Shown here: positions 1 through 64,000 of the stretch, piece by piece
Numbering within the stretch: position 1 is the stretch's first letter
Layout: the number at the start of each line of letters is the position of its first letter
DNA from: Cognatiyoonia koreensis
GTDB lineage: Bacteria; Pseudomonadota; Alphaproteobacteria; Rhodobacterales; Rhodobacteraceae
Assembly (NCBI RefSeq): GCF_900109295.1
Contig: NZ_FOIZ01000001.1
Location: forward strand, 1,240,001-1,304,000
DNA length: 64,000 nt
Reading direction: 5' to 3'
Notes under the pieces: model-generated
The model's database searches: none
What the model was told of the DNA's origin: nothing
The model's input: only the letters and a program-made list of their open reading frames with translations
Program-made: the position numbers and the translations under genes

Positions 1-980
1 AACGTCCGCTTCTTGACGCGGCCCAGATTGACGCCAACATCGCAGGGATCAAAAAGGTCTTTGCGTCCTACCTGACCTATGGCGATGGCGCGACAGATGC
101 GACGATGGTCAACAACGCGGAATGGCTCGACGGGCTCAACTACCTCGACTTTCTGCGCGATATCGGGCGGCATTTTTCGATCAACCGGATGTTGTCGTTC
201 GAAAGCGTGAAGTCGCGACTGGATCGCGAGCAATCGCTGTCGTTTCTTGAATTCAACTACATGATTCTCCAGGCCTATGACTTTCTCGAGTTAAATCGGC
301 GATATGGCTGCCTGTTGCAGATGGGGGGAACGGACCAGTGGGGCAATATTGTCAACGGTATCGATCTGACCCGCCGCGTGCTGGATCAGGAAATCTACGG
401 GCTGACTTCGCCGCTTTTGACCACGTCAGATGGCAAGAAGATGGGCAAGTCACAATCAGGTGCCGTCTGGCTGAATGCGGACATGTGCAGCGCGTATGAA
501 TTCTGGCAATTCTGGCGTAACACAACCGACGCCGATACCGGCCGGTTCCTCAAGCTCTACACCGAGCTGCCGGTTGAAGAATGCGATCGTCTTGGCGCGC
601 TGGAGGGGTCTGAAATCAACGAAGCGAAGATCATTTTGGCAAATGAAGTCACAGGGTTGCTGCACGGAGTTGAAGCGGCGAAAGCGGCGGAGACCACGGC
701 CCGCGAGGTTTTCGAGAAAGGTGGCATAGGTGACGACTTGCCAACTTTGAGCCTTTCGCCAGCCGACCTTGGTGATGGCATGTCTATCGTGCAATTGATC
801 GTTAAATCCGGCCTTGCCAACAGTGGCAAGGAAGCCAAGCGTCTGATTGCGGAAAACGGTGCCAAGCTGAATGACGAGGCGCTTTCTGACGCAGGTATGA
901 TGGTCGATGCCGCAATGCTGGCAGAGCCGATCAAGCTGAGTGCGGGCAAGAAACGACATGCATTGGTGCGCCTGGATTAA
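1..980 (+). CDS. tyrS: Tyrosyl-tRNA synthetase, 5' truncated by window
   Basis: Class I aminoacyl-tRNA synthetase that charges tRNA-Tyr in the cytosol. The frame is open from base 3, so the N-terminus with the HIGH-type motif lies outside the window. Visible are the TyrS segment [12 protein letters not shown] (tyrosine/AMP pocket), the KMSKS-type loop as KKMGKS, and a C-terminal S4-like RNA-binding domain with the typical [13 protein letters not shown] stretch. The Met at 105 is internal, not the start. About 326 codons are present of the usual 415-425. Family assignment is firm. Confidence 0.97.
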
Positions 981-1028
981 GCCGACTTATTAACCTTGAA
1001 TTAGCAAGCCGGCAAATAGCCTGCCATC

Positions 1029-1892
1029 ATGCTAATGCGTCCTTCCGTAATTTGCGATAATCGCGCTGTACCCTTGTGGCAATCACATGTTTTTGCGACT
1101 GCCCTGCGCCACCTAGGAACGGACGCTGCGGTTGAGCCAATGGGCGCAGCAGGAGAGGTGTTGATCATCAGGCGCAAATTTGGTCCGTTCGGCCCTTTCG
1201 GTTTTGCGTCACGCGGGCCTGTCTGGGCGAGTGACAGCACCGAAAAAGAACGGATCGCCGCTTTGCGTGATATCCGACTGCACATCATGAATGCACAGAA
1301 CACCGGTCGGCAGGTGTTGCGAAGCGCTGGATTCCGTCAAATGATGGCATCTGCCGAGATTGCAATTCTAGGAACTCATGGTGATCTTGACGAGCAACTG
1401 GCGCAATGTAGCGGCAAATGGCGTAACGCATATCGCAAGGGCGTCCGTAGCGATATGGACATCACGCATCGGCGTTTCTCGCCAGACAAGGATTGTTGGG
1501 TCTTTGCTGTGGATCGCGCAGCACAAAAGCAAAAGGGTTACCGCGCCTTGCCGCCAGATCTGGTTCACGCGATTGCGCAGGTTGACCCTCAGAATGTCAC
1601 CATCAGCTTGGCAAAACAGCGTGGGACGCCGATCGCTGCAATGATGTTTCTGCGGCACGGTAGTGCTGCGACCTACCATGTCGGCTGGACGTCAGACACC
1701 GGCCGCAAGGCGAATGCGCATCACGTCATGCTGATGCAGGCGGCAAAACGGTTTGCAAGGCTCGGCGTCTCGCAGATTGAACTGGGCCAGATCGATCGGC
1801 AACGTCTTCCAGGTCTTGCCCGCTTCAAACTTGGGGCCGGTGCGCAGATCACAATGACAGACGGCACGTGGATCAAGATCCCGTTCCTTTGA
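1029..1892 (+). CDS. FemAB/GNAT-like N-acyltransferase (BioF2-type domain)
   Basis: A 287-residue soluble protein. The C-terminal half shows the Acetyltransf_6-type layout: a catalytic-core strand near ISLAKQRGTPIAAMMFL, then AATYHVGWTSDTGRKANAHHVMLMQAAKRFARLGV, written here as overlapping short pieces AATYHVGWTS and ANAHHVMLMQAAKRF. This resembles FemAB-like peptidyl transferases. Substrate cannot be read from sequence. A second Met two codons downstream could be the start. It stands alone between tyrS and the PhzF-like gene, with 48 and 87 bp gaps, so no operon partner hints at function. Confidence 0.72.
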   Translation: MLMRPSVICDNRAVPLWQSHVFATALRHLGTDAAVEPMGAAGEVLIIRRKFGPFGPFGFASRGPVWASDSTEKERIAALRDIRLHIMNAQNTGRQVLRSAGFRQMMASAEIAILGTHGDLDEQLAQCSGKWRNAYRKGVRSDMDITHRRFSPDKDCWVFAVDRAAQKQKGYRALPPDLVHAIAQVDPQNVTISLAKQRGTPIAAMMFLRHGSAATYHVGWTSDTGRKANAHHVMLMQAAKRFARLGVSQIELGQIDRQRLPGLARFKLGAGAQITMTDGTWIKIPFL

Positions 1893-1979
1893 TGTCGGAA
1901 TTTCGCTCTGACCACTCGTCATTTGCTGTGCCATCGTGCAAGGTCATGGCAGAACCAATAACAGTGTGAACACTTCGCC

Positions 1980-2828
1980 ATGACTGCCTTTGTCGTTTAC
2001 GACGTCTTTACTGACCGCCCGTTTGGCGGCAACCAGCTTGCCGTGTTTCCTGATGCATCCGGCCTGCCCGATGACAAGTTGCAGGCCATAGCCGCCGAAT
2101 TCAATTTTTCCGAAACGACATTTGTCTATCCACCGGAACAGCCGGAGCACACGGCACGCGTGAGGATCTTCACGCCAACAAGTGAGCTACAGTTCGCCGG
2201 ACACCCGACCATCGGAACGGCCCAAGCCCTTCTTGACCTTGGCCATCAAGGGGACATGATCCTTGAATTGGGTGTCGGCCCGATCCCTTGCACGAGCGCA
2301 GACGGGATGATCACTTTCACGACCTCAGCCCCGCTTCAGCGCCTTAGCGAGCCCCATTCAGACCTGATCGCGGCCTGTCTTGGACTTGAGGGTGATCACA
2401 TCACGTTTGCCACCCATCCGCCCATCGAAGCCAGCTTAGGAACGCCGTTTACCCTAGTAGAGGTTTCCGACCTCGCGGCCCTGTCCGCATGCACACCGGA
2501 CGTCGGGGCAATGCGCCAGGCAGTTGCCCAAAATGCGACCACGAATAGCTGTGCAGTGCTGGCCTATGTCCGCAATGGGTCCCACATCGACGCACGGATG
2601 TTCGCGCCCCTGAGCAATATCCCCGAGGATCCGGCCACGGGGTCGGCTGCTGCTACATTAGCTGCGCTTTTGCACGAAACATTGGGTGCGGATCAGGATC
2701 TGACGATTACACAAGGTGTCGATATGGGACGCCCGTCGCGCATCCTTGCACGTACGTTCGGGAATCCGGTGCAAGTTGAGATCAGCGGTCAGGCTGTGCT
2801 GACGATGAAGGGTTCTTTCCTTGCCTGA
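1980..2828 (+). CDS. PhzF family isomerase/epimerase
   Basis: A 282-residue PhzF-fold protein. Family hallmarks are the N-terminal VYDVFTDRPFGGNQLAVF, NFSETTF with the conserved catalytic Glu, LQFAGHPTIGTA, and the C-terminal PEDPATGSAAA phosphate-binding-like loop. PhzF relatives perform isomerisation of phenazine precursors, but most bacterial members have unknown substrates, so only the fold and likely acid/base isomerase chemistry are inferred. Its stop overlaps the next gene's TTG start by 8 bp, suggesting co-translation with the ion transporter, though a functional link is not obvious. Confidence 0.88.
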   Translation: MTAFVVYDVFTDRPFGGNQLAVFPDASGLPDDKLQAIAAEFNFSETTFVYPPEQPEHTARVRIFTPTSELQFAGHPTIGTAQALLDLGHQGDMILELGVGPIPCTSADGMITFTTSAPLQRLSEPHSDLIAACLGLEGDHITFATHPPIEASLGTPFTLVEVSDLAALSACTPDVGAMRQAVAQNATTNSCAVLAYVRNGSHIDARMFAPLSNIPEDPATGSAAATLAALLHETLGADQDLTITQGVDMGRPSRILARTFGNPVQVEISGQAVLTMKGSFLA

Positions 2829-3786
2829 CACCGACCCGACCCCGCTTTGCGCCTTTGATGTTTTCGCCGACGGAACGGCCCGCAAAGCGCCGGACGTGCA
2901 CACAAAACCTGCCGCCAGAGCGGCCTATCGCTGGCTGCATTTTGATCTGGCCTCGAGCCATCTGGACCACTGGGCCGAGGCCAATCTACCAATTGCTGCA
3001 ACACGCACATTGCTGGCGCAGAAGACGCGCCCCCGCGTGGCCTGTCACGATGATGGGTTGCTTGTGACACTGCGCGGCATCAATCTGAACGCCGGCGACG
3101 AGCCTGCTGATATGGTATCGCTGCGGATCTGGATGACGGCTGATCTGATCCTGACGGTACGCCGCCAACGAAATTTTCTGATGGATGATGTGCAGCGTCA
3201 GATCGACGAAAACGATGCCCCCCCGTCCAGCACGCGGATGCTGGCGCGCGTGATCGAATTGAACCTGTCACGTGTCGAAGATGCCGCGTTCGAATTAGAA
3301 GACGTCGCCGACAAAATGGAGGAAGGCGTCTATGATCGCGGGAAGGATGCTGTGTCCGATCTCGCGCCCTTGCGCCGGTCCGTGATTAAGCTGCGCCGTC
3401 ATCTGGGCCCCTTGAGGGATGCACTGGACGGTCTGACGGCAGTCCAATCACCATTGCTGCCGCCACTCATGACATTGCGATTTCGTGATAGTGCCAGCCG
3501 CGCCGCACGGGCAGTTGATGAATTGACGGAAGTCCGGGACCGGCTGAACGCCCTGTCCGACCACCTCGACATGGTTCAGACGGTGCGGTTGGGCCGCAAC
3601 GGTTATCTGCTATCCGTTGCCGCAACGATATTTTTACCGCTTGGTTTTCTGACCGGTCTGTTCGGTGTCAACCTCGGCGGTATGCCGGGGCAAACGTGGG
3701 AATGGGGGTTTTATGCGCTTTGCGCCGGAATGGTTGCCTTGGGCGTGATCCTCATGTTGATCTTGCGGTGGATCCGCTGGTTCTAG
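2821..3786 (+). CDS. zntB: CorA/ZntB-family metal ion transporter
   Basis: A 321-residue inner-membrane protein with a long cytoplasmic N-terminal domain, rich in helical segments around residues 100-250, and two C-terminal membrane helices. The loop between the helices carries GVN (in FGVNLGGMPG) where CorA has GMN. That is characteristic of the ZntB branch, usually linked to zinc transport. I take the TTG start because it gives the PDTDPTPLCAFDVF N-terminus normal for this family and no suitable ATG lies in frame nearby. It ends convergent with, and abutting, a tiny minus-strand gene. Confidence 0.85.
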   Translation: MPDTDPTPLCAFDVFADGTARKAPDVHTKPAARAAYRWLHFDLASSHLDHWAEANLPIAATRTLLAQKTRPRVACHDDGLLVTLRGINLNAGDEPADMVSLRIWMTADLILTVRRQRNFLMDDVQRQIDENDAPPSSTRMLARVIELNLSRVEDAAFELEDVADKMEEGVYDRGKDAVSDLAPLRRSVIKLRRHLGPLRDALDGLTAVQSPLLPPLMTLRFRDSASRAARAVDELTEVRDRLNALSDHLDMVQTVRLGRNGYLLSVAATIFLPLGFLTGLFGVNLGGMPGQTWEWGFYALCAGMVALGVILMLILRWIRWF

Positions 3787-3896
3787 TCCAGCGTCACGAT
3801 CAAATCTGCCACCAATGGCGCAGCAGAATCCGCAGCAACCATTCCCGCAAGCATTGTGGCTACACACCAGCCAACACCCAGTATCACAAATCTCAT
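3783..3896 (-). CDS. Small hydrophobic peptide, 37 residues, unknown
   Basis: A short reading frame missed by length cut-offs. It encodes a 37-residue peptide starting MRFVILGVGWCVATMLAGMV, i.e. a single hydrophobic segment (residues 3-22), then a short acidic-ended tail (ADLIVTLD). A good Shine-Dalgarno AAAGGGGA lies 6-8 bases before the ATG. It converges on zntB: the two stop codons share bases. It could be a small membrane protein or a signal-peptide-like leader. No function is recognised. Only homologue conservation would prove it is translated. Confidence 0.45.
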   Translation of the reverse strand: MRFVILGVGWCVATMLAGMVAADSAAPLVADLIVTLD

Positions 3897-4027
3897 CTGA
3901 CAAATCCCCTTTGATAATACACAAACATTCGCGCAATCAGATCGCTGCGCATAGTCAGGGATTCATGACCTGTTTTCATCACGAGCCAAGCGCGCTATGC
4001 GCGAAGCAGGCAGATTAGGCGAACCCA

Positions 4028-4918
4028 ATGGACAACACACGTGGCAGCATCCTGATGGTCATTGCCATGCTCGGTTTCGCAATCGAGGACATGTTCATCA
4101 AACAGATGTCCGGTGCCCTGCCCATCGGGCAGATTCTCTGGGTGCTTGGGCTTGGTGGCGGCCTTTTGTTCGGTTTCGCTGGCATCGTGCGTGGCCACGC
4201 AATGTGGTCGCGGGACCTGCTGGATGGGGCCGTGCTGGGGCGCACCGCTTGCGAGATTTTCGGCACGGTCGGTTTTGTTACGGCCTTGTCATTGATCGAT
4301 ATTTCGGTTGCGTCTGCGATCTTGCAAGCGACACCGCTTGTCGTAACCGCAGGTGCCGCGCTTTTCCTCGGAGAGGCGGTCGGATGGAAGCGCTGGCTTG
4401 CGATTGTAATTGGCTTTGGCGGCGTGCTTCTGGTTTTGCGGCCGGGGTTGGATGGTTTCGATGCGAACGCCCTTTTCGCAGTTATGGGGGTGATTGGCCT
4501 TGGTGCCCGCGACGTGCTGACCCGCCGAATTCCACCGCGTGTGACATCTGTGCAAATATCGACCTATGCATTTCTTGCGCTTGTGCCGACCGGTTTTCTG
4601 CTATTGGCCATCACTGGCGAAACGAACGTGCGTCCTGATAGTGCCAATGGATTGCGCCTGCTTGCAGCAGTATTCATCGGGATCGCCGCCTACTACGCCA
4701 TTGTTGCTGCCACACGGATCGGCGATGTCGCAATCGTTTCCCCCTTTCGCTACGCGCGGCTTGTCTTTGCGCTGATCGTCGGCATCATCGCCTTTGGCGA
4801 ACGCCCTGATGCATTAATGCTGCTTGGTGCAGCTATCATCGTTGGATCTGGCTTGTTCTCTCTCTGGCGCGAGGCACGTGTGCGCCGCGCTTCACACCGC
4901 CGCAAAGCCACGCTATAG
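4028..4918 (+). CDS. DMT superfamily transporter, EamA/RhaT type
   Basis: A 296-residue integral membrane protein with about ten hydrophobic segments arranged as two EamA repeats: residues about 5-140, starting GSILMVIAMLGFAIEDMFIK, and about 150-285. Conserved EamA features include the late SPFRYARLVFALIVG segment and GERPDALMLLGAAIIVGSG in repeat two. Such proteins export metabolites or drugs, and the substrate is not predictable. It is a monocistronic-looking gene upstream of enolase with a 42-bp gap. The last residues are basic, as is usual for the cytoplasmic tail. Confidence 0.88.
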   Translation: MDNTRGSILMVIAMLGFAIEDMFIKQMSGALPIGQILWVLGLGGGLLFGFAGIVRGHAMWSRDLLDGAVLGRTACEIFGTVGFVTALSLIDISVASAILQATPLVVTAGAALFLGEAVGWKRWLAIVIGFGGVLLVLRPGLDGFDANALFAVMGVIGLGARDVLTRRIPPRVTSVQISTYAFLALVPTGFLLLAITGETNVRPDSANGLRLLAAVFIGIAAYYAIVAATRIGDVAIVSPFRYARLVFALIVGIIAFGERPDALMLLGAAIIVGSGLFSLWREARVRRASHRRKATL

Positions 4919-7022
<2,104 letters not shown>

Positions 7023-7026
<4 letters not shown>

Positions 7027-7445
7027 CAGCTGACGAGATCATAGCACACCTCAAGTTGGCCCCGCATCCAGAAGGTGGATATTACCGCCAGACTTGGGCT
7101 GCTGACAACGAAGGTCGGCCAACGGGCACGTGCATCTATTTTTTACTGAAGGCCGGTGAAAGCAGCCAGTGGCATCGCGTCGACGCCACAGAAATCTGGC
7201 TTTACCATAGTGGAGCACCGCTGGTTCTCTCGATTTCCGAAGCTGATTGCGGACCTGCGCATGACCACGTCCTTGGTGCCGATCTGGACGCGGGAGAGGA
7301 ACCGCAAATCATCGTACCAGCACAGTGCTGGCAGGCGGCACGAACAACTGGTGACTGGACGCTCGTTTCATGCGCGGTATCGCCCGGATTTCAATTCGAC
7401 GGCTTTACGCTTGCACCGGCAGGCTTCGATATTCCCCGCATCTAG
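7023..7445 (+). CDS. Cupin_5 (DUF985) family protein
   Basis: A 140-residue single-domain protein. The N-terminus LKLAPHPEGGYYRQTW and the sequence SSQWHRVDATEIWLYHSGAPL, followed by VPAQCWQAA and SCAVSPGFQFDGFTLA, are the DUF985/Cupin_5 signature. These are small beta-barrels with a possible metal/ligand pocket and no settled reaction. It starts inside the stop of the secreted-protein gene (ATGA overlap) and ends the eno transcript. It converges on the minus-strand AIM24 gene, with 65 bp between them and no obvious strong terminator. Confidence 0.87.
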
Positions 7446-7510
7446 TATCATCTTGCCCAAAATACTCCCGCCGGAGGCGTCCTAAGGTCAAAGGCCAGCG
7501 CAAGACGACC

Positions 7511-8290
7511 TCAGCGATCTCCGAACATATCACCCAGACCGCCCAGGACGGATCCCTCGCCCTTGCCGCCGCCGGCTGCCTGCAGCACCCTGTTCGCCAA
7601 CCGCGAAAACGGCAGCGATTGCAGATAGACTGTGCCGGGCCCGCGCAGCGTCGCTAGGAACAACCCCTCACCGCCAAACACCATGGATTTGAGATTTCCC
7701 GCACGTTCGATGTTGTAGTCGACGCCCGCCGTGAATGCGGCAAGACAACCCGTATCGACACGCAAGCCTTCACCAGCGCGCAATTCGCGACGGATGACGG
7801 TACCACCGATATGCACGAAGGCCATGCCATCACCACGAAGCCGTTGCAGAATGAAACCCTCGCCTCCAAAGAAACCGACGCCAAGCCGTTTCTGGAATGC
7901 GATGTCGGTTGTCGTACCAAAGGCCGCACATAGAAATGCATCTTTCTGGCAGATCAGTTCGCCGCCCATCTCTGCCATGTCGATCGGCAGGATCTTCCCT
8001 GGATAGGGTGCTGCGAAAGCGACCCTCCGTTTGCCTTGCCCGCGATTCTCGAAATGGGTCAAAAAGATCGATTCACCCGTCAGCACGCGTTTGCCAACGT
8101 TCATCATTGCCCCCATGAAACCGCTGGATGGCGTCGCACCATCACCCATCTTGGTTTCGAATTGGATTCCATCTTCCATGTAGTTCATCGCCCCCGCTTC
8201 GGCGATGACCTTTTCTGCCGGATCAAGCTCCACCTCGACGATCTGCATGTCATCTCCGAAAATCTCGTAATCAACTTCATGACAGCGCAT
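7511..8290 (-). CDS. TIGR00266/AIM24 family protein
   Basis: A 259-residue protein of the AIM24/TIGR00266 family. The sequence begins [17 protein letters not shown] and carries [25 protein letters not shown], the glycine-rich [15 protein letters not shown] and later [15 protein letters not shown] repeats of a beta-sandwich fold. It has a low-complexity C-terminus ([18 protein letters not shown]). The biochemical function is unknown; eukaryotic AIM24 is a mitochondrial inner-membrane organisation protein. It is monocistronic by appearance, with an SD-like AAAGGAGCC 5-11 bp before the ATG. Confidence 0.9.
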
Positions 8291-8467
8291 TAACCGGCTC
8301 CTTTAAAAATGCATTCGTACTTTGGCTTCTTGAAACCTATTCTCTGGCGATCCCCGCATCAAGGTGAGGGATTCCAGAGGTTTTTTTCTAAGCGCGTCCC
8401 GCGCAAAATCCGGGTCCTCTGGTTTTCCGCACAAATAGGCGGACTCAGGATCGGGGTATGAACGCGC
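8291..8467. other. Intergenic segment without recognisable gene
   Basis: Between the AIM24 gene start and the nrdJ-operon terminator. It should contain the minus-strand promoter of the AIM24 gene on its left side. A 66-codon minus frame crossing it has no SD and no domain, so I do not call it. No repeat, tRNA or strong hairpin is seen until the terminator at 8468-8493. Confidence 0.5.
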
Positions 8468-8493
8468 AAAAAAAAGGGCCCCATGAGGGGCCC
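8468..8493 (-). terminator. Intrinsic terminator of the nrdJ transcript
   Basis: On the minus strand a perfect 7-bp stem GGGCCCC/GGGGCCC with a 4-base loop (TCAT) is followed directly by eight T residues. It sits about 105 bp after the stop of the small gene following nrdJ, so it probably ends that transcript. Confidence 0.85.
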
Positions 8494-8560
8494 TTGAGGT
8501 TCGTTTATCGGGCTCGTGTTTATTACCGCTCGGTGTTTTTTGCCTGCGGCCCGATCCACG

Positions 8561-8585
8561 CCGGGGCGACCGTAGTCGCCGCCGG
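8561..8585 (-). other. Stable hairpin after the nrdJ-linked small gene
   Basis: On the minus strand GGCGAC-TACG-GTCGCC forms a six-pair stem capped by a C(UACG)G tetraloop, extended by GC pairs (CCGG/CCGG with one bulge). No T-run follows, so it is not itself a terminator. It lies just after the stop codon at 8599 and could protect the mRNA 3' end. Confidence 0.5.
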
Positions 8586-8598
8586 GAAACTTGTTTAG

Positions 8599-8958
8599 CT
8601 ACAGTCCAATTGCTGCCATGACGACTTGAACCAAGCCACCACCGGCTGCACCAGAGGCAACCCGCCCCAGGAAAGTATCTCGGAAGGCCTGCTCCTTATC
8701 ATTCGCACCGTCAGCTTTCGACCTTGCTTCATCAATATGGCTGACTGTTATTTCACTGAACGCTGGATTGAGAGTCCTAATGTATTCAAGTGCCTCTGTG
8801 GATGAAAAGATAACTGAATTGCCATCGATGATAGAGTCAACTTGATCTCGGATTTCAATGCCAGGTCCATGAGGGTTAATGACTTTATTGTCTGAAATTC
8901 TGTTCCTACCCCCGCCCTCTATAACGATTGATGCATATAACTCTTTTCTATCAACCAT
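8599..8958 (-). CDS. Unknown small protein, beta-helix-like N-terminus, coupled to nrdJ
   Basis: A 119-residue protein I do not recognise. Residues about 10-50 (SIVIEGGGRNRISDNKVI, then PGIEIRDQVDSIIDGNSVIF) have the short-strand N/D/G turn pattern of right-handed parallel beta-helix rungs. The middle is charged, and the C-terminus (RVASGAAGGGLVQVVMAAIGL) is glycine-rich and hydrophobic, possibly a membrane-inserting tail. It starts within the nrdJ stop (TGATG, one shared base), so it is translationally coupled to ribonucleotide reductase. Codon use looks more AT-rich than the neighbours. Function unknown, and acquisition by transfer is possible. Confidence 0.6.
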   Translation of the reverse strand: MVDRKELYASIVIEGGGRNRISDNKVINPHGPGIEIRDQVDSIIDGNSVIFSSTEALEYIRTLNPAFSEITVSHIDEARSKADGANDKEQAFRDTFLGRVASGAAGGGLVQVVMAAIGL

Positions 8959-11900
8959 CAGCTACACCCACTTGTCCCGCCGCAGGTGTTGCACTTCATG
9001 CAAGTGCCGTTGCGCACGAGCGTGTAGTTGCCGCATTCGCCGCAGGCTTCGCCTTCGTAGCCCTGCATTTTTGCCTTGTCGCGCGCTGTCAGAGATGTGG
9101 TCGTTGTCGCGGCGGCGACCGCAACTGTCGATGTTTCCGTGATATCGGGCACCATCGTCTGGAGGGCCACATCCGCATTGCCGGACAATGCAGTCGCGCC
9201 CATTCCGCCCTGCAACACCACCAAATCCTGCGGCATGCGCTTGCGCAGATATCCTGTCGAACTGATCTGCTTGAGGACTTCAAGCGACCGGGACGCCGCT
9301 GCTTCTGACGGTGCGGAGACGTTGGATACGCCTTCTTCTTCGCCGCGACCGATGTCATCAAAGGATGCGCCCTCTGGCTTGACGTGGGCCAGATCGGTGC
9401 GGTCCAGATACGATACAGCCAGTTCGCGGAAGATGTAGTCAAGGATCGACGTCGCGTTCTTGATGCTGTCGTTGCCCTGTACCATTCCCGCTGGTTCGAA
9501 TTTGGTGAACGTGAAGGCATCCACGAATTCTTCCAGCGGCACGCCGTACTGAAGCCCGACCGATACCGCGATGGCAAAGTTGTTCATCATCGCGCGGAAG
9601 CCCGCACCTTCCTTGTGCATATCGATGAAGATTTCACCGAGCTGGCCGTCCTCGTATTCGCCCGTACGCAGATAGACCTTGTGTCCGCCGACAACCGCTT
9701 TCTGGGTGTAGCCCTTACGGCGCTCCGGCATGCGTGTGCGCTGTTGTTCCTTGATGACCTCTTTGATGATCACTTTCTCGACAATCTTCTCGGCCAGGAC
9801 GGCTGCTTTTTCCTGCATGGAACCGCTTTCGAGCACTTCCAGCGCCTCGTCGTCGTCTTCCACCAGTGCTGCGGCAAGCGGCTGTGACAGCTTGGACCCA
9901 TCACGGTAGAGCGCATTTGCCTTCACCCCCAAGGACCATGACAGTTCATAGGCTTTCTGGCAGTCTTCGATCGTTGCATCGTTCGGCATGTTGATCGTCT
10001 TTGAGATCGCACCAGAAATGAACGACTGCGCTGCGGCCATCATCGTGATGTGGCTATCCACAGACAGATAGCGCGTTCCCTTCTTGCCGCAGGGGTTTGC
10101 ACAATCGAAGACGTTGTAATGTTCCTTCTTCAGGAACGGCGCGCCTTCGAGTGTCATCGTCCCGCAGACGTGGTCATTTGCAGCTTCGATTTCTTTCTTG
10201 GAGAAACCGAGATGCTTGAGCAGATCGAATGTAGGATCGTTCAGTTTGGCAGCTGGAATGCCAAGCGTCTTGGTGCAGAACTCTTCGCCCAGCGTCCACT
10301 GATTGAAGACAAAGCGGATGTCGAATGCGGACTTTAGCGCGCCTTCGACTTTGTCCAACTCGCGCTGCCCGAAACCATGCCCGATCAGGGACGTGTGGTT
10401 GATCGCCGGGGCCTGCCCCAGTGAACCATGACCGACCGCATAGGCGATGATTTCTTCGATTTGCGCGGACCCGTATCCCAGCTTTTCAAGCGCGGCGGGG
10501 ACGGACTGGTTGATGATCTTGAAGTACCCCCCACCAGCCAGCTTCTTGAACTTCACCAATGCGAAATCAGGCTCGATTCCGGTTGTGTCGCAATCCATCA
10601 CCAGACCGATGGTGCCGGTGGGCGCAATGACGGACACCTGTGCGTTGCGATATCCGTGCTTTTTTCCAAGCCGGAGTGCTTCATCCCAGCTTTCCGTCGC
10701 AATGGCGATCAGACGCTGGTCAGGGCAGTTGGCCTGGTCCAGCGGCACTGGCTTGACCTCAAGATTGTCATAGCCGTCCGCATTTCCATGCGCCGCGTTG
10801 CGGTGGTTGGAAATGACGCGCAGCATATGCTTCTTGTTTTTCTTGTAGCCGGGGAACGCACCCAGTTCAGATGCGATTTCGGCGGACGTTGCATAGGACA
10901 CACCGGTCATGATCGCTGTCAGCGCAGCACCCATGGCGCGGCCCTCATCACTGTCATAGCCGAACCCCATGTTCATCAGCAGACCGCCGATGTTGGCATA
11001 TCCCAGGCCCAACGTGCGGAAGTCATATGACCGCTGCGCGATTTCCTTAGACGGAAACTGCGCCATCATCACCGAGATTTCGAGTGTGACAGTCCACAGG
11101 CGTGTGGCGTGCATGTAGTCTTCGACCTGGAATTCACCGTCCTTGTAGAAGGTCAGCAGGTTCATCGACGCAAGGTTACAGGCTGTGTCGTCGAGGAACA
11201 TATACTCGGAACACGGGTTGGAACCGCGGATTTCGCCATCTTCTGGGCATGTGTGCCAAGCGTTGACAGTGTCGTGGTACTGGATGCCCGGATCGGCGCA
11301 GGCCCATGCGGCGTGACCGACCTGTTCCCACAAATCACGCGCTTTGACGATTTTTGCGACTTCGCCGTTCTTGCGATTGATCAGCTTCCAGTCACCGTCA
11401 TTCTCGACTGCTTTCAGGAAAGCGTCCGTTACGCGGATAGAGTTGTTGGAGTTCTGTCCTGAAACGGAACTATACGCTTCGGAGTCCCAGTCCGTGTCGT
11501 ACGTCGGGAATTCGATAGATGTGTGACCCTGCTTTGCATAATCAAGCACGCGCTTGATATACGTTTCAGGGATCATAACCTTTTTTGCATCCTTAATAAC
11601 GGCTTGCAGGTTGCTGTTCACCTTTGGATCATAGGCATCGGCCTCGGCCCCGTCCCATGATTTGATCGCTGCAAAGATCGCATTCAGCTTCTGTTCGTGC
11701 ATCTTGGAACCAGCGACGATGGACGCCACTTTCTGTTCTTCCAGCACCTTCCAGTTGATGAATTCTTCGATATCGGGGTGATCGGCGTCGACGATCACCA
11801 TCTTGGCTGCTCGACGGGTTGTCCCGCCTGATTTGATTGCGCCCGCTGCACGGTCGCCAATTTTCAGGAAACCCATGAGGCCGGATGATTTGCCACCACC

Positions 11901-12614
11901 GGAAAGGGGCTCGCCCGCCCCACGAAGAGACGAGAAGTTCGTGCCCGTTCCGGAACCATATTTGAAAAGGCGCGCCTCACGGACCCAAAGATCCATGATG
12001 CCGCCATCGTTGACCAGATCATCAGACACTGACTGGATAAAGCATGCGTGCGGCTGTGGGTGCTCGTAAGAAGATGTCGATTTCGTCAGCTTCTTGGTTT
12101 CGAAATCAACGTAGTAGTGGCCTTGCGCCGGCCCATCGATGCCATATGCCCAATGCAGACCTGTGTTGAACCACTGTGGGCTGTTCGGAGCGGCCCGCTG
12201 CGTCGCCAGCATATAACGCATTTCGTCGAAATAGGTCCGCGCGTCTTCTTCTGTCGAGAAGTAGCCACCTTTCCAGCCCCAATACGTCCATGCCCCGGCC
12301 AGACGATCAAAAACCTGCTTGGCGCTGGTTTCGCCGCCAAAGGTCGCGCCCTTTGCAGGTTCACTACGCCACAGGAATTCAGGCACGCCTTTTTCCTTGA
12401 TCTGCTTTACTTCAGAAGGCACGCCTGCCTTGCGGAAATACTTCTGGGCGATGACATCTGATGCAACTTGCGACCAGGATGCGGGGATCTCGCAATCGTC
12501 GAGTTTGAAAACGATTGTTCCATCCGGGTTCCGGATTTCGGACGTCGCCGAACGAAATTCGAGTTCCGCGTAAGCGTCCTGTCCTGTGGTCGTAAAGTTG
12601 CGTGCGATTTGCAT
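8958..12614 (-). CDS. nrdJ: Adenosylcobalamin-dependent (class II) ribonucleotide reductase
   Basis: Reduces ribonucleotides to deoxyribonucleotides using an adenosylcobalamin-generated thiyl radical, oxygen-independent. About 1218 residues, the long proteobacterial NrdJ form. Visible are the substrate-site segment [21 protein letters not shown] in two pieces ([20 protein letters not shown]), [24 protein letters not shown] active-site loops, and a C-terminal [18 protein letters not shown] zinc-ribbon-like tail with the redox cysteines. I choose the ATG at 12614 (AGGGG spaced 8 bases upstream) over the GTG at 12632. Paired NrdR boxes lie upstream. A small gene is fused to its stop. Confidence 0.97.
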
Positions 12615-12790
12615 GTCTCTGCCCCTAGTCACTCTGCCGTCGTTGCGGCCATCTCATCAGCACGAACCCTTGCAGGACTCGCGGCTCCCCACTGACGCGG
12701 CAAGTAACAGGCAACAAGATTCGGTGCCGCGAAAGCGCGGATAGCATCACCCATCTTGTGGTGGTCGTATAAACCTGTCCCCTTGCTGGC

Positions 12791-12836
12791 TACTACATCT
12801 AGTGTGCAGTGTGTCAGCTCGCACAACCTGACGTAT
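12791..12836 (-). promoter_or_regulatory. Tandem NrdR boxes upstream of nrdJ
   Basis: On the minus strand ACACTAGATGTAGTA (12805-12791) matches the classical NrdR box ACACTATATATAGTG at 12 of 15 positions. A weaker copy ATACGTCAGGTTGTG lies at 12836-12822. Start-to-start distance is exactly 31 bp (16-bp spacer), the three-helical-turn spacing typical of NrdR box pairs. This predicts repression of nrdJ by the dATP/ATP-sensing NrdR and places the transcript start about 150-200 bp before the ATG. No nrdR gene is in the window. Confidence 0.72.
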
Positions 12837-13248
12837 CCAAGGCCATCGGGTCAACGGGTTTATTCACGATTTCTTAGGAAAAATCCGTTGACCATTTGGC
12901 ATTTGGGCGTTCCACCCGACCAACCGCGATTCCTCCCCATATTTCTCCACAGAGTTGTGCCTTCACGGCACCCCAAAGAAATTGAGAGAATAGGCAGACT
13001 TACGCCGATCGGATCAGCCGATGGATGAACATGCCCCACCGAGAATCGCCAGCCACAAGATTCGGTACGACATGTTGTGTTATGAAATCGGAGCCTGGTT
13101 GGATGTGTTTTTTTCATCACGAATCCGCCGTCGTGATCTGTTCATTTCGGCAATAAACCACACGGGATCGATTATTTTTGAGGCACGCCTACTATATATG
13201 GTGATCCCGCTGATACGCCGATTCACGACAAAGGGAATCGCAAGACAA
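12837..13248. other. Intergenic region between nrdJ and tRNA-Pro, no clear gene
   Basis: About 410 bp of lower GC than the surroundings. It holds a 7-bp inverted repeat ATCACGA/TCGTGAT with 8-bp spacer at 13116-13137. A stretch at 13189-13203, CTACTATATATGGTG, vaguely resembles an NrdR box but is unpaired. Open frames here lack SD sequences and one runs through the tRNA, so none is called. A TTGACC at 12850-12855 on the minus strand could be a -35 element for nrdJ, without a convincing -10. Confidence 0.4.
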
Positions 13249-13295
13249 GAAAAAAGCCCGCTGGTGATGCGCACATCAAACCAGCGGGCCTTTTT
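13249..13295 (-). terminator. Terminator after tRNA-Pro
   Basis: A perfect 9-bp stem GCCCGCTGG/CCAGCGGGC around a 16-base loop. On the minus strand it is followed by CTTTTTTC and on the plus strand by CTTTTTG, so it can work in both directions. It lies immediately 3' of the tRNA-Pro gene. Confidence 0.85.
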
Positions 13296-13297
13296 GT

Positions 13298-13374
13298 TGG
13301 TCGGGGCAGAGAGATTCGAACTCCCGACCCTCTGTTCCCAAAACAGATGCGCTACCAGACTGCGCTATGCCCCG
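13298..13374 (-). tRNA. tRNA-Pro (anticodon UGG), CCA encoded
   Basis: The minus-strand sequence starts CGGGGCATAGCGCAGTCTGG and ends in TCTCTGCCCCGACCA. The acceptor stem CGGGGCA/TGCCCCG pairs. The anticodon stem TCTGT/ACAGA encloses the loop TTTGGGA, giving anticodon TGG, and the T arm holds GTTCGAATC. Length is 77 nt with the genomically encoded CCA. A bidirectional terminator follows directly. Confidence 0.97.
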
Positions 13375-13433
13375 GACCGAGGCCCTATCTAGCTACATGA
13401 AACCGATTTGAAAAGCCCCAACTTGCGGCTTTT

Positions 13434-13895
13434 TTATTCACACGGGGCTTCCGCTGCGTCGCCAAAAACAGGGTGCTGCAGCACATCGCCCACCTCAATC
13501 CCAAGCCGGTCGGCAACGCCGCCATTGATTTCGAGCACGGCAAGAACGCCTTCGCCACCATCAATCGTCGTTTCATCGCCGGGCACTGCATTTTCATGCA
13601 GTGTGACGATGGTGCCGGTTTCGTCCGCGAACAGCATGTCCAACGGGATTAACGTGTTCTTCATCCAAAATGTCGCGCGCACGGGCCCGTCATATACAAA
13701 TAGCATTCCTTCGAGGATGCTCATTTCTTCAACAAACATCAGACCACGCGCACGGGTTTCGTTTGTGTCCGCTACATTGACTTTGAAACGCGCCTGTCCA
13801 AAATCCCCGATAACTGTAACGGCGGTATCACTACAACTGGCAAAGGCGCCCTGCCCCGAAACTGCCAAGAAAGCCGCAAAGGTGACGTGCTTCAT
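13434..13895 (-). CDS. DUF192 family secreted protein
   Basis: A 153-residue exported protein. It has a signal peptide (MKHVTFAAFLAVSGQGAFA, cleavage near residue 19), then the DUF192 core: ADTNETRARGLMFVEEM, the conserved MLFVYDGPVRATFWMKNTLI and LDMLFADETGTIV, ending in DRLGIEVGDVLQHP. The start is the Met overlapping the stop of the cold-shock gene by 4 bp (ATGA); the frame upstream is only a shadow of that gene. Function unknown. Coupling to a double CSD protein is, as I recall, a common rhodobacterial arrangement. Confidence 0.9.
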   Translation of the reverse strand: MKHVTFAAFLAVSGQGAFASCSDTAVTVIGDFGQARFKVNVADTNETRARGLMFVEEMSILEGMLFVYDGPVRATFWMKNTLIPLDMLFADETGTIVTLHENAVPGDETTIDGGEGVLAVLEINGGVADRLGIEVGDVLQHPVFGDAAEAPCE

Positions 13896-14410
13896 GAAAC
13901 GGCCGAATCCCAGCTGGAAATCTCGATCGCCATCAGTCCACGTTTGCCTTCCATCGTGCGCACGCCAACCGCCTCGCCCGTTGCAAGGTCGGAAAGTCCG
14001 GATCGGCGAAGGACTTCGATATGCACGAAAATGTCGACGGAACTGCCAAATGCGTTTGCAAATCCAAACCCCTTGCCCTTGTCGAACCACTTCACGCGCG
14101 CCGGTTGGAGGGGGCTATTGGCAATATCTTCTGCAGAAATTTCCTCCATATCGCCAAGCGGTGCGCCGTCCTGCACAACCGGAGGCGTTATCGAAAAAAT
14201 TTCGGTGGCCTGCAGCCCGCGGTCAGTTTTTTGCACTGCAACAGTGATTTGTGCACCGTCTGCAACAGAACCCTGACCATAATTCCGCAAAACATTGGCA
14301 TGCAACAGAATATCCGACCCACCCGCATCAGCGATAATGAAGCCAAAGCCCTTTGCAGGGTCGAACCATTTAATCTGGCCGGTCATCTGGGTATTCGTGT
14401 GCGCGTTCAT
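13892..14410 (-). CDS. Double cold-shock-domain nucleic-acid-binding protein
   Basis: A 172-residue protein with two CSDs. Domain 1 spans about residues 9-75 (GQIKWFDPAKGFGFI, RNP1-like, then DILLHANVLR, RNP2-like). Domain 2 spans about 103-168 (ARVKWFDKGKGFGFANAFG, then VDIFVHIEVLRRSGL). An acidic, proline-containing linker separates them. Two-domain CSPs are typical of alphaproteobacteria and bind single-stranded RNA/DNA as chaperones or regulators. Domain 2 has IFVHIEVL where most have VFVHISAL. It is co-translated with the downstream DUF192 gene. Confidence 0.95.
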   Translation of the reverse strand: MNAHTNTQMTGQIKWFDPAKGFGFIIADAGGSDILLHANVLRNYGQGSVADGAQITVAVQKTDRGLQATEIFSITPPVVQDGAPLGDMEEISAEDIANSPLQPARVKWFDKGKGFGFANAFGSSVDIFVHIEVLRRSGLSDLATGEAVGVRTMEGKRGLMAIEISSWDSAVS

Positions 14411-14523
14411 GCCTAAAATCTCGATCTCGGGCTGGAAAACCAGTGTTTCGTCAGGTGTGTGTCGAACAGACAGAACAGAATATGCATAAGGTTTAACGCT
14501 ATCTCTGCTGTCCGACTAGTATT

Positions 14524-15129
14524 TTACGGCGAAAGTCGGACAATCGACCATTCCGCATCAGGGGCCAGGCGGGTCCAACGGAACCGATCGTGCAACCGGA
14601 AGTTGCCATCGGCCCAGAATTCGATTTCGCTCGGGATGATCCGGAAACCACCCCAGTATGGCGGGCGATCAGGGTTCGTGCCATGTTGTGCGGTCACTTT
14701 TGCCACTTCAGCCATCAGTGCTGCGCGCGACTTCAACGGTGTCGATTGGCGCGATGCCCACGCCCCGAGTCTGCTCTTGAGCGAGCGTGACCTGTAATAG
14801 GCATCCGCCTGTGGGCCATCTTCCTTTTCAACGGTGCCGCGCACGCGGATCTGGCGATGCAACGATTTCCAGTGCATGACAAACGCCGCTTTGCCGCTGG
14901 TGGCCAGTTCCTGACCCTTCGTACCTTCGTAGTTGGTGTAGAAAACGAATGCGTTCGCTTCGATTTCTTTCAAAAGGACCATCCGCACATTTGGCAAACC
15001 ATCAGCATCTACGGTTGCGAGTGCGATTGCGTTCGGATCGTTGATCTCGCTCGCTTCAGCCTCTTGCAGCCATGATTGTGCCAATGCAAAGGGGTCATCC
15101 CCCGCAAATATGTCTGTCCGGTCCGTCAT
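14524..15129 (-). CDS. pdxH: Pyridoxamine/pyridoxine 5'-phosphate oxidase
   Basis: FMN-dependent last step of pyridoxal 5'-phosphate synthesis and salvage. About 201 residues, cytosolic. Family landmarks are [22 protein letters not shown], given as [19 protein letters not shown], then [34 protein letters not shown], the conserved [11 protein letters not shown] loop, and the C-terminal [24 protein letters not shown]. The ATG at 15129 has AAGGTGGG just before it; the GTG one codon earlier is less likely. It is divergent from fabI across about 170 bp. Confidence 0.97.
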
Positions 15130-15302
15130 CACCCACCTTTTTTCCCGCGCGTGCTTTTCGTTTACGGTGCGGAAGACAAGCCCCTAATGCAAGTTTATCG
15201 TTAACGCCAAGCCTGACCTCACGTCGCAACCTGCCTTGATGGGGCCTTTCCAATGCCCTACACCGACGAAAGTACGTGAATTCGGGGTAAGGGACAGGAC
15301 TT

Positions 15303-16109
15303 ATGACATCAAAACTGATGGCCGGTCAGCGCGGTTTGATCATGGGACTTGCTAATGACAAGTCCATCGCTTGGGGGATCGCAAAGGCCTGCGCCGATGC
15401 CGGCGCGGAACTGGCCTTTTCCTATCAAGGTGAGGCTTTGAAAAAGCGGGTCGATCCGTTGGCCGCATCCGTGGGCTCTGATATTGTCTTGCCATGTGAC
15501 GTCGGCGACGAGGCATCGATCGACGCGCTGTTCGCTGCCCTTGAAGAAAAATGGGGCAAACTTGACTTCATCGTTCACGCCATTGGTTTTTCTGATAAAA
15601 ACGAGTTGCGCGGTCGGTATGTTGACACGACACGCGGCAATTTTCTGACGTCGATGGATATCTCTGTTTATTCATTCACGGCCGTTGTCCAGCGTGCTGA
15701 GAAAATGATGACCGATGGCGGGTCATGCCTCACGCTCACCTATTACGGTGCGGAAAAAGTCATGCCACACTACAATGTCATGGGGGTCGCGAAGGCTGCG
15801 CTGGAAGCGTCTGTACGCTACCTTGCCGAAGACCTTGGAAAAAAGGCGATCCGCGTGAATGCGATCAGCGCCGGAACAATCAAGACACTGGCAGCATCGG
15901 GCATCGGCGATTTTCGGCTCATCATGAAATGGAACGAATATAACTCGCCATTGCGCCGCACGGTGACGCAGGAAGAAGTGGGCAAGTCCGCACTTTATCT
16001 GCTGTCTGATTTGGGCTCTGCTGTGACGGGCGAAGTGTTGCACGTCGATGCCGGCTATCATGTGGTCGGGATGAAGGCGGTCGACGCACCAGATATCTCC
16101 AAGGAATGA
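15303..16109 (+). CDS. fabI: Enoyl-[acyl-carrier-protein] reductase (NADH), FabI type
   Basis: Last reduction of the type II fatty acid elongation cycle. At 268 residues it is normal length. It has the SDR-derived nucleotide-binding start GQRGLIMGLANDKSIAWGIA, HAIGFSDKNELRGRY, and the catalytic Y-x6-K region in TYYGAEKVMPHYNVMGVAKA. NAISAGTIKTLAASGI follows, the substrate loop that forms the triclosan site in FabI. It overlaps the LysE gene by 4 bp (ATGA). The upstream 170 bp shared with pdxH should hold both promoters. Confidence 0.98.
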   Translation: MTSKLMAGQRGLIMGLANDKSIAWGIAKACADAGAELAFSYQGEALKKRVDPLAASVGSDIVLPCDVGDEASIDALFAALEEKWGKLDFIVHAIGFSDKNELRGRYVDTTRGNFLTSMDISVYSFTAVVQRAEKMMTDGGSCLTLTYYGAEKVMPHYNVMGVAKAALEASVRYLAEDLGKKAIRVNAISAGTIKTLAASGIGDFRLIMKWNEYNSPLRRTVTQEEVGKSALYLLSDLGSAVTGEVLHVDAGYHVVGMKAVDAPDISKE

Positions 16110-16720
16110 CGACAGCGCTGTTTCTGTCTATTGTCGCAATCCATCTTGCGGCTGCGATCAGTCCGGGCCCGTCATTCGTGGTCAGTTTGCGGGTCGCTGC
16201 CGCTGAGGGGTTTGGCGTCGCGTCCGCACTCGCATTGGGCTTTGGGCTGGGTGCTGTACTTTGGGCAATCGCTGCGATGGGCGGACTTGCGCTGGTGTTT
16301 GAATTTCTACCGCAACTATTCACAGCGTTAAAAATTGTGGGCGGGCTTTTCCTGCTTTATATCGCGTTGATGATGTGGCGACATGCGAAAGAGCCTATTT
16401 CTCAGCCAGACACCACTTCGGCCCCGCGATCCGCCTGGCGGGCAATCCGGTTTGGATTTCTGACCTTCGCCACCAATCCCAAGCCTGCGATCTTTTTCGG
16501 GGCAGTGTTCATGGGACTTGTTCCACCCGATACGAGCCTTGGTTGGAAAGCCGGGATCATTCTTGCCGTTTTTCTTAACGAAACGCTCTGGTATCTGTTC
16601 GTGGCCCGCGTATTTTCGCTTGCGCGGGCTCGCGCGGCCTATACACGTTTCAAAGCGTGGGTCGACCGGACGTTCGGAACGCTAATTGCCCTGTTCGGGC
16701 TCAAGATCGCACTGACCTGA
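16106..16720 (+). CDS. LysE/RhtB family amino-acid exporter
   Basis: A 204-residue inner-membrane protein with about six hydrophobic segments. The N-terminal motif [20 protein letters not shown] corresponds to the LysE/RhtB PGP signature. [20 protein letters not shown] and [14 protein letters not shown] follow, and later the [18 protein letters not shown] segment with the conserved NPK. Substrate unknown (amino acids or derivatives). Start overlaps the fabI stop by 4 bp and gpt follows 10 bp later, so fabI, this exporter and gpt are probably one transcript. Confidence 0.92.
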
Positions 16721-16730
16721 AAGGATTGGC

Positions 16731-17234
16731 ATGACAGACCGACTGCCACATGAAAAAGGGTTTCACATCAGCTGGGACCAGATCCATCGCGACAGCCGCG
16801 CGCTGGCCTGGCGGCTTGACGGACATGGTCCGGATAGCGGTGCATGGAAGGCCGTGGTTGCGATCACACGCGGGGGCATGGCACCGGCCATGATCGTCGC
16901 GCGCGAACTGGACATCCGCACTGTCGATACCATCAGCATCAAGTCATACGATCATCAGGACCAGTCGGACGCACAGGTTCTGAAGCGCCCGGATGATGAA
17001 TTGATGGGCGATGGCACGGGTATATTGATCGTCGATGATCTGGTTGATAGCGGCAAAACACTCGAGGTCGTTCGCAGCATCTATCCCAAGGCCCACTTTG
17101 CGACCGTATATGCAAAGCCGAAGGGCGAGCCGCAGGTTGATACCTTTATCACCGGTGTTAGTCAGGACACGTGGATTTTCTTTCCGTGGGATATGGCTCT
17201 TCAGTACGTCGAGCCTTACCGCGGCAAAGACTAG
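16731..17234 (+). CDS. gpt: Xanthine phosphoribosyltransferase
   Basis: Salvages xanthine/guanine to nucleotides with PRPP. A 167-residue type I phosphoribosyltransferase. It has [20 protein letters not shown] near residue 42, the PRPP loop [14 protein letters not shown] near residues 101-114, and the base-binding end [18 protein letters not shown] typical of Gpt. The ATG follows AAGGA with normal spacing. It lies 10 bp after the LysE exporter. Confidence 0.95.
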
Positions 17235-17269
17235 GCCAAGAATAGTTTAACAAGTCAGGCCCTTATCGT

Positions 17270-18445
17270 ATGTCCTTAACCCGTACGGCATCGACATTCG
17301 CACCTCCGGTCATGGAGGCACGTCGCTGGTTGGACGGGGTCTCCCATCCCGCCGACCGCCCCCTGCTGAATGTCAGCCAAGCAGCACCCGTTGAACCGCC
17401 GCCACCACAGATGCTGGCCGCGATGGCCGAAATTGTGCTGAACGACCCAGAAGCCCATCTTTACGGCCCTGTTCTTGGATTGCCCGATCTGCGCGCTGAA
17501 GTCGCGAGCCGATGGTCGGCAGCCTACCACGGCAAGCTCGATCAGGCTCAGGTTGCGATAACGTCTGGGTGCAATCAGGCATTTGCCGCGGCCATTGCCA
17601 CGCTTTGCGCTGAAGGTGACGAGGTCATCATACCTGCCCCTTACTACTTCAATCACGTCATGTGGCTGGATATGTCTGGCGTTAAAACCGTGCCGCTGGC
17701 TCCTGGCTCTGGCCTGATTCCGGATGCGGAAGACGCAGCACGGCTGGTAACACCCCGCACGCGCGCGATTGCCCTGGTCAGTCCAAACAATCCGGGCGGC
17801 GTCGAGTATCCCGCTGATACCTTGGCGGCGTTCCGCGATCTGGCACGTGTCCACGGTCTGGCTCTGATCGTAGATGAAACCTACCGCGATTTCGACAGCC
17901 GTACTGGCGCGCCGCATGATCTGTTCTCTGACCCTGAATGGGACGATACGCTGATCCAGCTATATTCTTTTTCAAAGGCCTACCGCCTGACCGGGCACCG
18001 CGTTGGCGCGATCATAGCAAGCGTCGAAAGGCTCGCGGAGGTAGAAAAGTTTCTGGATACGGTGACGATCTGCCCCAACCAGATCGGGCAGCGCGCTGCG
18101 CTATGGGGGATGCGCAATCTTGATGACTGGTTGGCAGGAGAACGGCAAGAAATCCTGAACCGCCGCAAAGCAATTGTGGACGGCTTTCCGAAACTCGCCG
18201 CCAAAGGCTGGGAGTTGCTTGGATGCGGAGCCTATTTCGCCTACGTCAAACACCCTTTCGACATCCCGTCAGACCAGCTTGCGCGAAATCTGGTGAAGGA
18301 AATCAGCGTGCTTTGCCTTCCGGGCACGATGTTCATGCCAGACGAGATAGAGGGCGGCAAATCGCAATTGCGGATTGCTTTTGCGAATATCGACAGTGAC
18401 GGGATCACCGATTTGTTTAATCGGCTGGCCAGTTTGACCCCCTGA
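17270..18445 (+). CDS. PLP-dependent aminotransferase, class I/II
   Basis: A 391-residue fold-type I aminotransferase. It shows LYGPVLGLPDLRAEVASRW, TSGCNQAFAAAIATLC, the ALVSPNNPGGVEYP segment (N and P of the substrate/PLP site), LIVDETYRDFDSR, and the Schiff-base lysine in YSFSKAYRLTGHRVGAI. The C-terminal arginine region is LPGTMFMPDEIEGGKSQLRIAFA. Substrate specificity cannot be assigned; the sequence most resembles aspartate/aromatic-type enzymes of this superfamily. It is 35 bp after gpt and 80 bp before the foldase gene. Confidence 0.9.
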   Translation: MSLTRTASTFAPPVMEARRWLDGVSHPADRPLLNVSQAAPVEPPPPQMLAAMAEIVLNDPEAHLYGPVLGLPDLRAEVASRWSAAYHGKLDQAQVAITSGCNQAFAAAIATLCAEGDEVIIPAPYYFNHVMWLDMSGVKTVPLAPGSGLIPDAEDAARLVTPRTRAIALVSPNNPGGVEYPADTLAAFRDLARVHGLALIVDETYRDFDSRTGAPHDLFSDPEWDDTLIQLYSFSKAYRLTGHRVGAIIASVERLAEVEKFLDTVTICPNQIGQRAALWGMRNLDDWLAGERQEILNRRKAIVDGFPKLAAKGWELLGCGAYFAYVKHPFDIPSDQLARNLVKEISVLCLPGTMFMPDEIEGGKSQLRIAFANIDSDGITDLFNRLASLTP

Positions 18446-18525
18446 CCCTTGCGTCCCGAACGCCAGATGCATATCCATGCGCAACGCCTGCAAATGTGGG
18501 CCGTGCAGGGATAGGACAGGACGAC

Positions 18526-20370
18526 ATGGCTGAAAAGAAACAGGGCAACCGCTACTTTGTCTGGATCATCATGGCGCTGCTTTTTGTCGGCCTTCTGGGC
18601 TTTGGCACGGGCGGGCTGTCAGGCAATCTTCGCTCAATCGGAACAGTCGGTGAGAAAGAAATTTCAATCGCGCAGTATCAAAGCGCACTCAATCAACAAA
18701 TCCGCGCGTTCGAGGCCCAGATTCAGCAACCCATCCCCTTTCAGCAGGCCCAGCAGTTCGGGATCGACCAACAAGTGCGGTCGCAGATTGTGACCGAGCG
18801 CACGCTGGACAACGAAACCAGCCAGCTTGGCATATCGGTTGGCGATGACCGTGTTCGCGAAGAGGTTTTGCGCATTCCCGCCTTCCGCGGTCTTGACGGT
18901 TCATTTGACCGCGAAGCATACCGATCAGCGCTCCAGCGCAGCGGACAGACTGAAGCGATGTTCGAGACAGCCATTCGTGAGGAAGTTGCCCGCACGTTGT
19001 TGCAAGGCGCGGTTGTCGGCGGTGTCCCGGCACCCGATGCCTATGCCGACGCTTTGGTTAAATTTGTTTCCGAACAGCGCACAGTAACGTGGGCCGCTGT
19101 TGATTCCGACGATCTGTCGGTGCCATTGCCCGGCCCCACAGCGGATGACCTTCAGACCTATTATTCCGAAAATCCCGAAGCGTTCACCGCGCCCGAAAGG
19201 CGTGAAATCACCTTTGCCTGGATGACGCCGGACATGATCCAGGACGGCATCGTCGTCTCCGAAGATGAACTGCGTCAGGCCTATGACGCCCGCGCCGACC
19301 AATATATCCGCCCCGAGCGACGCCTTGTCGAGCGACTAGTCTTTTCTGATGCCGAAACGGCCAATGCAGCGATGACACGTATCCAAGCGGGCGAAGCGAC
19401 CTTTGAAGACCTAGTCAGCGAGATGGGGTTCAGTCTGTCGGATACCGATCTTGGCGATGTCAGCCAAGACGACCTTGGTGCCGCAGGTGAAGCCATTTTT
19501 GCAGCCCAGCCGACGGATGTCGTTGGACCACTGGATTCCGAATTCGGCCCCGCGATCTTTCGCATGAACGCCGTTCTGGCCGCGCAGGAAACCAGTTTCG
19601 AAGATGCAGCACCCGATCTGCAGGAAGAACTTTCGGCCGACCGCGCGCGCCGCCAGATTGAAACCGTCGCCGAAAACATTAACGACCTTCTTGCGGGCGG
19701 TGCCACATTGGAAAATCTCGCTGAAACTACCGACATGGAATTGGGTACGATCAGTTTCGATGAGAACAGCAGCGAAGGTATCGCTGCCTACGACTCTTTC
19801 AGAGCCGTAGCCGCCACCGTCACTGAAGGCGCATTCCCGGAGCTGGAACAGCTTGAGGACGGTGGCATCTTTGCCCTGCGCCTTGGCAGCGTGACGCCAC
19901 CGACAGTGCGCCCGTTTGACGACGTAGAAGACGCTGTGGCGCGTGCGTGGAACCAACAAACCGAACGTGACGCAGTGTTGGCCCGCGCAGAAGAACTCGC
20001 TGCCTCGATTACAGCCGACAGCAACATGAACGACGCAGGCTTGCTTGCCATCGCGGAACCGCCTTTGACACGACGCAGCTTTGTCGAAGGCACGCCGCCA
20101 AGTTTCATGACCGAAGTTTTCGAAATGGACACTGGAGAGGTCAAAGTTATCCCATCGGTCAACAACGTGCTGATTGTCCGACTTGAATCGATATCCCAAC
20201 CATCACCTGATGATCCGCAGACCGCTGCAGAGCGCGAAGCCCTAGGTCAATCGGGGGCAGCGGGTATCGCACAGGACATTTTCGCAGCCTTCGCCGACGC
20301 CTTGCAGGCCCGCACAGAGGTCAACATCGATCAGGCCGCAGTCAACGCGGTTCACGCATCATTCCAGTAG
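18526..20370 (+). CDS. ppiD: PpiD/SurA-like peptidyl-prolyl isomerase (periplasmic foldase)
   Basis: A membrane-anchored periplasmic chaperone of about 614 residues. A short cytoplasmic N-terminus (MAEKKQGNRYF) is followed by one membrane helix (VWIIMALLFVGLLGFGTG). Then comes a SurA_N-type domain (EISIAQYQSALNQQIRAFE) and a parvulin-like domain around residues 240-360 (RRLVERLVFSDAETANAAM, MGFSLSDTDLGDVSQDDLG). I choose the ATG at 18526 with AGGACAGGA upstream; the GTG at 18496 would extend into a non-conserved leader. It ends 6 bp before trpE. Confidence 0.88.
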   Translation: MAEKKQGNRYFVWIIMALLFVGLLGFGTGGLSGNLRSIGTVGEKEISIAQYQSALNQQIRAFEAQIQQPIPFQQAQQFGIDQQVRSQIVTERTLDNETSQLGISVGDDRVREEVLRIPAFRGLDGSFDREAYRSALQRSGQTEAMFETAIREEVARTLLQGAVVGGVPAPDAYADALVKFVSEQRTVTWAAVDSDDLSVPLPGPTADDLQTYYSENPEAFTAPERREITFAWMTPDMIQDGIVVSEDELRQAYDARADQYIRPERRLVERLVFSDAETANAAMTRIQAGEATFEDLVSEMGFSLSDTDLGDVSQDDLGAAGEAIFAAQPTDVVGPLDSEFGPAIFRMNAVLAAQETSFEDAAPDLQEELSADRARRQIETVAENINDLLAGGATLENLAETTDMELGTISFDENSSEGIAAYDSFRAVAATVTEGAFPELEQLEDGGIFALRLGSVTPPTVRPFDDVEDAVARAWNQQTERDAVLARAEELAASITADSNMNDAGLLAIAEPPLTRRSFVEGTPPSFMTEVFEMDTGEVKVIPSVNNVLIVRLESISQPSPDDPQTAAEREALGQSGAAGIAQDIFAAFADALQARTEVNIDQAAVNAVHASFQ

Positions 20371-20376
20371 GCACGC

Positions 20377-21885
20377 ATGGCGCTTTTTCCCAGCTTTGAT
20401 GAATTTGCAGCAGGCTATGACGCTGGGCTGAATCAGATCGTCTATACACGGATTGCTGCCGATCTGGACACGCCTGTTTCGCTCATGCTGAAGCTGACGG
20501 ACGCGGGCACGAATGCGTTCATGCTGGAGAGTGTCACTGGCGGTGAGGTGCGAGGACGCTATTCAATCATCGGGATGAACCCCGATCTTATCTGGGAATG
20601 TCGCGGTACAAGATCGCGTATCAATCGTGATGCCCGTTTCAATCCCGATGCTTTCAAAGACATGGACGAAGACCCACTGACAGCGCTCCGCTCTATTCTT
20701 GCAGAAAGCAGGATCGAACTGCCGGGTGATCTGCCAGCCGCCTCTGCCGGGCTGTTCGGCTACCTGGGATACGACATGATCCGCCTGGTCGAGCATCTAC
20801 CAGATGTGAACCCTGACCCGCTTGATCTGCCGGATGCAGTCATGTTTCGGCCATCAGTCGTGGCAGTATTGGACGGTGTGAAGGGAGACGTCATTCTCGT
20901 CGCACCGGCCTGGGCCAACGGCGGGCTCTCGGCGAAGGCAGCTTTTGCACAAGCGGCTGAGCGGGTCATGGACGCGCAGCGTCGCCTTGAGCGCGGTGTG
21001 ACCAGTGACAGAGCCTTGCACGATCCCGCGCCCATTGCAGCACCTTTATCGAATTTTTCGCATCAGGGTTATCTTGATGCCGTCGAGAAGGCCAAGGACT
21101 ACATCCGGGCTGGTGATATCTTTCAGGTTGTTCCGAGCCAGCGCTGGTCACAGGACTTCCGCGAACCGCCATTTGCACTCTACCGCAGCCTGCGGCGGAC
21201 CAACCCGTCGCCTTTCATGTTCTTCTTCAACTTCGGTGGCTTTCAAGTCATCGGTGCTTCGCCAGAAATCCTTGTTCGGGTGTTCGGGTCAGAGGTCACG
21301 ATCCGCCCGATCGCCGGGACGCGTCCGCGTGGTGCCACCCCAGCGGAAGATGCTGCAAACGAAGCAGACCTGATGGCTGACGAAAAGGAACTTGCTGAAC
21401 ATCTGATGCTGCTTGATCTTGGTCGGAACGATACAGGCAAGGTTTCCAAAATCGGCACTGTACGCCCAACGGAACAATTCATCGTCGAACGCTACAGTCA
21501 CGTCATGCACATCGTCAGTAACGTCGTGGGCGAGTTGGCGGATGATCAGGATGCCCTTTCCGCTTTCTTTGCCGGGATGCCTGCCGGAACGGTGTCGGGA
21601 GCGCCCAAGGTGCGCGCGATGGAAATCATTGACGAACTCGAGCCGGAAAAGCGCGGTGTATACGGCGGCGGCTGTGGGTATTTCTCATCCAACGGTGATA
21701 TGGACATGTGCATTGCATTGCGCACGGCCGTCTTGAAAGACCAGAAACTTTACATCCAAGCCGGTGGCGGTGTTGTGTATGATAGCGACCCAGAGGCCGA
21801 GTATCAGGAGACCGTCCATAAATCGAATGCGATCCGCAAAGCTGCAGCGGACGCTGCGATGTTCGACGGGTCTGGCAATACTTGA
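20377..21885 (+). CDS. trpE: Anthranilate synthase component I
   Basis: Converts chorismate plus ammonia (from TrpG) to anthranilate, the first step of tryptophan synthesis. 502 residues. It has the feedback-inhibition region MLESVTGGEVRGRYSIIG (LLES-type motif), the chorismate-binding core with FQVVPSQRW, and IRPIAGTRPRG. The C-terminal catalytic block contains LGRNDTGKVSKIG, AGTVSGAPKVRAMEIIDELE and GVYGGGCGYFS. The partner trpG lies 1.8 kb downstream, separated by an antisense gene, so the trp genes are split into two transcripts here. Confidence 0.98.
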   Translation: MALFPSFDEFAAGYDAGLNQIVYTRIAADLDTPVSLMLKLTDAGTNAFMLESVTGGEVRGRYSIIGMNPDLIWECRGTRSRINRDARFNPDAFKDMDEDPLTALRSILAESRIELPGDLPAASAGLFGYLGYDMIRLVEHLPDVNPDPLDLPDAVMFRPSVVAVLDGVKGDVILVAPAWANGGLSAKAAFAQAAERVMDAQRRLERGVTSDRALHDPAPIAAPLSNFSHQGYLDAVEKAKDYIRAGDIFQVVPSQRWSQDFREPPFALYRSLRRTNPSPFMFFFNFGGFQVIGASPEILVRVFGSEVTIRPIAGTRPRGATPAEDAANEADLMADEKELAEHLMLLDLGRNDTGKVSKIGTVRPTEQFIVERYSHVMHIVSNVVGELADDQDALSAFFAGMPAGTVSGAPKVRAMEIIDELEPEKRGVYGGGCGYFSSNGDMDMCIALRTAVLKDQKLYIQAGGGVVYDSDPEAEYQETVHKSNAIRKAAADAAMFDGSGNT

Positions 21886-21895
21886 GAGGCGCTGC

Positions 21896-23521
21896 CTAGT
21901 CTGCTGTTAGAACAGCGGAAACAGGTGCCATCATGATTTGATCCGACCGGTTCGCGTTTGCCCATTCGATCAATGCGGTAAGCGTTTCGGCCCGAACCCG
22001 CGCCATCAATACAACGCCATCCTCGCGCCTGGCCCGGAATGCGGCCTGATCGAGAAAACGTCGAATGACGCGCGCGTTCTGATCTTCGGCGTCAAGGTCG
22101 CGATAGATCAACCCGGACGGCACACCCGAAGCTTCTGCGGTCCGAAGTCCGGTATTCAACCCCTGTGATACAGTCAGCAATCCGCGTCCATCACTGGCGA
22201 GTGCGGCGACGGCCTGGGCGAACACGTCGCGATCTTCCAGCAAATTCCCGTCGCCGGTCTCGACCATCATGACCGTTTCAGGCAGCGCAGCAAAGGCAGC
22301 TTCCAGTGCGACCTCAACGTCCGCCGGTTGCGCCCCGACAGGTAATTTGGCCTTCACTGCAACTTCGATTCCAGCTGCGCGATATGCTTCCATCGCTGCC
22401 GTTGCGCCATCAGCGGTCGGGTCAAGCACAACTGTTACGGGAAACGGCACTTGCGCAAGTGCAGCGGCGGCTTCTTGCAATGAACCGTCATCAACCAAGA
22501 CAACGGACATCACCGGTTTGTTCTCGGGGTTTTCAAATTCTGCGGCGTATCGCTTAATTGCGGGCGCATCCGGATCAATCTCTGCAACCGGCTCGGCCTC
22601 TTCAGCGACATCATTATCAGCAGAGGAACCGCCACGGTTGATCACCACACCTTCCGTGCTTTCCGGCATGCTAGACGCCCGGTTATTTTCGATGATCGAA
22701 ACAACCACGGGCGCGTCGTCCTCGCCTGGCGCTTGCTGCATTTCCGGATCAGTCACCACAACGGGTTCGGTGCCGCCATCAGATGGGGCTGACAGGGCTG
22801 GCGGTGTTTCGGTTGCTGGTGCGGGCGCTTCTTCCGCCGGAGGTGTGATAGGGTCGCTTGTTTCCGGTTCGATCAATTCGGCCGTTTCTATCACTTCGGG
22901 CTGAATTGGTTCCGCTGTTTCAGCCTCCACAACCGGCGCTGTGTCTGGGATTTCCGGAATGGATTCATCGACTGTCGCTGTCTCACCCTCATCAATCGGC
23001 TCTGGCTCTACCAGCGGTTCCGCGACATCTTCGACGACCACGGGTGCATCGTCCGCAACTGGCAACAGCGCAGTTTGCGTCTCAATTACCAGATCTTCCT
23101 CATTCGCTGGGACTTGTGGTGCCACAGATTGCGGGTTTGGCAACACCGGGTCTTCACCAGTGGTGCCGAGGTCTGGCAGTTCGGCACTTTCAGGCGCGAC
23201 AAGGGCTGTTTCAACTGGCACGGCAGCTGGCACCTCAAGCGGGTCCGTATCCGTATCAGGCAAAGCGCCTTCAGCAACGGGAGCCAGCCCGGTCGGAACG
23301 GTCGGTTCTGCCGGTGTAGCAAGCTCTTCTACGACTTCGGCTATTTCTTCTGGTGTTTCAACTGACTGCGGGTCATCGGCGACGGCCTCGGGGGCCTCGG
23401 TCAAGGGTGGCACGGGCGGCTTGTTACCTGCGGGCTGCGGACCGGAAAGCGAGATCGCGACCAGCGCGAAACTTCCAGACAAAAGTCCCCAAAACGCACC
23501 CGAAAGAAGCGATCTCATCAT
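21896..23521 (-). CDS. Divergent polysaccharide deacetylase (YibQ-like), membrane-anchored
   Basis: About 541 residues. An N-terminal anchor (LSGAFWGLLSGSFALVAISL) is followed by about 290 residues of Pro/Glu/Ala/Val-rich low-complexity linker, then a C-terminal divergent polysaccharide deacetylase (DUF610/YibQ) domain from about KRYAAEFENPENKPVMSVVL to the end. Segments VTVVLDPTADGATAAMEAYR, DRDVFAQAVAALASDGRGLL and VLMARVRAETLTALIEWA belong to it. The Met pair at 23521/23518 just before the anchor is the likely start; the extra upstream 27 codons lack hydrophobic or SD support. It probably acts in the periplasm on envelope glycans. It sits antisense between trpE and trpG. Confidence 0.8.
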   Translation of the reverse strand: MMRSLLSGAFWGLLSGSFALVAISLSGPQPAGNKPPVPPLTEAPEAVADDPQSVETPEEIAEVVEELATPAEPTVPTGLAPVAEGALPDTDTDPLEVPAAVPVETALVAPESAELPDLGTTGEDPVLPNPQSVAPQVPANEEDLVIETQTALLPVADDAPVVVEDVAEPLVEPEPIDEGETATVDESIPEIPDTAPVVEAETAEPIQPEVIETAELIEPETSDPITPPAEEAPAPATETPPALSAPSDGGTEPVVVTDPEMQQAPGEDDAPVVVSIIENNRASSMPESTEGVVINRGGSSADNDVAEEAEPVAEIDPDAPAIKRYAAEFENPENKPVMSVVLVDDGSLQEAAAALAQVPFPVTVVLDPTADGATAAMEAYRAAGIEVAVKAKLPVGAQPADVEVALEAAFAALPETVMMVETGDGNLLEDRDVFAQAVAALASDGRGLLTVSQGLNTGLRTAEASGVPSGLIYRDLDAEDQNARVIRRFLDQAAFRARREDGVVLMARVRAETLTALIEWANANRSDQIMMAPVSAVLTAD

Positions 23522-23658
23522 TGCACCTGTGTACTCGACTTTGCCCAACACGTCTTTTGCAACCTTGACCTTTTGATCGGCCCCGGCGCATGTATTGGGC
23601 ACACTATAGCTTGACCCATTAAGGGTCTGGTAGTCCTAAATTTACGCTTGGCGGTCCC

Positions 23659-24240
23659 ATGCTACTTCTGATCGACAACTACGACAGCTTTACCTACAAC
23701 CTCGTGCACTATCTGGGAGAGCTTGGAGCCGATGTGCATGTGCATCGAAACGATGCGCTGAACGTACAGGAAGCGATGGCGCTGCGCCCCGAAGCAATCG
23801 TTTTGTCCCCTGGACCCTGCGATCCGGCACAGGCGGGGATCTGCCTGGCACTGACGGCAGCGGCTGCAGAAACCCGTACGCCGTTGTTGGGAGTTTGCCT
23901 TGGCCACCAGACGATTGGCGAGGCATTCGGCGGAAAGGTCGTCCGTTGTCACGAGATCGTACATGGTAAGATGGGCACGATGAAACACACTGGGAAGGGC
24001 TTGTTCAAGGGTCTTCCCTCGCCTTTTCAAGCGACCCGCTATCATTCCCTGACAGTTGATCGCGACACCCTCCCCGACTGCCTTGAAATCACGGCCGACC
24101 TCGATGACGGCGTCATCATGGGTTTGCAGCATAAAACCCTGCCAATCCACGGCGTGCAATTTCATCCTGAAAGCATCCGGTCCGAACATGGCCACCAGAT
24201 GCTGCAGAATTTCCTTGATATGTTGAAGGTGCCAGCATGA
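23659..24240 (+). CDS. trpG: Anthranilate synthase component II (glutamine amidotransferase)
   Basis: Supplies ammonia from glutamine to TrpE. 193 residues, class I amidotransferase. It has [20 protein letters not shown], the oxyanion loop [12 protein letters not shown], the nucleophile in [17 protein letters not shown], and the catalytic His/Glu in VQFHPESI. The stop overlaps trpD by 4 bp. This is the first gene of a tightly packed run trpG-trpD-ung-trpC-moaC-moeA. Confidence 0.98.
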
Positions 24241-25253
24241 GCGATGCGATGAAGCCACTCATCCATGCAGCCGCCGAAGGCCCGCTGACACGCGATCAAG
24301 CTGAAGAGGCATTCGAAATTCTGTTCAATGGCGAAGCGACGCCTGCGCAGATCGGCGGGTTCTTGATGGCGCTGCGCACGCGCGGCGAAACCGTTGACGA
24401 ATACGCGGCCGCAGCAGCCGTCATGCGTGCCAAGTGCAAGCCGGTCAATGCCCCTGCCGGCGCAATGGACATTGTTGGCACCGGAGGTGATGGCAAGCAC
24501 ACGTTAAATATCTCGACAGCCACGGCCTTTGTTGTCGCAGGCGCGGGTGTGCCTGTCGCGAAGCACGGTAATCGCAACCTGTCGTCCAAATCCGGCACTG
24601 CAGACGTCCAAACCCAGATGGGTATCAACGTCATGGTCGGTCCGGAGGTGGTCGAAGCAGGGCTACGCGAGGCAGGCATTGGTTTCATGATGGCACCAAT
24701 GCATCATCCTGCCATCGCGCATGTCATGCCCACCCGTGCTGAACTTGGCACAAGAACGATATTCAACATATTGGGACCATTGACAAATCCCGCAGGCGTC
24801 AAGCGGCAACTTACGGGTGCGTTTTCACGCGACCTGATCCGCCCGATGGCCGAAACGCTGCTCGCGCTTGGCACTGACAGCGCATGGCTTGTCCATGGGT
24901 CTGATGGCACAGACGAGCTGACAATTACCGGCACGAGCTGGGTCGCCGCTGTCGAAAAAGGCCAGGTTCGCGAATTCGAGATCACGCCCGCCGATGCCGA
25001 ATTGCAGGAACATCCCTTCGAAGCGATCGTGGGTGGCACCCCGGAAGAAAACGCTACTGCTTTCCGTGCGCTTCTGGATGGCGAAGAAAGTGCCTATCGT
25101 GATGCTGTTTTGTTGAATGCTGCGGCTGCTCTTTTGGTGGCCGGCAAGGTTGCAAGCCTGCCGGAGGGTGTGGCAATGGCGCGCGAGAGCATCGACGGCG
25201 GCAAAGCAAAATCGGCCGTCGAGACACTGGCACGGATCACGTCGGCCGCATGA
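24237..25253 (+). CDS. trpD: Anthranilate phosphoribosyltransferase
   Basis: Transfers phosphoribose from PRPP to anthranilate. 338 residues. It has [20 protein letters not shown] (written as two family motifs GTGGDG and NISTAT), [19 protein letters not shown] with the PRPP/Mg residues, the anthranilate-site [10 protein letters not shown], and [13 protein letters not shown]. Start overlaps trpG (ATGA) and its stop overlaps ung by 4 bp. Confidence 0.98.
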
Positions 25254-25897
25254 CGGCGCATAATCTGTCTGTGCTTGGCGCATGGAAATCGCTGCCGTTC
25301 TTTACCACCAGATGGCCAGCGATACGTGCAGCCCTTCAAGATGATGTCCTCCCGCCGCCCGATCTGACTTTCGCTGCACTTGCGCGGACGCAACCGGACG
25401 CAACAAAGGTCGTCATACTGGGCCAGGACCCCTATCACACCCCCGGCAAAGCCGACGGTTTGGCCTTTTCAATCCCTGACCGCTTTGGCGGCCGCCTTGA
25501 TAGCCTTGGAAATATCTTCAAAGAACTGTCGGACGATCTGCAGGTGGTGCGTCGCAAGACATCACTTGAAGACTGGGCAGATCAGGGTGTTTTGCTTCTG
25601 AACACCGCGCTGAGTGTGCCACCTGGTAAACCAAAGGCACATGTAAAACTTGGCTGGTCGCATCTGGTTTGCGACGTCCTGCAGCGCCTTGCGGACAAGC
25701 CCCGCGCATTCATCCTGTGGGGTGGTCCGGCGCAGTCCTATAGACCCTACATTGCGGGCGACCACCTGATCCTGACGTCAGCGCACCCTTCGCCTTTGTC
25801 AGCCTATCGCGGCTTTTTCGGCTCGCGCCCCTTTTCGCGCGTGAACCTGTGGCTTATTGAACAGGGCGAAGAGCCAATCAACTGGGCGGACCCATGA
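25250..25897 (+). CDS. ung: Uracil-DNA glycosylase, family 1
   Basis: Excises uracil from DNA in base-excision repair. 215 residues. It has the catalytic water-activating motif [17 protein letters not shown], the [11 protein letters not shown] segment, [11 protein letters not shown], and the minor-groove loop [18 protein letters not shown]. It is inserted between trpD and trpC with 4-bp overlaps on both sides, so it is co-transcribed and co-translated with tryptophan genes. That is an unusual place for a repair enzyme. Confidence 0.97.
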
Positions 25898-26703
25898 GCG
25901 ACATCCTAGAGAAGATCAAAACTTACAAATTGGAGGAAGTCGCAACCCGAAAGGCTGCCGTTCCACTGACGGATGTGGAGGCTGCCGCGCACGAAGCGCC
26001 ACCAACCCGTGGTTTTGCGGCCAGATTGCATGAGGCGAGCCGCACAGGCTATGGCCTGATTGCCGAGATCAAGAAAGCGAGCCCTTCCAAAGGTTTGATC
26101 CGCGCGGACTTCGATCCGCCCCTGTTAGCAAAAGCGTACGCAGATGGCGGTGCCGCATGCCTGTCCGTCCTCACAGATACACCTTCCTTTCAGGGTGATG
26201 ACAGCTATCTGACAGCAGCGCGGTCTGCCTGCGATCTGCCCGCGTTGCGCAAGGATTTCATGTATGACACCTATCAGGTCGCCGAAGCCCGTGCGCTGCA
26301 TGCGGATTGCATTCTGATTATCCTTGCCAGTGTTTCAGACGCGCAGGCACAGGAATTGGAAGAGGCGGCCATCGCCTGGGATATGGATGTCCTGTTGGAA
26401 GTGCACGACGCAGATGAGTTGGAGCGCGCCTGCAATTTGAAATCCCCGCTGATGGGCATCAACAATCGCAACCTGAAGACCTTCGAAACGACGTTGGACA
26501 CAACACGCACCTTGTCACGCTTGGTGCCGCCTGATCGCACGATCGTTTGCGAGAGTGGGCTGTCCACACCCGCAGAATTGGCCGATATGGCGCGATATGG
26601 TGCACGTAGCTTTCTGATAGGAGAAAGCCTGATGCGGCAGGAAGACGTCGCCGCGGCGACTCGCACGTTATTGGCCAATCCATTGACAGCGGGTGGCATG
26701 TGA
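25894..26703 (+). CDS. trpC: Indole-3-glycerol phosphate synthase
   Basis: Closes the indole ring from carboxyphenylamino-deoxyribulose phosphate. 269-residue TIM barrel, monofunctional (no TrpF domain). It has the catalytic lysine region [62 protein letters not shown] and [12 protein letters not shown]. It overlaps ung by 4 bp and shares one base of its stop with the moaC ATG (TGATG). Confidence 0.98.
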
Positions 26704-27176
26704 TGCCCCTCACCCATTTTGACGAGAGTGGCAAAGCGCATATGGTCGATGTCTCGGACAAGGATGTGACGGCACGCATCGCGGTTGCCGAGGGACACAT
26801 CACGATGACGTCCGAGACCCTGTCGCTCATCACTGAAGGTCGAGCCGAAAAAGGCGACGTCCTTTGCATTGCACGTCTGGCTGGCATCATGGGGGCAAAG
26901 AAGACAGCCGATCTGATCCCGCTGTGCCATCCGCTGCCAATTTCCAAAGTCAGCGTTGATCTCACTCCGGATAGCGCCCTGCCCGGCATTCGTATCAGTG
27001 CCACCGTCAAGACAACTGGCAAGACGGGCGTTGAAATGGAGGCGCTGACAGCTGTGTCAACTGCGGCCTTGACGGTTCATGATATGGTTAAAGCGGTCCA
27101 GAAGGACATGGTGATCGGTGGTATTCGGGTCACGTTGAAGGACGGTGGGAAATCCGGCCGGTTTAGCGCCGAATGA
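26703..27176 (+). CDS. moaC: Cyclic pyranopterin monophosphate synthase
   Basis: Second step of molybdenum cofactor synthesis. About 157 residues. It has the N-terminal [54 protein letters not shown] and the end [18 protein letters not shown] one codon upstream is an alternative start; the ATG that overlaps the trpC stop is preferred. It is paired with moeA 18 bp downstream. Confidence 0.97.
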
Positions 27177-27194
27177 GCGCGGTCCGGTTCTGAC

Positions 27195-28367
27195 ATGATT
27201 TCGGTTTCTGACGCTCTTGACCACCTTTTTGCGCTTGTGCGCGTTCTCCCGGCAGAACACGTTCCCTTGCGCGTTGCCGCTGGCCGCGTGTTGGCCGAAA
27301 CGGTGCGTGCCACGCGCACACAACCGCCTTTTGCGGCCAGTGCAATGGATGGCTATGCGATAAACAGGGCGGGTTTGCGGACTGGGGCGACGTATCGCAT
27401 TATCGGAGAGGCTGCAGCCGGCCATCGTTTTGCAGGGAATGTCGGTAATGCTGAGGCTGTGCGCATCTTTACCGGCGCGCCTGTCCCTGACGGTGCGGAT
27501 TGCATCGTCATTCAGGAAGATGTCGACCGTGAAGGCGACACCATCACGTTACGCGACAACCGGGACAGCAAGAGCCACATCCGTGCCGCAGGTCAGGATT
27601 TCCAAGTAGGCGATCCAATTGAGGCCCCTTGCATTTTGAACCCGTCTGATGTGGCCCTGCTTGCCGCCATGAATGTTCCGCGGGTCCCGGTCGCGCGCAA
27701 ACCCAGCGTTGCGATCATTCCGACAGGTGATGAACTCGTGCAGCCCGGCGAAACACCGGGGCCCGACCAGATCATCGCCTCCAACAGCTATGGGTTGGCC
27801 GCACTGCTCGAAGCGAATGGTGCAAACCCGCGGCTCTTGCCGATTGCCCGTGATACGACAGCGTCACTCGCTTTGGCATTCAATCTTGCGAAAGATGCTG
27901 ACCTGATCATCACAATTGGGGGGGCCTCGGTCGGTGATCATGATCTGGTCGGCGAAGCTGCAGCGCAAGGTGGCATGCAGCAGGCATTCTATAAGGTCGC
28001 AATGCGCCCCGGAAAGCCACTGATGGCGGGTCGAATAGGTTCCGCGATGATGGTCGGACTGCCGGGCAATCCGGTCTCTGCTATGGTCTGTGGGCATGTT
28101 TTTGTCGTGCCCGTCATCCGCGCGATGCTCGGTCTGCCCGCACAGCCTGCGCAAAGAAAAAGTGTGACGCTGGTCCATGACATTGATGCAAATGGCCCCC
28201 GTGAACACTATATGCGGGGGCACGTGACAGCGGAAGGCCTAACGATATTTGAACGCCAGGACAGTGCATTGTTGCGCGTGCTTGCGAATGCCAACTGCCT
28301 TGCCATTAGGCCAGCACATGACGGACCGCGGATGCAGGGCGACATGCTTGATATCATCATGATCTGA
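27195..28367 (+). CDS. moeA: Molybdopterin molybdotransferase
   Basis: Inserts molybdate into adenylylated molybdopterin. 390 residues. It has the N-terminal PFAASAMDGYAINRAG, PDGADCIVIQED, IIPTGDELVQPGE, the MPT-binding IGGASVGDHDLVGEA, MRPGKPLMAGRIG and GLPGNPVSAMVCG. The C-terminal beta-barrel domain IV ends in DMLDIIMI. It is the last gene before the lexA promoter. Confidence 0.97.
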   Translation: MISVSDALDHLFALVRVLPAEHVPLRVAAGRVLAETVRATRTQPPFAASAMDGYAINRAGLRTGATYRIIGEAAAGHRFAGNVGNAEAVRIFTGAPVPDGADCIVIQEDVDREGDTITLRDNRDSKSHIRAAGQDFQVGDPIEAPCILNPSDVALLAAMNVPRVPVARKPSVAIIPTGDELVQPGETPGPDQIIASNSYGLAALLEANGANPRLLPIARDTTASLALAFNLAKDADLIITIGGASVGDHDLVGEAAAQGGMQQAFYKVAMRPGKPLMAGRIGSAMMVGLPGNPVSAMVCGHVFVVPVIRAMLGLPAQPAQRKSVTLVHDIDANGPREHYMRGHVTAEGLTIFERQDSALLRVLANANCLAIRPAHDGPRMQGDMLDIIMI

Positions 28368-28396
28368 TCGACCCGACGTCCAAACGTCCCTGACTG

Positions 28397-28425
28397 TTGA
28401 CACAAAACAAGAACATCCCTAGAAC
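28397..28425 (+). promoter_or_regulatory. lexA promoter with SOS box
   Basis: A -35 element TTGACA (28397-28402), a 17-bp spacer and a -10-like TAGAAC (28420-28425). The direct repeat GAAC-ATCCCTA-GAAC (28411-28425) is the alphaproteobacterial LexA box (GTTC-N7-GTTC on the other strand) and covers the -10. This predicts LexA autorepression by occlusion of RNA polymerase. Confidence 0.88.
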
Positions 28426-28472
28426 ATATGCAAAACGCCGCCAAGCGCGTGGCCATGATATGAGGGTGCAGC

Positions 28473-29156
28473 ATGCTGACCAAAAAACAACTCGACCTGC
28501 TTGAATTCATTCACAAGCGCGTCCAACGCGATGGCGTGCCGCCGTCCTTTGACGAGATGAAGGAAGCGCTTGATCTGCGATCGAAATCCGGCATCCACCG
28601 ACTGATTACGGCGCTTGAAGAACGCGGCTTTATCCGTCGGCTCGCCCACAAAGCGCGCGCGCTGGAAATTGTGAAACTGCCAGACGCCATGGGGAAATCC
28701 GGCTTCAACCCGCGTGTTATCGACGGCGACAGGCCTGACAGCACACCATCCAATGCGCATCGCGTCGAGATTTCGGCGATCGAGTTGCCCGTCATGGGCA
28801 AGATTGCTGCCGGTGTCCCGATCGAGGCGATTTCACATGTGTCCCACAATGTCGCGGTGCCTCAATCCATGCTTGGCAACGGTGAGCATTACGCGCTGGA
28901 GGTCAAGGGCGACTCCATGATCGACGCCGGAATCAACAGCGGCGATATCGTTGTGATCAAGGAAACCAGCGTTGCTGACGATGGTGATATTGTTGTTGCG
29001 CTAGTCGAAGATCAGGAAGCGACGCTAAAAACCCTTCGCCGCCACGGTAAATCGATCGCCCTTGAAGCCGCGAACCCAGCATACGAAACCCGCATCTTCA
29101 ACGCCGACCAAGTCAAGGTGCAAGGTAAGCTTGTCGGATTGATCCGCACCTATTGA
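28473..29156 (+). CDS. lexA: LexA repressor
   Basis: SOS transcriptional repressor, 227 residues, a little longer than the E. coli protein as usual in alphaproteobacteria. Winged-helix DNA-binding domain about residues 1-65 ([20 protein letters not shown] recognition region). The self-cleavage site is Ala113-Gly114 (GKIAAGVP), with catalytic Ser148 (KGDSMID) and Lys186 (EATLKTL). A 7-bp overlap with the convergent comEC end suggests opposing transcription. Its promoter carries its own SOS box. Confidence 0.98.
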
Positions 29157-31276
29157 TTCACGCCTGAAAGCGTTAGGGCGGGCTGCTCTTGCGGCCCGCT
29201 TCTTGGTTGAAGGGTCAGCGTCGGCGGGATGGAACCGGTGTCGATCCCGGCCCTGTTCCATGGCCGCACACCGACCCTGTCGCGCACCGTTTCGATCCGA
29301 AGCCCGGCATCCTGAACGTAGAGCGCAACGGCACCAACGTCACGCAGTTGCCCAACATCAAGCACGAGACATGGCCTTGGCCTCTCAACGATCTGGTTTG
29401 AAACCAATACCTGTGCACCGCCGCAACCATCCAAGTCTTGAAGCGCGGTGACCCCTGCCAGTTTGATTACCTCGATATCTCCAATCCTAGTGCGCCACAC
29501 ACGTCCAGCCATCTCTATCCCGGGACGCGCAGCCGCAATCACCTGATCGGTCGGTGCGCCATCGTTTTCAAGCCATATCCCGGCGACAAAACTGCTGCCT
29601 CGGTCGCGCGACAGTGCCCGCCCTTCCGATCCCATGACTCCGATCAGATTACCGTTGTCTGCAATGAGAACATTGGGCCTGTCTGTCTGGCCCCAAATCA
29701 AAAAGGCAGATGCAACGCCAACCATGCCAGCGAAACGTCCTTTACCTTGCCAGAGGACCATCAGCAAAAGCCCAAGTGTCAAAATCGGGAGCACCGCACT
29801 GCCGGGGGCAACGACGTAGCTGACAGCGCCATCCCATTCCGAAACGCTGCGGGCAACGAACAAGATCCAGCGCAGACCAAGATCCATGATCCAAAGTCCC
29901 ACTTCCCATAGACCGAAGGGCGCAAGACAGACGGACAGGACCGCCGCTGGCATGACAACCGCCCCCATCAAGGGCACGGACAATACATTCGCCACAAGAC
30001 CGAAGTGCGACACTTGGTTGAAATGTGCGGCAGCAAATGGCGCAGTGGCAAGCCCCGCAACGGCCGATGAAACCAGAACGGACAGCGGCGCGCGTACCCA
30101 TTTCGGCAAACTCCTGTCCATTCCGCGGATTGCTCGAAAGACGGCCACCAACGCCGTGGTTGCAGCGAATGACATCTGAAAACCCGGGCCAGCCAGCGCC
30201 TCTGGTCGCAGAACCAGCACGATTGTTGCCGCAATCGCGACCGCCCGTAGAGTCAGTGCCCGTCTGTCCAACAATATGGCGACGAACATTGTACTGACCA
30301 TGATAAATGCGCGCTCTGTCGCGACATTCCCGCCGGACAGCGCCAGATACCCCGCGCCAACGATAATTGCACAGACAGCTGCGATTTTCTTGACGGGGTA
30401 GCGAAGCGCAAGCGTCGGGGAAAGTGCCACGAAAGACCGGATCACAGCGAACACAAAGCCCGTGAGAAGACCCATGTGCAGGCCGGAAATCGCAAGCAGG
30501 TGGGCCAGGTTGGACCTGCGCAAATCGTTCAACGTTTCCTGCGACATGGCAGCCCTGTTACCGGTCATGATTGCAGCTGCGAAAGCACCCGTTTCGCCCG
30601 GCAAAGCGGCGCGAACGGATTGTGAAATCCGCATGCGTGTATCAAAAACCCAAAGGTCCCAGCCTTGATCCGCAGGTTCGCTGCGCAGGACTGGCGTGCG
30701 CGTGTATCCGACCGCGCCGAGTCCGGCAAACCATGCATGTCGCTGAAAATCAAAACCGCCGGGTTCCGCCGGACCAGATGGCGGCGAAAGATGTCCTGTC
30801 ATGATAAGTCGGTCTCCGGGTCGGAATGACCTGATGGGCTGATCGCCATGTACGGAAATCCGGACCCGCTCCGGGGTGCGGGACGGGGCCATGTCCATCG
30901 CCACTTGATCCAGCGTCAGCCTGACCGCGTCGCTGGCGGATCTGTCGATGTTCACGACGCGCCCCGCAACAGGCCCATAGTAGCGGAAGGTCAGAACGGG
31001 CGCGGCCACGCTTTCCGTGCGCCATTTTGCGAGCCCTGCCCCGCAGCCGACCAGAGCAAGCGCAATGCACAATGGCGCAACGGCAGTTGGAACCTTACGC
31101 GCGACCAGAAGCACGACGACGGAAGCAAATGCGACTGCACCCCAGGCAACTGGCCCCGGTTCTATCCGAAGAGAAAAGTAAACGCCGATTCCGATACCAA
31201 GACAAACCGGCACCCAACACAGCAGCATGCCGCGTTGAGCCAATAAAGCATCAGCGATGATGGCGGTGGGTCGCAC
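29150..31276 (-). CDS. comEC: ComEC/Rec2 family DNA-uptake channel protein
   Basis: A polytopic inner-membrane protein of 708 residues expected to form the DNA translocation channel of competence. It has an N-terminal DUF4131-type region (about residues 20-160, [19 protein letters not shown]), then the Competence domain from about residue 210 with the signature [19 protein letters not shown] and many TM helices. A C-terminal metallo-beta-lactamase-like region lacks any HxHxDH metal motif. Start is GTG at 31276 with AAGGAC upstream. It is divergent from gltX. Confidence 0.9.
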
Positions 31277-31358
31277 TTGTCCTTACCCCGCGACTTCGCG
31301 TATCCCGCAAATGAACCTGCCGACCTTGGCGGGACAAGGTAAACCAAAGGTTAATCAC

Positions 31359-32753
31359 ATGAGCGTCGTTACCCGTTTCGCCCCTTCCCCAACCGGCGCA
31401 TTGCATATCGGTGGCGCCCGTACCGCGCTATTCAACTGGCTGTTTGCGCGGGGACGCGGCGGCAAGTTCCTATTGCGCATCGAAGACACTGATCGCGCCC
31501 GTTCATCAGACGAGAACACGCAAGCCATCCTTGATGGGCTGAGCTGGCTTGGCCTTGATTGGGACGGGGAACCGACCAGCCAAAACGCGCAGGCTGCACG
31601 CCACGCAGAAGTTGCGCACGCTCTGCTTGCAGCCGGCAAGGCCTACAAATGCTTTGCAACGCAAGAAGAGATCGAAGCGTTTCGTGAAAAGGCGCGTGCT
31701 GAAAAGACATCAACACTGTATCGCTCGCCTTGGCGTGACGTTTCGGAAAGCGAACATCCAGACGCGCCTTATGTCGTCCGCATCAAGGCACCGCGCGATG
31801 GCTCGACCACACTGAGTGATGCCGTTCAAGGCGACGTCACATGGCAAAACGACCAACTCGACGATATGATTTTGCTGCGCTCGGATGGATCGCCCGTCTA
31901 CATGCTGGCTGTTGTCGTGGACGATCATGATATGGGTGTCACGCATGTCATTCGTGGCGATGATCACCTCGCCAATGCCTTTCGGCAGAATATGATTTAT
32001 GACGCCATGGGCTGGGCCAAGCCAACACTGGCACATATCCCTCTGATTTTTGGGCCGGATGGCAAGAAACTGTCCAAACGGCACGGCGCGACCGGTGCGG
32101 CGGAATACCAGGCGATGGGGTATCCTGCGGCTGGTATGCGAAACTATCTCACTCGTCTTGGGTGGAGCCACGGTGATGATGAATTCTTCACGGATGATCA
32201 GGCCAAAGAGTGGTTTGATCTTGACGGGATTGGCAAGTCACCGGCGCGTTTCGACTTTAAAAAACTCGAAAACATTTGTGGCCAGCATATTGCGGCAGCG
32301 GACGATGCTGCACTGCTGCATGAAATCAATGCATTTCTTGATGTTACAGGTGCGTTACCACTTTCGGATTCGCAGAAGGCCGGGTTGTTGGATGCGATGT
32401 ATTGCCTCAAGGAGCGGGCGAAGACGCTACCTGAACTTCTTGAAAAGGCTCATTTTATCCTGACGACGCGGCCCATCGTTCCAGATGAGAAATCTGCGAA
32501 AAATCTGGATAATGTATCCCGTGGTATACTGACAGAATTGACGCCGCACTTGCAAAATGCTAGCTGGGATCGCAACACGCTTGAGGAGGTTGTTTCGTCC
32601 GTGGCAGAGGCCAATGATACGAAGCTTGGCAAGCTGGCAGGCCCGCTGCGTGCAGCACTTGCCGGACGCGCTGTCTCCCCTTCTGTTTTTGACATGATGC
32701 TTGTCATCGGACGGGACGAAACAATTGCCCGCCTGAACGATGCATCCGCCTGA
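31359..32753 (+). CDS. gltX: Glutamyl-tRNA synthetase
   Basis: Charges tRNA-Glu (and possibly tRNA-Gln, corrected later by GatCAB). 464 residues. It has the class I HIGH-type motif in [44 protein letters not shown], and the KMSKS-type loop KKLSKRHGA. The open frame extends 34 codons upstream but the family N-terminus [12 protein letters not shown] fixes the ATG at 31359. Confidence 0.98.
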
Positions 32754-32762
32754 CACCTTTTT

Positions 32763-32780
32763 GTAACCTATCGCGGTTAC
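32763..32780. promoter_or_regulatory. Inverted repeat upstream of gltA
   Basis: GTAACC and GGTTAC, 6-bp perfect arms separated by TATCGC, located 69-86 bp before the gltA ATG and just after the gltX stop. There is no T-run, so it is operator-like rather than a terminator. The cognate regulator is unknown. Confidence 0.45.
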
Positions 32781-32848
32781 GGCAGGGCGAGGCTTAACGG
32801 ACACGCGCAGGCCGGGGTATGCCGGACCTGCTGACATGGGGAATGAAC

Positions 32849-34141
32849 ATGGCAGATAACAAAACCGCAACGCTGAGCATCGGCGACAAATCCTATGAAT
32901 TGCCCGTCCTCTCCCCGACGGCTGGACCAGATGTGATCGATATCCGCAAACTTTATGCGGAAGCGGGTGTCTTTACCTATGATCCCGGCTTCACGTCGAC
33001 CGCATCCACTGACTCTACCATCACCTTCATTGACGGTGGCAAGGGCGAGTTGTTGCACCGCGGTTATCCGATCGATCAACTTGCAAGCGAATCTCACTAT
33101 CTCGAAGTCTGCTATCTTCTGCTCTATGGCGAACTACCTACGGCCGCACAGCTCGAAGACTTTGAATCACGTGTGACAAATCACACTATGCTGCACGAGC
33201 AGATGATGAATTTCTTCCGCGGATTCCGTCGCGACGCCCATCCCATGGCGATCATGGTTGGTGTTGTGGGGGCGATGTCCGCGTTCTATCACGACTCTAC
33301 GGACATTTCGGACCCGTGGCAGCGCGAAGTCGCGTCCATCCGGCTGATTGCGAAAATGCCGACAATTGCAGCGATGGCGTTCAAGTATCACGTCGGTCAG
33401 CCGTTTGTTTATCCCAAGAACAGCCTCGACTATGCATCGAATTTCCTGAACATGTGCTTCAGCGTTCCGGCAGAAGATTATCATGTAGATCCGATCCTTG
33501 CGCGTGCGATGGATCGCATCTTTACGCTGCATGCTGATCACGAACAAAATGCGTCGACTTCGACAGTACGGTTGGCATCCTCGTCCGGTGCAAACCCATT
33601 CGCTTGTATCGCGGCCGGTATCGCTTGCCTTTGGGGTCCGGCGCACGGTGGTGCGAACCAAGCCTGTCTTGAAATGCTGCGCGAAATTGGCACCGTGGAC
33701 CGAATCCCGGAATACATCGCGCGCGCAAAGGACAAAGAGGATCCGTTCCGCCTGATGGGCTTTGGCCACCGTGTCTACAAGAACTTTGACCCGCGTGCGA
33801 CTGTGATGAAGGAAAGCGCAGACGAGGTGTTGGAACTTCTCGGTGTCGAGAACAACCCGACACTGCAGGTTGCGAAAGAACTGGAAAAAGCAGCACTTGC
33901 CGATCCGTACTTTGCCGAAAAGAAGCTTTTTCCGAACGTGGATTTCTACTCGGGGATCATCCTTGAAGCGATGGGTTTCCCGACGTCTATGTTCACGCCG
34001 ATTTTTGCGCTTTCACGCACGGTTGGCTGGATCTCGCAGTGGAAGGAACAGCTGTCCGATCCGCAACTTAAGATTGGCCGCCCGCGTCAGCTTTACATGG
34101 GCGAAACATCCCGCAATTACGTCGACATCGAAAAGCGATAG
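32849..34141 (+). CDS. gltA: Citrate synthase
   Basis: Condenses oxaloacetate and acetyl-CoA, entry to the TCA cycle. 430 residues, the NADH-sensitive type II size. It has the N-terminal beta-rich region ([20 protein letters not shown]), [14 protein letters not shown], the active-site His segment [17 protein letters not shown], and [14 protein letters not shown] with a catalytic histidine. The start at 32849 (GGGGAA upstream) matches the usual MADNK N-terminus; a 10-codon upstream extension is not conserved-looking. A terminator hairpin follows. Confidence 0.98.
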
Positions 34142-34149
34142 ACTTGAAT

Positions 34150-34178
34150 GGGCCGCTATAAGCGGCCCGATTTCATTT
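34150..34178 (+). terminator. Intrinsic terminator after gltA
   Basis: Perfect 7-bp stem GGGCCGC/GCGGCCC with a 5-base loop TATAA, then GATTTCATTT, beginning 9 bp after the gltA stop. The T tract is interrupted, so termination may be partial. Confidence 0.7.
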
Positions 34179-34213
34179 GGCCTCGTGGCGATCACTGATA
34201 CCTTGCCGCCATC

Positions 34214-34966
34214 ATGAAACACGTTTTTTCCGCCTTGGCGCCTTACCTGTCACCTGTCGCTGCCAAGGCAGGAGATCCCTCCCCGATCACTCTGAATATC
34301 CATGACCTTCGTGTGCCGTCCTGATTTGATCGAAAAAACGTGCTGGATGGGCTTCAATCGAAAACTGCTTGGCTCGGCTTTACGCACGCGCCACACGCGC
34401 AAGGAATTGGCATCAAACGACTTCAACCAAATAGCCCTATGGCGGAAGCCGGATTTTCGGTTGGCGAGGTCATTATGACGATCAATGGCACCATTGCGTC
34501 GGGTGAAACCGGACCAGAGGCCGTTTTCGAGGCGATGCGTCCCGGCGACGAATTGCGCATGGAAACGTTGATGGGGCCTGTGCGAACAGTCCAGATTGGC
34601 GCAACGGACCCGGTCCGCTTTGGCTTTCTACGCGCACTCCGTGATAATGATTGCCGTCTTCCTGTGTTTCATCGTTTTGATGCAGCATTGCGGGACCGTG
34701 TGCAGCCGCTGATGTATGATGCGAACCGCCGGTTTCGCTGCGATGATGCCCATGCGGCGTTGCAGGATTTGGCCGAGAAATGGGAGGTCACCGAAGTTTA
34801 CGTATCGCGTGGCAGCAAAAGGGTCATCATCGCGATGCCCTACTGGGGCGCAAGTTTCATTCAGGCAAGTGAGCTTGTCGGTCCAGAGCTGACATCTGAA
34901 AACCTGAGCGCCGTGATCGACTCCGTCACCGAGTCATATATCGATGACCGTATCGCCAAACCATAG
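34214..34966 (+). pseudogene. PDZ-domain exported protein interrupted by in-frame TGA
   Basis: An ATG at 34214 opens a frame coding a signal-peptide-like start (MKHVFSALAPYLSPVAAKA) and 36 residues up to an in-frame TGA at 34322-34324. The same frame then continues without a break as FDRKNVLDGLQSKTAWLGF and a PDZ domain (GIGIKRLQPNSPMAEAGFSVG, cited in parts: GIGIKRLQPNSP, AEAGFSVGEVIMTING) to 34966. A GTG at 34340 could restart translation and give 208 residues, but it has no SD and would lose the signal peptide. A Trp or Arg codon mutated to TGA is the simplest explanation; sequencing error is possible. Confidence 0.55.
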
Positions 34967-35474
34967 AATAGAAACAGCGCGACTGACGCTTCGCCCCCCG
35001 ACGCTTGCTGACGTTGACGCCCTGTTCGCCATTTTCGGCAATAAGCAGGCAATGCGCTATTGGTCGACCGCACCCCATGCAAACAAAACTAACACACACA
35101 AGATGGTCGCAAGATGGGTGGCGCGGAGCGCGGATTCGATCGCGACGTACGGACAACCGCTCTATCTGGTTTTTGAAAGAACGGATTCCATCATCGGCTG
35201 CGGCGGATTTGTCGCAGGCGACGAGACCGGCTTTATCTTGCGTCCCGACCACTGGGGCAAGGGTTATGGAACCGAAGCGATGAGAGCGCTCATCCCCGTC
35301 ATCTTTGAACGCACCGGCTTACCCCAACTCACAGCCGACGTTGATCCGCGAAATGCGGCCTCGTGTGCGCTGTTGGCCAAATTGGGATTTCATGAGACAC
35401 ATCGTGCCAAAAACACCTTCTGTATCGACGGAGAATGGGCAGACAGCGTTTACTTTGCCCTGAAGCGACCATAG
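34944..35474 (+). CDS. GNAT N-acetyltransferase, RimJ/RimL type
   Basis: A 176-residue acetyltransferase. The N-terminus IETARLTLRPPTLADVDALF is typical of the RimJ/RimL (Acetyltransf_3) group. The acetyl-CoA loop is in LRPDHWGKGYGTEAMRALI (Q/RxxGxG/A variant GKGYGT), and the following LTADVDPRNAASCALLAKLG has the conserved N..S...EK-like helix. Substrate unknown: ribosomal protein or small-molecule amines. It overlaps the interrupted PDZ gene by 23 bp. Confidence 0.9.
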   Translation: MTVSPNHRIETARLTLRPPTLADVDALFAIFGNKQAMRYWSTAPHANKTNTHKMVARWVARSADSIATYGQPLYLVFERTDSIIGCGGFVAGDETGFILRPDHWGKGYGTEAMRALIPVIFERTGLPQLTADVDPRNAASCALLAKLGFHETHRAKNTFCIDGEWADSVYFALKRP

Positions 35475-35628
35475 GCTTAGCGCAGGGCTGACAGGAGGCC
35501 CAGACGCCGCCGGCCCATAATTTGGGCTATGCTAAACCTGTTTTTGACCTTCGGACCGTTCAGCCAATGACGCTGCGGTCGACAAGGGCGGCTCTCGACC
35601 CGGACTTTGCGTCACAATTGGAGGAACA

Positions 35629-36153
35629 ATGCCCCGGTCCCAAATTCCCCTCGTTATCGAGGATGCATCCGCGTTCGCCCGCAACTTGCGGCAAGACTGG
35701 CCTAGAGAGCCACTTGGGCAGGCTGAAATGCTTGCACGGATCGCCAAAGCTGCTGGTTATCGCAACCACCAGCATTTGAAGGCGGAGACGCCTGAAGAAC
35801 AGCCGCTTGATAAGGACGCCCAAAAGCGCATCACAGACGCCCTACGCGTGTTTTCAAACGATGCAATCATGGTGCGTTGGCCGCAGAAGACGTCAGTGCA
35901 GCGCCTGTGTTTAATGTGGTTCTGGTCCCGTATCCCGGGTCGCATTGACCTGACTGAAAATCAGGTCAATGACATCCTCCGCGCCGGCGAGCGGTTTGGT
36001 GATCATGTCCTGTTGCGCCGATCCTTGATCGACCAGAAGTTGGTCAAACGGTCGATTGACGGAAGTGTCTATCGTCGCATTGAACAAAGACCGCGCCCCG
36101 AAGAACGGCAATTCCTGCGCAACCTGTCAGAAAGATGTCTGCTGCGCGTGTAG
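35629..36153 (+). CDS. DUF2087 domain protein
   Basis: A 174-residue protein. The C-terminal half (about residues 90-165) matches DUF2087: VRWPQKTSVQRLCLMWFWSR, LTENQVNDILRAGERFGDHV, LLRRSLIDQKLVKRSIDGSVYRR. DUF2087 is a short winged-helix-like domain often fused to or near ArsR-type regulators, so a DNA-binding role is possible. The N-terminal 60 residues resemble a helical region of unknown role (EMLARIAKAAGYRNHQHLK). A strong SD GGAGGAA precedes the ATG. Confidence 0.8.
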   Translation: MPRSQIPLVIEDASAFARNLRQDWPREPLGQAEMLARIAKAAGYRNHQHLKAETPEEQPLDKDAQKRITDALRVFSNDAIMVRWPQKTSVQRLCLMWFWSRIPGRIDLTENQVNDILRAGERFGDHVLLRRSLIDQKLVKRSIDGSVYRRIEQRPRPEERQFLRNLSERCLLRV

Positions 36154-36164
36154 GACTGATCAGA

Positions 36165-36941
36165 TCAGCGCCCTTCGAATTCTGCGGGGCGCTTTTCAAG
36201 AAACGCAACAACACCTTCGCGGAAATCACGGGTCAGCCCGCATTTTCCTTGCAGCTTGGCTTCTAGCGCCAGTTGATCGTCAAGATTGTTATCATAGGAT
36301 CCGCGAATGGCGCTCTTTAAATAGCCATAGGTTTTCGTCGGACCGTTCGCCAACTGCGCCGCGCGTTCTTTCCAGCGCGACTCGAATGTGGTGGCTGGGA
36401 TTGCTTCATAGACCATACCCCAATCTGCGGCCTGTTTGGCGGTGATCTTGTCGGCGAATAGCGCAGCGCCCATTGCTCGCGCCATGCCGACCTGACGTGG
36501 AAGGAAATAGGTCCCGCCGGCATCCGGGATTAGGCCGATACGCGTAAAGGCCTGCACAAAATAAGCGTCTTCACTTGCCAGTACGACATCCGCCGCCAGT
36601 GCCAAGTTAGCCCCTGCCCCCGCAGCCGGTCCGTTGACAGCGCTGATCGTCGGGATGGCGCAATCAAAGATTGCCTTGAGCATCGGCACGTATTCATCAC
36701 GCAGCGTGCGCTCCAGATCCAGGTTAGCTGCCGAACCGCCATCACCAAGATCCTGACCGGAACAAAATGCCCGTCCCGTCCCCGTCATGACAAGAACCCG
36801 CGCTTTTTGTTCGGCGGCCTTCACGGCATGTGTGATTTCGGCGCGCATTTGCGTGTTCAGCGCGTTCATGACGTCGGGCCGGTCCAGCGTCATGACGGCG
36901 GTCCCGGCGTCGATTTCAAGACGGAGTGTTTGATATTCCAC
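36165..36941 (-). CDS. Enoyl-CoA hydratase/isomerase (PaaG-like crotonase)
   Basis: A 258-residue crotonase-fold enzyme acting on acyl-CoA. It has the oxyanion-hole segments GRAFCSGQDLGDGG and NGPAAGAGANLALAADVVLAS, and TRIGLIPDAGGTYFLPRQVG with the acidic catalytic position as Asp. The SGQDL plus IPDAGGT pattern is seen in 2-(1,2-epoxyphenyl)acetyl-CoA isomerases (PaaG), so phenylacetate or beta-oxidation chemistry is plausible; other paa genes are absent here. Start is GTG at 36941. A 16-bp TetR-like palindrome lies 38 bp upstream. Confidence 0.88.
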   Translation of the reverse strand: MEYQTLRLEIDAGTAVMTLDRPDVMNALNTQMRAEITHAVKAAEQKARVLVMTGTGRAFCSGQDLGDGGSAANLDLERTLRDEYVPMLKAIFDCAIPTISAVNGPAAGAGANLALAADVVLASEDAYFVQAFTRIGLIPDAGGTYFLPRQVGMARAMGAALFADKITAKQAADWGMVYEAIPATTFESRWKERAAQLANGPTKTYGYLKSAIRGSYDNNLDDQLALEAKLQGKCGLTRDFREGVVAFLEKRPAEFEGR

Positions 36942-36978
36942 GGCGCTGTCCCTTCGCGTCAGTTCTGCTTCAATCTAG

Positions 36979-36994
36979 TGAACTGACCAGTTCA
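36979..36994. promoter_or_regulatory. TetR-type palindrome upstream of the crotonase gene
   Basis: TGAACT-GACC-AGTTCA: perfect 6-bp arms around GACC, centred about 45 bp before the GTG start of the crotonase gene. Size and layout fit a TetR-family operator such as those controlling acyl-CoA catabolism. No regulator gene is adjacent. Confidence 0.6.
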
Positions 36995-37012
36995 GGAAAG
37001 GGGGACGGCGCG

Positions 37013-37453
37013 TCACGGACGCATTATTTCGTCCAGCGCCGCTTTTTCTTCTGCGCTCAGAGCCTCGGGCGGTGCCGTCTTGCGTCGTAGCGTGACGAAA
37101 CCGATGGCAAGCGCCAGCAAAAGCATCACTGGTGCAGATAACCAGAGGATCAGGTTGGCCCCGGTTTTCGTCGGGTTCAGAAGGACAAATTCGCCGTAAC
37201 GTGCCACGAGATAGTCCACCACTTCCTGATCGCTATCGCCTGCCACCAGTCGTTCACGCAGCACGATGCGCAACTCACCAGCAAGCGTCGCACTTGATTC
37301 ATCGATGCTTTCGTTCTGGCAGACCGGGCAACGAATTCCTTGCGAAATCTCGCGGGCGCGATCCTCTAGCACGGGATCATCCAGCATCTCGTCGGGTTGT
37401 ACGGCCCAAAGCGGGCTGGCGATCAGTGCAAGGATGAAAACAATGCGCTTCAT
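37013..37453 (-). CDS. ccmH: Cytochrome c maturation protein CcmH
   Basis: Periplasmic thiol-disulfide component of system I cytochrome c maturation that reduces apocytochrome for haem ligation. 146 residues. It has the signal peptide MKRIVFILALIASPLWAV, the redox motif in GIRCPVCQNESIDES (Cys-Pro-Val-Cys), the SDQEVVDYLVARYGEFVLL domain, and a C-terminal membrane helix (LILWLSAPVMLLLALAIGFV). Start overlaps the ccmF stop by 4 bp. Confidence 0.97.
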   Translation of the reverse strand: MKRIVFILALIASPLWAVQPDEMLDDPVLEDRAREISQGIRCPVCQNESIDESSATLAGELRIVLRERLVAGDSDQEVVDYLVARYGEFVLLNPTKTGANLILWLSAPVMLLLALAIGFVTLRRKTAPPEALSAEEKAALDEIMRP

Positions 37454-39423
37454 TCGGCAGGGACCGCGTTGGACTGTGGCCGCGACGCGCCAGCGGCCAC
37501 CCGCAGCCGTCGGTCCGTCAGGGAAAGAAGCCCACCAAGTGCCATCAGAATCGAGCCGCCCCAGATCCAGTTCGCCAGCGGTTTGATGTAGACCCTGACC
37601 GTGTAGCCACCATTCGCCTGTGGTTCTCCAATCACGACATAGACGTCCTGCAGGAAACCGTTTTTGATGGCAGCCTCTGTCGTTGGCATATTGGCGACTG
37701 GATAGAACCGGTTTTCAGGGTTCAGAGTGTAAGGCGTGCCGTTACCGCGTTGCACAGCAATATCAGCCATTGTGGTGACATAGTTCGGCCCGCGCAGCTG
37801 TTGCACGTCGGTCAGTGTGAATGTGTAGCGCCCCACTTCGTATGGCGTATCGAGCTGGGCGACACGGATATCCTCGATCTGCCAGGCGAGGATGCCGGCA
37901 ACTCCGATGAATGTAATCCCGAGCCCAGTGTGTGCCGTCATCTTGCCCCAGTCCGCCCGCGGCAGGCGTGTCAGGCGGCCCAGCCGATCGACACCGCTGC
38001 CGCGCCCAGTGCGGAGCGCCAAATCGACCAAGGCACCGCCAACGATCCATATCCCGAGTGCAAGACCGAGCGGGCCAAGTGACGAACGCCCCGTTTGGAT
38101 TGCAAACGCGAGACCAGCGCACGCAAGTGCGAAGAACGCCAGCACCCCCAAGGGCACCTTGGCGCGCCCTAACACACCGCGCTTCCATGCGAGGATCGAA
38201 CCCAGTGGCAGGATCAGCCCGAGTGCGATCATGAACGGTGTAAATGCCGCATCGAAAAACGGCGGCCCCACCGACAATGTGCGTCCCAGAACCAACTCCG
38301 CTATAAGTGGCCAGATTGTGCCAACGAAAACAACGAAGCAACTGACAGCGAGTAGGATGTTGTTCAGGAGAAGTGCGCTTTCGCGGCTGACTGCGCCAAA
38401 GACGCCTTTGGCTTGCATCTTATCGGCCCGAAGCGCGAATAGCACCAGCGAACCACCAAGGAAAATTCCGAGGATCGCAAGGATATAAACGCCCCTCTCT
38501 GGATCGTTTGCAAATGCGTGAACAGACGTCAGCACGCCGGAACGGACGATGAATGTTCCAAGCAATGAGAACCCGAATGCAAGGATGGCAAGCAGGATCG
38601 TCCAGCTTTTGAGCGTTTCACGCTTTTCCACAACGATGGCTGAATGCAGCAGCGCGGCAGCAATAAGCCACGGCATGAACGATGCATTTTCAACCGGATC
38701 CCAGAACCAGAACCCGCCCCAGCCGAGTTCGTAATAGGCCCACCATGAACCAAGCGCGATCCCGACTGTCAGGAACATCCACGCGGCAAGCGTCCATGGC
38801 CGAACCCAACGCGCCCACGCGGCGTCTACCCGCCCCTCGATCAAGGCAGCGACCGCAAAGCTGAATGTCATGCTCAGCCCGACGTATCCAAGGTAAAGAA
38901 ACGGCGGATGGAATGCCAAGCCTGGGTCCTGCAACAGCGGATTCAGGTCGGTTCCGTTCAAGGGTGCGTTTTCGAGCCGGATAAACGGGTTCGACGTAAA
39001 GAGGATAAAGGCGAAGAAGGCCACCGACACAGATCCCTGCACTGCAAGCACCCGCGCCCGCAGTGTATTGGGCAGACCTTCACCGAACCAGGCAGCAGAG
39101 GCCCCGAAGAGCGCAAGGATCAGTACCCATAGCAGCAATGAGCCTTCATGGTTTCCCCAGACGCCGCTGATCTTGTAGATCAGTGGCTTGTCGGTGTGTG
39201 AATTCAGATAGACCAGTTGCACGGAGAAATCCGAGACAATGAACGCCCAAGTTAGAACCGCGAACGAGAAAGCCACAAGAAGTGCCTGAGAGACGGCCGC
39301 AGGTTCAGCAAACCGCATCCAACCGAGCCAACCCTTCTGTGCCCCAACCATCGGTACGATCGTTTGAGCGATCGACATACCAAATGCCAGAATCAATGCG
39401 AAATGGGCGAGTTCTATCAACAT
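37450..39423 (-). CDS. ccmF: Cytochrome c haem lyase subunit CcmF
   Basis: A polytopic membrane protein of 657 residues that attaches haem to apocytochrome c. The tryptophan-rich WWD segment GWGGFWFWDPVENASFMPW is clear, together with ISGVWGNHEGSLLLWVLIL near residue 90, LAFHPPFLYLGYVGLS with a haem-ligand histidine, and a large periplasmic domain near the C-terminus. No SD is evident before the ATG. It is separated from ccmE by a three-gene lysis cassette. Confidence 0.97.
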   Translation of the reverse strand: MLIELAHFALILAFGMSIAQTIVPMVGAQKGWLGWMRFAEPAAVSQALLVAFSFAVLTWAFIVSDFSVQLVYLNSHTDKPLIYKISGVWGNHEGSLLLWVLILALFGASAAWFGEGLPNTLRARVLAVQGSVSVAFFAFILFTSNPFIRLENAPLNGTDLNPLLQDPGLAFHPPFLYLGYVGLSMTFSFAVAALIEGRVDAAWARWVRPWTLAAWMFLTVGIALGSWWAYYELGWGGFWFWDPVENASFMPWLIAAALLHSAIVVEKRETLKSWTILLAILAFGFSLLGTFIVRSGVLTSVHAFANDPERGVYILAILGIFLGGSLVLFALRADKMQAKGVFGAVSRESALLLNNILLAVSCFVVFVGTIWPLIAELVLGRTLSVGPPFFDAAFTPFMIALGLILPLGSILAWKRGVLGRAKVPLGVLAFFALACAGLAFAIQTGRSSLGPLGLALGIWIVGGALVDLALRTGRGSGVDRLGRLTRLPRADWGKMTAHTGLGITFIGVAGILAWQIEDIRVAQLDTPYEVGRYTFTLTDVQQLRGPNYVTTMADIAVQRGNGTPYTLNPENRFYPVANMPTTEAAIKNGFLQDVYVVIGEPQANGGYTVRVYIKPLANWIWGGSILMALGGLLSLTDRRLRVAAGASRPQSNAVPAE

Positions 39424-39500
39424 GCCGGCAAGTTATCGTATTTGATTGGCCAGCGGTATGCCTTCACGCAAAATTCAGCATGGGCAATTTGGCGCAGCGT

Positions 39501-39704
39501 TCAAAGCATCAGGCCACCTTGCAAGGCAAACGTCAGCCCGCCAAGAAGCAACCCGCCAATGATCAGGCGCACAAGCCATTTCAACGTGTCCTCGATGGCG
39601 ACCAGCCGGTCTGTGACATTGTCGCGATGGACAGCGTCGACAGCATTGCGGGTTTCAATGACAGCAAGACGCCGTTCGATTTTTTCAACCCAGTCAGTCG
39701 TCAT
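39501..39704 (-). CDS. XhlA-like small membrane protein of lysis cassette
   Basis: 67 residues: a charged amphipathic/coiled-coil N-terminal half (VEKIERRLAVIETRN, then RLVAIEDTLKWLVR) and one C-terminal membrane helix (LIIGGLLLGGLTFAL). This layout is that of the XhlA haemolysin/holin-accessory family found beside phage holins. It overlaps the holin gene by 11 bp and is the third gene of the cassette. Function as holin helper or spanin-like factor is inferred. Confidence 0.68.
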   Translation of the reverse strand: MTTDWVEKIERRLAVIETRNAVDAVHRDNVTDRLVAIEDTLKWLVRLIIGGLLLGGLTFALQGGLML

Positions 39705-40203
39705 GGTTTGCCTGCCAATCCGCGAGTGCCGGGTTATCCGGAGTCTGAGGGGCGTCTGGGGCTTTTGCCTTCAAACCTTGGCGCATTGCGACAGTCTGAA
39801 CGACAGAGCGTTGAAATTCCTGCCCTTTCGCCTGATGGCGCGCACCGAAATAGAAACTTACAATGGCCCCCATCAACCACCAAAGTGGCTCTGGCACCAG
39901 TGCAATGCCTACCATCCGTGACGCAAACCACTCTGGATCAAACATCGCACTCACGAACAGGCCAATTGTGCCGAGCGCAAGCATCGGGCGTGGCAGCCGA
40001 TTGAAACCATCCACCAACCTGTCGAAAATACCTTTACGCGGATGTGCGAACTCGGCTGCAAATTGGCGCAACGTCTCGCTCTGGACGTTTGCCGCGCGTT
40101 CTGCCCCTTTGTCAGCGTTCTCCCGAAAGACCTCGACGGTCTCTGCAACGACATTTCGACCGTCACCGAACACAAATGACATGACCTGCTGGATCAACCC
40201 CAT
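39694..40203 (-). CDS. Holin family protein (3TM type), GTA/phage-like
   Basis: About 169 residues. A soluble helical N-terminus (QQVMSFVFGDGRNVVAETVE) is followed by three hydrophobic stretches: PRPMLALGTIGLFVSAMF, ASRMVGIALVPEPLWWLMGA and IVSFYFG. A hydrophilic tail follows. This matches the 3TM holin proteins paired with GH108 endolysins in rhodobacterial gene transfer agents. I choose the Met at 40203 (AAGGA upstream, inside the endolysin gene); it overlaps the endolysin stop by 10 bp. Confidence 0.8.
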   Translation of the reverse strand: MGLIQQVMSFVFGDGRNVVAETVEVFRENADKGAERAANVQSETLRQFAAEFAHPRKGIFDRLVDGFNRLPRPMLALGTIGLFVSAMFDPEWFASRMVGIALVPEPLWWLMGAIVSFYFGARHQAKGQEFQRSVVQTVAMRQGLKAKAPDAPQTPDNPALADWQANHDD

Positions 40204-40805
40204 GATGCTGTCCTTTCGGCGTGTTGCTGGGACGTGAGATGATATTTGGGTGAAATAAACTCTTCCGCCCGCGTGATCCAACCGCCCTTTCCCCCATCAC
40301 GCCGCCGCGCATATTTGCGCGACGCGGCCCGCCTGTCGGCAAGGGCGTAATAGTAGTTGCGTCGCGCGATGCCGTACGCATCGGCGAGGTGATCCGGTGC
40401 GGCCTCATAGGCCGTCATCGCGGCATCAATCGTCTGTGGACCGATAACGCCATCGACATCCACACTGATCCGCATCTGGTTGAAAAGTCTTTGTAAAATC
40501 TTGACTGCATGCGATCCGGCATTGACGTACATGTCGAAGACCGAGGCATGCAAAATCTTGGGCAAGGCCGCAATGCGTGGGGCGTTGAAGTAATGCTGGA
40601 TAAAGATATCGACTGCGTGGGCCTGCGATAGTCGCCGCACGTCATCGCTTGTTACACGACCATCGCCGTTCAAATCGAGTCCGAGCCGGCGCATTGTGTG
40701 AATCGTCACGCCGTGGTTCGTGGCCCCGCCCGGATCGTCAGGATCATTCACATAGCCGCCTTCGCGGCGCACGATTTCACTTGCGATGTCGTGAACAGAC
40801 TGCAT
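40194..40805 (-). CDS. Endolysin, glycoside hydrolase family 108, GTA/phage-like
   Basis: A 203-residue peptidoglycan-degrading enzyme. The GH108 signature EGGYVNDPDDPGGATNHGVT covers residues 15-34 with the likely catalytic Glu15. The C-terminal peptidoglycan-binding domain (PG_binding_3) includes VDGVIGPQTIDAA. Residues 44-55 (DLNGDGRVTSDD) form an EF-hand-like calcium loop. There is no signal peptide, so export would need the adjacent holin. The pair recalls the unlinked lysis genes used for gene transfer agent release in Rhodobacter. Confidence 0.9.
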   Translation of the reverse strand: MQSVHDIASEIVRREGGYVNDPDDPGGATNHGVTIHTMRRLGLDLNGDGRVTSDDVRRLSQAHAVDIFIQHYFNAPRIAALPKILHASVFDMYVNAGSHAVKILQRLFNQMRISVDVDGVIGPQTIDAAMTAYEAAPDHLADAYGIARRNYYYALADRRAASRKYARRRDGGKGGWITRAEEFISPKYHLTSQQHAERTASWG

Positions 40806-40847
40806 GGCATTCCCCTGATTGAACGGGGAAATCCTGCGCCGATTAGG

Positions 40848-41306
40848 TTAATTCGTAATTGGTGCACCGTCCGGTGCGACGTAGGTGCCTTGTTCCTTCA
40901 AGGCGTCGATCACTTCTTTCGGCATGTACGTTTCGTCATGTTTCGCAAGAATTTCAACTGCTTCAAACGTTCCGTTAATGTAGCGACCCTGGCCTACCAT
41001 GCCTTGTCCTTCTTCAAACAAATCGGGCAGGATACCGGTATAGCGAACGGGAATGGTCGCTCCGCCATCGGTGACGCTAAATGCCACCTCGGTACCTTCA
41101 CCGCGCACGATTGAGCCAACTTCGACCAATCCGCCGATCCGGAACAGTTCGGTCTCGGACGGCGGATTTTCGGCCACTTGCGAAGGGGAATAGAAGAAAT
41201 TGATCCCATCGCGCATCGCGTATCCGATCAACGCTGTTGAAATCGCCAGCGCCACGAATGTGACGGCAATAACCTGTATTCGGCGTTGTTTCTTCAGTGA
41301 CTTCAT
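40848..41306 (-). CDS. ccmE: Cytochrome c maturation haem chaperone CcmE
   Basis: Carries haem covalently in the periplasm and hands it to CcmF. 152 residues. It has an N-terminal anchor ([20 protein letters not shown]), then the OB-fold ([34 protein letters not shown]) and the haem-binding [10 protein letters not shown] with His123 and Tyr127. Start overlaps the argC stop by 4 bp. Confidence 0.97.
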
Positions 41307-42331
41307 GGGAATACCGGTGCGACCATCAATCCAGAGGTTTCATTCAGACCTAACATCAGATTCGCGTTCTGCAAGGCCTGCCCCGATGAACCTTTTGTCA
41401 GATTATCAAGTGCAGCGATGATGATCGTGCGCCCCGGGATACGGTCGGCAACTACGCCGATATGGCAAAAGTTGCTCGCTCTGATGTGCTTGATCGACGG
41501 GTGTTCGCCTTTAGGCAGCGTGATGATGAACGTTTCATTCGCATACGCTTGCGACAACGTACTGTGGACCTCGTCCGCATCGCCATGCACATAAACCGTC
41601 GCAAGGATTCCCCGGTTCGCCGGCAGCAGATGCGGCGTGAACTGAACCTGTACCGGCCGCCCCGCGATGGCAGAGAATTCCTGATCGAACTCCCCTAGAT
41701 GTCGATGCGTCCCACCGACGGCATAGGCGTGGGCGCCTTCTGACAGCTCTGCGTGCAAGAGGTTTTCCTTTAATGACCGCCCTGCGCCCGAGACTGCCGC
41801 CTTTAGGTCGATAATGATATGATCAAGATCAATCACACTGGACGAAATGAGCGGCCGCAGCGCATATTGGCCAGTCGCAGCGTTGCATCCGGTTCCAGCC
41901 ACAAGCCGTGCGGTCTTGATTTGTTCACGATAGAATTCAGTCAATCCGTAAACCGCGGTTTTCTGCAGGTCAGGCGCGGCATGCGCTTTGCCATACCATT
42001 TTTCGTAGTCAGCGGTGTCACGGAGCCGGAAATCAGCGGACATATCAACGATTCTGACGTGATCGGGCAGTTTCGCGATCACCTCTTGTGAGGTTGCATG
42101 TGGAAGGCCGCAAAAAACCATGTCGACACCGTCAAAAGACATATCCTCGATGGTTGTTAGACGCGGCAGATCAAGATGGCGCAGGTGCGGAAACACCTCT
42201 GCCATGGTCATGCCGGCTTTGGAATTACCGGACAGACCGACGATTTTCAGGTCAGGATGGGTTGAAATCAGCCGGACGAGTTCTGCGCCCGTGTAGCCGG
42301 ATGCGCCCAGAATAGCGACGTTATAAGTCAT
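41303..42331 (-). CDS. argC: N-acetyl-gamma-glutamyl-phosphate reductase
   Basis: NADPH-dependent third step of arginine synthesis. 342 residues, the long (type 1) form. It has [46 protein letters not shown], the catalytic cysteine in [18 protein letters not shown], and [12 protein letters not shown]. It is in one transcript with murI upstream and ccmE downstream, a mixed housekeeping operon. Confidence 0.97.
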
Positions 42332-42356
42332 GATAGAAGCCTATTGGAAATTGCGA

Positions 42357-43169
42357 TTATGCTGATTGAAAGGTAATTTCACGTCGCAAAAACTGGGTCG
42401 CACGGGACGATACGCGCTTGGGATCGCCCGTTGTAAGATAGGTCACTCCCTCACCGCCACCTGCCAACTCCGGACGTCTTTCAAGGTAATGCGACAGGCT
42501 TGCTCCGACGAGTTCGGGTTGCGAAAAAACCTTTACGTCTGCCCCAAGCGCGTCCTGAAAGATGTCTTTGACCAGTGGATAGTGGGTACATCCAAGAACA
42601 GCCGCGTCAGGATTTGGCATTTTGCGTTTCAGTGCATCGACGTGCGACCGGACAAGTGCTTCGGCAAGGATCATATCCCCTTCCTCGATCGCATCAACAA
42701 CACCGCCGCACGATTGCGCCTCTACGTCGACGCCGATCGCGCGGAACGCCAGTTCGCGTTGAAACGCACGCGACGACACGGTTGCAGGAGTTGCAAAGAG
42801 CGCCACGTGTTTCACGTCGACTTCGCGCGGTGGTGAATTGTCACCCCATTCGCGTTCTGTCAGAGCCTCGATCATCGGGACAAAAACACCTAACACCCGT
42901 TTATCGGTCGGCACCCAGTTTTCTTGCATGCGGCGCAGCGCCGCGGCAGAGGCCGTATTGCAAGCGAGGATCACAAGATCGCAACCCTCATCGAAGAGTC
43001 GCTGCACCGACGCGGTCGTGAGCGCATAGATGTCGTCGGCATCACGGACGCCGTAGGGCGCATGTGCGCTGTCGCCCAGATAGACGAGCGGCAAGTCCGG
43101 CAGAGACTTCTGGACGGCGTCCAGCACCGTCAGCCCACCCAATCCGCTATCGAATATCCCGACCGCCAT
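42357..43169 (-). CDS. murI: Glutamate racemase
   Basis: Makes D-glutamate for peptidoglycan. About 270 residues. It has [31 protein letters not shown], the first catalytic cysteine in [15 protein letters not shown] and the second in [13 protein letters not shown]. The frame runs 53 codons further upstream, but the family start [12 protein letters not shown] fixes the ATG at 43169, giving a 23-bp overlap with the acyltransferase gene. Confidence 0.96.
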
Positions 43170-44058
43170 ACACCCGACCCTTATACCTGTGCTCAAATTC
43201 GTACCCCAATTGATTGCTGTCAATCGGACTTGGTGAAAGGTCATACGTCGCTTTGCGCAGGAAATCCATTGCTGCTGTGGGGTCTTGGCGGAATTGATCC
43301 AGAGCGTCACGCCCGATGGGTTTTCCAATGGCGACCTGCACCGGCGTGTTTACCCGCGTTTTGAATTCGCGGATCAAAAGTCCGACCCGCAACGTGCTGT
43401 TCAGTCGGCTTGCCAGTTGAAATAGCTGGCTGTTGCGGCCTTCAAAGAAGATCGGCACGACGACAGCATCCGATCTTGCAATCATCTTAGCCGTAAACGT
43501 CCGCCATTGCGGATCAAGAGCGGGGCGTCGCCAGCCAGGTGCGGTCGATACGGTGCCTCCTGGAAACACACCAATTGCGCCGCCTTGTCCCAGAAAAGCC
43601 AACGCGTCAGATCGGGTTTCGAGATTGCGCCGCACCGCGTCCTTGGTTTCCGCGAACGACACCGGAAGAATGGCATTTTGCAGGTCAGGCGCCTGTTGGA
43701 AAACGTGGTTCGCCATTATTTTGAACGTGCCAGCACGCCGCGCTGACAGGATATGTCCAAGCATCAGCCCATCGAGGATCCCGTAAGGATGGTTGGCCAC
43801 GACGACGACCGGTCCTGTGGGAGGGATATGCGAAAGGCTTCCTACGATCACATCAAGCGAGAGCCCATAACGCAAGGCCATAACATCCCAGAAGTCAGCT
43901 CCGTTGGCCAACTCGTCCTGATAGCCCATCGCTTTTCGGATCAACCCGATCCGTCCGGTCGCGTTTTCGATCGCCTTGATGACCGCGCGTCCAGATCGCC
44001 CCTTTGCTACAGAGGCATAGGTGATATCTCTTGCGATATGGCGAGAATGTCGCGTCAT
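43147..44058 (-). CDS. Lysophospholipid acyltransferase-like (PlsC domain) protein
   Basis: A 303-residue protein with a PlsC-type acyltransferase domain. The HX4D-type box appears as [16 protein letters not shown], followed by the glycerophosphate-binding-type [15 protein letters not shown] and [17 protein letters not shown]. Such proteins acylate lysophospholipids or ornithine lipids; the sequence is closer to the OlsA/haemolysin-type group than to canonical PlsC. It is the first gene of the murI-argC-ccmE transcript. Confidence 0.85.
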
Positions 44059-44162
44059 GCGGGCTGCACCGCTCTGCAGATCACGCCCATTCGTCGGTTT
44101 TCACTTTCATGGCAACAGCGAAATGGCTGATGCGGCAAACTCGGCAAAGCCTGTCCTCGGAT

Positions 44163-47100
44163 CTATTCGGCTGCATCCATCACCGGATCGCTGCGCAAAA
44201 CCGCCAGCAATTCCTCGCGTCGCTTTGCGGCCTTGCGTGCGTTCGCTTCCTTGACAGGGCCGAACCCGCGGATGTCCAACGGCAGCAAGGCCAGCGCAAC
44301 GGCCGCGTCCATTTGATCGGCGCGGATGTCTACCAGTCTCGCTATGTCGAGTTCGTATTCCTTTATCAGCGCTCGCTCCATGCGGCGTTCTTCCATGCGG
44401 CCAAACGGGTCAAACCAGGTTCCACGCAGTGCCTTGAACCGCGCCAGTAGCGGAAACAGCCGCGCCATTCGACGTCCATATGCTTTCTTCATGGGACGGC
44501 CATCAGCCCCGGTACGTGACACCACAGGGGGTGCCAAATGATAAGTCAGTTCCAGATCACCATCGAATTCTGCGCGCGCTTTTGCTTTGGTTTCCTGCAG
44601 CAGACGCGCGACCTCGTATTCATCTTTGTAGGCAAGCAGTTTGTGATACCCTTTGGCGACCGCTTCTTTCAGGCGGGCATCCTGAAAGCGATCAAGCATC
44701 CGCTGATAGCGTATCGCAAGCCGTTTACCTTGATACTTTACCAAATGGTCGGCGCGAAACGCGATGATGTCGTCAAGAGTCTTGGGCAAGGCCACAACAT
44801 TCGGCGCAATCAGACGCTCTGCTTCTTGCGGGTGCAGCACAGCCCAGCGTCCAAAATCGAAAGCCTGCTTGTTCCGTTTGACGGCGGTGCCATTCAGGGT
44901 GATCGCCTTGTCGATGGCCTGATGGGTAAGTGGAATTGCCCCACTTTGCCACGCCGCACCGAAGACCATCATATTCGAATAGATGCTGTCCCCCATCAAA
45001 GCCTTCGCTAGCGCTGACGCATCGAACATCGCCAACCGGTCTTGCAGCCGCGCTTCCAGCGAAAGTTTTAGCTGATCCGCGGGCAACCGGAATTCGGTAT
45101 TGCGCGTGAAATCACCGGTGATGATTTCATGGCTATTGACCACGCCCCGAGTCCGCCCTGTCTTCATCAACCCGAGCGTCTTGGCCCCGGCGGACACGAC
45201 AAGATCACCGCCTATCAGGGCATCGCACTCACCCGTCGCCACACGAATTGCCGAGATGTCTTCCGGCTTGTAGGCCAAGCGGCAATGGATGTGCACAGCC
45301 CCCCCCTTTTGTGCGAGCCCTGCCATTTCCATCATACCGGCACCCATGCCGTCGATATGTGCCGCCATGGCCATAACAGCGCCGATTGTGACAACGCCCG
45401 TGCCACCGACACCAGTGATAACCACGTTATGCGTGCCTTTGATTTTCGGCAAAACAGGCGCAGGCAAATCAGGGAGATCGATTGATGCTGTCGCTTCCTT
45501 CCTGATTTCCGCACCTTTGATCGTTACAAATGACGGGCAAAAGCCTTTGACACAGGAAAAATCCTTGTTGCAGGACGATTGATCGATCGCTCTTTTGCGT
45601 CCTAGTTCTGTTTCGACCGGCACGATGGAAACGCAGTTGGATTGTACCCCGCAGTCGCCGCAGCCTTCGCAAACATCCGTATTGATGAAAACGCGTTTGT
45701 CCGGGTCGGGAAAAAGGCCACGCTTGCGGCGGCGGCGTTTCTCTGCGGCACAGGTCTGGATGTAGACGATGGCCGAAACGCCTTTCGCTTTCGTGAGCTC
45801 GTCCTGAATACGGGGCAGTTCATCGCGTTCGTCGATGCTGATCCCTTTAGGAAACAATGCGATATCCACGTCTTCCTTTTCATCATAAACGACACGAACA
45901 TCCTTGACGCCCATCGCGACAAGTTCGCGGCAGATCTGGTAAGCTGTCAGACCACCGTCATTTCCTTGTCCGCCAGTCATGGCGACAGCGTCGTTAAAAA
46001 GGATTTTGTAAGTGATATTCGTCCCCGCCATCAGCGCAAAGCGGATCGCCTGCACGCCTGAATGGTTGTAAGTTCCGTCGCCGAGGTTCTGAAAGACGTG
46101 GTCGCGCGTGCTGAAGGGCGCTTCACCGACCCAGTTGGCACCTTCGCCCCCCATTTGGGTGAAACCAATGGTGTCCCGGTCCATCCACTGCACCATGTAA
46201 TGGCATCCAATGCCTGCATAGGCCCGCGACCCTTCAGGCACTTTGGTCGAAGAATTGTGCGGGCAACCGGAACAGAAATATGGCAGCCGCGCTGCGATTT
46301 CCGGCGCATTGTCAGCCTTTTGCGCGGCCAGTACGGCTTCCCACCCGGCCATCACCTTATCCGAACCGCAGCCTTCCTCGATCAGGATTTCGCCAAGCTT
46401 GCGCGCAATCAGCATCGGCCCAAGATCAGCCTTTGTCTGAAATACTTCCTCGCGCCGACCCTCTGAGTGTTCATCGCCCTTGTGCCAGCCATACACGCGC
46501 GTGTGGCGATCATCAAAAAGTGCTTCCTTGACCTGCACTTCGATCAGTTTGCGCTTTTCCTCGACGACAATAATCAGGTCCAGTCCTTCGGACCACTCGT
46601 AAAATGACGCCATATCCAAGGGCCAGACCTGCCCGACCTTATATGCGGTCAGTTCCAGCCGGTCCGCTTCGTTTTCGTCAATGTTGAGCAAGGAAAGCGC
46701 ATGCTGCAAATCTAGCCAGTTCTTTCCTGCAGCCACGAAACCGATTTTTGCGCCCCGCTTCCCAAGGCGTCGCTGATCCATCTTGTTTGCGCGCGAGAAC
46801 GCCTCGGCGGCAAAGCGTTTGTGATCAATCATCCGCGCCTCTTGCAGCTGCGGGGTGTCGACAAGTCGGATGTTCAATCCGCCTTCCGGCATTTGAAAGT
46901 CCGGGGTCTTGAATTGGAGCCTGTGTGGATCGCCATCCACAACTGACGTGACCTCAATTGTATCCTTCATCGTCTTCAGGCCTACCCAGACACCCGCAAA
47001 CCGGCTGAGCGCCCAGGCATATTGCCCAAAGTCTAGAATTTCCTGCACGCCCGCAGGGGAAACAATGGGCATATAAGCATCCAGCATCGCCCAGTCGGAC

Positions 47101-47573
47101 TGATGCAGTGTCGTCGAACTTTCGCCGGTGTGATCATCCCCCATTGCCATGATGACACCGCCATAAGGCGAGGTGCCCGCCATATTCGCATGGCGCATCA
47201 CATCACCGGACCGGTCCACACCGGGGCCCTTGCCATACCACAGCCCAAAGACGCCGTCGTACTTGCCCTCACCGCGCAGTTCAGCCTGCTGGCTACCCCA
47301 AAGGGCGGTTGCGGCCAGGTCCTCGTTCAGGCCTGGCTGGAACGTAATCTGGTTTTTCGTCAGGTCTTCTGCAGCACGGGTCATTTGCATGTCCACAGCG
47401 CCGAGTGGCGAGCCCCGATAGCCCGTTACATAGCCAGCGGTGTTCAGCCCTGCCGCCTTGTCGCGTGCACGTTGCATCAGCATCAGCCGGACGAGCGCCT
47501 GCGTTCCGTTCAAAAGCACATGTCGCTTTGCAAGATCGTAGCGATCATGCAGGGTGATTTCTGGCTGGCTCAT
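44163..47573 (-). CDS. Indolepyruvate ferredoxin oxidoreductase, fused IorA-IorB
   Basis: A single 1136-residue chain combining both subunits. The N-terminal pyrimidine/TPP-type domain includes GYVTGYRGSPLGAVDMQM. The central TPP-binding domain (about residues 420-620) includes MGGEGANWVGEAPF and MTGGQGNDGGLTAYQI. A 4Fe-4S cluster module (TDVCEGCGDCGVQSNC and SSCNKDFSCVKGFC) and a C-terminal gamma-type domain (GVGGTGVVTIGAVMAMAAH) follow. It oxidises aryl pyruvates to aryl acetyl-CoA with ferredoxin. The ATG at 47573 follows GGGAGGACG. A 7-7-7 inverted repeat lies upstream. Confidence 0.93.
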   Translation of the reverse strand: MSQPEITLHDRYDLAKRHVLLNGTQALVRLMLMQRARDKAAGLNTAGYVTGYRGSPLGAVDMQMTRAAEDLTKNQITFQPGLNEDLAATALWGSQQAELRGEGKYDGVFGLWYGKGPGVDRSGDVMRHANMAGTSPYGGVIMAMGDDHTGESSTTLHQSDWAMLDAYMPIVSPAGVQEILDFGQYAWALSRFAGVWVGLKTMKDTIEVTSVVDGDPHRLQFKTPDFQMPEGGLNIRLVDTPQLQEARMIDHKRFAAEAFSRANKMDQRRLGKRGAKIGFVAAGKNWLDLQHALSLLNIDENEADRLELTAYKVGQVWPLDMASFYEWSEGLDLIIVVEEKRKLIEVQVKEALFDDRHTRVYGWHKGDEHSEGRREEVFQTKADLGPMLIARKLGEILIEEGCGSDKVMAGWEAVLAAQKADNAPEIAARLPYFCSGCPHNSSTKVPEGSRAYAGIGCHYMVQWMDRDTIGFTQMGGEGANWVGEAPFSTRDHVFQNLGDGTYNHSGVQAIRFALMAGTNITYKILFNDAVAMTGGQGNDGGLTAYQICRELVAMGVKDVRVVYDEKEDVDIALFPKGISIDERDELPRIQDELTKAKGVSAIVYIQTCAAEKRRRRKRGLFPDPDKRVFINTDVCEGCGDCGVQSNCVSIVPVETELGRKRAIDQSSCNKDFSCVKGFCPSFVTIKGAEIRKEATASIDLPDLPAPVLPKIKGTHNVVITGVGGTGVVTIGAVMAMAAHIDGMGAGMMEMAGLAQKGGAVHIHCRLAYKPEDISAIRVATGECDALIGGDLVVSAGAKTLGLMKTGRTRGVVNSHEIITGDFTRNTEFRLPADQLKLSLEARLQDRLAMFDASALAKALMGDSIYSNMMVFGAAWQSGAIPLTHQAIDKAITLNGTAVKRNKQAFDFGRWAVLHPQEAERLIAPNVVALPKTLDDIIAFRADHLVKYQGKRLAIRYQRMLDRFQDARLKEAVAKGYHKLLAYKDEYEVARLLQETKAKARAEFDGDLELTYHLAPPVVSRTGADGRPMKKAYGRRMARLFPLLARFKALRGTWFDPFGRMEERRMERALIKEYELDIARLVDIRADQMDAAVALALLPLDIRGFGPVKEANARKAAKRREELLAVLRSDPVMDAAE

Positions 47574-47604
47574 CACGTCCTCCCACGGGCTGGCGACATC
47601 AGTT

Positions 47605-47625
47605 TAGGTCATAATATCTGACCTA
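47605..47625. promoter_or_regulatory. Inverted repeat between iorAB and lysR genes
   Basis: TAGGTCA and TGACCTA, 7-bp perfect arms separated by TAATATC, lying 32-52 bp before the oxidoreductase ATG and about 100 bp before the divergent LysR gene. The AT-rich centre and size fit a dimeric regulator operator. The neighbouring LysR protein is one candidate, although LysR sites usually are T-N11-A. Confidence 0.6.
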
Positions 47626-47723
47626 CAAAGCGAAATTATCACGCCTCACGCGATTGCCATGTCACAAAATTTTAGCGTAAGTATCTGCAATTGCGAGCGG
47701 TAACATTTGTGGAAAGTGGCGTG

Positions 47724-48629
47724 ATGGACTGGGACAAGCTAAGAATATTTCACGCCGTCGCTGATGCAGGGTCTCTGACCCATGCCGGCGACACTCTCCA
47801 TCTGTCACAGTCTGCCGTTTCCCGGCAGATCCGCGCATTAGAAGAGTCGCTCAACACCACCCTTTTTCATCGTCACGCCCGCGGACTGATTCTAACCGAA
47901 CAGGGCGAATTGCTGTTTGATGCGACAAAGGCAATGAACAAGCGCCTTGATGCGGCATCTGCCCGAATTCGCGACAGTGAGGAAGAAGTCTTCGGCGAAT
48001 TGCGCGTCACGACGACCACCGGCTTCGGTACACTTTGGCTCGCTCCGCGCCTTCCGAAACTCTACGAGCAGTATCCTGATCTAAACATCGACCTCATGCT
48101 GGAAGAACGCGTTCTTGACCTGCCCATGCGCGAAGCCGACGTGGCCATTCGTATGAAAGAGCCGTCACAGGCAGACCTGATCCGCAAACGACTGATGTCC
48201 GTCCGCATGCGTCTGTACGCATCGCGCGCCTATGTTGCCGAACACGGAGAAATCGAAAGTATCTCGGACATCCAGAAGCACCGTTTGATATTTCAAAGCC
48301 TGAATTCAACACAGGTCGCCGCCGGGGCGACACTCGTGCAGCACCTGATGAGCTATGAAGTCCCGAACATTTTCACGGTGAACAACTATTTTGGCGTCCT
48401 GCAGGGCGTTCTGAACAATTTGGGCGTCGGTGTCTTGCCGGATTACGTGACCGAAGACTTCCCTGACTTGGTGCGTGTCCTTCCCGATCTGGAATCTGGA
48501 GAAGTGCCAGTTTTCCTTGCTTACCCTGAGGAGTTACGCCAATCCAAACGGATCAGCGCATTCCGGGATTTTGTTCAGGACGAGATATTCGAACATCGCA
48601 AAAGAATTCGCGACGCCGCTGCAGGCTGA
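47724..48629 (+). CDS. LysR family transcriptional regulator
   Basis: About 301 residues. It has an N-terminal winged HTH (LRIFHAVADAGSLTHAGDTL, LSQSAVSRQIRALEESLNTT) and a periplasmic-binding-protein-like effector domain from about residue 90 (GELRVTTTTGFGTLWLAPRL). The ATG at 47724 is the family-typical start (MDWDKLRIFHAV). It is divergent from the indolepyruvate oxidoreductase gene, so that enzyme is its most likely target; this is inference. Confidence 0.93.
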   Translation: MDWDKLRIFHAVADAGSLTHAGDTLHLSQSAVSRQIRALEESLNTTLFHRHARGLILTEQGELLFDATKAMNKRLDAASARIRDSEEEVFGELRVTTTTGFGTLWLAPRLPKLYEQYPDLNIDLMLEERVLDLPMREADVAIRMKEPSQADLIRKRLMSVRMRLYASRAYVAEHGEIESISDIQKHRLIFQSLNSTQVAAGATLVQHLMSYEVPNIFTVNNYFGVLQGVLNNLGVGVLPDYVTEDFPDLVRVLPDLESGEVPVFLAYPEELRQSKRISAFRDFVQDEIFEHRKRIRDAAAG

Positions 48630-48708
48630 CGCCGGAATTGCATCTGCTCATTGAACACCGGACAAAGGGCCTGGAACGGCCCCGTCCAATATTTGGTCGA
48701 CTTGCGTC

Positions 48709-48728
48709 GGATGGGCCGCGGCCCATCC
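48709..48728. terminator. 20-bp perfect palindrome between convergent lysR and yceI
   Basis: GGATGGGCC-GC-GGCCCATCC, fully self-complementary, in the 112 bp between two convergent stops. T-runs on either side are weak, so it may be a bidirectional termination hairpin or simply a structured element. Confidence 0.5.
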
Positions 48729-48741
48729 CAATTGGAAAGTT

Positions 48742-49329
48742 TTAGTTGGCTTCAAATACCAAGCGAAGCGACGCAGGTACTGCACGGGCAATGTGATCAA
48801 GACCTGCAAGCTCTTGCAGCTTATCAACGCCTTGATTGATACCGGCCTCTGCCGCCGAAACGAAGATCAGATCATCGCTCACGACCATCACCTTGTCTTC
48901 GGCCAAACGAACCGCAAACATCGTGACGTCAACGGGAACCGGTTCACCGATCAATGTCAGATCGCCTTCGACCAACATCCGGGTCATGCCGCCAACGGGA
49001 ATCGCGGCCATCGCTGCCATATCGATCGATGCCGTCAATGAAGCCTTGGGGCCGTCTGTGAAAACGTGCTCGATCAAACGTTCGTTGCGGACATCGACGT
49101 TCGTCTGCACAGAAGCGAGAGCGATCTCGATCATCGCCATACCGTCAGCGCTGACAGAACCGGACAGATCACCAAACGAGTGGGACTCGCCCACGTCATG
49201 GTTCTTGATGGATCCAAAGGATATCTTCGAATTCTCTGCGTCTAGCGTCCAGCCGTCTGCCTGAGCTGTTGCAGCAGCTGCCAAAAATGCAATCGTCGTC
49301 GCTGTGCGTGTCAAAACTGTCTTAATCAT
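48742..49329 (-). CDS. YceI family periplasmic protein
   Basis: 195 residues. It has a signal peptide (TATTIAFLAAAATAQADG, cleavage after AQA), then a YceI lipocalin-like barrel: WTLDAENSKISFGSIKN, GESHSFGDLSGSV, the conserved NVDVRNERLIEHVFTDGPKA region given as TNVDVRNERLIEHVF, and VEGDLTLIGEPVPVDV. Family members bind isoprenoid-type amphiphiles in the periplasm. The start at 49329 has GGAGTAAGAG upstream; 25 extra codons further upstream are not part of the signal peptide. Confidence 0.9.
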   Translation of the reverse strand: MIKTVLTRTATTIAFLAAAATAQADGWTLDAENSKISFGSIKNHDVGESHSFGDLSGSVSADGMAMIEIALASVQTNVDVRNERLIEHVFTDGPKASLTASIDMAAMAAIPVGGMTRMLVEGDLTLIGEPVPVDVTMFAVRLAEDKVMVVSDDLIFVSAAEAGINQGVDKLQELAGLDHIARAVPASLRLVFEAN

Positions 49330-49490
49330 TACTCTTACTCCGGTGCCTTTGTTGCGTCGTCCTGCCCCGAGACAGGTCATTCCGTGGATGCACTTCTTTT
49401 CCAACTCATTATGACTTTATTAAGAAATGGGTGGGGTATAACTATGCACAGAATGCATAGCGGCTTTGCAGTAAGATCTACGATTTTTCC

Positions 49491-49602
49491 TTGAATGGGC
49501 AAAAAACGGGCCCTATCTGATGTCTCGAAGGCGATGACGCCTCAAAGCTCATCATCTTCACCTCCCTGTTGGACTTCGCCGGGCCTCGTGCCCGGCTTTT
49601 TT
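49491..49602 (+). ncRNA. Probable small RNA (alpha-r8/suhB-like), with promoter and terminator
   Basis: A -35 TTGAAT (49491-49496), 17-bp spacer and -10 TATCTG (49514-49519) predict a start near 49526. A strong terminator follows: GCCGGGC-CTCGT-GCCCGGC (49578-49596) then six T. This gives an about 77-nt transcript containing CACCTCCCTGTTGGAC, an anti-Shine-Dalgarno-like, probably unpaired stretch. From memory, length, CCUCCCUGUUGGAC and the closing hairpin match the alphaproteobacterial alpha-r8 (Rfam suhB, MmgR) sRNA family. No protein start with SD lies in it. Confidence 0.68.
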
Positions 49603-49687
49603 CTGTCAACCGGGTCCGGAGGCCTTATGGTCTTCCCCTTCTCTGCGCCCTGCCCTAAAAGCCGTTGCAACTGCCTTGGGGAACGCC

Positions 49688-51847
49688 ATGACCGAACCAA
49701 CCATCACGCCGGAAATCGTCGCTGCACACGGGTTCACACCCGACGAATGGCAAGAAGTTCTCAAAATACTTGGCCGCGACCCGACGTTTACCGAAATGGG
49801 AATCTTCTCGGCGATGTGGAACGAACACTGTTCCTACAAGTCGTCCAAGAAATGGCTGCGCACACTGCCGACCGAAGGCCCGCAGGTCATCTGCGGCCCC
49901 GGCGAGAACGCAGGGATCGTCGATATCGGCGACGGGCAATGCGTCGTCTTCAAGATGGAAAGCCATAACCACCCCAGCTACATCGAACCTTATCAGGGGG
50001 CTGCAACGGGTGTTGGCGGTATTCTGCGTGACGTCTTCACCATGGGTGCGCGACCGATTGCTGCGATGAATTCTTTATCGTTCGGCGAACCATCCCACCC
50101 AAAGACTAAACAACTGGTCAATGGCGTCGTTGCTGGCGTCGGTGGCTATGGCAACTGCTTTGGCGTTCCAACGGTTGGAGGCGAGGTCCGGTTTGATCCA
50201 GCCTACAATGGAAACTGCCTTGTGAACGCCTTTGCGGCAGGTCTGGCAGACACGGACAAGATTTTCTACTCGGCAGCCTCCGGCGTCGGCATGCCCGTCG
50301 TATATCTTGGCGCGAAAACCGGCCGTGATGGCGTTGGCGGGGCGACAATGGCGTCGGCAGAGTTCGATGACACGATTGAAGACAAGCGCCCCACTGTGCA
50401 AGTTGGTGACCCGTTCACCGAAAAGCGCCTGATGGAAGCGACGCTTGAATTGATGGCGACAGGTGCCGTGATCTCCATCCAGGATATGGGAGCCGCTGGT
50501 CTGACTTGCTCTGCCGTGGAAATGGGCGACAAGGGCGGCCTTGGTGTCCGTCTTGATCTCGAGAATGTTCCACAGCGCGAAGACAATATGACAGCTTACG
50601 AAATGATGCTTTCGGAAAGCCAGGAACGTATGCTGATGGTTCTCAAGCCAGAACTTGAGGCCGAAGCACGCGCTGTGTTCGAGAAATGGGATCTTGATTT
50701 CGCGATCGTGGGTGAAACGATCGCAGAGGACAGGTTTCTTATTATGCACAACGGCGCGGTAAAGGCCGACCTACCGCTGTCGAAACTGTCGTCGACCGCT
50801 CCAGAATACGATCGCCCATGGGTGGCAACACCAGAACCAAAACCTCTTCAAGACATCGTCGGCGTCAATCCGATCGACGGCCTGAAAGCCCTGATCAAAA
50901 GCCCGAACTACGCAGGCAAGCAGTGGGTTTATCAACAATATGACCAGCAGGTCATGGGCGACACACGCGTGACTTGCGGCAAGGGTGCTGGCGTGATCCG
51001 TGTGCACGGAACCGAAAAACTGCTGGCTTTTACTTCAGACGTGACGCCGCGCTATGTCAAAGCGAATCCTGTCGAAGGCGGCAAACAGGCGGTTGCGGAA
51101 GCCTATCGTAATTTGACAAGTGTGGGTGCGAAACCGCTCGCAACGACTGACAACATGAACTTTGGTAACCCTGAAAAGCCGGAAATCATGGGGCAATTCG
51201 TTGGCGCGATTCAAGGCATCGGGGAAGCAGTGAAGGGACTGGACATGCCAATCGTCTCTGGCAACGTGTCGCTTTATAATGAAACAGACGGCCAGGGCAT
51301 TCTGCCGACACCGACAATCGGGGCCGTCGGGCTGATCGACAATGCGGAAATGATGATCACCGGTGACATTCAGGAAGGCCATTTGCTGCTTGTTGTTGGG
51401 GAAACGACGGGTCACCTTGGGCAATCCGCATTGCTGGCCGAAGTCTATGACCGGGCGGAAGGCGATGCGCCGCCTGTCGATCTGGCCACCGAACAGCGCA
51501 ACGGTGAATTCATCCGCGAAAACCACGAATTGATTGCAGCCTGTACGGATTTATCTGATGGCGGGCTCGCGCTTGCAGCTTTTGAACTCGCAGAGTCCGC
51601 AGGGATTGGCATCACGCTCGACAGTGACGATACCCCTTTCCTGTTTGGCGAAGATCAGGCGCGCTATTTGATTGCGTGCGGCTTCGATGAGGCTGAAACA
51701 CTGATGTTGCGCGCAAATGAACGCGGAGTTCCTTTATCGGTTGTCGGGTCAGTCGGTGGAGAACGCGTCACTTATGGCAGCCACGACGCACTCCTTGCGG
51801 ACTTGGCGACACTTTATCGGACATCCTTTGAAGCCGCAGTTGCGTAA
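49688..51847 (+). CDS. purL: Phosphoribosylformylglycinamidine synthase subunit PurL
   Basis: ATP-dependent synthetase subunit of purine synthesis that works with PurS and PurQ. 719 residues, the small PurL type. It has [77 protein letters not shown] and MDKGxx-like downstream domains. The ATG at 49688 precedes [11 protein letters not shown]; the TTG 4 codons upstream is less likely. The upstream 85 bp separate it from the sRNA terminator. Confidence 0.98.
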
Positions 51848-51936
51848 GCCCTTTTCACACTTGCCACAGGTCTCAGCACTTGCGGCTGATCCCGCCGCTC
51901 CATAAGTTATGGCTGACGCATTGATCGAGGAAGCGC

Positions 51937-52173
51937 ATGCCGATTACAGCTTATGAAATCGAAACCCTGCTGCGGGCCGGCTTTCCCAATGGAAAGATCA
52001 CGGTCGAAGGAGATGACGGCGCTCATTTTGCGGCCGAAGTTATCGACGAAAGTTTTCGCGGAAAAAACCGCGTTCAACAGCAGCGAGCAGTTTACGCGGC
52101 GTTGAAAGGTGCGATGGATGGGAACAATGGCGCACTTCATGCGCTTGCGCTGACCACGAAAGCCCCCGAATAG
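51937..52173 (+). CDS. bolA: BolA family protein
   Basis: 78 residues, class II-fold BolA. It has the N-terminal helix YEIETLLRAGFPNGKITVEG, the DGAHFAAEVIDESFRGKNRV strand with the His used for Fe-S coordination with a CGFS glutaredoxin, and VQQQRAVYAALKGAM. It lies 46 bp before the monothiol glutaredoxin gene, its classical partner in Fe-S cluster trafficking. Confidence 0.95.
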   Translation: MPITAYEIETLLRAGFPNGKITVEGDDGAHFAAEVIDESFRGKNRVQQQRAVYAALKGAMDGNNGALHALALTTKAPE

Positions 52174-52219
52174 ACCTGATGATCTCCATTCGGAAATCAT
52201 TGACCAAAAAGGAAAAACC

Positions 52220-52579
52220 ATGTCCGCCGAAGACCAGATCAAAGAAACAGTGAAAGCGAATGACGTCGTTCTTTTCATGAAAGGGACGAAATCCATGCCC
52301 CAGTGCGGGTTTTCGAGCCGCGTTGCGGGTGTATTGAACTTCATGGGGGTTGAATTTACCGACGTGAATGTTCTGGCAGATGACGCGATCCGGCAAGGCA
52401 TCAAAGATTACTCTGACTGGCCAACCATTCCACAGCTTTACGTCAAAGGCGAATTCGTCGGCGGATGCGATATCATCACCGAAATGACGCTATCCGGAGA
52501 GCTGGATACGCTATTTGCCAATAACGGGGTCACGTTCAACAAGGAAGCTGCCGACAAGATCCGTGAAGCAAACGCTTAA
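52220..52579 (+). CDS. grxD: Monothiol glutaredoxin (Grx4/GrxD type)
   Basis: 119 residues, single-domain CGFS glutaredoxin that binds and transfers 2Fe-2S clusters with BolA. It has VVLFMKGTKSMPQCGFSSRV with Cys29, the WPTIPQLYVKGEFVGGCDI glutathione/cluster site, and EMTLSGELDTLF. Start ATG follows AAGGAAAAACC. It is convergent with zapA. Confidence 0.97.
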   Translation: MSAEDQIKETVKANDVVLFMKGTKSMPQCGFSSRVAGVLNFMGVEFTDVNVLADDAIRQGIKDYSDWPTIPQLYVKGEFVGGCDIITEMTLSGELDTLFANNGVTFNKEAADKIREANA

Positions 52580-52689
52580 GTCTGGCCGCCCGCAGTTCCA
52601 CAAGACACATGGTGCGCCAGTATGTGTGCGACAAGCATGGTTCCGCCCCAACTTCCGAAGCTCCCGGACGGTCTGATCACATCTAATCG

Positions 52690-53070
52690 CTAGGCTTTGG
52701 CTTCGACCTGAGCGGCCACTGCTTCGGCCTGTGCCGCCAGTTCTGCCAACGCTTCGGTGACGGACGCTGGAATCGTCGGCACTTCGATCTTCGTTGCGCC
52801 ACGACTTTCAAGTGTGTCTATCTTCGCTTGCAGCTGCGCCATCCGCGTCTCGGCCTCTTTCACCTTGTCTTCAAGACCCGCGGTCTTGTCTGCCAGCATC
52901 AGACCCGCCATCAAAAGCATTCGCGCTTCAGGCATTCTTCCGATCTGGCTCGACAGATGGTCAGCTTCGGTGTTCAGCATCGCAGCTGCGGTATGCAGGA
53001 AATGTTCTTCGCCTTCCTGACATGCAACTTCGAATGTGCGTCCACCAATTGCAATTTCTACCTGTGGCAT
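52690..53070 (-). CDS. zapA: Cell division protein ZapA
   Basis: A 126-residue FtsZ-bundling division factor. It has the N-terminal ZapA globular domain (QVEIAIGGRTFEVACQEGEE, LLMAGLMLADKTAGLEDK) then a C-terminal coiled coil (residues about 80-125, rich in E, K, A). It starts 3 bp after the stop of a coiled-coil gene, so both are co-translated. It plausibly acts with that partner at the Z-ring. Confidence 0.92.
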   Translation of the reverse strand: MPQVEIAIGGRTFEVACQEGEEHFLHTAAAMLNTEADHLSSQIGRMPEARMLLMAGLMLADKTAGLEDKVKEAETRMAQLQAKIDTLESRGATKIEVPTIPASVTEALAELAAQAEAVAAQVEAKA

Positions 53071-53073
53071 GTC

Positions 53074-53526
53074 TTAGGCCTCCCGCACGAGTGGTTTCAG
53101 GTCAGACAGGATAGCGTCCACCTCCGCGGCGTCTGCTGCGCGCTGCGCTGATAATGCTTCGACCTCCGCCATCAGGGCGCGATTGATCAACTCCGGTTGT
53201 GCGACGCCATCTGTGGCTGCCGCGCGTAGCTGGGCGTTTACATCACGAAGATCCGCGTTTGATGTCCGAAGTCGCTGCAATTCTGCATCCAACTTGGCCA
53301 TTTGTTCCGCCTGCGCAGTAACCCGCCCTTCAAGTTCAGTAATTTTGCCGTCCTGACGCTCTTTGAGCGCCTTTACACGCTCTTCAAGCTGGGCATTTGC
53401 TGTTTGCTCTTCGGCCAGGCGAGCCTGCAACGACTCATCTACACTGGTCGACATCCCTTCGACCCCGACGCGGATTCGGTCCAATGCGCCGGCGATACGC
53501 GACTGTAATGCTGTGACGTCACTCAT
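53074..53526 (-). CDS. Coiled-coil protein encoded with zapA, function unknown
   Basis: 150 residues, almost entirely predicted alpha-helical coiled coil (residues about 30-110: ARLAEEQTANAQLEERVKAL, MAKLDAELQRLRTSNADLRD), without signal or membrane segment. I do not recognise a named family. Adjacency and 3-bp spacing to zapA suggest a cytosolic division-associated role. A near-perfect palindrome overlaps its putative promoter. Confidence 0.8.
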   Translation of the reverse strand: MSDVTALQSRIAGALDRIRVGVEGMSTSVDESLQARLAEEQTANAQLEERVKALKERQDGKITELEGRVTAQAEQMAKLDAELQRLRTSNADLRDVNAQLRAAATDGVAQPELINRALMAEVEALSAQRAADAAEVDAILSDLKPLVREA

Positions 53527-53544
53527 CTGCTCGTCCTTTCATAC

Positions 53545-53576
53545 ACTTACAGGAAGTCCTGCAAGTTTCATGTCAA
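53545..53576 (-). promoter_or_regulatory. Putative promoter with palindrome before the zapA operon
   Basis: On the minus strand a TTGACA -35 (53576-53571) is followed by a near-palindrome: ACTTGCAGGA and TCCTGTAAGT-type arms, one mismatch, around a 2-bp centre at 53545-53566. The palindrome spans the -35/-10 interval, as an operator would. As RNA it could also form a hairpin. No regulator is known. Confidence 0.4.
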
Positions 53577-53790
53577 CGTAACCGGCCCTTTTGTCCAAGC
53601 CTCTGTCCCGCCGAATCGTGCCTCTTGAAATCAAGGGTAAGCGATCAAGGCCGGACCCGCAAACCCCGCCTTTCTAGCGCAATCAACCACTTAGGTGGCT
53701 CGCTTGATGCTATACCTTCAGCAACCTTGAACCTGCCCCCATGCCTGCTATGACGCGATTAGTGAAAACATAACACCAAAGGACGCTACC

Positions 53791-55809
53791 TTGGATATTG
53801 CAGCACTGCGCGAAGCCCACCCCGATCACTGGATGAAAGCCGCCGCCATCCGCACGCTGACACTTGATGCGGTCGCCGCTGCGAATTCCGGGCACTCCGG
53901 GATGCCGATGGGCATGGCGGATGTTGCAACCGTTCTTTACGAAAAACATCTGAATTTCGATCCCAAGGCTCCACACTGGCCGGACCGCGATCGCTTTATC
54001 CTGTCTGCAGGTCACGGATCGATGCTGCTCTATTCGCTGCTCTATCTTACTGGCTATGAAGATTTCCCCCTCTCGCAGTTGAAGAATTTCCGCCAGTGGG
54101 GTGCCTATACTGCTGGCCATCCGGAGTATGGACACGGTCGTGGCGTCGAAGTGACGACCGGGCCTCTTGGACAGGGTATTTCAAATTCCGTCGGTTTTGC
54201 GATTGCCGAGGAAATCCAGCGCGCCCGCTTTGGCAAAAGCGTCGTCAATCATTACACCTACGTCATGGCCGGCGACGGTTGCTTGATGGAAGGCATCAGC
54301 CACGAGGCCATCGGCCTTGCAGGCATGCAAGAGCTCAGCCACCTGATTGTTTTCTGGGACAATAACAATATCACGATCGACGGTACGGTGGACATCGCGG
54401 ACAAGACAAATCAACCGCAGCGTTTCGAAGCGGCCGGCTGGCACGTGCAAGAAATCGACGGTCATGACCCCATCGCGATCGACAAGGCGATTACCGCTGC
54501 GAAAAAGGATCAGCGTCCGTCAATGATCGCCTGCAAGACCCATATCGCGCTCGGGCATGCAGCACAGGATACTTCAAAAGGCCACGGCGCATTGACCGAT
54601 GCGGAACAGCTTCAGGCCGCAAAGGAAAACTACGGATGGCCCTATGGCCCGTTCGAAGTCCCCGACAAGATCAAGTCCCAATGGGAAGCCATGGCCAAAC
54701 GCGGACAGGACGCACACGCTGCGTGGCACGACCGCTTCAACAAGCTGTCCGGCACCAAGCAGGCCGAGTTCCAACGTGCCTATGATCTGGAACCGCCAAA
54801 GAAACTATCTGCCACAATACGTGCATTCAAGAAGCAAGCCAGCGAGTCTGGCGCAAAACTGGCCACCCGCGCGTCGTCCGAGAAAGTTCTGGAAGTCATC
54901 AACCCGATCATGCCCGAAACCATTGGTGGTTCGGCTGACTTGACCGGTTCGAACAACACCAAGACGTCCGATCTGGGCGTCTTCAATCCCGATAATCGCG
55001 CCGGTCGCTATATCTATTACGGCGTGCGAGAACACGGGATGGCCGCGGCCATGAACGGCATGGTTTTGCATGGCGGTGCGCGTCCCTACGGCGGTACATT
55101 CATGTGCTTTACCGATTATGCCCGCGGCGCGATGCGGCTTTCGGCGCTGATGCGAATTCCGACGACATATGTAATGACGCATGACTCGATTGGTCTGGGA
55201 GAAGACGGCCCGACCCATCAGCCGGTGGAACACCTGGCGATGCTACGCGCGACACCAAACACGCATGTGTTCCGGCCTGCCGATACCGTCGAAGTTGCGG
55301 AGTCATGGGAATGCGCGCTGACGTCAAAGACAACGCCGACTGTGCTTGCCTTGTCGCGTCAGGGGTTGCCTGCGGTTCGCAAGGAACACAAGACCAAGAA
55401 CCTTTCTGCCCAAGGCGCTTATGTGCTGGCGGATGCCGAGGGGAAGCGGCAGGTTATTCTTCTCGCCACGGGGTCAGAGGTATCTGTCGCGATGGCCGCA
55501 CGAGATATTCTGCAAGCCGAAGGTATTGGAACGCGGGTTGTGTCGATGCCATGCTGGGAACTGTTCGAAGAACAGGACGAGAAATACCGCAAGCGTGTCT
55601 TGCCAGCCGGTCCGGTTCGTGTTGCCGTCGAGGCGGGAATTCGATTTGGTTGGGATCGCTGGTTGTTCGGCGAACGTGGTCGTCGCGAGAAATCCGGTTT
55701 CGTTGGGATGCACGGTTTCGGGGCATCAGCACCTGCAAACGAATTGTTTGAACAGTTCGGCATTACCGGTCAAGCTGTCGCGGACAAAGCCAAGTCACTG
55801 ATTAAATAG
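53791..55809 (+). CDS. tkt: Transketolase
   Basis: TPP-dependent transfer of two-carbon units in the pentose phosphate and Calvin-type pathways. 672 residues. It has [38 protein letters not shown], the TPP-binding [17 protein letters not shown] with downstream [31 protein letters not shown], and [18 protein letters not shown]. Start is TTG (AAAGGACGCTACC before it); no in-frame ATG precedes the conserved N-terminus. It leads a group of central-carbon genes (lipoprotein, gap, gap). Confidence 0.98.
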
Positions 55810-55823
55810 TAAAAGGGCCGCAT

Positions 55824-56414
55824 ATGCGCCAGTCGACTTTCCGCAACATTGCCCACGTTGTTCTGGCCTGTGCGGCACTTGCTGCCTGCGACGCGCCACA
55901 GGTCGTAAATACCTTTGAACCCACCAGTCAGGTCGTTCCCGGCGTCATGGCCGCCGCACCTGTAGAAGAACGCGATGCGTTTGCGCGGCAGTTCCTGAAC
56001 GGTATCCAGGCGTCATCCATTGCACAAAGCCGCGAACTATGCGGCTATTTTGTCCTGTCGCGCGGGCAACTGATTGCCACACCCCCACGACGCGGAACAG
56101 AGGCCAGTTGTGACTACGGGCCAATTCCAATCGGAACCGTCGCGAGCTATCACACCCACGGATCATACGGCGCGCAATATGACAACGAAGTCCCCTCAGG
56201 ATTTGATTTGATCAGTGCAATCGACGTGCAATTCGACGACTATGTCAGCACACCGGGCGGCCGACTTTGGCGTGTCGATGGTAAGACAGGAACGGCGACG
56301 CAACTTTGCGGGCTCGGATGCCTTGTTTCGGATCCGAATTTCGTTCCTCGGGACGAGGGCAATGTGCGCCCAGTCTACACTGTTGCGACCTTACGGCGCC
56401 GCCAAGAACTCTAG
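55824..56414 (+). CDS. DUF4329 lipoprotein
   Basis: 196 residues. It has a lipoprotein signal peptide (IAHVVLACAALAAC, lipobox Leu-Ala-Ala-Cys near residue 22), so it is likely anchored in the envelope. The mature part matches DUF4329: GYFVLSRGQLIATPPRRG, the SYHTHGSYG metalloprotease/JAB-like motif with two His, SGFDLISAIDVQFDDYVSTP as two pieces (SGFDLISAID, DDYVSTPGG). Function unknown; the His-x-His pattern hints at a JAB/MPN-like metal site. It follows tkt by 14 bp. Confidence 0.85.
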   Translation: MRQSTFRNIAHVVLACAALAACDAPQVVNTFEPTSQVVPGVMAAAPVEERDAFARQFLNGIQASSIAQSRELCGYFVLSRGQLIATPPRRGTEASCDYGPIPIGTVASYHTHGSYGAQYDNEVPSGFDLISAIDVQFDDYVSTPGGRLWRVDGKTGTATQLCGLGCLVSDPNFVPRDEGNVRPVYTVATLRRRQEL

Positions 56415-56455
56415 CAATTCGACACGCGCGACCTAAGTAGACCGGCGGTAAGCCA

Positions 56456-56519
56456 ATGTTAACGTAACCGTTATCGCTAAACCAAGATGTTATCGATAAC
56501 ATACTGATATAAATGTTAT
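56456..56519 (+). promoter_or_regulatory. Cluster of LacI-family-like operators upstream of first gap gene
   Basis: A perfect 16-bp palindrome ATGTTATCGATAACAT at 56487-56502. It is preceded by a degenerate copy CCGTTATCGCTAAACC at 56468-56483 and an ATGTTAACGTAACC at 56456-56469, and followed by a half site ATGTTAT at 56513-56519. The pattern resembles GntR/CceR-type LacI-family operators (TGTTA-N4-TAACA). A TATAAA at 56508-56513 could be the -10, placing the palindrome in the promoter. Confidence 0.65.
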
Positions 56520-56588
56520 TTCTCCTTTCAGTGACGGTCTCCTGCCCCTATACCGCTGCCAACCATTGGGGCGGAAGGACGAACAGGC

Positions 56589-57593
56589 ATGACGGTTACA
56601 TTGGGTATCAACGGCTTTGGCCGCATTGGACGCTGCACGCTTGCACATATCACCGAGGCCGCTCGCAACGACGTCCAGGTTATCCGCATCAATGCAACAG
56701 GCCCGATCGAGACCAACGCACATCTCTTAAAATACGACAGTGTGCACGGGCGCTTTGGCTCGCCTATAACAGTGAGGAACAACACACTTGATCTTGGTCG
56801 TGGACCGATCGAGGTCATGTCGACTTACGAACCAACCGAACTGGACTGGTCCGGCGTCGATGTTGTGCTGGAATGCACCGGCAAATTCAATGATGGCACG
56901 CAGGCTGACGTCCACCTTGGGCGGGGCGCGAAAAAAGTTCTCATTTCCGCCCCTGCCCGCAACGTTGACCGTACTGTCGTCTACGGTGTCAATCACCGCG
57001 ACCTTTTGGCTGACGAAAGAATGGTGTCGAATGGATCGTGCACAACCAACTGCCTTGCCCCGCTTGCCAAGGTCCTGAACGATGCCATAGGGATCGAGCG
57101 CGGTATCATGACGACGATCCACAGCTACACCGGCGACCAGCCGACACTTGACCGCCGACACAGCGATCTTTACCGCGCCCGCGCTGCGGCCATGGCGATG
57201 ATCCCGACATCGACCGGAGCGGCGAAAGCATTGGGCGAAGTATTGCCGGAACTCTCCGGCAAGTTGGATGGCACAGCTATGCGTGTTCCAACCCCGAACG
57301 TGTCCGCCGTGGACCTGACATTCGAGGCAGGAAAGTCGGTCAGCCCCGCTGACGTCAACGCAATCGTAGCGGAAGCGGCAAGGGGATATATGGGCATGGT
57401 CATGGCTTACGACGAAGAAGCCAAGGTCAGCATCGATTTCAATCACACCACGCAAAGCTGCATCTTCGCTCCCGATCAGACAAAGGTCGTCGGCGGCAAG
57501 ACGGTGCGAGTGCTGGCATGGTACGATAACGAATGGGGTTTTTCAGCACGAATGGCCGATGTGGCGGCCACCATGGGACGTCTGCTGCATTAA
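56589..57593 (+). CDS. gap: Glyceraldehyde-3-phosphate dehydrogenase, paralogue 1 (possibly NADP-preferring)
   Basis: 334 residues, classical type I GAPDH. It has [15 protein letters not shown], catalytic Cys151 in [26 protein letters not shown], and [12 protein letters not shown]. The residue that normally is Asp in INDL (position 36 here) is Ala (INATG). Positions corresponding to the NAD-specifying Leu-Pro pair are Arg189-Arg190 (LDRRHSDLYRAR), so NADP(H) use is plausible. SNGSC replaces the usual SNASC. It is paired with a second gap 0.6 kb downstream. Confidence 0.95.
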   Translation: MTVTLGINGFGRIGRCTLAHITEAARNDVQVIRINATGPIETNAHLLKYDSVHGRFGSPITVRNNTLDLGRGPIEVMSTYEPTELDWSGVDVVLECTGKFNDGTQADVHLGRGAKKVLISAPARNVDRTVVYGVNHRDLLADERMVSNGSCTTNCLAPLAKVLNDAIGIERGIMTTIHSYTGDQPTLDRRHSDLYRARAAAMAMIPTSTGAAKALGEVLPELSGKLDGTAMRVPTPNVSAVDLTFEAGKSVSPADVNAIVAEAARGYMGMVMAYDEEAKVSIDFNHTTQSCIFAPDQTKVVGGKTVRVLAWYDNEWGFSARMADVAATMGRLLH

Positions 57594-57900
57594 GTTGCGT
57601 TCCAAGTCAGAATAAATCCGACATCGGCTGAATTTCCAGCGTCGTCCTCAATAGATGCGTAGATGGGCCCAACAGGTGGTGAACTCACAATGATTGAGCC
57701 GCGTGCATAACGCTGCGGGGAAACTGCCGCACCTCATCCCGCCTGAACGTCGGACATTCGCTTTCGTTACTGGACTTGTCTGCTCCTGTAACGTTCTGCC
57801 ACCCTTCATTTGCCCTTCCATCCATGACCCATTGGCACCTTTCGCAAAAGAAGTCGGTTCAACCGCGTTGTCTTCCCTTTGCTGCCCGGACGTGCATGCC
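57594..57900. other. Intergenic region between first gap and small membrane gene
   Basis: About 300 bp. A 73-codon plus-strand frame (57694-57915) is present but lacks an SD and shows cysteine-rich, non-conserved-looking sequence, so it is not called. I see no terminator with a T-run, no palindrome like those upstream of the gap genes, and no tRNA. Confidence 0.4.
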
Positions 57901-57911
57901 TATAGAAAGAT

Positions 57912-58055
57912 ATGACCAATACAATTGCTCTTTGGCTCGGTGCCATCATCATTGCCGTATTTGCCCTGGATGCGTTTGTCTTTGGCTGGGGCCTGCCGGT
58001 ATTGATAATGCGCTATCTGTCTGATCTGATCCAATGGCTCGCCGTCTGGCGTTAA
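57912..58055 (+). CDS. Small membrane protein, 47 residues, between gap genes
   Basis: A short frame below usual length cut-offs. Start MTNTIALWLGAIIIAVFALD continues as FVFGWGLPVLIM and a tryptophan-containing tail (LIQWLAVWR). It has two hydrophobic segments (residues about 5-20 and 22-33) and a basic C-terminus, so a single- or double-spanning inner-membrane peptide. SD-like GAAAG lies 4 bases before the ATG. The codon pattern (third-position G/C) looks coding. Its place between two GAPDH genes suggests conserved synteny, not yet shown. Confidence 0.65.
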   Translation: MTNTIALWLGAIIIAVFALDAFVFGWGLPVLIMRYLSDLIQWLAVWR

Positions 58056-58095
58056 GCGCGTGCATCTTGGGTTGACCTTTTCGCCCAAATCGCAA

Positions 58096-58109
58096 TGTTA
58101 GCGCCAACA
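58096..58109 (+). promoter_or_regulatory. LacI-family-like operator upstream of second gap gene
   Basis: TGTTAGCGCCAACA, one mismatch from the perfect palindrome TGTTAGCGCTAACA, 40 bp before the ATG of the second gap gene. It shares the TGTTA-N4-(T/C)AACA form with the 16-bp palindrome upstream of the first gap gene, suggesting common control by a CceR/GntR-type regulator. Confidence 0.6.
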
Positions 58110-58148
58110 GCGGCGAGATCGTCGCATTCACAGTCGCAGGAGGCCAAA

Positions 58149-59150
58149 ATGGCAGTCAAAGTTGCAATTAACGGATTTGGTCGGATCGGGCGCAACGTAT
58201 TGCGCGCCATCATTGAAAGCGGACGTACAGATATCGAGGTTGTCGCGATCAACGACCTTGGCCCTGTAGAGACAAATGCGCACCTGCTTCGCTTTGACAG
58301 CGTACACGGCCGTTTCCCCGCGACAGTGACCACAACAGAAGACACGATCGACGTTGGCCGTGGCCCGATCAAGGTCACAGCGATCCGCAACCCGGCTGAC
58401 CTGCCATGGTCCGATATTGATGTCGTGATGGAATGCACTGGTATTTTCACCAGCAAAGAAGCCTGCCAAGCTCACCTCGACAACGGGTCAAAGCGCGTCC
58501 TGATTTCGGCTCCCGGCAAGGATGCCGACAAGACAATCGTTTATGGCGTGAACCATGACAGCCTGACCAAAGATGACATCATCGTTTCCAACGCCTCTTG
58601 CACAACAAACTGCCTGTCCCCCGTTGCAAAAGTCCTGAATGACGCGGTTGGCATCACCAAGGGGTTCATGACAACGATCCACAGCTATACCGGCGATCAG
58701 CCGACGCTGGATACGATGCACAAGGATCTTTATCGTGCGCGGGCTGCGGCCTTGTCGATGATCCCGACGTCAACGGGTGCTGCAAAGGCTGTCGGACTTG
58801 TGCTTCCTGAATTGAATGGCAAGCTTGACGGCGTTGCAATTCGCGTTCCAACACCGAACGTCTCTGTCGTTGACCTCACATTCGAAGCGTCAAAGTCAAC
58901 CACGGTTGAAGAAATTAACGACGCTATCATCGCCGCAGCAGATGGGCCGTTGAAAAACATCCTGGGGTACACAGCGCTGCCGATGGTCTCCTGTGATTTC
59001 AACCATGATCCGCACTCCTCTGTGTTCCATCTGGACCAAACCAAGGTCCTGGACGGCAATATGGTTCGTATACTGAGCTGGTACGACAATGAGTGGGGCT
59101 TCTCGAACCGTATGAGCGATACTGCCATCGCTATGGCCAAACTCATCTGA
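58149..59150 (+). CDS. gap: Glyceraldehyde-3-phosphate dehydrogenase, paralogue 2 (NAD type)
   Basis: 333 residues, type I GAPDH. It has [13 protein letters not shown] and [16 protein letters not shown] with Asp36, the ribose-hydroxyl ligand expected for NAD. Catalytic Cys151 is in [12 protein letters not shown], followed by [18 protein letters not shown] and [16 protein letters not shown]. The ATG at 58149 follows CAGGAGGCC. It is probably the main glycolytic enzyme; paralogue 1 upstream differs at the cofactor residues. A strong terminator follows the stop. Confidence 0.98.
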
Positions 59151-59172
59151 TTTGGTTCACAATTGATCTATG

Positions 59173-59203
59173 CAAAGGCCGTCCTCTGCAGGGCGGCCTT
59201 TTT
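59173..59203 (+). terminator. Intrinsic terminator after second gap gene
   Basis: Arms AAAGGCCGTCC and GGGCGGCCTTT with a short loop (TCTGCA) followed by TTTTT. It starts 23 bp after the gap stop. Confidence 0.85.
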
Positions 59204-59363
59204 GCATGACCCAGGGTAACATGCTGGAAATTATGGCAGTTTTATGAGGATAGCCATGCACTCTCTGCAATGCGGCACGGCGATTGTATCAATTGTTCTG
59301 CAGCGCAGCGTTGTTACATGTTGATCAACAGAAAACGAAGCGTACACATAGAGGAGCACGCAA

Positions 59364-59522
59364 ATGACTGTCCTGAGTACTGTTAAGACTGCCGTCGAAA
59401 AGCGCGCCAAATACCTGCGCACGAAAGCAGAACTGCAAAGAATGCCACAAGAGGTCGCAATCGACCTTGGCATTTTCCGCGAAGATGCAGGCAAGATCGC
59501 ATACCGCGCCGTTTACGGCTAA
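59364..59522 (+). CDS. DUF1127-like small protein, 52 residues
   Basis: A short gene missed by length cut-offs. 52 residues: a basic helical start (TVKTAVEKRAKYLRTKAELQ), then VAIDLGIFREDAGKIAYRAV and a terminal YG. The ending resembles the DUF1127 (YjiS-like) pattern L-x-DxGI-xRxDI followed by the A-x-YG end typical of Rhodobacterales copies. GAGGAG precedes the ATG and a perfect terminator follows, so it is a monocistronic transcript. DUF1127 proteins are thought to bind RNA or phosphate-related regulators; the role here is unknown. Confidence 0.8.
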   Translation: MTVLSTVKTAVEKRAKYLRTKAELQRMPQEVAIDLGIFREDAGKIAYRAVYG

Positions 59523-59543
59523 TTCTGCGAAAGACAAGAATTC

Positions 59544-59571
59544 AAAGCCGCCCCTTATCGGGCGGCTTTTT
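59544..59571 (+). terminator. Intrinsic terminator after the DUF1127 gene
   Basis: Perfect 10-bp stem AAAGCCGCCC/GGGCGGCTTT with loop CTTATC, continuing as TT. It starts 22 bp after the stop. Confidence 0.88.
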
Positions 59572-59623
59572 AGTTTCGGTGGTGGCATTATTGCCAGCAC
59601 AAATAGCCAAGGCGTCGTGCCAA

Positions 59624-60121
59624 TCACATGCGTGATAGCCTGGCCCGCATAGCAGCATTTACTGCGGGTGAGACGAATGCGCTGACATCACCGTCAAGTC
59701 GCGCAATTTCCTTGACCAATTTTGAGGCAATCGCCTGATGCTGTGCTTCCGCCATCAGGAATACTGTTTCGATACTGTCATCAAGCACCCGGTTCATACC
59801 AACCATCTGATATTCATATTCGAAATCGGCGACAGCCCGCAGACCGCGGACGATAATGCTGGCACCGACATCACGGGCGCAATTGATGAGAAGGTTCTCG
59901 AAGGGATGAACCACGATTTCGCAACCAGTCTGGCTAACAAGCGGCGCGACCTCGGTTTCGATCATCGCCACGCGTTCTTCCAGACTGAACATCGGCCCCT
60001 TGTCACGGTTGATTGCAACCCCGATCACCATCCGATCAACCAACGAACAGCCGCGCCGGATGATATCGGTGTGACCCTTGTGAATCGGGTCAAATGTGCC
60101 GGGATATAGGCCGGTGCGCAT
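59624..60121 (-). CDS. coaD: Phosphopantetheine adenylyltransferase
   Basis: Penultimate step of coenzyme A synthesis, transferring AMP to 4'-phosphopantetheine. 165 residues. It has the nucleotidyltransferase start GLYPGTFDPIHKGHTDIIRR with the HxGH motif, VHPFENLLINCARDVGAS, IIVRGLRAVADFEYEYQM, and the C-terminal VKEIARLDGDVSAFV helix with ISSxxVR-type positions. It converges with the DUF1127 gene. Confidence 0.98.
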   Translation of the reverse strand: MRTGLYPGTFDPIHKGHTDIIRRGCSLVDRMVIGVAINRDKGPMFSLEERVAMIETEVAPLVSQTGCEIVVHPFENLLINCARDVGASIIVRGLRAVADFEYEYQMVGMNRVLDDSIETVFLMAEAQHQAIASKLVKEIARLDGDVSAFVSPAVNAAMRARLSRM

Positions 60122-60184
60122 GGCTGCCCCCTGTCTTGAACGTGGGCTGCACGCAATAGGAATATGTCATGGATTGCAATAGGC

Positions 60185-60619
60185 CTAGTGCCCCATAATC
60201 ATCCCTTCAAGGGCGTCTTTTTCCATGGCCAGTTCCGCAAGTCGCGCCTTAACGGTATCGCCGATGGAAATCAGGCCGATCATTTCCCCGTCTTTCACAA
60301 CAGGCATATGACGAAACCGTCCGGTGGTCATCATTTCAAGCACTTCGAGGGCGCTGTCCTCGGGTCTGCAAGTCACGAGTTTGCTTGTCATCATTGTATG
60401 TACGGGATCATCAAGACAGACCGCCCCGCGTTTACCGATTTCCCGTACGATGTCGCGCTCTGACAGGATGCCGTCAAGCGATGTACCGTCTGACGAAACG
60501 ACAACCGTCCCGATCCGTTCGGTCGACAGCAGGTTTGCCGCAGTGGCGACAGTGTCATCAGGCTTGACTGAAATAATGCCGGATTGGGCCTTGGACTTGA
60601 GGATTTGCTGCACCAGCAT
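60185..60619 (-). CDS. CBS domain-pair protein
   Basis: 144 residues, essentially two CBS motifs (about residues 10-70 and 78-135): GIISVKPDDTVATAANLLST, GTVVVSSDGTSLDGILSERD, then LVTCRPEDSALEVLEMM and RFRHMPVVKDGEMIGLISIG. Such stand-alone proteins sense adenosyl ligands. The RDIVREIGKRG loop between motifs is typical. The ATG at 60619 follows AAGGAGACG; the upstream 13 codons are not part of the domain. Confidence 0.93.
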   Translation of the reverse strand: MLVQQILKSKAQSGIISVKPDDTVATAANLLSTERIGTVVVSSDGTSLDGILSERDIVREIGKRGAVCLDDPVHTMMTSKLVTCRPEDSALEVLEMMTTGRFRHMPVVKDGEMIGLISIGDTVKARLAELAMEKDALEGMIMGH

Positions 60620-60763
60620 TTGTCGTCTCCTTTGCGGGTCTTTCCACCATAGCGTCAACGATGCGGGGCTATTCTGTCAAGCGTCGCATCAGCTCTTTTT
60701 CATTTGGCGCTTTCACACAGGATTTCCGAGGGTTATCCTCTGCACCGAATAGGAGGACTCCCC

Positions 60764-62263
60764 ATGCAAGAACTGACCCATTACATCAACGGCACTCATG
60801 TCAAAGGCACGTCTGGCCGCTTTGCCGATGTATTCAATCCTGCGACGGGTGAGGTGCAGGCAAAGGTGCCGCTTGCCGGGGCCGCAGAACTGGATAAGGC
60901 CGTCGAAATTGCCGCCGCTGCACAACCCGCCTGGGCTGCGGTAAACCCCCAGCGCCGCGCACGTGTGCTGATGAAATTCGTCGATCTGTTGAACCGCGAT
61001 ATGGACAAGCTGGCCGAAGCGCTGTCGCGCGAACACGGCAAGACCCTTCCTGACGCCGCGGGCGATGTGCAGCGCGGGCTGGAAGTTGTGGAATACTGTA
61101 TCGCCGCGCCACAGATGCTGAAGGGCGAATTCACGGATAGCGCCGGCCCGGGAATCGATATGTATTCGATGAAGCAGCCATTGGGCGTTTCCGCTGGCAT
61201 CACGCCGTTCAACTTTCCTGCGATGATTCCAATGTGGATGTTTGCGCCAGCCATCGCTTGCGGGAATGCGTTCATTCTCAAACCTTCTGAACGTGATCCA
61301 TCCGTCCCACTGATGCTTGCAGAACTGCTGGAAGAGGCCGGGCTGCCCAAAGGCATTCTGCAAGTGGTCAATGGGGACAAAGAGGCTGTTGACGCGATCC
61401 TTGATAATGAAATTATCCAATCGGTCGGGTTCGTCGGCTCGACACCGATTGCGGAATACATCTATGGCCGTGGCTGCACGAATGGTAAACGCGTCCAGTG
61501 CTTTGGCGGTGCCAAGAACCACATGATCATCATGCCCGATGCGGACATGGATCAAGCTGCTGATGCACTGGTCGGTGCAGGTTATGGTGCGGCCGGCGAA
61601 CGCTGCATGGCGATTTCTGTCGCCGTCCCTGTCGGCGATGAAACGGCAGACCGATTGATCGAAAAGCTTGTGCCGCGTGTCGAAGCGTTGAAGGTCGGAC
61701 CATACACGTCAGGCAAGGACGTGGATTATGGCCCCGTCGTCACCGCAGCTGCCAAGGCGAACATCGAAAGACTGGTGCAATCTGGCATAGATCAAGGCGC
61801 GAAACTGGTCGTGGATGGCCGTAATTTCAAACTGCAAGGATACGAAGACGGCTTTTTCATCGGTGCCCATCTTTTCGATCATGCAACCAAGGACATGGAT
61901 ATCTACAAGACCGAGATCTTCGGGCCCGTTCTTACAACGGTACGCGCGCAAAGCTATGAAGAAGCAATCGGATTGGCCATGGATCACGAATACGGAAATG
62001 GCACCGCGATCTTTACCCGCGATGGCGATACCGCTCGCGACTTTGCCAACAGGGTCAATGTTGGTATGGTAGGCATCAACGTGCCAATTCCTGTTCCTCT
62101 GGCGTACCACACCTTTGGCGGCTGGAAGAAATCGGTATTCGGCGATTTGAACCAACATGGGCCGGACGCGTTCAAATTCTATACGCGCACAAAGACAGTC
62201 ACATCGCGCTGGCCGTCAGGAATTAAAGAGGGTGGAGAGTTTTCTATTCCTATTATGGAGTAA
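60764..62263 (+). CDS. mmsA: Methylmalonate-semialdehyde dehydrogenase (CoA-acylating)
   Basis: Oxidises methylmalonate semialdehyde to propionyl-CoA in valine (and inositol) catabolism. 499 residues. It has MKFVDLLNRDMDKLAEALSR, the NAD site ITPFNFPAMIPMWMFAPA, the catalytic cysteine in YGAAGERCMAISVAV, KTEIFGPVLTTVRAQS, and VNVGMVGINVPIPVPLAYH, all as in MmsA. Strong SD AGGAGGA and the N-terminal QELTHYINGTHV fix the start. It is one of two valine-pathway genes at this end (the acyl-CoA dehydrogenase is the other). Confidence 0.96.
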   Translation: MQELTHYINGTHVKGTSGRFADVFNPATGEVQAKVPLAGAAELDKAVEIAAAAQPAWAAVNPQRRARVLMKFVDLLNRDMDKLAEALSREHGKTLPDAAGDVQRGLEVVEYCIAAPQMLKGEFTDSAGPGIDMYSMKQPLGVSAGITPFNFPAMIPMWMFAPAIACGNAFILKPSERDPSVPLMLAELLEEAGLPKGILQVVNGDKEAVDAILDNEIIQSVGFVGSTPIAEYIYGRGCTNGKRVQCFGGAKNHMIIMPDADMDQAADALVGAGYGAAGERCMAISVAVPVGDETADRLIEKLVPRVEALKVGPYTSGKDVDYGPVVTAAAKANIERLVQSGIDQGAKLVVDGRNFKLQGYEDGFFIGAHLFDHATKDMDIYKTEIFGPVLTTVRAQSYEEAIGLAMDHEYGNGTAIFTRDGDTARDFANRVNVGMVGINVPIPVPLAYHTFGGWKKSVFGDLNQHGPDAFKFYTRTKTVTSRWPSGIKEGGEFSIPIME

Positions 62264-62308
62264 ACAGAATTCATTCGGGGGTGGTTCGGCGTAAGGCCGG
62301 ACCAGTGA

Positions 62309-62731
62309 ATGCCAATGCCAACAGGTTTCAGGATAATTCCGAAATACGGAATTGTTTTTATTCAGCACAGCGGACTGATTACCGTAAAGGAAAGCATGGA
62401 CGCAATTGCGGCCTATGCCGCGCATCCCGATGCCGCACCAGGCCAGAAACACCTCGTCGATTGCGCTCCGGTTACCGACTATGAACGGGACTGGGCGCGT
62501 ATCATGAGCATTCAGGCTCGCATGACCGAAGTGATCAAGCCGGACGGGCCTGAAACTCTGTTGGTGCTTCATGCGCCAGCGGGTATGCCACGAACAGTTG
62601 CGAATCTTATTCGAAAGTCGTGGGAAGGAAATGGGCCAGTCCTGCCCCGCATTGTCGACACAGAGGCAGAAGCGCTTGATCTTGTCGGGGCGAAAGTCGC
62701 CTGCTTTTCGGATTTGTTGGCGATGGCATGA
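62309..62731 (+). CDS. Small protein of unknown function (possible STAS/SpoIIAA-like)
   Basis: 140 residues, no signal peptide. The start GFRIIPKYGIVFIQHSGLIT and the alternation of short strands with helices (KESMDAIAAYAAHP, ETLLVLHAPAGMPRTVANLI) are reminiscent of the SpoIIAA/STAS-like fold, but similarity is only by pattern. It is flanked by mmsA (45 bp) and a cupredoxin, with no obvious operon logic. I do not recognise a precise family. Confidence 0.65.
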   Translation: MPMPTGFRIIPKYGIVFIQHSGLITVKESMDAIAAYAAHPDAAPGQKHLVDCAPVTDYERDWARIMSIQARMTEVIKPDGPETLLVLHAPAGMPRTVANLIRKSWEGNGPVLPRIVDTEAEALDLVGAKVACFSDLLAMA

Positions 62732-62831
62732 GGTGCCCCCGTGGTCACATCACCGTGAAATCGAAGAATGGTCGACAACGATCCAGCAATCGGGGCTAAG
62801 CTGATGGAATAATCAGTTGATGGAGTCTGAA

Positions 62832-63167
62832 ATGCCGAACCCTACCCGACGCGATGCCCTGCGGATAACCGCTGGAGCAGCGGTTGCCCTGCCAATGATG
62901 GCGACAACAGCAGTTGCCGCAACCCACACAGTCACAATCCAGAACTTTGCGTTCAATCCTGCCAATCTGACAATCTCAGCTGGCGACACAGTAACGTGGA
63001 TCAATGCAGACAGTACGCAGCACTCCGCCCTTGATCTTGGCGGTGCCTTTGACACCAACCTGATCAATCCGGGCGCGTCTGCATCTTTGACATTCAATGG
63101 CCGTGGCACTTTCAATTATCGCTGTGGGCCGCATCAGAACATGCGGGGGAGCATTACCATCACCTGA
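62832..63167 (+). CDS. Tat-exported cupredoxin (plastocyanin/amicyanin-like)
   Basis: 111-residue blue copper-type protein. It has a twin-arginine signal (NPTRRDALRITAGAAVAL) with cleavage after AVAA near residue 30. The mature domain carries the type-1 copper ligands His64 (TQHSALD), Cys98, His101 and Met104 (RCGPHQNM). It probably shuttles electrons in the periplasm. The ATG at 62832 has GGAG 7 bp upstream, preferred over ATG at 62820 and TTG at 62817. A periplasmic electron carrier would fit the c-type cytochrome capacity seen elsewhere. Confidence 0.88.
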   Translation: MPNPTRRDALRITAGAAVALPMMATTAVAATHTVTIQNFAFNPANLTISAGDTVTWINADSTQHSALDLGGAFDTNLINPGASASLTFNGRGTFNYRCGPHQNMRGSITIT

Positions 63168-63269
63168 TTCGGCGCGGCAGACGCATCTGCGCACACCTTT
63201 TTCATTTTGACATCCACGCAAGCACGCGTCACGATAATCTGAACAACCGTTCAATTCTTGGGACCCGTC

Positions 63270-64000
63270 ATGGATTTTGCGCTGACAGAAGAGCAAACGG
63301 CTATCTTCGACATGGCCCATGCGTTCGGGATGGAAAACATCGCGCCATTCGCCCGGCAATGGGAAGCCGACGGCACGATTCCTCGAGATCTTTGGCCAAA
63401 ACTGGCAGAGCTCGGGTTCGCTGGGCTCTATGTCTCTGAAGACAATGGCGGGACAGGGCTGTCCCGCCTCGATGCGACACTCGTTTTCGAGGCGCTTTCG
63501 CATAGCTGCGCGTCTGTGGCAGCTTTCCTGTCTATCCACAACATGTGCGCAAAAATGATCGACAGTTTCGGGAGCGAAGACCTCAAAGCGCGGTACCTTC
63601 CCAAAGCGCTGACGATGGAAACGGTGCTGTCTTACTGCCTGACCGAACCCGGCTCTGGATCCGATGCTGCCGCCCTTAAAACCCGCGCCGAAAAGACCAA
63701 TGCCGGATACAAAGTGACCGGCACCAAGGCGTTTATCTCTGGTGGAGGGTATTCGGATTCATATGTTGTCATGTGCCGCACAGGAGATGCGGGGCCCAAA
63801 GGCATATCGGCGCTTTTAATTGATGACGGCAACGATGGCCTGACGTTTGGCGGCCTCGAAGACAAGATGGGCTGGCGCAGCCAACCCACCCGTCAGGTCC
63901 AACTTGACGCCTGTGATGTTGCCGCAAAGAACCTGCTTGGTGAGGAAGGCAAAGGATTCAGCTACGCGATGGCGGGGCTCGATGGTGGCCGGTTGAACAT
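63270..64000 (+). CDS. Acyl-CoA dehydrogenase, 3' truncated by window (isobutyryl-CoA type likely)
   Basis: The frame runs off the window after 243 codons of about 380. It begins MDFALTEEQTAIFDMAHAF and has the FAD/substrate region LSYCLTEPGSGSDAA and the KVTGTKAFISGGGYSDSYVV strand. The ALLIDDGNDGLTFG and KMGWRSQPTRQVQLD segments follow, typical of isobutyryl/short-chain acyl-CoA dehydrogenases. With mmsA 1 kb upstream this fits valine degradation. The catalytic Glu is beyond the window end. Confidence 0.9.
   Translation, partial: MDFALTEEQTAIFDMAHAFGMENIAPFARQWEADGTIPRDLWPKLAELGFAGLYVSEDNGGTGLSRLDATLVFEALSHSCASVAAFLSIHNMCAKMIDSFGSEDLKARYLPKALTMETVLSYCLTEPGSGSDAAALKTRAEKTNAGYKVTGTKAFISGGGYSDSYVVMCRTGDAGPKGISALLIDDGNDGLTFGGLEDKMGWRSQPTRQVQLDACDVAAKNLLGEEGKGFSYAMAGLDGGRLN

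Follow-up and report, generated by a model that had tools for sequence, protein, structure and literature searches.

How can the genes for a cell's own lysis be carried in the midst of housekeeping genes? Release of a gene-transfer agent (GTA) kills the cell, so lysis must stay confined to the few producing cells. How this is achieved for lysis genes located in a housekeeping cluster is not addressed in the literature that we searched, as far as its accessible text goes. The window analyzed here, a stretch of 64,000 nucleotides from Cognatiyoonia koreensis, raises this question by its gene order, argC-ccmE-[lysis]-ccmF-ccmH, made up as follows:

41303..42331, minus strand, argC, head of a presumed read-through operon
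40848..41306, minus strand, ccmE (profile match), its ATG overlapping the argC stop codon as ATGA
40194..40805, minus strand, GH108 endolysin (holin-associated N-acetylmuramidase, NF040573), 203 aa, identified by profile scores
39694..40203, minus strand, holin, GTA_holin_3TM (PF11351), 169 aa, 103 bits against a cut-off of 24.8
39501..39704, minus strand, XhlA-like small protein, 67 aa, with one C-terminal membrane segment by hydropathy
37450..39423, minus strand, ccmF (profile match)
37013-37453, minus strand, ccmH, next after ccmF

The three lysis genes overlap one another, by 10 nt between endolysin and holin and by 11 nt between holin and the XhlA-like gene, and are separated from ccmE by 42 nt and from ccmF by 77 nt. 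These coordinates and the profile matches confirm what a sequence-only reading of the locus had described, i.e., three overlapping genes for a GH108 endolysin, a holin, and an XhlA-like protein between ccmE and ccmF; the 42-nt gap after ccmE (40806-40847) is also as claimed there. The endolysin scores 362 bits against NF040573 (cut-off 240), 87.8 bits against PF05838, and 74.5 bits against PF09374, and close to its N terminus stands EGGYVNDPDDPGGATNHG, which we take to be an intact GH108 start region. The holin family is described as 'Holin of 3TMs, for gene-transfer release'. The earlier designation of a three-transmembrane holin thus holds for the family match, but hydropathy gives two clear membrane segments, not three. 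Since the third protein scores 30.9 bits against PF10779, under the Pfam cut-off of 34.7, we name it XhlA-like only; it also matches phrog_1193 'hemolysin' (3.2e-11).

Full-length reading frames in the window rule out decay into pseudogenes. PF05838 and PF11351 have one match each genome-wide, both at the lysis cassette. Across the order, an endolysin match was found in 152 of 158 genomes (151 above the cut-off), with no internal stop among the matches listed. Some genomes carry two or three NF040573 matches (e.g., G034, G038, G041, G071, G138, and G157).

The same genome contains an RcGTA-type cluster at C1:780280-789928, ∼0.49 Mb from the lysis cassette. It encodes a terminase, HK97 portal, protease, capsid, connector, head completion protein, and RcGTA tape measure protein (NF058675), together with an Rcc01695-family distal tail protein, a baseplate hub (TIGR02218), and an NlpC/P60 peptidase. 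At another locus, the genome has one DUF6456 protein, the annotation given to GafA homologues (PMC9638019), and thus one of gafA type. Because the endolysin and GTA holin occur in a genome with this cluster and this DUF6456 gene, the cassette is the known RcGTA-type lysis cassette (rcc00555/556) at a satellite locus, and the cassette itself is not new. The suspicion that this was a GTA lysis cassette lying apart from its structural genes is therefore borne out, the search of the genome having found the capsid cluster. Neither the absence of a GTA cluster nor gene decay applies, the cluster being present and the genes intact and conserved.

Among the six genomes of the order without the endolysin, four still have the GTA tail gene TIGR02217. 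The hub TIGR02218 is found in 33 of 40 endolysin-bearing genomes and is absent from seven, one of them from the same genus (G010). These seven either have lost the GTA and retained the cassette or carry a diverged TIGR02218 gene.

Rhodobacter capsulatus rcc00555/rcc00556 and Dinoroseobacter shibae Dshi_1756/1757, the latter named an endolysin/holin system (PMC6473078), likewise pair an endolysin with a holin for GTA release, away from the structural cluster (PMC6363796, PMC9638019, PMC6473078, PMC3423380). In R. capsulatus, disruption of rcc00555 reduced gene transfer (Hynes et al. 2012, cited in PMC3423380), and the accessible part of PMC3423380 describes direct proof of its lytic activity as then missing. 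The cassette there depends on GafA and CtrA (PMC6363796, PMC9638019): GafA binds the lysis promoter, and induction of the endolysin requires both regulators (PMC6363796). By the published descriptions, as far as available, the XhlA-like third gene distinguishes the window and part of its relatives from both cassettes.

We compared the locus with two sets of relatives. Set 1 comprises the best 80 of at least 453 confirmed related stretches, in some of which the contig ends early; set 2 adds 2.8-kb slices from 100 more genomes, with each genus represented by one to five, a few of these genomes repeating set 1. In set 1, the holin follows the endolysin in 80/80 stretches, with ccmE upstream in 72, ccmF downstream in 63, and both ccm genes in 57; the corresponding counts in set 2 are 99 for the holin and 88 for ccmE. 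A tblastn match to the XhlA-like gene was obtained in 24/80 and 12/100, respectively. With different leaders counted, 148/172 have ccmE no more than 250 nt upstream. Since ccmE is upstream in most relatives of both sets, embedding next to the ccm genes is the norm among the relatives examined and not an oddity of the window. The location within a ccm operon is thus the usual arrangement and no peculiarity.

As argC and ccmE overlap by 4 nt and only 42 nt separate ccmE from the endolysin, we predict that read-through from argC-ccmE into the endolysin gene is likely. Such read-through need not be required, because in some species ccmF may be transcribed from a promoter of its own. In the 100 nt before ccmF of 62 relatives, sigma-70-like hexamer pairs reach 9 of 12 positions in 21%, versus 2% of shuffles; a sigma-70 scan of the window's own pre-ccmF region (39424-39500) found no promoter on the ccmF strand.

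What is new here is the spacer between ccmE and the endolysin, in which a promoter-like motif and a hairpin covering the Shine-Dalgarno (SD) sequence overlap:

40846..40851, minus strand, TTAACC, putative CtrA half-site, overlapping the ccmE stop codon in the window
40831..40836, minus strand, CAGGAT, putative -10 element, at a fixed distance from TTAACC and with one mismatch to the family form CAGNCT
40825..40834, minus strand, 5′ arm of the hairpin, overlapping the putative -10 element
40816..40824, minus strand, hairpin loop and predicted transcription start region, as suggested by motif spacing
40806..40815, minus strand, 3′ arm of the hairpin, including GGGGA, the endolysin Shine-Dalgarno sequence

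The leader pool holds 181 leaders, 173 of them different (78 from set 1 and 95 from set 2), with start codons assigned by two slightly different rules across the leader analyses. Aligned on TTAA, the leaders show TTAAC(C), nine nt, and then CAgnCT (family form TTAACC-N9-CAGNCT), with profile values of 0.73 for A16, 0.57 for C19, and 0.84 for T20 (n = 120). TTAA occurs at -75 to -30 in 160 of the 173 unique leaders against 15.7 expected (200 mononucleotide shuffles, maximum 27), and TTAAC in 134 against 5.1 expected. The distance from TTAA to the endolysin ATG has an sd of 5.5 nt, versus 40.9 nt for the distance to the ccmE stop codon (n = 139), and in 40 of the 139 (the window among them) TTAA overlaps that stop codon. 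Because its spacing is tight to the endolysin ATG and variable to the ccmE stop, we assign the motif to the lysis gene. The sequence-only reading had set an internal promoter in this spacer against co-transcription with the ccm genes; a conserved promoter-like motif now speaks for the promoter, and the hairpin over the SD had gone unseen. Of the GafA/CtrA-type sites suggested there, the spacer shows a putative CtrA half-site conserved across leaders.

From its sequence, TTAACC would be a CtrA half-site, and putative half-sites of this kind are described for R. capsulatus at rcc00555/6 (PMC9638019). CAGNCT is a putative -10 element, so read because its two strongest positions are spaced like A-11 and T-7. 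Transcription is then predicted to start ∼27 nt past the beginning of TTAA, i.e., at 40824 in the window. In Caulobacter, CtrA activator sites have their 5′ nucleotide near -35 (PMC4287350, accessible part), and with the site so placed the predicted start would shift to ∼40816; both predictions fall in the hairpin loop. A sigma-70 consensus scan of 39300-42500 gave no minus-strand promoter, a point against this reading.

The motif is not a genome-wide mark of a GafA regulon, as the genome has 9 copies of TTAACC-N9-CANNNT versus 15 of the reversed control. One copy, TTAACC-N9-CAGGGT, lies 134 nt before the start of the gafA-type gene (L188, G000 C1:954102) and 39 nt farther on comes a full CtrA site. 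In a looser form, the motif precedes 2 of 30 gafA genes of relatives (3 of 31 with the genome's own), one of these overlapping a full CtrA site. Another copy, TTAACC-N9-CAGACT, lies 62 nt upstream of an ATG within a longer open frame (L189, G000 C1:1835427); this ATG begins MSGKILIIDRAATSRIVMKVKL, which by eye looks like a response-regulator domain.

In most species, the RNA between the promoter motif and the ATG folds into a hairpin, with the SD region in its 3′ arm. The arms differ widely in sequence between species, and their complementarity is retained. Compared with dinucleotide shuffles, the endolysin leaders of set 1 gave a mean z of -2.59, with 64% below -2 (81 leaders), and those of set 2 a mean z of -2.30 (95 leaders, none identical to set 1). 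The starts of seven control genes from the same loci (holin, ccmE, ccmF, ccmH, argC, ech, and xhlA) had mean z values of -0.70 to +0.27, with 0-13% below -2. A z of -1 or higher was obtained for 19% of the leaders in set 1 and 28% in set 2. Leaders of the seven hub-less genomes, too few to interpret, give a z below -3 in three cases, -1.39 in one, and -0.70 to +0.06 in the remaining three. The hairpin is not an intrinsic terminator, since the start codon follows directly 3′ and there is no T-run; a terminator scan reported two elsewhere, inside ccmE on the other strand and inside the XhlA-like gene. Nor is it a known Rfam element, with no match up to an E of 1 in 37000-43500.

We further exchanged leader halves between species, which keeps the promoter and SD consensus and loses the private complementarity of each leader. 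The mean chimera folded less well than a species' own leader in 76 of 78 cases in set 1 and in 90 of 100 in set 2, by 6.0 and 5.4 kcal/mol, respectively, the set 2 count taking all 100 leaders, of which five duplicate others in the pool. Mean folding was -17.5 (own) versus -11.5 kcal/mol (swapped) in set 1 and -17.3 versus -12.0 kcal/mol in set 2. Among six control genes, the difference was +0.2 to +0.3 in four and -1.5 in ccmF and ech. The window's own hairpin is moderate (-14.3 kcal/mol, z -1.47, 15/200 shuffles as good, swap rank 0.08), and the case for the hairpin therefore rests on the family.

Column-wise covariation is weak or absent. RNAalifold predicted no structure from 12 aligned leaders, several rows of which are off register by one as judged by eye, and an ungapped pair count showed no excess above slid controls. 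A gapped count gave two-sided changes of 0.13 versus 0.08-0.10 in controls and no excess of pairs kept (0.30 versus 0.30-0.32). We attribute this to register shifts; it remains a weakness, and because of it the argument for the hairpin rests on the alignment-free swap test.

These elements suggest how the cassette could be parked in argC-ccmE-[lysis]-ccmF-ccmH, with two layers that would block its expression by housekeeping read-through. The first would be its own promoter in the spacer, consisting of the CtrA half-site TTAACC and the -10-like CAGNCT nine nt on; the second would be the RNA hairpin encoded by the same nucleotides, the 3′ arm of which contains the endolysin SD. Read-through transcripts from argC-ccmE would contain both arms, and the ribosome site would be hidden, whereas transcripts from the internal promoter would start roughly where the 5′ arm ends, would not include that arm, and would be translated. 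Thus, an SD-covering hairpin would make read-through harmless. We consider it reasonably probable that such a lock works in this way at the endolysin gene; the genes and their synteny, the motif, the conservation of the hairpin, and the complementarity of its arms within species are observed, and from them we infer the start site, the action of CtrA or GafA, the read-through, and the repression.

Modeled unpairedness of the SD rises from 0.197 in read-through RNA to 0.473 in RNA beginning at the predicted start (160 leaders); it goes up in 91% of these leaders, by more than 0.3 in 46%, and stays at ∼0.20-0.22 for starts up to offset 12. Five control genes gave 0.32-0.44 for whole and 0.39-0.52 for truncated RNA, the read-through value of the endolysin lying below all five. 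Plain truncation explains part of the rise, as the controls gain 0.02 to 0.20 (ech from 0.32 to 0.52). Mean z is -2.57 with ccmE closely upstream (148 leaders) versus -1.36 otherwise (23 leaders; p 0.002, with species not independent and leader L075 left out). A stronger hairpin close behind ccmE is what would be expected if it guards against ccm read-through.

The lock has two main rivals, one a DNA site of GafA type and the other a hairpin shared by all endolysin transcripts. Under the former, CtrA and GafA act at an internal promoter of an ordinary GTA lysis cassette, and there is no RNA lock, the inverted repeat serving in DNA as the site of GafA or of some other dimer. We regard this as unlikely. 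GafA does bind the R. capsulatus lysis promoter (PMC6363796), and the repeat overlaps the predicted promoter; however, arms that vary so widely between species and stay complementary are unlike a sequence-specific site, and the 3′ arm takes in the SD region, where the mean unpairedness is the 0.197 given above. Moreover, sense RNA folds better than antisense (-17.4 versus -14.6; n = 173), and the antisense z is weaker as well. This strand difference favors an RNA rather than a DNA role, though ccmF comes close: among five controls the difference is at most 2.0 in either direction, and the ccmF excess of 2.0, nearly equal to the 2.8 kcal/mol of the endolysin, counts toward the DNA site.

The other possibility is that transcription starts upstream of the 5′ arm, so that all endolysin mRNAs carry the hairpin, which sets a low or conditional translation and is opened, e.g., by a factor or by temperature. 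The predicted start does come from motif spacing, and strong hairpins persist in several cassettes that have no ccmE upstream (L058, L133, and L134), which fits this explanation and counts against the lock. Against it, the conserved A16 and T20 lie in or just before the 5′ arm and place the start at the arm's end, and a CtrA site near -35 (PMC4287350, accessible part) would put it further into the loop or 3′ arm; we therefore think this alternative improbable. Simple co-transcription with the ccm genes, the hairpin being incidental to GC-rich, SD-containing spacers, would fit the window's own z of only -1.47 and the weak column-wise covariation, but it is already disfavored by the swap test, in which exchanging halves destroys the effect with promoter and SD consensus kept, and the effect is absent or weak in seven control genes of the same loci, so that we hold it very unlikely.

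The proposed lock resembles a device known from phage T4. The leaders of gene e, soc, and I-TevI likewise hide the SD in a hairpin of long read-through transcripts (PMC3014915, PMC2988022), and for e and I-TevI the SD is free in late-promoter transcripts lacking the 5′ part (PMC3014915, PMC2988022). For gene e, the long transcripts are early ones, and those from the late promoter start near the ribosome site (PMC3014915). We claim no homology. In contrast to T4, the present case concerns a chromosomal lysis gene of a domesticated phage within a housekeeping cluster, with a putative CtrA half-site instead of the T4 late promoter, arm sequences that turn over between species, and a predicted mechanism. 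The Caulobacter GTA has in LypABC a likewise dedicated alphaproteobacterial release step under Gaf-type control; unlike in the window, its authors found no holin-endolysin genes (PMC13236601, accessible part). An SD hairpin over a GTA lysis promoter is not described in the literature that we searched, which was mostly non-subscription and partly accessible, and an earlier mention is possible.

Taken together, a fast-evolving hairpin atop the cassette's own promoter probably silences the lysis genes except during GTA release. For the Rhodobacterales as a whole, we lean slightly toward the view that the same ∼45 nt have two roles, a promoter dependent on CtrA at the DNA level and, in RNA from read-through, a hairpin that hides the SD, their function being kept while the sequence turns over, so that the lethal genes of a domesticated phage can live in a housekeeping operon. 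As column-wise covariation fails, this would be an RNA element recognizable mainly by complementarity within each sequence. If true, the lock would give a simple, testable answer to how lysis is confined and would tie GTAs to a classic phage timing device.
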